Virus record (IMG/VR): IMGVR_UViG_3300043409_001328
Location: 1 to 30,106 of that record
Source of the DNA: a virus
Reading direction: 5' to 3' (one strand)
Length of the DNA stretch: 30,106 bases
Below are positions 1 through 30,106 of this stretch, in pieces. The translations under genes were made by a program, and so were the position numbers. The notes below the pieces were generated by a model. That model ran no database searches. It saw only the letters and a program-made list of their open reading frames with translations, and was not told the DNA's origin. Numbering within the stretch: the stretch's first letter is position 1; each line of letters opens with the position of its first letter.

Positions 1-16
1 GACGCTCTTCCGATCT
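1..16 (+). other. Residual Illumina adapter sequence (not phage DNA)
   Basis: The first 16 bases read GACGCTCTTCCGATCT, identical to the 3' end of the standard Illumina TruSeq read-1 adapter. It is a library artefact and should be trimmed. Its survival at one contig end suggests that many reads ran off a fixed DNA end into adapter, which fits a physical genome terminus at base 17. Confidence 0.95.
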
Positions 17-25
17 GCTAACGAG
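17..25. repeat. Left copy of 9-bp terminal direct repeat (putative cos overhang)
   Basis: GCTAACGAG directly follows the adapter and is repeated exactly as the last nine bases of the window. End repair of a 5' cohesive overhang would leave one filled-in copy at each end. Nine bases is too short for a typical assembler k-mer overlap. The terminase genes lie next to the other copy, as in cos phages. Confidence 0.65.
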
Positions 26-53
26 GTCGGGGTACCCAGCCCCTCAGACACAC

Positions 54-75
54 GACTTGTCTAAACCGACAAGTC
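54..75. other. Stem-loop near the left genome end
   Basis: Perfect inverted repeat GACTTGTC / GACAAGTC with a six-base loop, 29 bases inside the left terminus. There is no following T-run on either strand, so an intrinsic terminator is not supported. It could be part of the terminase recognition region (cosB-like) or end the leftward transcript. Confidence 0.45.
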
Positions 76-89
76 TGTGCCTGCGCTCG

Positions 90-140
90 CACCACGGCGG
101 CGTGGTGGACGCCCTCCCGAGGCACCATGCCAGGGGAGGG
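90..140. other. Two further inverted repeats in the left-end region
   Basis: CACCACG / CGTGGTG (90-96 and 101-107, four-base loop) is followed by CCCTCCC / GGGAGGG (112-118 and 134-140, fifteen-base loop). With the hairpin at 54-75 they make three dyads within about 90 bases of the end. No gene is supported here. A packaging or origin-flanking role is inference only. Confidence 0.35.
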
Positions 141-231
141 ACGGTGTCCCCAACGCGCGCCGACCTCTCCCGAAGCCGTCGTGCGTGGTCTACCTACGCC
201 GTGCATGGTCGGTGGGCAAGCCTCCTCGCCC

Positions 232-497
232 TGTCCGACCTGTCCGACCTGTCCGACCTTCACGCCGACAACGGTGGACAGGCGATGACGTAGACTACGC
301 CTACATCGTCGTAGGGTCTGTCCGCTCTGTCCGACCTGACTACGCCTTTCCATGTCTCTCTCTCTCTCTATACTCTCTCTAGAACTCTTAAGTAAGTCGG
401 ACACCTCGGACACGTCGGACAACGCAGGCGGGCACTACATCCTAGATGGTGGGCAACGTCGGACACGAGGTCGGACACCTAACACAAACGTCGGACA
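232..497. repeat. Candidate replication origin: 9-bp iterons in inverted clusters
   Basis: The 9-mer TGTCCGACC occurs as three perfect tandem copies at 232-240, 241-249 and 250-258, then a degenerate and a perfect tandem pair at 319-327 and 328-336. The complementary orientation (nnTCGGACA) appears as three tandem copies at 395-403, 404-412 and 413-421, then at 457-465, 469-477 and 489-497. Between the two clusters, 337-394 is CT-rich and lower in GC than the rest, with a TCTCTC run and CTTAAG, as expected for an unwinding element. A 10-bp direct repeat GACTACGCCT lies at 293-302 and 338-347, and an 11-bp palindrome at 289-299. The array sits just downstream of VapE and PrimPol genes. Iterons flanking a low-GC element are typical of plasmid and phage origins; the assignment here is inference from arrangement. 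No credible gene lies in 26-506. Confidence 0.65.
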
Positions 498-506
498 CGA
501 CGCTGG

Positions 507-1760
507 CTAGGTGGCGAGGTTGTACCCGTGAACGCGCTTCCCGTTCCGCATGACCTTCCCTGCGGCGTGAAGTCCGAGCTGGCGGATCAACTTGCCGAGG
601 CGTTGCCCGTCGCGAGACTGTGGAGGCGTGAGGTAGCCGAGAGCCGACCACGCCTCGGCGATGGTAAAGTCGTGCCGCTTGTCGCACCAGAGCTCGAACG
701 GCGCGGCGAGGGGGTCGCTCACCTCGTAGCGCTGCGCGACGATGGCGCGGTCCTGCTCAAGGTCGTGATCAAGGTGCCAGCCCTCGCCCTGACGGTAGGC
801 GTGGACGGCTTCAGCCCAGAGCTGGTCGCGGTCCTGACGCAGGGTCTGCGCGTCGCACGTGGTCGTCTCGATGACCCACCAACGCCGGGAGCCCGTGGCG
901 TCCTGGAGGAACTCGTCGTCGTTCGTGGTGCCTGCGAAGACGGTCGTTCGCGGCACGTCACGCGTGTTGCGACCGTAGCTGGGACGGTAAGAGTCGCGCT
1001 GCGACGAGACGAACGCCTTCAGCGTCTGCGCCTCGGCACGACGCAGGGAGTCCAGCTCGGCGAGCTCGTAGATCCACGCGCCCTGGAGTGCGGAGAAGCG
1101 GTCCTTGCTCGCGAGGTCAATGGGCGTGTCGCGGAACCATTCCCCGCCGAGGATGGCCAGCGACGTGCTCTTCCCGCTACCCTGCCGTCCCCTGAGAATG
1201 AGAACCGTATCGGCCTTGCATCCGGGCGTGAGCGCACGCGCGACGGCTTGAATGAGCCACGCGCGGCCCATCGCCTGCGTGACTCGGTCGTCGGGCGCAC
1301 CCAGATACCTTCCGCACCACGTCGAGATCCGCTCGATACCATCCCAGCTCAGGCCCTCGAGGAAGTCTGCGACAGGCGAGTAGGTGTGCCGATGCGCTGC
1401 CCACGACACGGCTTCGTGGATGACGTTCGTGGGCGCGTGGATGCCGTACTGCCTTGCGAGCGTCAGGCCGATCTCGGCTTCGTGGTGGTCGTCCACGGCG
1501 ATGACCTTCCCGTCGCGCTGGTTCCATTCAACACGCTCCGACAGGGTGTTGTAGGCGAAGGCGTCGGCCCACCACGGGTCGTGCGCGAGGATGAGCTGGA
1601 CGTTGTCGCGGTGCCCCTTCGGGTCGCCCGGCTTGACGAGGACGCCTGTCTTCGGGTCGAACTTGTCGGCGGTCCTGTCCAGCAGGTCCCACACTGCGGC
1701 GTCTCGTGCCATCGGAAGGACGGTAATTCCAGCCAAGGCGGCGAGTTCGGTATCGGTCAT
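507..1760 (-). CDS. VapE-family replicative helicase / ATPase
   Basis: This 417-residue protein is a virulence-associated-E (PF05272-like) P-loop ATPase, probably the phage helicase that works with the adjacent primase-polymerase. Walker A GRQGSGKST is at about 191-199, a Walker B-like segment YELAELDS at 231-238, and the family signature around GTTNDDEFLQDATGSRRWW is at 277-295, with conserved arginines that would contact nucleotide. The N-terminal 130 residues and the C-terminal 70 look like separate accessory domains. The ATG at 1760 is chosen because GGAGGAA precedes it and it overlaps the PrimPol stop as ATGA; an open frame runs further upstream but only shadows PrimPol. It is the last gene of the early leftward operon. 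The family is well known in phages and satellite islands; helicase activity here is inferred. Confidence 0.9.
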   Translation of the reverse strand: MTDTELAALAGITVLPMARDAAVWDLLDRTADKFDPKTGVLVKPGDPKGHRDNVQLILAHDPWWADAFAYNTLSERVEWNQRDGKVIAVDDHHEAEIGLTLARQYGIHAPTNVIHEAVSWAAHRHTYSPVADFLEGLSWDGIERISTWCGRYLGAPDDRVTQAMGRAWLIQAVARALTPGCKADTVLILRGRQGSGKSTSLAILGGEWFRDTPIDLASKDRFSALQGAWIYELAELDSLRRAEAQTLKAFVSSQRDSYRPSYGRNTRDVPRTTVFAGTTNDDEFLQDATGSRRWWVIETTTCDAQTLRQDRDQLWAEAVHAYRQGEGWHLDHDLEQDRAIVAQRYEVSDPLAAPFELWCDKRHDFTIAEAWSALGYLTPPQSRDGQRLGKLIRQLGLHAAGKVMRNGKRVHGYNLAT

Positions 1761-2689
1761 GCATTCCTCCGGAGGTGATCGACTGGCCCAGCCCAGCCGC
1801 ATGAATTGCGATGATGGCAAACAGCCGGTCCCTCGTCCACGTAGAACCACACCTCGCGTGCGCCGCACCTCGGGCAGGTGAGATCATCGACGTAGGGCTT
1901 AGCAGCTTGCCGGAAGGTCCCGCCGAGCTGAACGCCGACCTGTTGACGTAGTCCAGCGTCGTTGTCGAGCGCGGCACGAAGTGTCCGACCCAGCTCGCGT
2001 TCAGTCACGGCCCACGTGGGAGCCTTGAACTCTCGCTTTGGCTTTGGCTTTTCCTTCACGATGTCCAGAAGCCACGCCGGGGCCTCGACCATTTCGTCCT
2101 GGCATGTGCCAATGTCCGCTTCCCAGCGGTAGCTGAAGCCGCTGCGATGCACCGTAGGCGGGGCGCAGACGTACCCGCCCTCACCACGCACATCCACGTT
2201 TGGGGCGTTGACGGCCTTCAGACCTTGAGCGTTGCGAACGGGGGCCGCGTCAGTCCACCTCCAATACAGGTGGAACCCGCGAGATGTCTCAACACCGAGA
2301 GTACGCGTAAGCCCATGCTTCGCGACCTGCGCATCGTACCACGCGCCAGCCTCCGCACCGTCGATGTCGAGCACCCACACGCCGGACGCGCTCCCGGTGG
2401 CGAGGCCCACGCCTGCATGGGGCCAGCGCGTCCACCATGCCCGCACCGTGTCGGCGTCGGTCGTAGCCTTCTGCTGCCACGCTCCGAGACGCGGATGCTT
2501 ACCCCGCTGCTTCTCGCCGCAGGCCGCGCCCGATTGGCAGGCACATACCTGCGTGGCGGGGTCCACCTCGTAAAGAGGGTGGACGCGCAGACCCGCCGCT
2601 GCATACCGAAGCGCGTAATCCATTGGCGTAGAACGAGGGTGCACGCGCAACCCCGCTGCTGCATATCGCAGCTCGTATTCCAGACTCAT
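1757..2689 (-). CDS. Bifunctional primase-polymerase (PrimPol) with C-terminal zinc finger
   Basis: A 310-residue PrimPol-like protein likely to make primers and DNA at the phage origin. An N-terminal cysteine cluster (C49, C51, C57) precedes GKHPR at 63-67. The catalytic metal motif is VLDIDG at 107-111, and SRGFHLYW at 136-143 plus DVRGEGGYVCAPP at 166-178 match the family core. A C-terminal zinc ribbon has C272, C275, C291 and C297. The N-terminus holds a 20-residue tandem duplication: YELRYAAAGLRVHP at 5-18 and YALRYAAAGLRVHP at 25-38, each with its own ATG (2689 and 2623). The start is therefore uncertain; 2701 is also possible and none has a strong ribosome binding site. It overlaps the VapE gene by four bases. 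Confidence 0.88.
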   Translation of the reverse strand: MSLEYELRYAAAGLRVHPRSTPMDYALRYAAAGLRVHPLYEVDPATQVCACQSGAACGEKQRGKHPRLGAWQQKATTDADTVRAWWTRWPHAGVGLATGSASGVWVLDIDGAEAGAWYDAQVAKHGLTRTLGVETSRGFHLYWRWTDAAPVRNAQGLKAVNAPNVDVRGEGGYVCAPPTVHRSGFSYRWEADIGTCQDEMVEAPAWLLDIVKEKPKPKREFKAPTWAVTERELGRTLRAALDNDAGLRQQVGVQLGGTFRQAAKPYVDDLTCPRCGAREVWFYVDEGPAVCHHRNSCGWAGPVDHLRRNA

Positions 2690-2716
2690 GTACCCGTGCA
2701 TCACCGTGGGGGAAGT

Positions 2717-2741
2717 GGGGGGAGGGAATACCCCTCCCCCC
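2717..2741 (-). other. GC-rich stem-loop between HTH gene and PrimPol
   Basis: Perfect 10-bp inverted repeat GGGGGGAGGG / CCCTCCCCCC with a five-base loop, just after the stop at 2752 and about 30 bases before the PrimPol start. There is no T-run after it on the minus strand, so classic termination is doubtful. The only purine-rich Shine-Dalgarno-like tract near PrimPol lies inside this stem, so it may limit or time translation. That role is inference. Confidence 0.55.
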
Positions 2742-2751
2742 GAGCGGGGGA

Positions 2752-3282
2752 TCAGCCCGCGTCCCACGGGGACATCGACACGGTAACGCGCTTCGCTTCC
2801 CGGCGTCCACGCTTCAGCGCGGCCTCACGCTCACGTTTCTTCGCCTTCCGCTTCGCGAGGACCCTCTCCCAGTTCACGAAGCGCATCACGCAAGCGTGCG
2901 GGGATCGGCCCATGAGCTTCCCGATCTGCGGGTACGTCATGCCCTCGGCTCGCAGCTTGTAGAGCTTCTTCGTCTCCGCGTCCGACCAGGGCTTCTTCAC
3001 CGCGAGGTGGATGCCGAGGACCTTCCGCACCGTGTCGACCGTGCGGTGCAGCTGGCCCGCTATGTCGAGGTCGCGGACGCCCGCGGCGTGGAGCTCCTCG
3101 ATCTGCGCGCGCTCCTCAACAGTGACGGCCACGAACCATCGCAAGCCGAGGTCACGGCACCGCGTCCGAATGGAGAATACCGTTCTGTTTAGCGCGAGGC
3201 CGATCTCCCGTGCGGTCTTCCCCTCGTCGTGCAGTCGACGGAGTTCGAGAAGCTGGGAGCGTGTCCACGGTCTACCGGGCAT
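2752..3282 (-). CDS. Triple helix-turn-helix DNA-binding protein with basic tail
   Basis: This 176-residue protein contains three successive HTH/Myb-like modules: about 5-47 (starting PWTRSQLLELRRLHDEGK), 54-92 and 97-139 (starting PWSDAETKKLYKLRAEG). Each has the pattern of a tryptophan or aromatic start, a leucine-rich helix, Gly, then I-G-x-x-L-x-R followed by a recognition helix. A strongly basic tail (about 140-168, rich in KR and E) would add nonspecific DNA contact. It overlaps its paralogue upstream by 11 bases and lies just before PrimPol. No enzyme motif is visible. A role as regulator or as origin-binding initiator is inferred from its neighbours; its exact family is not recognised. 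Confidence 0.75.
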   Translation of the reverse strand: MPGRPWTRSQLLELRRLHDEGKTAREIGLALNRTVFSIRTRCRDLGLRWFVAVTVEERAQIEELHAAGVRDLDIAGQLHRTVDTVRKVLGIHLAVKKPWSDAETKKLYKLRAEGMTYPQIGKLMGRSPHACVMRFVNWERVLAKRKAKKREREAALKRGRREAKRVTVSMSPWDAG

Positions 3283-3808
3283 GCAGACCTCGCGTGCGCT
3301 TGTACGTCGAGATGACGTACCAGTGCCGCCCCACGTGCTCCCCGATGGCGCGGACGCCGAGACCTTCGTTCAGCTTCGCGTCGACCAGCCGCCGCTCATG
3401 CTCGCTCAGGGCAGCGTAGCGCGCGTTCTTTCGCCCGGTGACCTCGACCATCGCGGCCTCCTTGTTGGCCGTGCCGACGTACTGCGCGACGGCGTCGGGT
3501 TGCCTCCCGAGGGCCGCTCCAATCTCCGGCCACGTCGCACCATTCGCGCGCATGTCGCGGGCCTTGGCGAGCTCGCTGGGGCGCCAGTGACGGTAGGTGT
3601 ACTTGGGCGGGACGGCAAGCGGCACCACGACCTCTACTAGGTCACGCGCGGACCAATCGGCGTCCTTGAGGACGGCGACCATCGAGTGCATCGCCGACTC
3701 ACTGCGCCCGAGGCGCTCTCCGACCTCGCGCCAGGAGAGGCCCTCCTCGCGTAGCTGGCGAGCACGCTCGAACTCTGACGGACGCCATGGCGTGTTCGTG
3801 CGGGTCAT
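3272..3808 (-). CDS. Triple helix-turn-helix DNA-binding protein (paralogue)
   Basis: A 178-residue protein with three HTH modules at about 7-49 (PWRPSEFERARQLREEGLSW), 73-114 (HWRPSELAKARDMRANGATW) and 133-174. Modules one and two are close copies of each other, sharing WRPSE, AR and an LGR before the recognition helix, which indicates internal duplication. The whole protein is a paralogue of the next gene downstream, with the same number of modules but no long basic tail. Its start overlaps the upstream stop as ATGA, so translation is coupled. It is likely a sequence-specific DNA-binding protein; homeodomain-like or Myb/SANT annotation is plausible. Target sites are unknown, but the 9-bp repeats at 232-497 are candidates. 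Confidence 0.75.
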   Translation of the reverse strand: MTRTNTPWRPSEFERARQLREEGLSWREVGERLGRSESAMHSMVAVLKDADWSARDLVEVVVPLAVPPKYTYRHWRPSELAKARDMRANGATWPEIGAALGRQPDAVAQYVGTANKEAAMVEVTGRKNARYAALSEHERRLVDAKLNEGLGVRAIGEHVGRHWYVISTYKRTRGLHAR

Positions 3809-4176
3809 GGCGCAGCCTCCAACGCGGCGACAAGGGCTTCGGCCTCGCTATCGACCCATTGCCCTCTATGATGTGGGTGGCAGTCGAACTGATACCCGTG
3901 CTCCCGTGAGATCTTGACACTTACCTGAAGGAACGGGACTGCGTGCGCCTCCCGCACCAGCGCGAGCAGGCATCCCAGCGTGGCGGGGTCGGTGAGGTCG
4001 GGGAGGAGGCAATCCGTAGACCCGTACATTTCATTCCCGCGTTCTTCAAATGATCTAAACGTAGTCTCATCGACCCATACCATACGGAACCCAGTATGTA
4101 TGAGCATCCCAGGCATCCACCGCCAGCCCCGGCACGCGACGGCGCGCTTCGCAAGCGCGATCTGTTCTTCGGTCAT
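3805..4176 (-). CDS. Conserved phage protein of unknown function
   Basis: A 123-residue acidic protein starting at an ATG that overlaps the previous stop (ATGA) and is preceded by a GGGGAGGGGG tract. It begins with a short helix (MTEEQIALAKRAVA), has several tryptophans, and contains the segment LPDLTDPATLGCLLALVREA (about 60-79), a pattern I recall from small uncharacterised early proteins of tailed phages. The C-terminal SEAEALVAALEAA helix resembles the same class. No catalytic motif, signal peptide or membrane segment is seen. Its place in a coupled early operon suggests an accessory replication or takeover role, which remains unproven. Confidence 0.7.
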   Translation of the reverse strand: MTEEQIALAKRAVACRGWRWMPGMLIHTGFRMVWVDETTFRSFEERGNEMYGSTDCLLPDLTDPATLGCLLALVREAHAVPFLQVSVKISREHGYQFDCHPHHRGQWVDSEAEALVAALEAAP

Positions 4177-4544
4177 GCCCCCTCCCCACGGCGGTGAAGC
4201 CCGCGCTCGATCATGGTTGCCGCGTGGTTCAGTGCGGACGCTCCCGCCGCGTCTGGGTCCCACTGAGTCGCCTGCTCCCGCAAGAACGCCACGACGCGTG
4301 CCTGATCGTCAGCGACGGCATTTCTGACCTTCGCCTCACTGACGTACCGATACGCCGTCAACGCGTTCTGCTTGGCCTGCTCAAGCGTGGCGCACTCTCC
4401 GGTCGGCCTGCGTCCCTTCATAGGAACCTCTAGACGCCAGCGCCATCGCAGATTGTCGGTGCGTGAGATCATGATGTCATTCCGCTCCATTTCGGCCCAG
4501 CAGAATGTCTCGAATGAGTCACTCTCGTAGATCCACGTGATCAT
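4173..4544 (-). CDS. Small early phage protein, member of a local paralogue family
   Basis: A 123-residue protein with ATGA overlaps at both ends. The N-terminal half contains RWRWRLEV followed by a Thr-Gly-Glu loop and an Ala-Lys-rich helix ending AYRYV. The C-terminal half holds QARVVAFLREQ and ends IERGLHRRGEGA. The C-terminal half closely matches the next gene upstream (AAVVAFVRG and IERGEHRREEGA), so the two are diverged tandem copies. The last codons (EGA-stop) also provide the purine-rich Shine-Dalgarno of the following gene. No known domain or active-site motif was recognised. Confidence 0.7.
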   Translation of the reverse strand: MITWIYESDSFETFCWAEMERNDIMISRTDNLRWRWRLEVPMKGRRPTGECATLEQAKQNALTAYRYVSEAKVRNAVADDQARVVAFLREQATQWDPDAAGASALNHAATMIERGLHRRGEGA

Positions 4545-4903
4545 GCACCCTCCTCGCGACGATGCTCGCCGCGTTCGATGGCGTCTGCCAGTCCGTCAAG
4601 GCGTGCGCCGCGCACGAACGCCACCACAGCAGCGCGCTCCTGGGCGACGGCATCGGCGACGATGTCGGCCGTCTCGTCGTGCTCATTGTCGACATCGTGC
4701 AGATCCGCGAGCCACAGGCGCGTGAACTGCACCGCGTGTTCCTTCGCGTCCGCGAGGCCGGGGTCGTAACCGCTGGGGCCGTTGTAGCGGTTCGTGCACC
4801 ACTGCCACCCGCCCGCCGGATGCTTCGACACGGCTACCGTCACGTGGTCGACCTCCGTCAGGTAGGCCTTCCCGGCACGACGCCACTTCATGATCTCGAT
4901 CAC
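4541..4903 (-). CDS. Small early phage protein, paralogue of its neighbour
   Basis: A 120-residue protein from the GTG at 4903, which has GGGAGG just upstream and overlaps the preceding short frame as GTGA. A GTG at 4909 or the ATG at 4891 are alternatives. The N-terminal half reads like a beta-strand module with GGWQWCTNRYNG and then an AK-rich helix (LADAKEHAVQFTRLWLAD). The C-terminal half (ERAAVVAFVRGARL, then AIERGEHRREEGA) is shared with the 4173-4544 product. The function is unknown. Its neighbours suggest an early, non-structural role. Confidence 0.68.
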   Translation of the reverse strand: MIEIMKWRRAGKAYLTEVDHVTVAVSKHPAGGWQWCTNRYNGPSGYDPGLADAKEHAVQFTRLWLADLHDVDNEHDETADIVADAVAQERAAVVAFVRGARLDGLADAIERGEHRREEGA

Positions 4904-4956
4904 GGCCACCTCCCGAAGCGACGCACAAGCGCCGCGATGATGTCTCCGACCTTCAT
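4900..4956 (-). CDS. Possible 18-residue coupling peptide
   Basis: A short frame MKVGDIIAALVRRFGRWP begins at an ATG overlapping the previous stop (ATGA) and ends with a TGA overlapping the next gene's GTG (GTGA). Both overlaps follow the pattern used by every other junction in this operon, so ribosomes may pass through it to reach the next gene. It encodes a short amphipathic cationic helix. It could equally be a chance frame in a 50-base spacer. Confidence 0.35.
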   Translation of the reverse strand: MKVGDIIAALVRRFGRWP

Positions 4957-5180
4957 ACGACCTGCCTCGCGCGCCACGCGCGGTAGGCCTTCTCCGCTAC
5001 GTGCTTCGCGCTAGCGTCCGTCGGCTGGATGCCTCGCGCGTCGTCGTCGGCGTGGAACGCGCTCAGCTCCCAGGACCACCCGCCGCCACGGTGGGCGCGG
5101 TTGACGATTAGGACGACGCCCGCCTCCATGTCAGCGCGCCAGCCGAGGCCAGTCTCAAGCCAGCGAACCGGCGCGCTCAT
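4953..5180 (-). CDS. Small early phage protein of unknown function
   Basis: A 75-residue protein whose ATG overlaps the upstream stop (ATGA). It contains GGGWSWELSAFHADDD and then a helical AEKAYRAWRARQ end. The order of a tryptophan-rich strand segment followed by an Ala-Lys/Glu helix resembles the N-terminal halves of the two genes downstream, suggesting a single small fold repeated in three adjacent genes. There is no membrane segment or known catalytic motif. An open frame extends upstream but only shadows the neighbouring gene. Confidence 0.65.
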   Translation of the reverse strand: MSAPVRWLETGLGWRADMEAGVVLIVNRAHRGGGWSWELSAFHADDDARGIQPTDASAKHVAEKAYRAWRARQVV

Positions 5181-5584
5181 GTAAGCGCCTTCGCGAGCGC
5201 GGCCCGCTGGTACCCAATCCCGCGGCTTTCCAGACGGGTGACGATGCAGCCAGCGTCCTCGAGGACCTTCGCGTACAGGGCGCTTCCCACGAAGTCCACG
5301 CGGCAGTTGCGCCATCCCTGCGCCTCGACCATGCGGACCAGCTCGGTCACGTGAACGTGGTGCGCCTCGGTGACGCGGTGCACGGCCTGCGCGTCGTAGC
5401 TCTCTACGACCTTGTCCATCTGGACAATGCCGTAGCGCGCGCTGAGCACGTGAACCTCGCGAGCGATGCCGCTCTCGCGCTCGACACGTCGCAGCGTCGA
5501 CCACAGGGGACCCGTGTACAGGTCCGCGACGCGATGGGCACCGGGAAGCTTGCCCGCGCCGCACTGCACGATGAGGGGGCTCAC
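5177..5584 (-). CDS. DUF6884-like / YaaA-type nucleoside-associated protein
   Basis: A 135-residue protein starting at the GTG at 5584, which overlaps the upstream stop (GTGA). It opens with LIVQCGAGKLPGAHRVADLY, followed by TGPLW at 24-28 and VHVLSARYGIV at 44-54. This order (Cys-Gly-x-x-Lys-Leu, then LYTG, then LSA-x-x-G) is the hallmark of DUF6884 and related proteins, which are linked to modified-base or nucleotide chemistry and turn up in phages. A specific reaction cannot be named. The C-terminal half predicts a Rossmann-like alpha/beta end. It sits in the early operon next to small membrane and RusA genes. Confidence 0.65.
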   Translation of the reverse strand: MSPLIVQCGAGKLPGAHRVADLYTGPLWSTLRRVERESGIAREVHVLSARYGIVQMDKVVESYDAQAVHRVTEAHHVHVTELVRMVEAQGWRNCRVDFVGSALYAKVLEDAGCIVTRLESRGIGYQRAALAKALT

Positions 5585-5706
5585 CACGCGAACATCAGGA
5601 ACACGATGACCATGACGGCGGTTCCGCCGAAGATGGCGTCTCCGTGAAGGTCCCACACGTAGCGCGGGTCATGCCAGAGGCAGCGGATGGTGTCGTAGAA
5701 GCTCAT
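5581..5706 (-). CDS. 41-residue single-pass membrane protein
   Basis: This frame starts at an ATG with an excellent AGGAGG five bases upstream and ends in a TGA that overlaps the next GTG start. The product begins MSFYDTIRCLWHDPRYVW and ends with a hydrophobic segment of about 15 residues (GTAVMVIVFLMFAW), which could cross the membrane. It is the first gene of this coupled gene block. No family is recognised. Small early membrane proteins in phages often serve superinfection exclusion or host takeover, but that is only analogy. Confidence 0.7.
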   Translation of the reverse strand: MSFYDTIRCLWHDPRYVWDLHGDAIFGGTAVMVIVFLMFAW

Positions 5707-5786
5707 TGGGTCCTCCTGTCGTCAGGTGACGACATCCTAGAAGTACCCATATCGTGCGTAGCGCGCAAGTGGAGCGCGTGAACTTT
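5707..5786 (-). promoter_or_regulatory. Intergenic gap with inverted repeat ahead of early gene block
   Basis: Eighty bases separate RusA from the gene block below it, one of the few real gaps in the early operon. It contains GTCGTC / GACGAC with a four-base loop at 5718-5733, just before the AGGAGG of the next gene. No convincing -35/-10 pair was identified. It could be a regulatory hairpin or hold a weak promoter. Confidence 0.35.
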
Positions 5787-6215
5787 CTAGACGGGGGTCA
5801 CCCACACGTCGATGCGGCCTACGTCGGGCACGGCACGCTTGCTCATCTGGAGCTCAACTACGAAGCGGTCGTCGGCGAGCACGCCCGCCTCGACGAGGGC
5901 GTCCATGACGATCTTGCCCACGTTATCGATGTCGGGCTTCGTCGCGTACGGGATGCCGCCTGTCTCCTTGCGTATGCGCCACCTCTCCTTGTCGCACCAC
6001 GCAGGCCGTGTCTTCGGCAGGGGCCAATACGCGACGACCTCGAGCTGCACAGGCTCCGCGATGGGCTCGCCCTGGCGCTGCTCCCGCAGCATGGTCACCG
6101 CCGCCTCCATCCATGCGCGATGCTCGGGAGGCATGTAGACGCGCCCACCTCCTCGAGCTGCTCGGGGACGGGATGCGCCTCGAGGGACGAGGCCGATGGT
6201 GTAGTCAGCGGTCAC
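5787..6215 (-). CDS. rusA: RusA-family Holliday junction resolvase
   Basis: A 142-residue protein, the usual size for RusA, which cuts Holliday junctions during recombination and replication. The signature KPDIDNVGKIVMDAL is at about 93-107, with the two catalytic aspartates D95 and D97 and the conserved lysine K101; AGVLADDRFV at 110-119 supplies the third acidic site. The GTG at 6215 is chosen because it overlaps the upstream stop (GTGA); the longer open frame upstream is a shadow of the membrane-protein gene. It probably resolves junctions formed by the ERF-type annealing protein of the divergent operon. Confidence 0.92.
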   Translation of the reverse strand: MTADYTIGLVPRGASRPRAARGGGRVYMPPEHRAWMEAAVTMLREQRQGEPIAEPVQLEVVAYWPLPKTRPAWCDKERWRIRKETGGIPYATKPDIDNVGKIVMDALVEAGVLADDRFVVELQMSKRAVPDVGRIDVWVTPV

Positions 6216-6427
6216 TTGGCGTCCGTCCCGTACCCCGGAAGCGGCTTCGGCTTGTCGGTGTACATGCGGACGACGGCGAGCACCCAGAGCAGGACCAGCA
6301 TCGTACCAACCACGCCACATACCCAGCCGGGAGCGTCGAAGTGCTTGAGGAGCAGGTAGACCAGCGCCGTCGTCTGAATGGGAAGTTGCGCGGGGAGCTG
6401 GTTCCACGGGATGACGGTGCGGCTCAT
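6212..6427 (-). CDS. Small membrane protein
   Basis: A 71-residue protein with GGAGG upstream of its ATG. It has one clear hydrophobic stretch, about 35-53 (WVCGVVGTMLVLLWVLAVV), and a weaker one at 17-28, then a basic-polar C-terminus (RMYTDKPKPLPGYGTDAK). It overlaps the RusA start by four bases. Location downstream of the repressor and upstream of recombination genes argues against a holin role, because lysis genes lie elsewhere. The function is unknown. Confidence 0.65.
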   Translation of the reverse strand: MSRTVIPWNQLPAQLPIQTTALVYLLLKHFDAPGWVCGVVGTMLVLLWVLAVVRMYTDKPKPLPGYGTDAK

Positions 6428-6441
6428 GTTGCCTCCGAACT

Positions 6442-6458
6442 ATTCGATGTTGTCGAAT
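6442..6458. other. Inverted repeat between repressor and membrane-protein genes
   Basis: ATTCGA / TCGAAT with a five-base spacer lies in the 40-base gap between the repressor stop and the next start. It could be a weak attenuator or an additional operator. No T-run follows, so it is not a clear terminator. Confidence 0.35.
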
Positions 6459-6467
6459 GGTTGCCCA

Positions 6468-6689
6468 TCACGAAGCGTCCGCGCAGGCAGCCGCCATAAG
6501 CGTCACGGGGTCCATGACCAGCGCCCGCGAGAGGGCCATCATGGCCGTGGTCGAGGGGCGATACTCGCCGGCTTCCCAACGCGTGACCTGCGAGGCCGCT
6601 ACGCCGACCTGTCGGGCGAGCTCCGCGCGGCTCATTTCCATGCGCTCACGCTCTTCACGGATCGTCTTGCCGAGGGTGGGGTACATCAT
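6468..6689 (-). CDS. XRE/cI-like helix-turn-helix repressor
   Basis: A 73-residue single-domain HTH_3 protein. The helix-turn-helix spans about 19-46, with MSRAELARQVGVAASQVTRW and then EAGEYRPS, the classic family pattern. There is no C-terminal dimerisation or peptidase domain, so it is shorter than lambda cI. Two adjacent ATG codons (6689, 6686) are possible starts; neither has a strong Shine-Dalgarno. It is divergent from the recombination operon, and two palindromes lie in the 54-base gap, so it likely represses both directions. It may be a lysogeny repressor or an early-gene regulator. Confidence 0.88.
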   Translation of the reverse strand: MMYPTLGKTIREERERMEMSRAELARQVGVAASQVTRWEAGEYRPSTTAMMALSRALVMDPVTLMAAACADAS

Positions 6690-6693
6690 GGGC

Positions 6694-6724
6694 CTGCACT
6701 ATAGTGCAGTTGCGAATATCGCAA
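6694..6724. promoter_or_regulatory. Divergent operator with two abutting palindromes and promoters
   Basis: CTGCACTATAGTGCAG (6694-6709) is a perfect 16-base palindrome, followed immediately by TTGCGA-ATA-TCGCAA (6710-6724). The first contains TATAGT on both strands. On the minus strand TATAGT (plus 6698-6703) pairs with TTGCGA (plus 6719-6724) at 15 bases, predicting a start within a base or two of the repressor ATG. On the plus strand TTGCGA (6710-6715) and TAGTTA (6732-6737) are 16 apart and place the start near the ATG at 6744. Both transcripts may be leaderless, like lambda cI from PRM. Promoter strengths are inferred. Confidence 0.7.
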
Positions 6725-6743
6725 GCCTTGCTAGTTATGGGGC

Positions 6744-6983
6744 ATGACACACCACGAACTCGCGCTCACAAACCTCCTCACCTTCCTCCAAGAGCACCAC
6801 GCAGAGGACATCTTCGCGGTCACCTACAACGGCGCATGCTCCGTCGTCGTGCTTCGCTCCCCTCCGAAGGGCCGCACCATGCTGGGATGGGAGTGGAACC
6901 CCAGCGACATCCGTGGGCGCATCGCTCACACGACCGCTTCTGGCATCACCGTCTTTGCTCCTGACTCTGAGGTGTCCGCATGA
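6744..6983 (+). CDS. Small protein heading the recombination operon
   Basis: A 79-residue protein, first in the plus-strand operon, starting 6 bases after a likely -10 element, so it may be read from a leaderless message. The N-terminal part is helical (MTHHELALTNLLTFLQEHH) and is followed by strand-like IFAVTYNG, SVVVLRSP and a Trp-rich GWEWNP. No recognised domain. Its stop overlaps the ERF start as ATGA. By position it could be a cro-like regulator, but no helix-turn-helix is apparent. An accessory to recombination is an alternative. Confidence 0.7.
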   Translation: MTHHELALTNLLTFLQEHHAEDIFAVTYNGACSVVVLRSPPKGRTMLGWEWNPSDIRGRIAHTTASGITVFAPDSEVSA

Positions 6984-7696
6984 TCCTGTCACAGTCTTCC
7001 GAGCTCGACCAGCTCGCTACCGCTCTTGCCCTCGCGCAGGGCTCCATCCAGGGCGCGGTCAAGGACCGCACGAACCCTGCATTCAAATCGTCCTACGCCG
7101 ACCTCGCGAGCGTCTGGGATGCCTGCCGCGCCGCCCTGTCCAGCAACGGCCTGAGCGTCTCCCAGCATCCCGGTCGCCTCGAGGACGGGAGCGCCACCGT
7201 GACGACGATCCTTCTCCACAAGAGCGGTCAGCACATCGCATCGGTATGCGCGGCCCTCCCGCGCGACCAGAGCCCCGCCGCCGTGGGGTCTGTCGTGACC
7301 TATCTGCGTCGATACGCGCTTGCCGCCGCGGTCGGCGTTGCCCCGGAGGACGACGATGGGCAGGCGGCACACCACGCGGTCCCGCACGCGCAGCCCCAGC
7401 GGGCGCCGGCACAGGCTCAGCGTGTCGCCGAGGCTTTCGGTGGGCGTGTGGAGAGCGTCGAGCGCATCGCCCCCACGCCCTCGGGCATCGACCCCAGCTG
7501 CCCCACGTGCTCCGGGTCTATGTGGGACAACCGGGAGAAGAAGACGAACCCGAAGGCGCCCGACTTCAAGTGCAAGGACAAGAACTGCCAGGGCGTCATC
7601 TGGAAATACGGCGAAAAGCCCCGCGGGCCTGTCCCGCAGACGCGTGGACCTCTTCTCGACGCGCCGCCCCCCACTGACGACGACATGCCCTTCTAG
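6980..7696 (+). CDS. erf: ERF-family single-strand annealing protein with SSB-like tail
   Basis: A 238-residue ERF-superfamily recombinase, which anneals complementary single strands during phage recombination. The core spans about 8-128, with the family-typical segments NPAFKSSYADLASVWDACR (32-50), LEDGSATVTTILLHKSG and VGSVVTYLRRYALAAAVGV (102-120). A proline-rich linker leads to a C-terminal zinc ribbon with C174, C177, C198 and C203. The protein ends DDDMPF, almost the DDDIPF tip of bacterial SSB. No separate SSB gene was found in the window. The gene overlaps its upstream neighbour by four bases. Confidence 0.92.
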   Translation: MILSQSSELDQLATALALAQGSIQGAVKDRTNPAFKSSYADLASVWDACRAALSSNGLSVSQHPGRLEDGSATVTTILLHKSGQHIASVCAALPRDQSPAAVGSVVTYLRRYALAAAVGVAPEDDDGQAAHHAVPHAQPQRAPAQAQRVAEAFGGRVESVERIAPTPSGIDPSCPTCSGSMWDNREKKTNPKAPDFKCKDKNCQGVIWKYGEKPRGPVPQTRGPLLDAPPPTDDDMPF

Positions 7697-7705
7697 AGGT
7701 GACCT

Positions 7706-8209
7706 ATGACGACGACGTACGACCTCATGCGCGGCGCCGCCCGCGTGCAGATGGAAATCGAAGAGAACTCGGGCCTCCTAAGCGAGGAAACCGCGGCCTT
7801 CCTGACGACGTGGATCGAGCAGTCGGAGGACAAGGTCCTCGCCTGCATGCACCTCGTCCGGCGCATGGAGGCCGAGGCTGAGCTCCTTGAGCGCGAGGAG
7901 AAGGCCCTCCGCGCGAAGCGCAAGACCTGCGAGAACGTGAGCGACCACGTGAAGGCCCTCGCTACGGGGCTTCTTCTTGCCCGGGAGTCGATGGGCGAGG
8001 AGCCGAAGGTCAAGGGGCCCACCTACAGTGCGTGGCTCGCCGAGACGCAAAGCATCGTCGGCCCAGAGGACGTGTCCGCATGGCCCGAGACGTGGCGTAG
8101 GACGAAGGTGGAGCCGGACCGCGCCGCCGCGCTGAAGGCCGCGAAGGCGGGGCAGGAGCTCCCCGACGGGTTCGCCCTGGAGAGCAAGCGGGGTGTCCGG
8201 TGGCGCTGA
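7706..8209 (+). CDS. Siphovirus Gp157-like protein
   Basis: A 167-residue protein with the Gp157 pattern: a long coiled-coil N-terminal two-thirds (LVRRMEAEAELLEREEKALRAKRKT, about 48-72), a central region LLLARESMGEEPKVKGPTYSAW, and a C-terminal segment in which a lysine-rich helix (ALKAAKAGQELP, about 146-157) is followed by a Gly-Phe-Ala-Leu ending. This family is common next to phage recombination and SSB-like genes and has been linked to phage resistance in streptococci, with no proven mechanism. It sits between ERF and a small coiled-coil gene; AGAGGTGA precedes its ATG. Confidence 0.8.
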   Translation: MTTTYDLMRGAARVQMEIEENSGLLSEETAAFLTTWIEQSEDKVLACMHLVRRMEAEAELLEREEKALRAKRKTCENVSDHVKALATGLLLARESMGEEPKVKGPTYSAWLAETQSIVGPEDVSAWPETWRRTKVEPDRAAALKAAKAGQELPDGFALESKRGVRWR

Positions 8210-8400
8210 TCTCGTCGCACATGCTTCGCCAGCGCCTAGAGGCCCTCCGTCAGAAGTACGCGCAGGAGCGCCGCATCGCGCACTTGCAGGCGATCACCGC
8301 GGCGATGGTCCAGCTGGACGAGGTCGAGGCCTACGCCGAGGAACAGGAGGAGGCCCTCCTCCACGACCGCGCGCAGCTGGCGACCATCGGCGAGCGTTGA
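8200..8400 (+). CDS. Small coiled-coil protein ending the recombination operon
   Basis: A 66-residue protein from a GTG start that overlaps the Gp157-like gene by ten bases; an internal ATG at 8221 is an alternative. Almost the whole chain is predicted helical and coiled (RQRLEALRQKYAQERRIAH and DEVEAYAEEQEEALLHDRAQ). There is no recognised domain. The stop codon lies inside the terminator hairpin. It may act as a partner of the preceding recombination proteins, which is inferred only from the operon. Confidence 0.6.
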   Translation: MALISSHMLRQRLEALRQKYAQERRIAHLQAITAAMVQLDEVEAYAEEQEEALLHDRAQLATIGER

Positions 8401-8426
8401 ACCTGTAAGGAACGCTTACAGGTTCA
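8398..8426. terminator. Bidirectional terminator hairpin at convergent gene ends
   Basis: TGAACCTGTAAG pairs perfectly with CTTACAGGTTCA across a five-base loop, giving a 12-bp stem. The stem's outer ends are the TGA stop codons of the two converging genes, one on each strand. A short GTTT follows on the plus side. It separates the recombination operon from the late operon in both directions. Confidence 0.8.
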
Positions 8427-8774
8427 GTTTGCAGGCTTCGACGTGGACAGGAGCAGCTCGACGGTGACGTTGTTGTTCGACGGGCTGAACAGGAACAACT
8501 TGGTCACGCTCGGCATGCCATTCGCGCCGTTTCCGTTCACGTTGTAGGCCAAATAGGCGTCGATGGTCCACGCCCCTGCGGCTGGGGCCGCGCCGCCGTC
8601 GGTCAACGTCTGGTCGAAGGACACCATTGCATTTTTGGAGGCCCGATCGCGGTTGTGGATGATGATCTGAAGGTGGCGTGTCGCCGGGAGGTTGACCTGC
8701 GTCACGAACCCGGACGTAGGCAGCACCAAGACCTGCACGTGAGGGAGATGCGTCGGCGCTAGGGTAACGGCCAT
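8424..8774 (-). CDS. Late-operon protein, probably virion-associated
   Basis: A 116-residue protein rich in beta-strand residues (HVQVLVLPTSGFVTQVNLP, LQIIIHNRD, TVELLLSTSK) with few charges, typical of a small virion or fibre-associated subunit. It ends in the terminator hairpin, so it is the last gene of the late leftward transcript. Its ATG is at 8774, overlapping the stop of the preceding gene by one base. No homologue family was recognised. A capsid-decoration or fibre-tip role is possible. Confidence 0.65.
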   Translation of the reverse strand: MAVTLAPTHLPHVQVLVLPTSGFVTQVNLPATRHLQIIIHNRDRASKNAMVSFDQTLTDGGAAPAAGAWTIDAYLAYNVNGNGANGMPSVTKLFLFSPSNNNVTVELLLSTSKPAN

Positions 8775-8956
8775 TAGTCGAGCCCATCCCGCGCGAGGAG
8801 GAAGGCGAGGTGCAGCACGGCCTTGACCAGCTTCTTCCGCTCGCCGCGCGTGATCTTCGTGCCGCCCTCACTGTCGGCGCGCGTTGCGGAGCGCACTTCG
8901 GCGATAACGGCGAGGACTTCGGCGGGGAGCTCTACCAGCTCAGCGGGGTCGTACAT
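8774..8956 (-). CDS. 60-residue late protein of unknown function
   Basis: This short protein begins MYDPAELVELPAEVLAVIAE at an ATG with AGAGGTG upstream. It is mainly helical, with a central polar loop (DSEGGTKITRGERKK) and an amphipathic C-terminal helix (LVKAVLHLAFLLARDGLD). It is placed between the endolysin and the last virion-like gene. The hydrophobic C-terminal helix is too short to be called transmembrane with confidence. Function unknown. Confidence 0.6.
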   Translation of the reverse strand: MYDPAELVELPAEVLAVIAEVRSATRADSEGGTKITRGERKKLVKAVLHLAFLLARDGLD

Positions 8957-9037
8957 GCGGGCACCTCTCGCGCATACGTACCCCATAGCGAGACGACGCG
9001 CCGCCTCGACACCATGCCGAGGTAGCGCGCCGCCTTT

Positions 9038-9057
9038 CTGGGGTAGGGTTCCCCCAG
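9038..9057 (-). terminator. Weak terminator-like hairpin after the endolysin gene
   Basis: CTGGGG / CCCCAG with an eight-base loop sits just after the endolysin stop in the direction of transcription. No U-rich tract follows, so partial termination or RNA stability is the most that can be inferred. The remainder of the 104-base gap (8957-9060) shows no gene. Confidence 0.4.
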
Positions 9058-9060
9058 CGC

Positions 9061-9510
9061 CTAGTAACGCTTCGGCGTGTAGGTCTTGCCGTCGAAGGCG
9101 AGACTCTCGCCACACTTCTTCGGGTCACGGTACGGAGCGCCCAGGGAGATGTGCACCCACGCGCTCCCCGCCGGCTTCTCGAGGATGCACTGCCCGAACT
9201 TCAGCCCGGACTGGGTGACGATCCATTTGTGCAGCTCGTCCACGGTCGTCGAGGGGCAGACGATGTCCGCGGCCTCGCCCTTGGAGTGCTGGGAGGTGGC
9301 GCTCCCGCCCACGGCAGCGTTGACGGCGGGGCCTCGGAAGCCGGAGTTGACGCGCACGGCGCCGAACTTCGCGCGGATTACCTCGAGCATCTCCGCGACT
9401 AGCTTCAGCTTGTCCACGTAGTCGCGAGCCTCGCGGCGGTTGGCCTCTTGGAGCTCAGAGCGCCCCGTGCGGGTCAGCTCCTCAAAGCTAAAATGCGGGG
9501 TCAACGTCAC
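9061..9510 (-). CDS. Endolysin, peptidase M15 (D,D/L,D-carboxypeptidase-like)
   Basis: A 149-residue M15A-type zinc peptidase that would cleave the peptide stems of peptidoglycan at the end of infection. The metal-binding motif SQHSKGEAAD is at about 73-82 (H75, D82), and the second site WVHISLG at 118-124 provides H120. NSGFRGPAVN at 55-64 is the typical substrate loop. No signal peptide is present, so it needs a holin or membrane protein for export. The GTG at 9510 overlaps the stop of the upstream gene (GTGA), with GGGAGG a few bases earlier. Usual length for single-domain phage M15 endolysins. Confidence 0.92.
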   Translation of the reverse strand: MTLTPHFSFEELTRTGRSELQEANRREARDYVDKLKLVAEMLEVIRAKFGAVRVNSGFRGPAVNAAVGGSATSQHSKGEAADIVCPSTTVDELHKWIVTQSGLKFGQCILEKPAGSAWVHISLGAPYRDPKKCGESLAFDGKTYTPKRY

Positions 9511-10034
9511 TTGGTACCTCCCTTGGTGGCTGGCGGCTTCACGCCCATTCGCCGGATAGCGGACTCAACCTTTTCGAGACGCCCGGTCAGCTCGTCGGCG
9601 TCGAAGTCTGCGGGCAAGGCGAGCGATGCCTTCTCGGCCTTCGCTAAGCGAGCCTCCATAGCTGCGAGCTTTGCGTCGACCTCGGCCTGCTTCGTCTGGC
9701 ACGGCGGCGGCTGCGCGGTCCCGTTCATCGTCGCGGAGTCCAGCTCGAGGCGCTTCATCGCGAGCTCATGGGCCTGCTCGCTCCGCTTCGTCCAGAGCTT
9801 CCACGCCGACCCGCCGCCAACGACGGCGAGGACCGCGAGGGCCAGCGCGAGGAGGGGCTGGTTACCTGCGCCCTCGGCGAGCTTCGCGAGGTCTGCCGCG
9901 CTCGGCTGCGCGTCGGGCTGGATCTCGCCAGCGACGGGAGCTGCGCGAGCTGCCGGGATGGGGAGCAGCGAGGCGTCGTCCTGTACCTGGGCGACGACCT
10001 CTTCAGATGTGGGCGGGACGGGAAGGGGATCCAT
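9507..10034 (-). CDS. Membrane-anchored coiled-coil protein of the lysis cluster
   Basis: From the ATG at 10034 (AGGAGG upstream) the protein has 175 residues: a Pro/Ala-rich acidic N-terminus, a single transmembrane segment at about 59-79 (NQPLLALALAVLAVVGGGSA), a basic edge, then a long coiled coil (about 82-165). This layout suits a holin accessory or an inner-membrane spanin-like protein next to the endolysin. The same frame stays open upstream to 10229 with GC-rich codon third positions, and a GTG at 10172 preceded by GAGG could start a longer form. Which start is used is unclear. No family could be assigned. Confidence 0.65.
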   Translation of the reverse strand: MDPLPVPPTSEEVVAQVQDDASLLPIPAARAAPVAGEIQPDAQPSAADLAKLAEGAGNQPLLALALAVLAVVGGGSAWKLWTKRSEQAHELAMKRLELDSATMNGTAQPPPCQTKQAEVDAKLAAMEARLAKAEKASLALPADFDADELTGRLEKVESAIRRMGVKPPATKGGTK

Positions 10035-10200
10035 ACGGTGCCTCCTAGGGGAGCGTTTAGGCAGGGTTTCTTCCTGCGAGATGCGCCAGCCAGAGCCGAC
10101 CGCGAGGTAGCAGCCAGAGAGCGAGGCGACCGTGGTGCCATCGGGGAAGACCCATCCAGCCGACGTACGCACGGCCACCTCGCCAGACTCTAGCCGGCAG

Positions 10201-10509
10201 TCAGCGTCCGCGCTGGAGGGTGTCGACATCGGCCCGAAGCGCGTTCACATCCCGGCGCAAGCTGACCAACTCGGAGCGGAGGGCCGCGCCCTCGCGTTCC
10301 ATGCCTTCTAAGCGACCGTCAATGCGCGCGAGGATGGTCCGCATGTCGACCACGTCCTCCTGGCGTATGGCCGGCGCTGCCTGCGCCTCGGAGAGGTAGC
10401 CCCCACCGATAGCCCCGCCGCCGACCATCGCGGCGCCGACCAGAAGCAAGGACCACACCGGAACCGGAACAAGGCGGTCAGACCACCTCGCAGTCTGCGC
10501 TTCGGGCAT
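10201..10509 (-). CDS. Putative holin or spanin-like protein
   Basis: A 102-residue protein with a short basic N-terminus, one transmembrane helix at about 15-38 (VPVWSLLLVGAAMVGGGAIG), and a C-terminal coiled coil (about 54-99, MRTILARIDGRLEGMEREG onward). Small single-pass proteins with a coiled tail next to an M15 endolysin are good holin or i-spanin candidates. There is no lipobox or outer-membrane partner gene in view, so a Gram-negative two-component spanin is not shown. AGGAGG precedes the start. Confidence 0.6.
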   Translation of the reverse strand: MPEAQTARWSDRLVPVPVWSLLLVGAAMVGGGAIGGGYLSEAQAAPAIRQEDVVDMRTILARIDGRLEGMEREGAALRSELVSLRRDVNALRADVDTLQRGR

Positions 10510-10530
10510 CAGACCTCCTAGTGAGCTGGC

Positions 10531-10725
10531 CTAACCGACGAGTTTAAACCGCGCGATGTCGCCGCCTGCCGCGTCCTCGAGCTCGCCGAACTCATCCGCC
10601 CAAGTGTGCACCTCGACGTGCGGAAACGCGGGCAGCGTGGTCACGCCGCACGTCTCCGGGACCATCGCGCGCGCCGTCTCCGGGTAGGCCGCGACGTACT
10701 GCTCAATCTGCTCGGTGTAGCTCAT
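10531..10725 (-). CDS. Small acidic late protein
   Basis: A 64-residue acidic protein (MSYTEQIEQYVAAYPETARA at the N-terminus) between the tail-fibre region and the lysis cluster. It has no membrane segment and no recognised motif. The upstream gene's stop is seven bases away, so the two are probably cotranscribed. A chaperone or minor virion role is possible, with no direct evidence. Confidence 0.6.
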   Translation of the reverse strand: MSYTEQIEQYVAAYPETARAMVPETCGVTTLPAFPHVEVHTWADEFGELEDAAGGDIARFKLVG

Positions 10726-10732
10726 GGCGTCC

Positions 10733-11716
10733 TCAGTACTTCAGAAGCAGGGCATCGCCCGTCGCGGAGCTAGTGCTATGCGCGATGCCGTAGGCTGCGA
10801 TGACGCCGGGCGTGGTGTCGATGCGTTGATGGTACAGGACAGGGCGGCCCCAGTACGTCTCGCGTAGGCGCCCTACCCACCCGCTTGTCGAGGGCATGAA
10901 CAGGGGCGTCCCTGCGAACTCGCCTGCGAGGTTCGTCTGCGTTGTTGCCGTCGCCGTTCCAGCCGAGGTCCAAGACCGCGAGACGGTGTCTATTGTGGTA
11001 CTGCCTGGACGCCAGATATAGCCGTGAGTATTGCCGGGGTTGACGCCTTGGAACCAGAGCGTGGTCGAGCCCGCAGCCGACAGGAAGTTGCTGCTGAGTG
11101 CCGTGGCGCCGGACGTGGTGAACCCATAGCGCCGCCCGTCCGTCTCGCAGGCCGCGGCAGTTACCGTCTCCGGGTCGAAGATCCCGCCGATGCACGCGAC
11201 GGACACTGACGTAGCGTTCGTCAGCATCTCTACCCACACCGTCTCCTGAGTCTCGTACACGCAACAGGCGATGGACGTGTACGTCGTCGCGGCGTTGCCG
11301 AGGCGCGTGTACCCGGAAAAACGAGGGTTAGTGAACGGGGTCCCAGCGTTCCACGTCGTAAACACACCCGCCGAGAGCTGGTGCCCGATGTGCAGACCGC
11401 TAGCGGTGAACTGGTCAGGAAGTATCATTGTGGGGGAAGGCGTCGGTTGAACGCTTCGTCCCGCGATGATTACGCGCTGGTCCAGCGTTCCATTCGCAGG
11501 CTTGCCCCATACTGCCTCGGTCACACCGCCGACCTGCACGCGCGTCCAGGTCCAGCCGGTGGCTCCCGTGCCTGAGAAGGCACGCGCAGACCCGTCCGAG
11601 TAGGTCGTCACGGCAGGGTCAACGACGGCCCAGAAAGCGTCGAGGACCGCGGGGATGGTCATTGACTGAGCGTTGACGGTCGCCAGACGGCGATGCTTCA
11701 GTGCTTCGAGGCTCAT
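10733..11716 (-). CDS. Virion protein of unknown function (fibre/tip region)
   Basis: A 327-residue protein rich in Thr, Ser, Gly and aromatic residues, with beta-rich composition and few charges, as in tail-tip or fibre proteins. Segments such as TGATGWTWTRVQVGG and GFTTSGATALSSNFL look like sheet-forming repeats. It begins at an ATG overlapping the previous stop (ATGA). The N-terminal helix (MSLEALKHRRLATVNAQSM) could attach it to the preceding protein. No enzymatic motif is visible. Host contact is the likely role by location. Confidence 0.6.
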   Translation of the reverse strand: MSLEALKHRRLATVNAQSMTIPAVLDAFWAVVDPAVTTYSDGSARAFSGTGATGWTWTRVQVGGVTEAVWGKPANGTLDQRVIIAGRSVQPTPSPTMILPDQFTASGLHIGHQLSAGVFTTWNAGTPFTNPRFSGYTRLGNAATTYTSIACCVYETQETVWVEMLTNATSVSVACIGGIFDPETVTAAACETDGRRYGFTTSGATALSSNFLSAAGSTTLWFQGVNPGNTHGYIWRPGSTTIDTVSRSWTSAGTATATTQTNLAGEFAGTPLFMPSTSGWVGRLRETYWGRPVLYHQRIDTTPGVIAAYGIAHSTSSATGDALLLKY

Positions 11717-12234
11717 ACGACGCTCCCCGTGAATATCGCCACGTCATTCCGGAAGAGGATGGTCCCTTCCTGCACCAGCTCGCCTGCGAACATGCCGACA
11801 CCCGCGACCAGGGGAACCCACTGGAGGACGCCCGCGCGGCGCACCAGCATCGTCTCATTGGCCGTGGCCTGCACGACAACAGGCGTACCGCCACCATTCC
11901 AGGCGGCAACCGCAGTGGAGCTCCCCGTGTGCCCCGCGGAGGTCCACGCGAGCGAGCTGAGCGCCGTGTGAGCAGGGACAGGCGGGGAGCCGTGGCTATG
12001 GTCCCCTCGCGCGTAGTCCGTCGAGTTCCCGACGATAGGCTGAAGGCCCGGCGTCGTCTCGGAGACGACCGTCGAGGCAGGCGTCCCGCCGCCGCCACCG
12101 CCACCAGACGCGGCGATGGTCACCTCGAGGACGCCGCCGACCTCGGCATCCGTGATCGTGACGTTTTGGCCCGCCTTCAGCTTAGCGGCGACCTTCGCCG
12201 ACGCCGCGTCTCGGTAGAGCGGGATGCGCGCCAT
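11713..12234 (-). CDS. Tail-fibre-like protein
   Basis: A 173-residue protein with a fibre-like build: an N-terminal strand/helix attachment region, a glycine hinge (SGGGGGGGTP at about 43-52) and a GNSTDYARGDHSHG segment (about 69-82). The GDHSHG pattern is common in phage fibre and collar-fibre proteins. The C-terminal half is beta-rich (GVLQWVPLVAGVGMFAG). The gene is ATGA-coupled to the next one downstream. The fold is inferred, not identified by family. Confidence 0.7.
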   Translation of the reverse strand: MARIPLYRDAASAKVAAKLKAGQNVTITDAEVGGVLEVTIAASGGGGGGGTPASTVVSETTPGLQPIVGNSTDYARGDHSHGSPPVPAHTALSSLAWTSAGHTGSSTAVAAWNGGGTPVVVQATANETMLVRRAGVLQWVPLVAGVGMFAGELVQEGTILFRNDVAIFTGSVV

Positions 12235-12235
12235 G

Positions 12236-12433
12236 TCAGGCTACCGGAGCCCAGCTCACGGCGTTTCCGTCGTTGTCCTCGGTCACGATGCACGGCAGGG
12301 TCCACGCCTGCTCCTCGGAGATCGCCACCCACTTCGGCGGGATGCCCGTGTAGTAGCCAGCGCAGCCGTTGGCCACGGCGAGCGCGGTCGCAGTCTCAGA
12401 GGGGAAGCCCGCAGGCACGACGAGGAAGGGCAT
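12236..12433 (-). CDS. Small protein between adhesin and fibre genes
   Basis: A 65-residue protein starting MPFLVVPAGFPSETATALAV, with two cysteines, a Gly-Tyr-Tyr-Thr-Gly-Ile-Pro-Pro loop and an acidic C-terminal TEDNDGNAVSW strand. Much longer open frames in the same frame upstream are artefacts of the glycine-codon-rich gene. No domain is recognised. Its position between fibre genes suggests a minor virion component or fibre chaperone. Confidence 0.6.
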   Translation of the reverse strand: MPFLVVPAGFPSETATALAVANGCAGYYTGIPPKWVAISEEQAWTLPCIVTEDNDGNAVSWAPVA

Positions 12434-12441
12434 AGACGCTC

Positions 12442-13335
12442 CTACGCGAACACGATGATGTTGACGGACCCATCGGTCCCAGCGACACCCGTGCCGCCGC
12501 CGTTGATGCCAGCGCCGCCGACGCCGCCTGCCGCGGACCTGGTCCCACCGATGGACGCAACAGGCGTTGTCGTGAGGATGCCGACTAGACCGCCGCCGCC
12601 GCCGCCGCCGCCGCCTGCCTTGCCGCCGCCGGACGACGAGGCGTCTCCACCCTTGCCGCCTGCTGCGCCGATGAACCCACCTGTGTTGACGATGGTCTTC
12701 GCTGCGAGCCACAGGATGCCGCCGCCGCCGCCACCACCGCCCGAGGCGGCACCACCTGCCGTCACGTCGCAGCCGCCGGACGCTCCACCGGCACCGCCGC
12801 CGAACCCTGTGGTCGCGGCACGGGCCGTAAACAGGCTCGACGCCCAACGGGAGTTCGTGACTGAGCACGTGCCGCCCGTCCCACCTGCCTGGGCGTTCGC
12901 GGCTCCCCCGTTACCGCCCGTGGGCAGCGTGCCGAGATTGTTGTAGCTGTTTGCCGAGGCGGCAATGCCGTTGCTGCCTACGCCCGTGGTGTTCCGCCCG
13001 TTTACTCCGCCACCAGACTGAGCGTTGAGGTATTGCCGTGCGGCTAGGCCCCCGCCGCCAGTTGTGCCCGTCGCGTCTTCACCGTTGTCGTTGATCGTTC
13101 CGGCGTTCGTCAGCGTGTTGGCGACCAAAAGCTTGAAGCCTTGCGGCTTAACGATCGCCGTCGCTTGTACGGTCAGGTTGTTGTAGTGACGCTCTCGCCC
13201 AAGGAGGAGCGGAGTCCCTGCGACAACAGTGAAATCCCCGTCGATGCCGTCTCCGAACAAGCCAGAGAACGTCGCCGCGCTTCCGGAGCCGCTGCCCGTC
13301 GAGGGGACCGTGGGGAAGGTCTGCGTCCCGGCCAT
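12442..13335 (-). CDS. Glycine-rich adhesin-like tail protein
   Basis: A 297-residue protein with a beta-rich first third (to about residue 85, ending LTNAGTINDNGED) and then about 200 residues dominated by glycine runs (GGGGLAARQ, GGGGGGGGILWLAAK, GGGKAGGGGGGGGGLVG) spaced by short variable stretches. This pattern recalls the polyglycine-helix adhesins that T-even phages use as receptor-binding tips (gp38), and pectate-lyase-like trimers at the N-terminus. The adenine-poor GCC-repeat DNA also makes slippage likely. It couples to the preceding gene by TAATG. Receptor binding is inferred. Confidence 0.65.
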   Translation of the reverse strand: MAGTQTFPTVPSTGSGSGSAATFSGLFGDGIDGDFTVVAGTPLLLGRERHYNNLTVQATAIVKPQGFKLLVANTLTNAGTINDNGEDATGTTGGGGLAARQYLNAQSGGGVNGRNTTGVGSNGIAASANSYNNLGTLPTGGNGGAANAQAGGTGGTCSVTNSRWASSLFTARAATTGFGGGAGGASGGCDVTAGGAASGGGGGGGGILWLAAKTIVNTGGFIGAAGGKGGDASSSGGGKAGGGGGGGGGLVGILTTTPVASIGGTRSAAGGVGGAGINGGGTGVAGTDGSVNIIVFA

Positions 13336-13721
13336 TAGAACACCTCGACGACGAGGTCGATGTCGGCGGCGTTATCGGACCCCGCGTTGAAACCCGGCTC
13401 GAGGTAGAAGCGACCCACGGCGTCCGTCTTGAACACAACCCCGACGCAGGCCACGTCGAAGAGGTCCGCGACGACCGTCGAGCTCCCCGCGAACTGCTGG
13501 TCGACGGACCCGATGGTCGCACCCGAGGCCGAGTAGACGCGGGGCGTAAAGCTCGCGGCAGTGCCGGCGCTACGCTTGACCTTCACGCGGTGCAGCTGGA
13601 CAAGGCACGCCTTGCCGATGGTCTCCACCGTGAGGCGAGTCGCTCCGCCGTAGCTGGTTACGGCCTCGGAGATTTCAAGGCGAACCTTCTCGCCGTGCTG
13701 AGTAGAAGTGAACGTAGGCAT
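13335..13721 (-). CDS. Tail-tip associated protein of unknown function
   Basis: A 128-residue beta-rich protein (VRLEISEAVTSYGGATRLTV; ADIDLVVEVF at the C-terminus) located between the baseplate-like protein and the glycine-rich adhesin. It contains a single cysteine-bearing loop (IGKACLVQLHRVKVKR) and no membrane or catalytic motif. The overall composition suits a small trimeric tail-tip or Ig-like subunit. Function is inferred only from position. Confidence 0.6.
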   Translation of the reverse strand: MPTFTSTQHGEKVRLEISEAVTSYGGATRLTVETIGKACLVQLHRVKVKRSAGTAASFTPRVYSASGATIGSVDQQFAGSSTVVADLFDVACVGVVFKTDAVGRFYLEPGFNAGSDNAADIDLVVEVF

Positions 13722-13724
13722 GCC

Positions 13725-15350
13725 CTAGCCCTCCTGGACGCGCAGAGTATAGCGCACCGACCCGTCCGCGGCCCACGCCCTCGACTGGACAAGGCACAGA
13801 CGCTCCGTCCACGCGAGGTCCGGGTCGGTGACCGTCACGTAGTCGCCCGGCTCGACCCACCCGTAGGTCTGCGGCGCGGAATACTCAACGACGCGCGAGG
13901 GGAGAGCCCATCGCCGGGACCGCCACGCCAGCACGCGCGAGGCCGTGAGGTCGTCATGGACGATAGCCGTCTCCAGGGCGTCACGTCTCACGCCGTACCT
14001 CACGGTCGACCGCGCCAGGATGGGGTCGGACCAATAGCTGAGGGCCAGCGAGGCCGCGCCACCGAAGCGAAGTCCTCGAGGACGTGAAGCCGGGTCGCCC
14101 ACGGCCCACATTTCGCGCGTGTAATCGTCGCGCTGGGGGCTCCACCCAAAGCGTAGTTGAACCGCGTTTGCGACCTTGTCGGCGTCCTCGTAGGTCACCA
14201 TGCTTTCCCGCGCGATGTCGAGGTCGGTTGTCAGGTCCCACGTGGCGACGGCATCGATGGATGTAGCGTCCCATCGCCAGACGAGAGGGTAGACGCCCTT
14301 CGGGCCGACCATCATGGACACCGGGACCACGTCGAGGACGGCCTCGCGGATGTAGTCGGCGATAGCCACGGCATCGTCGATGTACCCACTGACCTCGAAC
14401 GCTGCGAGCGAGCTCCGCGCGAGGTTTACCCGGCCTTGATCCACCTCTTGCTCGGTGAGGGACAGAAGCCACGCGACGAAATCCCCCGCGTGCGTGAGCT
14501 CTCCGATACCCTCAGCGACAAGCCCACCGCCGTCATCCCAGACGACGACCGGAGTGTTCGTCGGCGTCCAGGGCGAGACGGAAAGGTCATCGAGGACCAG
14601 CGAGACGACGCTCCCGCCCTCGATAGTGTACTGGACCACCGGAAGAGACACGGACGTACCGTCCGCTGGGTTGAGCAGCCGTACTGTCGTAGCTGCGACA
14701 GGATGCGCGGCGATGGCGTAGACCGTGAATGGTCCCGTCATTCCGATAGCCACGATGCCTACACCGATGGCGCGAGATCCGCCCACGGTGCCGCTTCCCG
14801 GCGTGCCCAGCACCACGGGGACGACAATGCCTCCCGCGGCCACGCCGACGAGGGAATAGCCAGCGGCCACGAAGGCGTCGGCGATGGTCTGCGCCTGCAC
14901 GGAGAGGGGCTCGATAGTGCTCTCGTCCGTCAACACATCCTGTTCGATGCTCGCCTGCACGCCCTCGCCCTGGGCGCCGTACTGAGGCTCGACGAGACGC
15001 CCGCGCACGAAGGGACGACGAGCGGTCCAGGCGTCCCCGTCCGCGAGCTGGGCCAGCTCGGCCACGCAGCCGGCGAGGTCGTGACCCTGCTCAATGAGCG
15101 CGGCCACGTCGAGCCCGAGGTCAAAGGCTACACCACACGACCGCCGCGGGGCCTCGGTCGCCCACAGGTCGATGCTCTCGACCGTGTCGCTCGTCTCGAG
15201 GAGGCCGTCCGTCAGGACGATGGTCCCGCCCGCGCCGTCGTCGATGGTCATGGCCTCGTCGGTCATGTACCAGGTACCGCCCGCATAGTCGAGGCTGAGC
15301 ACCCAGCGGATAGTCCCGGATAGTTGCGCGGGCGTCCAGCGGTCGGTCAC
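13725..15350 (-). CDS. Baseplate / tail-hub-like protein
   Basis: A 541-residue protein beginning MTDRWTPAQLSGTIRWVLSL. It follows the large tail protein and overlaps it by four bases. The mixture of beta-rich blocks, repeated Gly-Gly turns and the C-terminal VEPGDYVTVTDPDLAW / YTLRVQEG segments resembles phage hub and baseplate proteins, whose C-termini often contain GDyVtvtd-type strands. The central region (YIDDAVAIADYIREAVLDVVP, about 337-357) contributes a helical domain. I infer that it joins the tail tube end to the receptor-binding parts. Confidence 0.65.
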   Translation of the reverse strand: MTDRWTPAQLSGTIRWVLSLDYAGGTWYMTDEAMTIDDGAGGTIVLTDGLLETSDTVESIDLWATEAPRRSCGVAFDLGLDVAALIEQGHDLAGCVAELAQLADGDAWTARRPFVRGRLVEPQYGAQGEGVQASIEQDVLTDESTIEPLSVQAQTIADAFVAAGYSLVGVAAGGIVVPVVLGTPGSGTVGGSRAIGVGIVAIGMTGPFTVYAIAAHPVAATTVRLLNPADGTSVSLPVVQYTIEGGSVVSLVLDDLSVSPWTPTNTPVVVWDDGGGLVAEGIGELTHAGDFVAWLLSLTEQEVDQGRVNLARSSLAAFEVSGYIDDAVAIADYIREAVLDVVPVSMMVGPKGVYPLVWRWDATSIDAVATWDLTTDLDIARESMVTYEDADKVANAVQLRFGWSPQRDDYTREMWAVGDPASRPRGLRFGGAASLALSYWSDPILARSTVRYGVRRDALETAIVHDDLTASRVLAWRSRRWALPSRVVEYSAPQTYGWVEPGDYVTVTDPDLAWTERLCLVQSRAWAADGSVRYTLRVQEG

Positions 15351-18300
15351 AGTTCCTCCTCGATGCGGACATTAGAGGTCCGGACCATCTCGCCCGTCGC
15401 GCCGTTGCCGAGCCATTCCGTACCCTGCACCGTCTCGACGCTGACCTCCGACACGATGCGACCGTAAAGGTGGAGGTCGGGGTGAACGACCATCTGCGTG
15501 GAGTTGAGCGCCACGCGCGGGAGGTGCGCCACATAGACGATGGGCGTCGAGGGCCCGTCGAGGTGCTCGACAATGCCGCGCATGAGCGCGGGCCCGTCCA
15601 TCTTCGCCGCGGCTGGCTCGGGCGTTCCCGTTGAGCTGGCGTAGAAGAAGTCGGGCGTGGTCACGGTCTGATCGACGCCGAATGCGCTCTGGTCAGCGGC
15701 GTCCGTCCAGCCGAACTCCACTGCGCGCCGCGTCGGGCCTGCGACCTGAGAGGTCCGGCGCCCGTTCGCGCCTGTCCGGAGCTCCACATTCGGCTCGGAC
15801 GTGAGCGTGCGCCCCCAGGAGTAGCGCCGCCCGAATACGGCGAGATGACCGAGGACCATCACGCCGATCTCGTAGTACGTCTCGGCGACCTGTTGCACCG
15901 GGATGGTGAGCCTGTAGGCCGAGTAGCTAGGGTCGTTGTTCCAAACGAGAAGCCCGCCCGTGGCGAGGAAGGCGCCCGCCGTCCCGCTGAGGCCAACCGC
16001 CGACACGTTACCGAAGAGGGTAGCGCGTGCATGCTTGGTGGCCGCGTTCGTCCACGCGCCCTCCGTCTGATACTGGATGGCGCGAACAGGCCCTGCCGCC
16101 GTGTCGAAGGTGAACCGCGCCCCGTCCAGCATGCCGTGCGGGTACCAGTACGTGCCCGCGCTAGAGGTGGTGTCCGGGTAGATGGTGTTGCCACGGCGCA
16201 CCCACTTAAGCCCCGACTGTCCTGCGCTTGCGTCCCACGTACCGATAGTGACATACACACCGAAGGCGTTGCGGCCTTCGAGGGTAGCCGTGCGGAAGTT
16301 CGTGCCGCCCAGGTAGAGGGCGCCGACGGGGCCCATAAGCGGAGAGACATTCGACGCCGTGGGGTCCGTCTCCCAGACGAGGATCTGAGCCGAAGCGGTC
16401 CCTGTAGAACGCCACGTCACCGACGGGGAGGTGGAGGCCAGCGCGGCGATACCGTGGCCGTACCGGGGCGCGATGGTCCACAGGTCATCGAGCGCGGCAG
16501 GTCCCCCGACCGCACGCACCCGGAGGCCGTCCGAGAGCGTGAGCGACCTCGAGGAGAAGTCCCGCCCACCGACCTGCGAGGGGATCGACAGGCCGTGCGG
16601 AGAGCTCATCTGCGCGCTGCCTTGCCACGCACAATAGCGCCAGTTCGACACGCCCTGCCCCGTCTGCCCGATGCGGACAGACTGCGCCGCCGCGATGAAG
16701 CCTGCGTCCGTCATCGCGTCGTTGGACAAGATGCGGATGAAGTCGCGGGCCACTTCATGGATGCCGTCGATCTCGCAGACCCACACCGTCGCCCTGCCCG
16801 TGCCGCCCTGGTTGCTCAGCCACGTGCGCACGTGGACATACTGCGACCCCGTGCGGTTGTAGGTCAGGCGGAGGACGCCGCTTACGTCGTCAAAGCATAG
16901 GACCTGCGTGGTCGTGACGCGCACCCGGAGACGGTACGTCGAGGTGTTGCTCGCCGCCGTGAGGATGGTCTCGGTAGCCGTGCCCGAGTCAGGGTCGACT
17001 TCCCAGAGGGCCTGCACCGTGTGCGCCGCGGTAAGCGCCGTCGTGCGCGTGTGCGTGTACGTGCGGACCTCAGCGAGGCCCGCAGTGATCTGCATCGCGC
17101 CGCCCGTCAGGGTCGTCGTTGGCGCACCGATGGTCGTGACGGTCCACCCGATGGCGTCCGGCGCCCACCACGGCTCCCACGTCATGTACGAGCCAGCCGA
17201 ATAGTCGGCGCCCATCTGCACCGCGGGGAGCATGGGCAACGTCGCCGAGGTGTACCCGGAGAGCGCCGTGTCTCCCAGCTGCGCGTCGTAGACCGTGGTG
17301 GAGTCGACCGTGTGGATGACGTGAAGCGTGCCGGCGTACCAGACTGCGACCATCGAGGTGACGCGCTCGCCACCATAGTCGAGGCTATGGACGAGGTTCG
17401 CGGCCTGCCCCAGCACGGACCACGTCTCGCCGTCTGAGCTGCGAGCCGGGCGCACGCGGGAGGAGTTCCCCGAGTTGGGGGCGAGCGCGTAGACCTGCCC
17501 GTCCTCGTCCACGGCGGCGCACAGTTCCGTGTCGTCGCTAAGCTGGTTCCCAGCGCTCAGGGTCGTCGCGGGGGCAAGTAGCCCTACCTGCACAGGGTCC
17601 ACGTCGGACCAGCGACTGTAGGCGCTCCCAAGGCGCTTGCTGAGGGTCGTCGATGTGGCGCCCCACGTGCTCCTCGAGGAACCGCAGTACACCACGCCGA
17701 AGCCGACATCGGGGATGGCGTAGATGTCGTGCACGCCGCCCGTGTGGACGCTTGCCGCGTCGGTGCCGGGTACGGCCTCGACCAGCGCGTAGCTCATGCC
17801 CTCGTCGGCGCTGGCGTACTGCCAGAGCGTGTCGGGCACGGTCGCCGCGGAGACGCGCACGGCGAGCATCATCAACACCTGCCCGCCCTGGTAGGCTGCA
17901 CGAAGACGCCGAACGGTCGTCGTCGTCGTGTCGATGTACGCCGGGAGGGCGGCGCCGCTCTGTAGGGCCCACGTCCCGCCGTCGTCGTCGCTCGCGTAGA
18001 CCCGCACCTGAAGGCCCGCGCTCGCGAGGTCGTCGTAGGCGACGAGAAGCAGCAAGCGGTCGGGCAGCTCGAGCAGACAGGAGTGGAGCGGTTGCCCCGT
18101 GGCCGAGCTCGACACCACGTTCGTGATGGTTGTCGCGCCGCTCTGGTCGCGTCGATGCACCACGCATGTCTGCACCACGCCGAGGGCCACCGTGCTCTGA
18201 GCCGACACGAGGCGCGTCCCCTTCTTCGTGTAGATGGCGTGCGGGTAGGTATAGAGCGGGGTCGCGCCGCCGCTACCCCACGCGTGAACAGGCTCGAAGC

Positions 18301-18607
18301 CCGCATAGCCGAGGGGCCCGTCCCAGCCTTGCCACTGCCCGCCCGTCTCCTGCCACGCGAAGGCGCCCGCACGGATGGCGTCCGTCGTGACCGCGCCGCC
18401 TGCGCGCACGGTCTGGACGAGGATCGTCGTGTCGGCCTGCGTGCCGCTGCTCTCCAGGACGAGAGACGTAGCCGAGGACGGTGCCGGAACTCCCGGCTGC
18501 GGCTCGGCCTGCGTGTACGTCGAGCCGGCGCCCGTCTTCGACGGCGCGATGCGCGGGTCAGGGATTAGGATGCCCCGGAGGGCGTCGGGCGTGAAGGCGG
18601 TACCCAT
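15347..18607 (-). CDS. Large tail protein with Asp-box (BNR-like) repeats
   Basis: A 1086-residue protein, the largest in the window. Asp-box-like motifs occur at about 205-213 (ASDDDGGTW), 266-273 (ASADEGMSY) and 389-397 (RSSDGETWS). Such motifs sit on the turns of sialidase-type beta-propellers, so the first 450 residues may form a propeller that binds or trims surface sugars. The middle (TALTAAHTVQALWEVDPDSG and on) is lectin-like in composition. The last third is baseplate-like, ending in a VRTSNVRIEEEL stretch. It follows the tape measure, where distal-tail and receptor-binding proteins are expected. Catalysis is not shown. Confidence 0.65.
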   Translation of the reverse strand: MGTAFTPDALRGILIPDPRIAPSKTGAGSTYTQAEPQPGVPAPSSATSLVLESSGTQADTTILVQTVRAGGAVTTDAIRAGAFAWQETGGQWQGWDGPLGYAGFEPVHAWGSGGATPLYTYPHAIYTKKGTRLVSAQSTVALGVVQTCVVHRRDQSGATTITNVVSSSATGQPLHSCLLELPDRLLLLVAYDDLASAGLQVRVYASDDDGGTWALQSGAALPAYIDTTTTTVRRLRAAYQGGQVLMMLAVRVSAATVPDTLWQYASADEGMSYALVEAVPGTDAASVHTGGVHDIYAIPDVGFGVVYCGSSRSTWGATSTTLSKRLGSAYSRWSDVDPVQVGLLAPATTLSAGNQLSDDTELCAAVDEDGQVYALAPNSGNSSRVRPARSSDGETWSVLGQAANLVHSLDYGGERVTSMVAVWYAGTLHVIHTVDSTTVYDAQLGDTALSGYTSATLPMLPAVQMGADYSAGSYMTWEPWWAPDAIGWTVTTIGAPTTTLTGGAMQITAGLAEVRTYTHTRTTALTAAHTVQALWEVDPDSGTATETILTAASNTSTYRLRVRVTTTQVLCFDDVSGVLRLTYNRTGSQYVHVRTWLSNQGGTGRATVWVCEIDGIHEVARDFIRILSNDAMTDAGFIAAAQSVRIGQTGQGVSNWRYCAWQGSAQMSSPHGLSIPSQVGGRDFSSRSLTLSDGLRVRAVGGPAALDDLWTIAPRYGHGIAALASTSPSVTWRSTGTASAQILVWETDPTASNVSPLMGPVGALYLGGTNFRTATLEGRNAFGVYVTIGTWDASAGQSGLKWVRRGNTIYPDTTSSAGTYWYPHGMLDGARFTFDTAAGPVRAIQYQTEGAWTNAATKHARATLFGNVSAVGLSGTAGAFLATGGLLVWNNDPSYSAYRLTIPVQQVAETYYEIGVMVLGHLAVFGRRYSWGRTLTSEPNVELRTGANGRRTSQVAGPTRRAVEFGWTDAADQSAFGVDQTVTTPDFFYASSTGTPEPAAAKMDGPALMRGIVEHLDGPSTPIVYVAHLPRVALNSTQMVVHPDLHLYGRIVSEVSVETVQGTEWLGNGATGEMVRTSNVRIEEEL

Positions 18608-18610
18608 GTG

Positions 18611-20554
18611 CTAGCTCCTCCGCTGGCCTGCGCGTGCACCCGCACCTAACGCCCGCGACAGGGGACCGCGCGTCCGGAGGTTGTCCGTCACGAAGGAGTC
18701 GAAGACGCGATGCCTGTAGACCTGCTGCACGACGATGGTCTGCCCGCTTCCCATCCCCGCGTTCGCCGCGCGGATGGTGTCGTCGCCGATAGCCGCACGG
18801 CCTGCCGGGGAGAGCACGGCCTCGCCACGCCGCACAATGGCGCTCGCCTCGTCGGGCGCGAAGTCGGCCATACCGCCGGAGTGGAAGCTAGGACGTGTGG
18901 CGGCGATGGTTGCGACCTGTACCGCGCCGCCGGCGGCTGCGAGGCCCGCGGCGATGTAGTTAGGCGCAGGCGGGGTCGCGAGTGCGTTGATCGTGGCGAG
19001 CGCCGCGGCAGTCAGCGCCTGGGCGAGCTTCGCCGCCTTGTCGATGGCGAAGGCGATCATGGCCTGCCGACGCTTCTCCTGTGTCTCCTCCGCTGCCCGC
19101 TTCTTCTCGCCCTCCGTCGCGTTCTTCCCGAGGGCCTCCTGAGCCGCGACGGCGTCCTCGTAGGCCGTGACCTGCTGGTCCAGCTTGTATTGCGAGTAGG
19201 CCGATACTACGTCGGCGGCACCGTTCGCGATCTCAGCACGGCGCGTGTAAAACTCAATGTCGGCGGCGAGCTGCGCCTCCTGAGCCTTCTTTGCGTCGTC
19301 CGCGGCCTTGACGCGCGCAGCCTCCTCGGCGGCGGCTATCTGCGCGATGAGGACTTCCTGGGCGCGGGTCGTGTCGATGTTGACGTTCGCTTTGGCGAGC
19401 GACTCAGTCTGCTCCTGTAGTTCGAACAACCTGTAGGTGAGCTTCTCAGCCTCAGTCGACGTGCGGGCCAGCTCTTCGCCCATGATGCGTTCGACGTTGG
19501 CGTTCAGCTCAGCGGCGTCCTTCTGGAGTTGAGCGGCGGCAGCTTCTGCCTCCTTGTCGGCGGCGCTCTTCTCGAGCTCCGCGCGCAGGTCCTTGGTGGC
19601 CTCCACGTGCTGGCGCTTCGCCTTCGTGACCTCTAGTTGCCCATCGCGTGCCTTCTTCGTCGCTGCGGTAGCCGCCTCCGTTGCCCTTGCAACGTCCTGT
19701 TGCGTCTTCGGGTAGACGCCGATGAAGCCCATGTACTCGCCGAGCTTCTTCGTGAGGTCCGTCACGGTCGGGATGTTGGCGCCCATCGCATTCGCGAGCG
19801 CCACGAACGCCGCGACAGGAGCCACCGCCGCCGTCCCGATCATGCCGAGCGTCTCGGCGATAGCCACGTTGCGGTTTTCAGTCTCTAGCGACGCCTTCGA
19901 GGTGTCTTCGAGCGTGTTGAGGTACCGTTCTAGACTCGTGCCAGCCTGCATGCGGATGTCAGCCTCGGCTCGCGCTGCTTCGCTGAGCTGACCTGTCGCC
20001 ACGGCAAGGTCGAGCGCAGCTACCCGCTGGATCTGCAGCTGCTCCGCGACGTATGCATTAGCGGTGCCGGCGATACGCGCCGACTCAGCCTCGCGCGCCA
20101 TTTCATTCGCCAGCGCAGTCATGTAGATCGCTGCACCTGCCGCGGCAGTCGCAACCACCGCGAGAGCTGGGGCCGCTGCCCCACCCAGCGCGCCAGCCGC
20201 GACCTCGCCAACGTCCGCTAGGTCGGCGACGCCCTGTCCGACGCTACCGAGCCCAGGCAGAAGCATGTCGAGGGCCCCAGCGAGCTTGCCCGCGCCGCTC
20301 CCGACGTTGCCGAATTGGTCGCCGAGTTCTTTTCCCGCCTGGGCGGCACGCTTCGTCGCCTCCTCGGCCTGCTTCATCGAGGCGCGGGTAGCCTTCGCAG
20401 CCGACGCCGCGGCCTTCTCGGCACGCTTGTAGCCGCGGTCCAGCTCGGCCACCATGAGGCGCGCCTGCTCGGCGGTAATGCCGGGGATGCTCTCCAGCTG
20501 GCGACGGAGATCGCCGATGTCCGCCGATACCTTAAGGTCGATTTCTCCAGCCAT
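18611..20554 (-). CDS. Tail tape measure protein
   Basis: A 647-residue protein with the usual features: a long N-terminal coiled coil (about 15-90, MVAELDRGYKRAEKAAASA), an Ala/Gly/Val-rich hydrophobic segment at about 132-165 (AAGALGGAAAPALAVVATAA), long alanine- and lysine-rich helices to about 490, then a second hydrophobic stretch (ALTAAALATINALATPPAP). The C-terminus (PSFHSGGMADFAPDEASAIV, RRGEAVLSPAGR, N-x-G) is the typical end of siphophage tape measures. Length predicts a tail of roughly 0.1 micrometre by the known residue-to-length rule. The ATG shares its first base with the preceding stop. Confidence 0.88.
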   Translation of the reverse strand: MAGEIDLKVSADIGDLRRQLESIPGITAEQARLMVAELDRGYKRAEKAAASAAKATRASMKQAEEATKRAAQAGKELGDQFGNVGSGAGKLAGALDMLLPGLGSVGQGVADLADVGEVAAGALGGAAAPALAVVATAAAGAAIYMTALANEMAREAESARIAGTANAYVAEQLQIQRVAALDLAVATGQLSEAARAEADIRMQAGTSLERYLNTLEDTSKASLETENRNVAIAETLGMIGTAAVAPVAAFVALANAMGANIPTVTDLTKKLGEYMGFIGVYPKTQQDVARATEAATAATKKARDGQLEVTKAKRQHVEATKDLRAELEKSAADKEAEAAAAQLQKDAAELNANVERIMGEELARTSTEAEKLTYRLFELQEQTESLAKANVNIDTTRAQEVLIAQIAAAEEAARVKAADDAKKAQEAQLAADIEFYTRRAEIANGAADVVSAYSQYKLDQQVTAYEDAVAAQEALGKNATEGEKKRAAEETQEKRRQAMIAFAIDKAAKLAQALTAAALATINALATPPAPNYIAAGLAAAGGAVQVATIAATRPSFHSGGMADFAPDEASAIVRRGEAVLSPAGRAAIGDDTIRAANAGMGSGQTIVVQQVYRHRVFDSFVTDNLRTRGPLSRALGAGARAGQRRS

Positions 20555-21129
20555 CAGCCAACCCTCCGCAGCTTGCGCTCAACGTAGGCGTTGAGCTCCT
20601 CGCTCCCGTTATCCCGCAGACGCTTCGCGAGACGTTTACCGGGGTCGAGGACCCATCGCTTCCACATGTTCGCGCCGTCCGCAGCCTTCGGGTTGGCAAC
20701 GCGGTAGTTCAACCCCACGGGACGCCCCGATGCGGTGAACGTCGCGAACTCCCGATACTTCGACGGGATCTGCCCTGTCTTGCGGTACTCGGACATGATG
20801 CGCGCGTACGTGAACTCGTCGGTGCCGATGGTCAGCGTCGAGTTCGCGTTCGGACGATGCACATAGTAGGACCGCTTCGTCTCGCGCGGGGAGACGACCA
20901 TCGTCAGCTTGTCGGGCGCGGACTGTATGCCCCACTCGACCTGCCCGGTTTCGCCCGTCTTGCGGTCGACTTCCTTGTACCAGTTGAGCGTGGCTCCCGT
21001 GCCGATCTCGTCGCCGATGGCCTCTAGCTGGTCGGTGATCTGCCGGAAGCTCAGGTCGTACATCTGTTTCACGGTCGCCAGAAGCTTCGGGTCTACCTCT
21101 GCCGTCACCCGCCCGACCTTGACCTTCAT
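20554..21129 (-). CDS. Minor tail protein between chaperone and tape measure
   Basis: A 191-residue basic protein from the ATG at 21129, five bases after the chaperone fusion stop; a longer open frame upstream is a shadow. The N-terminal helix (LLATVKQMYDLSFRQITDQL) and a central WYKEVDRKTGETGQVEWGIQ strand hairpin suggest a tail-completion or HK97 gp10-like protein, but I cannot assign a family. It lies exactly where long-tailed phages usually go straight from chaperone to tape measure, so the extra gene is notable. C-terminal region is Lys/Arg-rich. Confidence 0.6.
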   Translation of the reverse strand: MKVKVGRVTAEVDPKLLATVKQMYDLSFRQITDQLEAIGDEIGTGATLNWYKEVDRKTGETGQVEWGIQSAPDKLTMVVSPRETKRSYYVHRPNANSTLTIGTDEFTYARIMSEYRKTGQIPSKYREFATFTASGRPVGLNYRVANPKAADGANMWKRWVLDPGKRLAKRLRDNGSEELNAYVERKLRRVG

Positions 21130-21134
21130 CGCCA

Positions 21135-21667
21135 CTAGATCCCCCAGAAGGCTCTCGCCGCTGGGTCTACCGTATCCTGCGGGCGTGGCGTGAACGCCTT
21201 CCGCTTCGGCTTCGAGGGCGCATGCTTCCGGCGCCACCACCCGAGGACGCGCTCCTGCGTCTCGACGGGCCAGCCGTAGAACGCCTCGGGGTCGCCGCAG
21301 TAGGTGAGGCCGATCTCCAGGGCTACAGAGTCGAGTCCTCCGTCGGCGCTGGCGTAAAACCCTCGGCACGCGCGACACCCGTCTCGGTGGGGACCTCGAC
21401 GCAGAGCTCGAGAGCCTTCGCGCCCGCGGCGTAGATGTCGGCCTCGGGGAGCCCCAGCGCCATGAGCTCGTCGAAGACCTGCCCGCCGTAGCCGAGGGCG
21501 TCGTACTCGTATTTCGTGCGGAGAGGCTTCCCGCCCCAGCACACGCCCAGGGCGGCACAGAGCCCGCGGAGGGCGCTGCGCTGCACGGCCATCGCGACCT
21601 CGCGACGGACCATGAACGACGGGGGAGACTTGAGCGCGACAGTGTGCGGCCCGATCTGTACCTGCAT
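21135..21667 (-). CDS. Tail assembly chaperone frameshift fusion (GT-like)
   Basis: A 177-residue fusion predicted from a -1 ribosomal frameshift at the heptamer GGGTTTT (plus-strand AAAACCC, 21356-21362). In the zero frame the codons are GGT TTT; tandem slippage gives GGG TTT, and reading continues YASADGGLDSVALEIG and on to the TAG at 21135. This is the X XXY YYZ pattern used in lambda gpG/gpGT. The C-terminal extension (GWPVETQERVLGWWRRKHAP, then PQDTVDPAARAFWGI) has the tryptophan-rich composition of the T part. Chaperone and extension are expected at this place, between tube and tape measure. Frameshift efficiency is not known. Confidence 0.8.
21323..21667 (-). CDS. Tail assembly chaperone, zero-frame product (gpG-like)
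   Basis: A 114-residue protein from an ATG with AAGGAG five bases upstream. The N-terminal part (MQVQIGPHTVALKSPPSF, then VRREVAMAVQRSALRGLCAA) and the GLPEADIYAAGAKALEL helix look like siphophage tail chaperones that bind the tape measure. It ends PAPTEDSTL just after the slippery site that yields the longer fusion. The upstream in-frame ATG at 21709 would read through the terminator hairpin and is rejected. Confidence 0.8.
   Translation of the reverse strand: MQVQIGPHTVALKSPPSFMVRREVAMAVQRSALRGLCAALGVCWGGKPLRTKYEYDALGYGGQVFDELMALGLPEADIYAAGAKALELCVEVPTETGVARAEGFTPAPTEDSTL
21356..21362 (-). promoter_or_regulatory. -1 frameshift slippery site GGGTTTT
   Basis: On the minus strand the zero frame reads GAG GGT TTT ACG. 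A slip by one base keeps pairing at GGG TTT and continues in the -1 frame without a stop, joining the two halves of the tail chaperone. Lambda uses a heptamer of the same type (GGGAAAG) in the equivalent gene. Confidence 0.8.
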
Positions 21668-21688
21668 GATGCTCCTTAGACGCAGAAA

Positions 21689-21718
21689 GCGCCCCCCGCA
21701 CCGTAGCACGGGGAGCGC
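21689..21718 (-). terminator. Strong intrinsic terminator after the tail-tube gene
   Basis: Thirteen stem pairs, mostly GC with three G-U wobbles on the RNA, closed by a UACG tetraloop (UNCG class), followed by CTTTCT on the minus strand. It lies between the abundant tail-tube gene and the chaperone and would lower expression of the downstream genes. Confidence 0.8.
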
Positions 21719-21740
21719 CTACCTTGCACGCGGCGCAATA

Positions 21741-22238
21741 TCAGGTCGCGACGAGGGACCCGTACACCGTGAACGAGATCGTGTAGGCGTTCGGGTCGCC
21801 CTCGGCGATGTCACACGACGTGATGTGCACGTCGCCAGCCGTCAGGACGTGGTCAGCGGCATCGCCGAAGTTCGTACCTTCGACGGTCCAGACCGCGGTC
21901 TTGTAGGTCTTCACGTCGCTGCCGGCCAGAGACTTGACCGCCGTGGCGAAGGGCCCGGTCCACGTCGCGAGCGCGAGGAGGGTCTTCTCAGCCGAGCGCA
22001 TGTCGGTGAAGTGAGCCGTGAACTGCCCCGTGACGAACGTGGCGTTCGTCTTCCGGAGGCTTCCGAGGTCGCCGCGGTCCAGGTACGTCGTGACTTCCGT
22101 CTGCGACTCAGTGATGCCGCTGAAGCTGAGGTCGCCAGCTTCGTACTGCACTTCGAGAGTGAGCGGGGTGGGCGTGGTGGCATCGCTGAAAACCAGCTTG
22201 CCATCACGGAAGTTCTTGACGACTGCGGAGATAGCCAT
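21741..22238 (-). CDS. Major tail tube protein
   Basis: A 165-residue protein of the size and beta-rich composition of siphophage tail tube subunits. Strand-forming stretches include AISAVVKNFRDGKLVFSD, LTLEVQYEAGDLSFSGI and AYTISFTVYGSLVA. It lies between the tail-terminator-like gene and the chaperone, the usual place. The strong terminator directly after it is typical for a gene needing high output. The C-terminal GDPNAYTISFTVYG matches the tail-tube strand pattern. No enzymatic motif. Confidence 0.82.
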   Translation of the reverse strand: MAISAVVKNFRDGKLVFSDATTPTPLTLEVQYEAGDLSFSGITESQTEVTTYLDRGDLGSLRKTNATFVTGQFTAHFTDMRSAEKTLLALATWTGPFATAVKSLAGSDVKTYKTAVWTVEGTNFGDAADHVLTAGDVHITSCDIAEGDPNAYTISFTVYGSLVAT

Positions 22239-22247
22239 GATGACCCC

Positions 22248-22730
22248 CTAGTTGATGGGTAGCGCGTGGAGCACCACGAAGGTCGCCGTACCGAGGAACC
22301 ACTCCCCGCTATCAACGACCTCCGCGCTCACCGTCTGGAGTTGAACCTTGAGCTCACCGGGCCACGTCGAGGTGTACGCCTCGCACGCCTTGATGAGCTC
22401 CTGTCCCGCGGCCTCGGCCTCGTCGCGCGAGGTCGTCTGGTCCTTCGGGCGCAAGCGATACGCCCACCGCACGATGGCCGTCGTCTCGACGAGCAGGCCC
22501 TGTCCAGGGCGACCGCGGTATCCGTTGCCCGTGCCGCCCATGCGGTTGTTCGTGTCGGCGAGGCCCACGGCGAAGAGTTTCCCCGTGCCCATGAGCGAGT
22601 CAGCGTCACGCCCGAAGACATCCGCGGCGAAGCGCGAACGCGTCCAGCCCGACACCGCAGCGCACTGCGTGTCGAAGAGGGACCGCACTTCCGCGCGAGT
22701 CTTCACCGGATACCCCGGTTGTACGGCCAC
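22248..22730 (-). CDS. Tail terminator / tail completion-like protein
   Basis: A 160-residue protein with a helical start (TRAEVRSLFDTQCAAVSGWT), a Gly-rich linker (NNRMGGTGNGYRGRPGQG) and then strands with VETTAIVRWAYRLRP and GEWFLGTATFVVLHALP. Size, order and strand pattern match phage tail terminators, which cap the tube at the head side. It overlaps the adaptor gene upstream by 28 bases. Specific family membership is not proven. Confidence 0.68.
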   Translation of the reverse strand: MAVQPGYPVKTRAEVRSLFDTQCAAVSGWTRSRFAADVFGRDADSLMGTGKLFAVGLADTNNRMGGTGNGYRGRPGQGLLVETTAIVRWAYRLRPKDQTTSRDEAEAAGQELIKACEAYTSTWPGELKVQLQTVSAEVVDSGEWFLGTATFVVLHALPIN

Positions 22731-23473
22731 AGGTCGCCGCCCGACCCACTGTTCAGCCAGAGCGTGGGGCTACCCGCGTTGCGTCGGTCGACGTTGACGA
22801 CGTTCTCGTCCGTCTCGTCGTAATGAAAGGTGAGCTGCTGCCACGCGTTCTCGTAGGACTGCCCGTAGGAGTCCGCGAGCTGCTGATAGCGAGAGGTATC
22901 GCCCGCCGACGTGGCGTAGTCCTGCCACACTAGGTGAAGCGTGAGGCAGACGTGCGCCTCCCGGAACGCCGCGGGGGACATGACGAGGAATGGACGCTTG
23001 CCGCCGCTAATCAGGCGGTTCTCCACCATGCACCAAGCCTCGTCGAGGTAGTCCTGGTACGAGGTCACGCCCGCCTCGCGCAGCTGGCTCAGGTCGCGGT
23101 GACGGCGCAACAGGTCGATGTCCGACACGACCGGGTAGAGCCGGCGACGGACGAGGGCCCCGTCGCGCCGGAAGACATGCGTCACGCCATCGGGCATCGC
23201 CAGCGACCACTCGACTAGGTAGCCCTCCTCGAGGACCAGCGGCGCGAGGGTCGCGGACGGGATCGTGTAGCTAGCCACGCTCGCCGCGATGGTGACCACG
23301 GCGGCGTTGACCACCGCGGTCTGGTCTGCCTTGTAGACCGACACCGTCCCCGACAGGGGCGCGACGAGAGCGCCGGCCCGGTAAACCGGAGCGGTGATCT
23401 TGTTGTCGCGTCCGCGCTCGATGAACTCCGGAATGGAGAACCGCGGCGCGTACTCGGTGTCGGCGCTCGACAT
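22703..23473 (-). CDS. Head-tail connector (adaptor) with N-terminal Ig-like domain
   Basis: A 256-residue protein starting at the ATG at 23473, coupled by TAATG to the preceding gene. Residues about 25-105 form a beta-sandwich-like region (ITAPVYRAGALVAPLSGTVS, then EEGYLVEWSLAMPDG). The C-terminal half is helical (DIDLLRRHRDLSQLREAG and onward), like HK97 gp6 or SPP1 gp15 adaptors that bind the portal. It ends in a flexible, Asn-rich tail. The role is inferred from order and secondary structure. Confidence 0.65.
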   Translation of the reverse strand: MSSADTEYAPRFSIPEFIERGRDNKITAPVYRAGALVAPLSGTVSVYKADQTAVVNAAVVTIAASVASYTIPSATLAPLVLEEGYLVEWSLAMPDGVTHVFRRDGALVRRRLYPVVSDIDLLRRHRDLSQLREAGVTSYQDYLDEAWCMVENRLISGGKRPFLVMSPAAFREAHVCLTLHLVWQDYATSAGDTSRYQQLADSYGQSYENAWQQLTFHYDETDENVVNVDRRNAGSPTLWLNSGSGGDLWPYNRGIR

Positions 23474-23709
23474 TAGGTCGCGCCCTTCATGGCGACCCAA
23501 GCGCCCGAGATTCGGGCGTAGATGGCCTGGTCAGCCGTCGTGCCGTCGGTGCGAAGGAAGATCGAGCCGTTGGGCTCGGTCGTCGCGGGGACGCCCGTAC
23601 CCGAGGTCACGGTCGGGGCAACGGAGGGGAGGTCGGCGGGGAGCGCCTTGACGATGTAGCCCACGGCGGCAACACCCGAGCGCATGTTCTGGGAAGTCTT
23701 GACGGCCAT
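23473..23709 (-). CDS. Small head-associated protein
   Basis: A 78-residue protein with the segment VPATTEPNGSIFLRTDGTTA and then YARISGAWVAMKG. This short repeat resembles small phage head-fibre or decoration subunits. It lies between the capsid-proximal genes and the connector. No other motif is seen. The start has only a weak ribosome binding site. Confidence 0.6.
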   Translation of the reverse strand: MAVKTSQNMRSGVAAVGYIVKALPADLPSVAPTVTSGTGVPATTEPNGSIFLRTDGTTADQAIYARISGAWVAMKGAT

Positions 23710-23733
23710 CGGATGCTCCGATGCTAGCTCTCG

Positions 23734-23871
23734 CTAGCGGCTCTGCTTGTTGTCGTGTTTCTGCGCCACTTCCTTCGCCTTCTTCTCGGCGAGCTCGGGG
23801 CGCATACCGTTGCGGACGAGGTTCTCGGCAAACCGATCCTTCGCGTCCCGAATATCGCGTCGTTCGCTCAT
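23734..23871 (-). CDS. 45-residue charged protein
   Basis: A short frame with its ATG overlapping the upstream stop (ATGA) and AAGGGG upstream. The product starts MSERRDIRDAKDRFAENLVR and is a charged helix rich in Lys, Arg and Glu, ending KHDNKQSR. Its tight coupling in the head-gene cluster supports translation. It may be a small capsid-binding or assembly factor; no homologue is known to me. Confidence 0.65.
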   Translation of the reverse strand: MSERRDIRDAKDRFAENLVRNGMRPELAEKKAKEVAQKHDNKQSR

Positions 23872-24500
23872 GCGCGCCCCTTGCGGGCCTGCGCGGTCGG
23901 CACCTTGGCGCCGTCCATCTGGGCGAGGAGGGCCTTGTCGGCCTCGAGGCGGCGATGCGCTTCCGGGTCGGAGCCCGCGCGCTTCGTGTTCTCCTGGACG
24001 CGCAGGCGCTGCCGCTCCTTGAGAGCATCCAGCGTGTACGGGTCCGGGGGTCGAACGACACCGGATACCACGAGCCCCCGAAGGAACTCGCGATACCCGG
24101 CCTCGTCAGACGTGAGGACGACGTTCCCGGCAACCATGCGCGGCGTCTCCCAGCGGGAGAGCCGGACAGGACCGCGGACGCCGTCGTACTCCGTCACGTA
24201 GCCGCCCTCGACGACATCCCACGGGATGACCGTCCAGTGCTCGCGACGGAGCTTCGTCTCCGCGCCAGACGTGTCACCGTCCTTGTCGACGGCGTTCACG
24301 CCCGGCGTGGCCCGCATCTGGGCGAGCACGGGCAGCCACTCTCCGTCGATGCACTGCCAACGCGAAGGGTGCCAGATGTACCACCACTGCGCGTTGCTCG
24401 GCAGGTTGAGCTTGGGGCTCCCTGACGAGGTCTGCACAGCGGGACGACCTGCGAAGGTCGGTCCGGCGGCGTTGGTCGTGTCGGTGAAGGTGACTGCCAC
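23868..24500 (-). CDS. Head-associated protein of unknown function
   Basis: A 210-residue protein directly following the major capsid gene. The N-terminal half is strand- and Trp-rich (NAQWWYIWHPSRWQCIDG), the C-terminal half helical and charged (TLDALKERQRLRVQENTKRA). It could be a decoration or head-stabilising protein. There is no clear match to known head closure families. It is ATGA-coupled to the 45-residue gene. Confidence 0.65.
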   Translation of the reverse strand: MAVTFTDTTNAAGPTFAGRPAVQTSSGSPKLNLPSNAQWWYIWHPSRWQCIDGEWLPVLAQMRATPGVNAVDKDGDTSGAETKLRREHWTVIPWDVVEGGYVTEYDGVRGPVRLSRWETPRMVAGNVVLTSDEAGYREFLRGLVVSGVVRPPDPYTLDALKERQRLRVQENTKRAGSDPEAHRRLEADKALLAQMDGAKVPTAQARKGRA

Positions 24501-24519
24501 GTGTTCTCCTAGAAGACGC

Positions 24520-25440
24520 TCACGCGTCGGTGATGATCGAAACGCCCATCGAGTCCTGGAGCTTCCCGATGCCGAGGTAGTAGCTCGCGAGGATCGAGGT
24601 CGTGCCGCCGCCGATGACGCGGTCGAACTCGACGACGACCGGGGAGCCCGCCGGGGTCACCACGCCGGGAGCACCGACGATGGGGAAAGGGGAGCCCTCG
24701 ACGTAGCCAACCGCGCCGCGACCAAACATCGCGCCCGCACGGTCCGCGCCCGCGTTGGCGGTCGGAACCTTGCTCGACACGAAGATGTCGACGCCGTTGA
24801 ACATGCCAGCGAAGCCCTGCCCCTTGATGTTGAGCATCTCCTGCGTGGCCTGCACGAACTGCGTCGCGCCGTACTCCGCACGGAGGCTCGACTGGAAGTC
24901 GGCGAGCTGGCGCGGGTGAAGCACCGCGATGTAGGGACCGGGGACGCTGGCGAGCGTCAGCGCGAACTGAGCCGAGTACCAGTCGTCCACGCTCATGTCC
25001 ACGCCTGTACTACCTGCCGTCGCGGTATACCCGTCGATGACATCGCACAGAGCGTTTTGGAACGCCATGAGCGTGCTACCGACCATGCTCTCCGCAAGCC
25101 GCTGGGCGTTGAGGCCGATGGAGTCCGTCAGCCCGGCGAGGTCCGTAAAATCGTATCGCAGGGCATACCTGCCGATGGTCAGCGTGGCCGCGGTGGAGGT
25201 GAGCGTCGTGTTCGCGACGACCGCGCCGTCGCTCGCCGAGGCGAGGAGGTCGGACCCGTCGAGGCCGATGATGGGCACCTGGAGGGCCGCGGAGCCGCGC
25301 CCGGCCATGTTGCCGAAGTTGACGATGCTCGGGTGATTGTGCAGGCTCGCGCGGTCGGCCAGCTTCAGCTGGATCTCCTGGGCGAGGACGGCGGCAACGC
25401 GGGCGTTGCCAGAGAGGGTCGAGTATTCGGTGAGAGCCAT
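24520..25440 (-). CDS. Major capsid protein
   Basis: A 306-residue protein with the length and composition of HK97-fold shell proteins: N-terminal helix (ALTEYSTLSGNARVAAVLAQ), strand- and Gly-rich E-loop-like region (LQVPIIGLDGSDLLA), long spine-helix region (IGLNAQRLAESMVGSTLMAF) and a C-terminal P-/A-domain region ending SYYLGIGKLQDSMG. AGAGG precedes the ATG. It follows the scaffold gene and precedes connector genes, as in long-tailed phages. Encapsulation is the expected role. Confidence 0.85.
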   Translation of the reverse strand: MALTEYSTLSGNARVAAVLAQEIQLKLADRASLHNHPSIVNFGNMAGRGSAALQVPIIGLDGSDLLASASDGAVVANTTLTSTAATLTIGRYALRYDFTDLAGLTDSIGLNAQRLAESMVGSTLMAFQNALCDVIDGYTATAGSTGVDMSVDDWYSAQFALTLASVPGPYIAVLHPRQLADFQSSLRAEYGATQFVQATQEMLNIKGQGFAGMFNGVDIFVSSKVPTANAGADRAGAMFGRGAVGYVEGSPFPIVGAPGVVTPAGSPVVVEFDRVIGGGTTSILASYYLGIGKLQDSMGVSIITDA

Positions 25441-25557
25441 AGTGGCGTACCTCTGAGATGATGGTTTCTCGTCATCCCGGCTTCGCTGGTACGGGGCTCG
25501 ACCCGACGGGTACGCGTAGACTAGCGCACTGCTCGCCTACGCGCACGCGTCGAGCTG
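25441..25557 (-). promoter_or_regulatory. Spacer before the capsid gene with short inverted repeats
   Basis: A 117-base gap separates scaffold and capsid genes. It holds GATGA / TCATC with a ten-base loop just upstream of the capsid ribosome binding site and several other short dyads. A separate late promoter for the capsid gene is plausible, but no clear consensus was found. Confidence 0.3.
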
Positions 25558-26112
25558 CTAGCGGTCCAGCCCAAGAATAGCGGCGCGTGCGGCCTTGTAC
25601 TCAGCGGGGCTCATGCGCGAGATGGCCTCGGGCGAGTACTGCGAAGGGGCCCCGCTAGGCGCGTTCGTGACGCCTGCGTTCGCGGGAGGAGGAGGCGTCG
25701 TCGGCGTGGTCGGCGTAGCGGCAACGGGAGCGGCGTCGGGCATGTACGCGCGAACGGCCTTCGGGAGCTTGTCGCCGGCGAGCCACTCCCCGAGAGGAGG
25801 ACGGCCTTCCGCGGGAAGACGGTCGTACGCCATACGCACGAAGTCCATGCCCTCCTGGTCGGTGATGCCCCGCGAGAAGAGCTCGCGCTCCGTGTCCCAC
25901 TGCGTACGCGCCTGGGAGAACTTCTGCTCCCACTCCGTCGCGCTGGCCTTGTAGGTGTCGGCCTGCTTGACCATCTCGGCCTGCTGGTCGAAGCGGCTTT
26001 GCAGCTCCGCCATCTGCTCGCGTAGCATCTTCCGCTCCGCACTCAGGCTGCGGATGCGTTCCTCGGCACGCGAAGTGCCGACCTCGTCGGGGATCGTGGT
26101 GTCGTCGGGCAT
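25558..26112 (-). CDS. Scaffolding protein
   Basis: A 184-residue protein from the ATG at 26112, with AAGGAG directly upstream; longer open frames are shadows. Most of its first half is coiled coil (AEERIRSLSAERKMLREQMA, then LQSRFDQQAEMVKQ). A Pro/Thr/Ala linker (AATPTTPTTPPPPANAG) leads to a short C-terminal helix (SPAEYKAARAAILGL), the capsid-contact end in known scaffolds. It sits just upstream of the capsid gene, the classical location. Confidence 0.82.
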   Translation of the reverse strand: MPDDTTIPDEVGTSRAEERIRSLSAERKMLREQMAELQSRFDQQAEMVKQADTYKASATEWEQKFSQARTQWDTERELFSRGITDQEGMDFVRMAYDRLPAEGRPPLGEWLAGDKLPKAVRAYMPDAAPVAATPTTPTTPPPPANAGVTNAPSGAPSQYSPEAISRMSPAEYKAARAAILGLDR

Positions 26113-26114
26113 GG

Positions 26115-26528
26115 TCACTCCTTGCGGGTTGCTTCGTAGGCCCGCAGAACGCGCCTTGCCCAAGCGCGTCCCGAGTCGCCGCCCCAAAGTAGCCAGGCGA
26201 TGCGACCCGCGGAGGGGTAGCCGGGAGCCCCACGCCGTGCGGCGGGAGCCTGTAGGTCAATCTCATGTCGGTCGAAGTACGCCACCATGCGCCGGATGGT
26301 CTCGACGGAGACCACGGAGCGATTGGCCAGCTGGGTCGCGCGACGTGCCCCGATGGGCGTGCCGCCACGGTTGAACTTCTCGCGCAGTTCTAGGCCCCGC
26401 TTCGCCTCGCGTGCGACTGCCGGCGGCGCACGGAACCCTGCGCGGGCCCCCTCCTCGAGGAAGCGGCGCAACACGTCCGGATGCGTAGCCGCGAGGTAGC
26501 GGCGCTGACGTTCGCTAACTACCGGCAA
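26115..26528 (-). CDS. Capsid-region protein with RGG-WGGD domain
   Basis: A 137-residue protein best started at a TTG at 26528 (GGAG seven bases upstream), overlapping the portal stop by 14 bases; codons for longer versions read through the portal gene. It contains VSVETIRRMVAYFDRHEIDL and PSAGRIAWLLWGGDSGRAWA, a pattern I know from small phage head-maturation and polyvalent proteins. Its role may be prohead maturation or capsid assembly. No protease triad is seen, so it may only be the accessory part. Confidence 0.65.
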   Translation of the reverse strand: MPVVSERQRRYLAATHPDVLRRFLEEGARAGFRAPPAVAREAKRGLELREKFNRGGTPIGARRATQLANRSVVSVETIRRMVAYFDRHEIDLQAPAARRGAPGYPSAGRIAWLLWGGDSGRAWARRVLRAYEATRKE

Positions 26529-28296
26529 CCGGAGTCTCCGGGGTGGCGATGACGAAACTTCCGCCAACCGTACCCATGAGAGTATCCGCGGCGGCAGGGT
26601 CCATGTTGAAGAACTGAACGAGCATTTCCACGCCAGTCGCGCGGGGTAGCTCGCCCTTCGCAACCGAGGTGATGATGCCCTGCGCGGCCTGTACCTGTGC
26701 GCCATTCAGCGCAACGGCGCTAGCGGGCTGACCCGCTGCCGTCGCGGCGGCGGCGACACTGTCGGCAGGCGCTGCCGTATCGGCGGTCATCTGCTCCTCA
26801 GCGGTCGGCGCCATCTCTTCTTCGGAGGTCGGGGCGTCGCCCTCCTCCTCCACGTCGGCCTCGTCGGCAGCTTCGTGCTCGAGCTCGCGCGCCTTGTTCA
26901 TCGCGTCGATCTCGGCGAGCATCGCCGCGGCGTCCTGTTCCGTAAGCGAGTCGTCAAACAGGCGCAGAGCTTCGACGCGGGTCATGAGTCCAGCATCCAG
27001 CAGTTCGAGCGCGTGCTTGCGGCGCGCGTCGAGCTCTGAGCCTGAAAGGGGAATGGAGCGATACTGAACCGAGTAGCCGCCCTCCGGGTACTGCGTGCCG
27101 AGGACGCGGTTCAGAAGGATCGCCGCCTTCATCACGAGCTCCTCGTCGCTCTCCCTGAAGCTCTGCGCGTAGGACCGTTGCGCCTCGCGCTTGCCTTCGT
27201 TCGACAAGGCGATGGCGTACCCAGAGCGCGCCGTGCCGCCCATACGCTGGATGTCGGCAGGGGAGACGCCCGCATCCTGGGCGAGGCGATTCGCGCAGGC
27301 CGCGATGGTCTGCTCGAGGATCGTCACGTCCTGTCCGGCCTGCCACTGCCCGATGACGGGTTGCTGCTCGTCCGTTGCCCGAAGCATGAGCACGGTAGCC
27401 GGGTCCGACACGACCTCGCGCCGCGCCGACGAGACGCCGCCCTCGAGCGTGGCGCCCTGCGGCTCCGCGCCGACGATGTACCGCTGCGGCCAGCTCGAGT
27501 CCTTGATGGCGTGAAAGAGCATCGAGTAGGACACGGCGATGTTCAGCGAGCCCTCGACGACCTCGACGCCTTCATACGCGTCCCACAGACGGTCGCCGAT
27601 GCGCTCCGCATGGTACAGGACGTAGGGCAGCACGGGGCGCCCGTCGTTCCGGCGGTACGGGTAGGCAGCACCCGAGTAGTTGCCGCCCAGGTAGACGTTG
27701 CTCAGGTCCTCGCCCATCTTCCCGCCGTCCACGTAGGCGCGCACCTCGTAGATCGGGTTCTCCGGGTTCGAGATGTCGAGGACATCCCACGTCCAGCGTG
27801 GCTTGCCATCCACGTCCAGGCGCTCGCGCAGTTCGCTCACCGACACCGGGTAGTCGGGACGGTCGGCGAAGGACCGCGCGACGGTCATGTCCGGAGCGAC
27901 AGGCCGGAACGTGAGACGCCCATCGGCGGCGACGTGGATGCGCTGCCAGTACTCACGGCACCCGACCACCAGCTGCTGAAAGCGGTTCATCGTCGCCCAC
28001 AGGCCGGACCGCTGGATCTTCTCGACGAGGTCGACCGCTGCGGGCATGCGCGTCGGGTGCGTCACGTCGGGAGGCATGACGTACAAGGCGCTCAGCGACC
28101 GGGCGATCTGCCGGAAGATGTTCGACGACATGTCCGGGTAGCCCCACGCGGCTTTGCGAACTGTCCCGAGGTGGATCTGTAGGCGGTTGTGCAGGTCCTC
28201 TTCCCACGTCCCCTCGAGGAGGCGACGGCGCAGGCGCGTGTGCTCGATGCGTCGGATCTCGTAGGGCTCGCTCGAAATGACGGGGATTTGGCTCAT
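26515..28296 (-). CDS. Portal protein
   Basis: A 593-residue portal, located right after the large terminase and overlapping it by four bases. The core contains IRRIEHTRLRRRLLEGTWEE and the portal-like DLSNVYLGGNYSGAAYPYRR and IAVSYSMLFHAIKDSSW regions. After about residue 460 comes an acidic linker (EADVEEEGDAPTSEEEMAPT) and then a helical domain with AVALNGAQVQAAQGIITSVA and PRATGVEMLVQFF, a module known from portals of several phage groups. It forms the DNA gate and the docking platform for terminase and adaptor. Confidence 0.87.
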   Translation of the reverse strand: MSQIPVISSEPYEIRRIEHTRLRRRLLEGTWEEDLHNRLQIHLGTVRKAAWGYPDMSSNIFRQIARSLSALYVMPPDVTHPTRMPAAVDLVEKIQRSGLWATMNRFQQLVVGCREYWQRIHVAADGRLTFRPVAPDMTVARSFADRPDYPVSVSELRERLDVDGKPRWTWDVLDISNPENPIYEVRAYVDGGKMGEDLSNVYLGGNYSGAAYPYRRNDGRPVLPYVLYHAERIGDRLWDAYEGVEVVEGSLNIAVSYSMLFHAIKDSSWPQRYIVGAEPQGATLEGGVSSARREVVSDPATVLMLRATDEQQPVIGQWQAGQDVTILEQTIAACANRLAQDAGVSPADIQRMGGTARSGYAIALSNEGKREAQRSYAQSFRESDEELVMKAAILLNRVLGTQYPEGGYSVQYRSIPLSGSELDARRKHALELLDAGLMTRVEALRLFDDSLTEQDAAAMLAEIDAMNKARELEHEAADEADVEEEGDAPTSEEEMAPTAEEQMTADTAAPADSVAAAATAAGQPASAVALNGAQVQAAQGIITSVAKGELPRATGVEMLVQFFNMDPAAADTLMGTVGGSFVIATPETPVAGS

Positions 28297-29684
28297 CCGA
28301 TCCTCACCGATTGGGGCACGTAGAGTCTTTTAGTCACAAGCTCGATCGCGCCATAACGTAAACTGTCTATCCCGTGCTTATGGTCGTCGTCGTCGCCTTC
28401 CCACAGGCGCAGGTCCTCGATGAGCTGCTTGCACCGGGGATGCACCGTGAAGTCGCCGCGGAGCATGGCGCTATGCAGAATGCGTGAGCCCTCGTAGATC
28501 GAGCCGGCGGGTTTCCACGCCGTGTGGATGCGGAAGCCGAGCGTCCCGATGGGGAGCCGGAGCTCGCGCTCAAAACCCTGGATGAGGAGCGCGTTGGACT
28601 TCTTGCCGCCCCATCGCTTGCCGCCGTGCTTTCGGTCGCCCACCCAGCGGTCCACTGACTCGATCCGCATGTTGTTCCGGCGAAGCATCGCGAGGATGTC
28701 GCGCGCGTCCTGTTCCGGCGTTGTCGCGCCCGTGGAGATGCTTTGGTCGAGGACCCAGAACCGAGGGTTCCCCTCGACGCCGCCCTCGCGTGAGACGACG
28801 ACCAGCGTGGCCACCTGAGAGCCGCCCTCGCTGCCGTGGTCGATGCCGATGCCGACCTGGCATTCGCCCTCGGGCAGAAGGTCCGACGCGTGGATGGCGG
28901 GATCGAACGCTTGAAACACGCGACCCGCGGCAAAGCCGGAGTCCCAATCGCCGTGGATGCGCTGCCGGCGTTCCATCGGGAGGACCTGCGACTCCAGTCG
29001 GTCGATGTCCGCTTGCTCGAGGAGGGGACGCCCGCCGATGGGCGTCGTGTTCTCAACCGTCAGCGGAAAGTGCATGTCCTGCACCACGCCACGCTCCGCG
29101 AGCTCCTTCAACCACCCAAGGGGTGCGCCTACCGGGGTGAGCGTCACGGCGATGCGCCCGCGGTTTCGCATGACGCGCGGGGCGAGCTCGGACCACACCT
29201 CACGCGGCGGCGGTTCATCGATGAGCACGTAGTCGATGGTCGACCCCGCCAGCGCGAGCGCGCCCTGGTTGACGGTACGGATGCGGAGAACGCTACCGTT
29301 CCGGAACCTCACGATGGGCACCTTGCCGACCAGACCACGGCCCGGGATGAAGGTGGTCTCTGGGTCGATAGCCCCCTTGGGGAGCAGGTTCCATAGCTTC
29401 TGCTGGATGCCTAGCGACTGCTCCCAGCTGACGACCACGATCCACGCCTCAATCGGCGCGGCACGGACCAGCGTGAAGGGATGCGCGCCGAGGCAGCGGT
29501 AGATGCAGTCGACGAGGCCCATGGTCGTTTTGCCGACCTGGTTGCCCGACCGCGCGAGCTTGATTGGCGCCGTGCTGCTTAGGAAGGTCAGCTGCGGCTT
29601 CGTCGGCACGAAGTAGGCGAGGGGGTCGGCGACGGCCCGACGTTGCAACGTGTCGAGCCCGGTGGCGATGGCCGCGAGGTTCAC
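28293..29684 (-). CDS. Terminase large subunit
   Basis: A 463-residue packaging ATPase and nuclease. Walker A GNQVGKTT is at 47-54, Walker B YVLIDE at 152-157, and the nuclease region has D282 (in IGIDHGSEGG), an aspartate at about 350 and the HGIDSLRYG motif around D440. Its GTG start overlaps the small-subunit stop as GTGA. It is one gene away from the right end of the contig, which is where cos phages place terminase. It would cut concatemers at the 9-bp overhang site proposed at the genome ends. Confidence 0.93.
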   Translation of the reverse strand: MNLAAIATGLDTLQRRAVADPLAYFVPTKPQLTFLSSTAPIKLARSGNQVGKTTMGLVDCIYRCLGAHPFTLVRAAPIEAWIVVVSWEQSLGIQQKLWNLLPKGAIDPETTFIPGRGLVGKVPIVRFRNGSVLRIRTVNQGALALAGSTIDYVLIDEPPPREVWSELAPRVMRNRGRIAVTLTPVGAPLGWLKELAERGVVQDMHFPLTVENTTPIGGRPLLEQADIDRLESQVLPMERRQRIHGDWDSGFAAGRVFQAFDPAIHASDLLPEGECQVGIGIDHGSEGGSQVATLVVVSREGGVEGNPRFWVLDQSISTGATTPEQDARDILAMLRRNNMRIESVDRWVGDRKHGGKRWGGKKSNALLIQGFERELRLPIGTLGFRIHTAWKPAGSIYEGSRILHSAMLRGDFTVHPRCKQLIEDLRLWEGDDDDHKHGIDSLRYGAIELVTKRLYVPQSVRIG

Positions 29685-30049
29685 CCGTCCGTCCCGGTGA
29701 CGAGACGCAGGGGAGCCCCACCACGCCGCATGGCGATAGCCTCCTCGAGGCGCTCCAGGTGGGGAGCCGGCAGCTGCGCGATGGCCTGCACGATGATGCC
29801 CAGAAGCTGCTCGTCCGACATCGTGTCGTCGGGACGGTTGGCCTTCTCGATAGCCGCGTCGAGGTCCACGCGCGTCTGAAGCGCCCGGAGCTTCAGCGCG
29901 GAGCAGGCTTGCCAGGAGCGCGAGTCGATGGCGTCCTGCGCCGCTTGCTCTAGTTGGACAAGTGAGGCCGTCAGGTATTCGATGGTCGTCATCGTCGGGG
30001 CGAGGGCCGCGTCGAGCTTCTTGTAGGCGCTGCGCTTGTTTGCGGCCAT
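29681..30049 (-). CDS. Putative terminase small subunit
   Basis: A 122-residue mainly helical protein, directly upstream of the large terminase and first after the genome end, where small terminases sit. It has a basic N-terminus (AANKRSAYKKLDAALAP), a central coiled region (SLVQLEQAAQDAIDSRSWQA) and a C-terminal helix with LPAPHLERLEEAIAMRRGG. No obvious helix-turn-helix is seen. AAGGGG precedes its ATG. Assignment is by position, size and the adjacent terminal repeat. Confidence 0.7.
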   Translation of the reverse strand: MAANKRSAYKKLDAALAPTMTTIEYLTASLVQLEQAAQDAIDSRSWQACSALKLRALQTRVDLDAAIEKANRPDDTMSDEQLLGIIVQAIAQLPAPHLERLEEAIAMRRGGAPLRLVTGTDG

Positions 30050-30097
30050 TTCGTCCCCTTTGTGGTCAAATCCGGTGGATAGCGAGAAAAAGTCGAG

Positions 30098-30106
30098 GCT
30101 AACGAG
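30098..30106. repeat. Right copy of 9-bp terminal direct repeat (putative cos overhang)
   Basis: GCTAACGAG, identical to positions 17-25, forms the last nine bases, 49 bases beyond the small terminase start. Joining the two ends with a single copy would give a circular genome of about 30,081 bases. Confidence 0.65.

Follow-up and report, generated by a model that had tools for sequence, protein, structure and literature searches.

What does a dense array of short repeats do when it lies between a helicase gene and the cohesive end of a phage genome? The array in question occupies positions 232-497 of the window, by which we mean the whole stretch of 30,106 nucleotides that was analysed (IMG/VR record IMGVR_UViG_3300043409_001328). 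A first-pass annotation, made from the letters alone, had described eleven 9-bp iterons in two inverted clusters around a CT/AT-rich segment, and had suggested an origin. We read the array as the origin from which a cos-type tailed phage replicates, following the rep-ori plan of SaPIs and other PICIs, with a probability of roughly 85%. The features on which the argument draws are as follows.

17-25, no strand: cos end with the cohesive 9-nt sequence GCTAACGAG (CTCGTTAGC on the minus strand), a second copy of which is at 30098-30106
232-258, plus strand: left iteron triplet, three copies of TGTCCGACC at 9-bp spacing
274-281, minus strand: unconverted site TGTCCACC, identical to the unit that the relatives have at the site aligned with it
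319-336, plus strand: left inner iteron pair (TGTCCGCTC, TGTCCGACC)
337-394, no strand: putative CT/GA-rich melting core (stability computed; similar in the ten relatives tested)
395-421, minus strand: right iteron triplet at 9-bp spacing (TGTCCGACT, TGTCCGAGG, TGTCCGACG)
448-455, minus strand: degenerate unconverted site TGCCCACC (relatives: TGTCCACC)
457-465, minus strand: iteron TGTCCGACG
469-477, minus strand: iteron TGTCCGACC
489-497, minus strand: iteron TGTCCGACG, 9 nt past the vapE stop codon
507-1760, minus strand: VapE, SF3/AAA+ initiator helicase, 417 aa from a start conserved in relatives; candidate iteron binder
1757-2767, minus strand: PrimPol (AEP) primase-polymerase, a separate gene upstream of vapE
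28293-29684, minus strand: terminase large subunit
29681-30049, minus strand: small ORF overlapping TerL at the other cos end, taken as TerS by position, with no family match of its own; L007-L009, of the same terS clade, encode a TerS that is 99-100% identical

The main genes are all on the minus strand, on which the order runs cos, putative TerS, terminase large subunit, capsid and tail genes, RusA, two multi-helix-turn-helix (multi-HTH) proteins, PrimPol, VapE, array and cos. Pfam profiles matched both Prim-Pol (6e-37) and VapE (5e-79), which bears out the earlier suggestion that these two genes adjoin the array. As a terminase large subunit, capsid, tape measure and tail proteins are encoded, the element is a tailed phage and not a PICI; it has virion genes of its own, whereas PICI satellites parasitise a helper phage. 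No close host or prophage came up among the genome contigs, and a search of the phage collection at blastn sensitivity returned no DNA match. A 1086-aa ORF at 15347-18607 (minus strand) had no Pfam match.

The cos neighbour is real. The minus strand both begins and, adapter apart, finishes with CTCGTTAGC, and the relatives' contigs begin at the same place as the window's cos end, as filled-in cohesive ends predict. Bases 1-16 of the window, which we take to be an Illumina adapter remnant (GACGCTCTTCCGATCT), directly precede the cos end, suggesting that the contig ends where the physical DNA ended. The first-pass annotation had placed the array next to cos, and this adjacency stands, but it is incidental: a gene separates array and cos in the relatives L047 and L048, and so the array follows the helicase gene and not cos. 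Elsewhere in this phage group, the two ends of G016 (the start of L041 and the end of L051) carry differing cos-like sequences, CCCGTATGGTT and CCCGTTAGGCT, possibly through chimeric assembly, which distinguishes it from G001, G007 and G012.

Eleven sites with a TGTCC core were found within 232-497, five on the plus strand (starting at 232, 241, 250, 319 (TGTCCGCTC) and 328) and six on the minus strand (395-403, 404-412 (TGTCCGAGG), 413-421, 457-465, 469-477 and 489-497), in line with the eleven copies of the first reading. Nine of the eleven copies match TGTCCGACC with at most one mismatch, five of them exactly. When the window was scanned in 300-nt blocks, 201-500 was the top repeat block with 11 copies, compared to 4-5 in a typical block and 9, of a CG-rich k-mer, in the runner-up. 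Rfam and tRNA scans gave no match. The strict nine-base phase claimed earlier is present in 232/241/250, 319/328 and 395/404/413, with the single copies on the right irregularly spaced; it is not a universal trait, as the relatives L062-L064 use 10 bp.

The CT/AT-rich segment between the clusters is the least stable DNA of the window over 40-60 bp. The least stable 40-mer is 356-395 and the least stable 60-mer 339-398, and the core at 340-395 has an AT content of 59%, against a GC content of about 66% for the genome. In all ten relatives tested, the least stable 60-mer of the available sequence fell within the array core or at its margin. Two iteron sets that flank a low-stability segment are a feature of the SaPI/PICI rep-ori layout, present here in both arrangement and computed stability.

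The neighbouring helicase points the same way. VapE is an SF3 helicase homologous to the SaPI Rep initiator, as shown by a sequence match to PriRep1 (7pds) at 2.4e-44 and by structure comparison. A model built on 60 sequences (pLDDT 92), which replaced one built on 6 (pLDDT 47), matched 7pds over its full length (Foldseek 1e-30; VIA Z 34.2, 386 residues, rmsd 3.3, model residues 21-417), while the next best structural match reached Z 15.5. Its C-terminus (about 352-417) is predicted to form a winged helix (helix-helix-helix-wing). Phage P4 alpha is comparable in that it is an SF3 helicase with a C-terminal winged helix that binds short iterons (ori/crr); it differs in its fused Toprim/DnaG-type primase and two separate cis sites, whereas the primase of the window is a separate AEP Prim-Pol. 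The P4 iteron, which we take to be GGTGAACAG, resembles GGTGGACAG of L001, a close relative of the window phage.

In SaPIs, the origin lies directly behind rep, with iterons flanking an AT-rich region and recognised by the Rep C-terminus (PMC6092414, PMC7581432). The first-pass annotation had judged an array of this kind next to cos to be non-standard for a phage; this needs correcting, since the plan is that of SaPIs and PICIs (PMC6092414, PMC7581432). The window phage shares with them a homologous initiator helicase whose C-terminal domain binds DNA (predicted here), an origin region that directly follows the initiator gene on its 3' side (9 nt away in the window, and likewise placed in relatives) and two iteron sets flanking a melting region, and the unit varies between elements as it does among VapE phages. 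It differs from SaPIs and PICIs in encoding terminase, capsid and tail proteins itself, in having as primase an AEP PrimPol with a gene to itself, in its GA/CT-rich core and in an array that ends about 200 nt from cos. The putative origin of the SCCmec Cch2-CCPol-MP system is similar in that the C-terminal domain of its initiator helicase binds direct repeats downstream of the operon, the counterpart of the binding predicted for the window, and that its primase acts at the putative origin (PMC7581432). It differs in having three AAGTG iterons, a helicase of another subgroup and another primase. Thus the class of origin was already known, and, judged from the genomes compared here, it appears to extend to autonomous tailed phages of several host groups. 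A literature search, with most subscription journals outside it, found no paper joining VapE, phage, origin of replication and iterons, and an earlier description is possible.

Is the arrangement kept in related phages, a check that had been proposed for it? VapE of the window is 90%, 89% and 84% identical over 417 aa to those of L001, L002 and L003, respectively, and all three carry 12-13 copies at the equivalent place behind vapE, in the same inverted plan. More distant relatives, L047/L048 (VapE about 37% identical) and L062-L064 (47-48%), also have an array directly behind vapE, built from the units GGTGGCACCCTCCCCAACC and TGTCCC(C/T)ACC, respectively. In G012, G014 and G016, of the same phage group, a helicase of about 800 aa (by Pfam a PrimPol-D5 fusion in G014 and G016) takes the place of VapE, and the array is directly behind it, with units that vary in the letters adjoining GGACA. 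What recurs is the position behind vapE, the inverted clusters, the low-stability core and a copy number of about 11-13, while the sequence of the unit turns over. An iteron-type origin is thus well supported by comparison.

We extended this to 91 VapE loci, taken both from viral contigs and from genome contigs. In 50 of the 91 (6.0 expected) before dereplication, and in 28 of 61 (4.05 expected, P 1.6e-17) after dereplication at 80% identity, the 400-nt stretch following vapE was strictly the best repeat block, with same-locus blocks and dinucleotide shuffles as controls and with the reservation that lying outside genes could by itself be enough to raise a repeat score. Roughly half of the loci left after dereplication have their best block elsewhere. 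Clear arrays were found in five of the seven named isolates examined, each with its own repeat unit: Synechococcus phage S-LBS1 (17 copies), Marinobacter phage PS3 (11), Staphylococcus phage 47 (10), Bacteroides phage F2 (10) and Corynebacterium phage IME1320_01 (9). The signal in BK745P1 was weak, and Pseudomonas phage Haddon had no array. A single rule, to inspect the DNA directly behind the helicase gene, therefore gives origin candidates for many phage genomes. Scans for exact patterns of the tandem units were set aside; they matched many unrelated contigs, mostly with 2-5 copies and no VapE.

What stands out most at this locus is that the iteron letters switched in concert between phages whose initiators are near-identical. 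With a VapE 84-90% identical to that of the window, the nearest relatives use the unit TGTCCACCC, compared to TGTCCGACC in the window, and counts of exact TGTCCGAC and TGTCCACC within the arrays are 9 and 1 in the window, 0 and 10 in L001, and 0 and 9 in L002. When the eleven sites were aligned with those of L001, the TGTCC core had changed at 2 of 55 positions and the next two bases (positions 6-7) at 17 of 22, while 41 of the 173 spacer positions (24%) differed. Two sites of the window, 274-281 and 448-455, retain the letters AC. As the spacers can still be aligned, the change was concerted and site by site, not a replacement of the whole cassette. TGTCCACCC is probably the ancestral unit, since three relatives have it against one.

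Origin and initiator specificity thus appear to change together. Of the 10 window-specific residue changes in VapE, N411H is the only one in the recognition region, which is no significant enrichment (P 0.53), so that covariation of protein and unit was not demonstrated at the level of residues. A residue-level code for the unit was rejected on this result and because the distant VapE of L160, whose array has the TGTCCGAC unit, lacks His411. We would give even odds to a broader proposal, in which the SaPI/PICI-type origin is a general class among VapE-helicase phages and, in one lineage, its specificity switches by concerted two-base replacement in almost every iteron, while core, spacing and melting element are preserved and the initiator stays about 90% identical. 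If this is true, unit switching could render sister phages replication-incompatible, or could allow escape from satellites or decoys relying on the former iterons. The pair formed by the window and L001 (VapE 90%, TGTCCGACC against TGTCCACCC, two copies unconverted) is a natural iteron change that makes the co-evolution of initiator and origin directly testable, as few residues and two bases are involved.

Could the array instead bind another protein? It might be a packaging element, similar to cosB, recognised by the small terminase, as its distance to cos is about 200 nt and the gene nearest to cos on the other side is the putative terS. Such a site would be fixed in position relative to cos and its unit would track TerS. 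However, the distance to cos varies (L047/L048 have the intervening gene), in many different groups of phages the array trails the helicase gene, and L003, with a TerS 87% identical to that of the window, has another unit, common to it and L001 (TerS 70%). We consider this explanation very improbable. The same applies to an operator or enhancer through which the two multi-HTH proteins would control transcription across cos into the late genes. These proteins (D5-like, HTH_38) are encoded upstream of PrimPol at 2752-3808 (2752-3282 and 3272-3808, minus strand), and the array has one promoter-like match on its plus strand; yet that match is weak and directed away from the late genes, and the proteins come and go between relatives. 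G001 has no homologue of either despite the same array plan and an 89%-identical VapE, and L074 has a 73%-identical HTHa with an unrelated unit. The HTH proteins, offered earlier as binders to be footprinted, are therefore unlikely in that role. As neither they nor TerS track the array or its unit, VapE is the best candidate for the iteron binder.

Two further explanations were considered. In pRN1, whose ORF904 is likewise a PrimPol-SF3-winged-helix initiator with its origin directly behind the gene, that origin is a 100-nt stem-loop without iterons (PMC4234260). A large stem-loop could carry the function in the window too, with the clusters as its arms and primary sequence less important: the arms 232-257 and 396-421 are 88% complementary, and the DNA folds somewhat better than shuffled versions (z only -2.27). 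Inverted iterons, however, produce such arms by default. Pairing alone would permit different letters in each pair, whereas almost every copy, whichever its orientation, acquired the same new letters, and head-to-tail copies are identical although pairing does not require it of them. With tandem as well as inverted iterons present, we regard a pRN1-type origin as a most unlikely account. A partly coding array has next to no probability. An ORF could run on the minus strand from an ATG near 352, behind AGAGAGAGAGAC, to 18; the frame is open (18-422) and a purine-rich tract precedes the ATG. But the frame stops after about 43 codons in L001, the ATG is missing in L003 and in L062-L064, and the repeats also occur on the other side, outside the frame. 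ORF 18-352 was accordingly rejected as a coding sequence not conserved in relatives.

Returning to the origin reading, we infer the following course of initiation at the array from what is known of SaPI Rep and SCCmec Cch2. VapE hexamers would bind both inverted clusters of iterons by means of the winged helix at the C-terminus, upon which the strained CT/AT-rich core between them would melt. VapE would then load and unwind outwards, and the separate PrimPol would prime the opened strands. Cumulative GC skew across the window had no significant turning point and left the array unmarked (range not above block permutations, P 0.16); it was set aside as evidence in either direction.

Several minor observations were made along the way. 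The PrimPol frame opens with a tandem duplication of an N-terminal motif (YELRYAAAGLRVHP / YALRYAAAGLRVHP; 2590-2767, minus strand) that is single in L001. L160 and L140 have distant VapE genes followed by arrays with the TGTCCGAC unit of the window, a likeness apparently due to convergence. In L166, L174 and L178, dense arrays of TGTCCGACC with 9-11 copies lie beside a long gene that reaches about 580 aa; this gene matched no VapE or D5 profile, and perhaps represents another initiator family with the same plan. Finally, 15-bp repeats form long arrays in three VapE-bearing contigs, with a repeat of about GAGGTNCGCACCGCC in L126 (~6100-6600) and L141 (~1500-1900), and a similar-length repeat of the CCAAGGTNCGCGCCA type in L094 (~5500-5900), which apparently code for short peptide repeats such as RTAEV.

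Follow-up and report, generated by a model that had tools for sequence, protein, structure and literature searches.

An ERF-family annealase of a phage combines a putative zinc ribbon with a conserved SSB-like C-terminal tip

The viral record analysed here in its full length of 30,106 bases (the window) harbors a gene for an ERF-family annealase, whose surroundings and parts are collected in Table 1. The annealing domain matched PF04404 (E=6.5e-23, 81.8 bits against a cut-off of 25) and the whole protein matched the Erf-like family phrog_2324 (E=1.7e-36). An AlphaFold2 model built with 21 relatives showed a well-scored core at residues 1-120 and low confidence at residues 122-142, 157-169 and 210-236, with pLDDT below 50 across the last of these stretches. 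The nearest solved fold was that of the ERF relative Gp77 (9y6u; Foldseek E=1.5e-7, profile E=5e-33), and a Foldseek comparison with Rad52 (5xs0) gave E=0.012 only. By its domain score and its modelled Rad52/ERF-like fold the protein is a member of the ERF superfamily, for which annealing and ring assembly are predicted.

Table 1. Positions in the window of the ERF gene, its parts, the adjacent genes and the repeated end sequence.
Feature	Position	Strand	Basis or remark
9-nt GCTAACGAG, left end	17..25	.	directly after 16-nt start 1-16
79-aa ORF, stop overlaps ERF start (ATGA)	6744..6983	+	ORF list
ERF-family annealase gene	6980..7696	+	238 aa plus stop; coding 6980-7693; translated ORF
ERF (Rad52-like) annealing domain, predicted, residues 13-146	7016..7417	+	PF04404 match; AlphaFold2 core; Gp77 likeness
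Putative C4 zinc ribbon, residues 174-208, CPTC..WDNREKKTNPKAPDFKC..C.GVIW	7499..7603	+	invariant columns in alignment
Pro-rich, hypervariable linker, predicted disordered, residues 209-232	7604..7675	+	low pLDDT and high entropy
SSB-like C-terminal tip DDDMPF, residues 233-238	7676..7693	+	translation; end-anchored conservation
Sipho_Gp157 / Mu Gam-like gene	7706..8209	+	PF05565 E=1e-13; phrog_253 E=4.2e-16
9-nt GCTAACGAG again, right end	30098..30106	.	contig end common to G002

Behind the annealing domain, four cysteines (C174, C177, C198 and C203) form the pattern CPxC...C...C with two knuckles. They were invariant in an alignment of 21 ribbon-bearing ERFs, as were the WDNR and NPK.PD.KC columns. 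Being of the metal-binding type, these cysteines constitute a putative zinc ribbon with predicted metal binding. Neither Pfam nor NCBIfam nor PHROGs has a model that matched this region significantly; the best Foldseek match of an AlphaFold2 model of 51 residues had E=1.8, and the best match in a PDB profile search had E=0.09, to unrelated enzymes. The translated protein ends with DAPPPTDDDMPF, followed by the stop. By sequence DDDMPF is an SSB-type tip, with acidic residues followed by hydrophobic-Pro-Phe at the extreme C-terminus, and the linker that carries it is predicted to be disordered, as expected of such a tip; the tails of SSBs are disordered too. An OB-fold SSB domain (PF00436) was not found in the ERF protein with Pfam. 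Translation, the PF04404 match and the C4 pattern hence bear out the sequence-only reading of this DNA in its description of an ERF protein with a DDDMPF end plus a zinc ribbon.

The 79-aa ORF that overlaps the start of ERF matched neither Pfam nor PHROGs. Directly downstream of ERF, the Gp157/Gam-like gene occupies a position often held by SSB in relatives, and the left arm at large contains VapE-like, Prim-Pol and RusA genes as identified by Pfam. A DUF6884 / phrog_5935 protein is encoded in the replication arm on the minus strand (5177-5656). At the left end, window positions 1-16 resemble what we take to be Illumina adapter sequence and abut the apparent physical genome end. Window positions 26880-30106 align with positions 3227-1 of record G002 (88.4%), and both contigs stop at that base. 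Judged from these ends, the record looks like a complete, linear phage genome with short cohesive ends, both of them present. Since the record looks complete, with GCTAACGAG at both ends and the end shared with G002, the absence of an SSB is probably not an assembly gap. No PF00436 match was detected anywhere in the record, no SSB was identified among 20 further window ORFs with Pfam or 18 with PHROGs, and ERF aside no window ORF of at least 60 aa has an acidic-PF end. The phage appears to be without an SSB of its own; a tipless SSB of an unfamiliar type could still be encoded. That no SSB gene was found in the window had been stated before, and the apparent completeness of the record makes the statement firmer.

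The sequence-only reading had staked its proposal on conservation of the tip in close homologues. In a viral scan with seeds excluding the tip, 80 loci were obtained, and an acidic...PF end was present in every ribbon-bearing relative among them (34/34). The ends seen in these 34 were DDDMPF, DDDIPF, DEDGPGFPF, DEDAPGFPF and DEIPF, and also PDEIPF. Among the remaining 46 loci, 45 were readable and all of these were without the tip; L067 was unreadable. In the pooled set of 217 distinct closed ERF ORFs, the tip was found in 47/48 ribbon ERFs versus 9/169 ribbon-less ERFs, ribbon ERFs being over-represented in this set because some scans were seeded wholly or partly on the ribbon motif; one further scan used the seed PPPTDDDM, which lies inside the tip. 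The single ribbon ERF without the tip was L140. DEEIPY was also among the ends observed, and relatives end in IPY, FPF or MPF. A non-redundant set of 19 ribbon ERFs had Pro as the penultimate residue (position -2) in 18/19 and Phe or Tyr as the last one (position -1) in 18/19. Entropy was 0.30 bits at the former position and 1.02 bits at the latter, against values between 2.10 and 3.22 bits from -7 to -24. In these proteins the number and spacing of acids vary, and the Pro-Phe stays terminal while the linker drifts. As background, non-ERF stop-to-stop ORFs were searched for an end P[FY] with at least two D/E in the last 8 residues, which was detected in 32/18,728 ORFs in 71 records and in 2/8,427 ORFs in the 30 records with a tip-bearing ERF. 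Because a background of 32/18,728 stands against 47/48 ribbon ERFs, the latter counted by a slightly looser rule (at least two D/E within the last 10 residues), the tip is not due to chance. These data support the tip as a conserved, end-anchored SSB-like signal, contrary to the refuting case named in the sequence-only reading.

Acidic ends were also observed on ribbon-less ERFs. Five of these, on alphaproteobacterial contigs that are mostly from Rhodobacterales, end in ...IPY (L203, L214, L228, L233 and L236). Two others (L281:4941-5816 and L262:5004-5720) have a different C-terminal region ahead of the acidic PF end. No Pfam match was obtained for the C-terminal regions of these two, and an OB-like appearance, which was an impression by eye, is therefore not claimed.

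When the ribbon motif was scanned for by itself, its carriers comprised several lineages of ERF as well as Rad52_Rad22 proteins and small ribbon-only proteins. The viral Rad52_Rad22 ribbon proteins are L116, L168 and L156; L116 ends in DYDEVPF and L168 in EDLAHLPF, and the ribbon-only protein L119 ends in EDPDLPF. No PF tip was present on L156 or on eight ribbon-only or unassigned ribbon proteins. A scan of genome contigs, aimed at a prophage that would point to the host, yielded no ribbon ERF in its 80 loci; the ribbon proteins in it were Rad52 or ribbon-only proteins from Gemmatimonadota. PF04098 was matched by 6/6 of the Gemmatimonadota Rad52_Rad22 ribbon proteins scanned, which end in DEIPF (L245 and L248), DQIPF (L247), EEIPF (L249) and DELPF (L252), while L250 has the ribbon without a PF tip. 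The neighbours common to L245, L248 and L249 suggest a chromosomal gene, and the L245 protein was matched in 16/198 genomes of the same class, strongly in 7. An SSB was detected in 4/6 of the Gemmatimonadota genomes with a ribbon Rad52, and all 4 of these SSBs end in DDDLPF; the ordinary SSB in this phylum ends in DEDDDLPF. In the same phylum a double zinc-ribbon protein, in which no annealase domain was found, ends in DEDDLPF (L251:8001-8471). Among cultured phages there was no match to the ribbon cassette of L134.

The distribution of the tip itself was followed by scanning viral contigs for DDD[I/M]PF directly before a stop, which gave at least 80 loci and 77 proteins of at least 60 aa. Among the matches listed for these 77 proteins, 20 were PF00436 SSBs, others belonged to further single-strand-binding families and gp32, 4 were helicases and none was an ERF. 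As the listed carriers are SSB, other single-strand-DNA-binding families, gp32 and helicases, DDD[I/M]PF marks single-strand-DNA machinery. ResIII/DEAD matches were obtained for 4 of the 77 proteins; judged by sequence starts and lengths, these are L549, L574, L579 and L587, viral helicases ending exactly in DDDIPF and thus carriers of the tip other than SSB.

To compare records with and without a tip on ERF, two sets were used: the window plus 29 records of at least 20 kb with a ribbon-tip ERF, and 40 of 59 records with a tipless ERF, the omitted ones being those above 40 kb and G095; L034 had been set aside at the outset. The tip-bearing L116, L119, L168, L262, L267 and L281 and the ribbon proteins without PF tip L140 and L156 belong to neither set, G032 was uncounted in the tip tests and G025 was read for 40,000 of its 41,063 bases. 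PF00436 was detected in 2/30 tip-ERF records versus 12/59 tipless-ERF records; taken alone it is a weaker test for a partner, since PF00436 does not cover many of the tip proteins encoded downstream. In whole records, a non-ERF ORF bearing the tip was found in 2/30 tip-ERF records versus 23/40 tipless ones (Fisher 9.6e-6), and in 4/30 versus 24/40 when PF00436 matches were added (7.8e-5). Of the four positives in tip-ERF records, G014 seems spurious and G022, an 86-aa ORF, is uncertain. With at least 4 kb of room, a same-strand tip-bearing ORF within 4 kb downstream was present in 0/29 tip-ERF versus 18/30 tipless-ERF records. For the other 12/30, this strict rule gave no partner with a tip inside the 4 kb; it misses G051, G057, G058 and G060, where the stop-to-stop frame of the tip ORF begins 145-280 bases before the end of ERF. 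In 14 cultured phages the tip was on ERF in 0/14 and on an ORF in the stretch read in 8/14, four of these being annotated as single-strand-binding. For Firmicutes, an excerpt of PMC8093625 puts the association between phage erf and ssb at almost 80%.

On the ERF tree the state of the tip has to change just twice, with one clade of 27 and another of 3 (G022, G025 and G026). With two switches only and an independent-pairs test without power, exclusion of tip and SSB was rejected as statistical proof. Tip-bearing ERFs also occur together with an SSB in G015 and G017, the SSB of the latter ending in DDLGYGIPY, and close to a tip-bearing SSB-like ORF in L228. Taken together, the comparison of sequences is suggestive of a tip-or-partner exclusion across ERF phages, with two independent switches.

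We propose that the ERF ring recruits SSB-interacting proteins through an SSB-mimicking docking tip on an acquired ribbon-linker-tip cassette, a reading that we hold to be evenly poised between right and wrong. An ERF annealase of the Rad52 superfamily would have gained a C-terminal cassette of zinc ribbon, flexible linker and acidic SSB-mimicking tip. The ERF ring would bind and anneal single strands, the zinc ribbon may make additional contacts to nucleic acid, and each subunit would insert its free D/E-D/E-hydrophobic-Pro-Phe end into SSB-binding pockets of host or phage proteins, with PriA, RecO, RecQ, exonuclease I and DnaG as candidate owners of such pockets. Helper enzymes could be placed in this manner straight onto the annealed intermediate, which in many related phages would be the job of a separate downstream phage SSB, and the coating of bulk single strands would remain with host SSB. 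Three observations lead us to infer docking into SSB-tip pockets: what stays fixed is the Pro-Phe at the free end, the motif is elsewhere a mark of single-strand-DNA proteins, and the tip occurs on the annealase or on an SSB-like neighbour. Counting against this reading are the two switches, the records with both a tip-bearing ERF and an SSB, the Gemmatimonadota with both a tip-bearing Rad52 and an SSB, the 12/30 tipless-ERF records without a nearby tip partner, the low PF00436 count of 12/59 and the tipless ribbon ERF L140.

The idea that ERF might replace SSB as a recruiting hub, as suggested by the sequence-only reading, stood in part. It is in line with the conserved SSB-like tip, the apparent absence of SSB and the neighbouring SSB-like protein that often bears the tip. 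Against replacement, there are two switches only, G015, G017 and L228 carry both, and the Gemmatimonadota cells with a tip-bearing Rad52 have SSB. Full replacement of SSB by ERF is not claimed, and host SSB presumably remains. More tentatively, and with doubt prevailing, annealing and an SSB hub may have been merged in one ring protein while the phage dropped its own SSB, on a cassette that would be mobile across ERF, Rad52 (including chromosomal bacterial) and ribbon-only proteins.

Other roles of the tail were weighed against docking. Autoregulatory tails have been proposed for gp2.5, gp32 and SSB, and the acidic tail of ERF could likewise act as a DNA mimic that folds onto the DNA-binding surface of ERF or the ribbon, tuning binding and recruiting nobody. 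The tail is acidic and predicted disordered, and such tails are common on single-strand-binding proteins. However, a tail working by charge only could do without a constant Pro-Phe in the last two positions, which is kept while the acids vary, and we consider autoregulation unlikely. A fixed Pro-Phe end could instead fill an SSB-tip pocket on the adjacent ERF subunit, by which assembly or loading would be freed from host SSB. RecT proteins recognise the host SSB C-terminus according to an excerpt of PMC10711431, and Sak4 of HK620 requires the tip of its cognate SSB in the excerpted text of PMC5928155. Yet no SSB-tip pocket on ERF is known from this analysis, and residues 210-236 of the tail are not placed with confidence in the AlphaFold2 model, which leaves such self-recognition rather improbable.

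Recruitment could also be hostile. A multivalent ring of phage tips could compete with host SSB, titrating SSB-interacting proteins off the host chromosome, and the lack of a detected phage SSB in the record would fit. A similar tip is, however, found on apparently chromosomal Gemmatimonadota Rad52 proteins, where harm to the host is senseless, so interference of this kind is very improbable. Finally, the tip could limit the half-life of ERF via ClpXP. In excerpts of PMC5143411, an LPF end serves as a degron for ClpXP in certain strains of Streptococcus mutans, and S. mutans SsbA, ending in DDDLPF, is degraded via its last three residues. The same excerpts report no recognition in E. coli and several S. 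mutans strains and an importance of all three LPF positions, yet the relatives of our ERF vary at the first and last of these; a degradation signal is hardly to be expected.

In this protein an ERF annealase is joined to a proposed docking tail of SSB type and to a putative zinc ribbon that matched no model in Pfam, NCBIfam or PHROGs; ERF annealases themselves are already known. It offers a testable case in which an annealase may do without recruitment through SSB, and the un-modelled zinc ribbon and tip form a cassette common to phage ERF and bacterial Rad52 proteins. The host range of SSAPs is thought to hinge on host SSB tips, as stated in an excerpt of PMC10711431. Given this tie, an annealase that brings a tip of its own could act differently across hosts, and it could inform recombineering.

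In the titles and abstract openings of the open-licence papers listed by literature searches, no ERF or Rad52 annealase with an SSB-type tip was found. The core domain, the fold and the nearby Gp157 and RusA genes are like those of the ERF superfamily (PF04404; phrog_2324; Gp77, 9y6u), whereas ordinary ERFs have neither ribbon nor tip, the tip being missing in 160/169 ribbon-less ERFs and in 14/14 cultured phages. With bacterial and phage SSB (PF00436, DDDIPF) the protein shares a predicted disordered linker and an acidic, hydrophobic, Pro-Phe tip, but in place of an OB-fold SSB domain its DNA-binding module would be the annealase plus zinc ribbon. Rad52_Rad22 proteins (L116 and L168; L245, L247, L248, L249 and L252 from Gemmatimonadota) have the NPKAPDF/YKC ribbon and the acidic ...PF end in common with it; they differ in their annealase family (PF04098), and some of them are chromosomal, occurring alongside an SSB in the same cells. 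In the Sak4-SSB pair of HK620, as described in the excerpt of PMC5928155, a recombinase likewise works together with an SSB-type tip, NDYPPF, by which annealing is stimulated. There, the tip is located on a separate phage SSB, whereas here it is located on the annealase itself.
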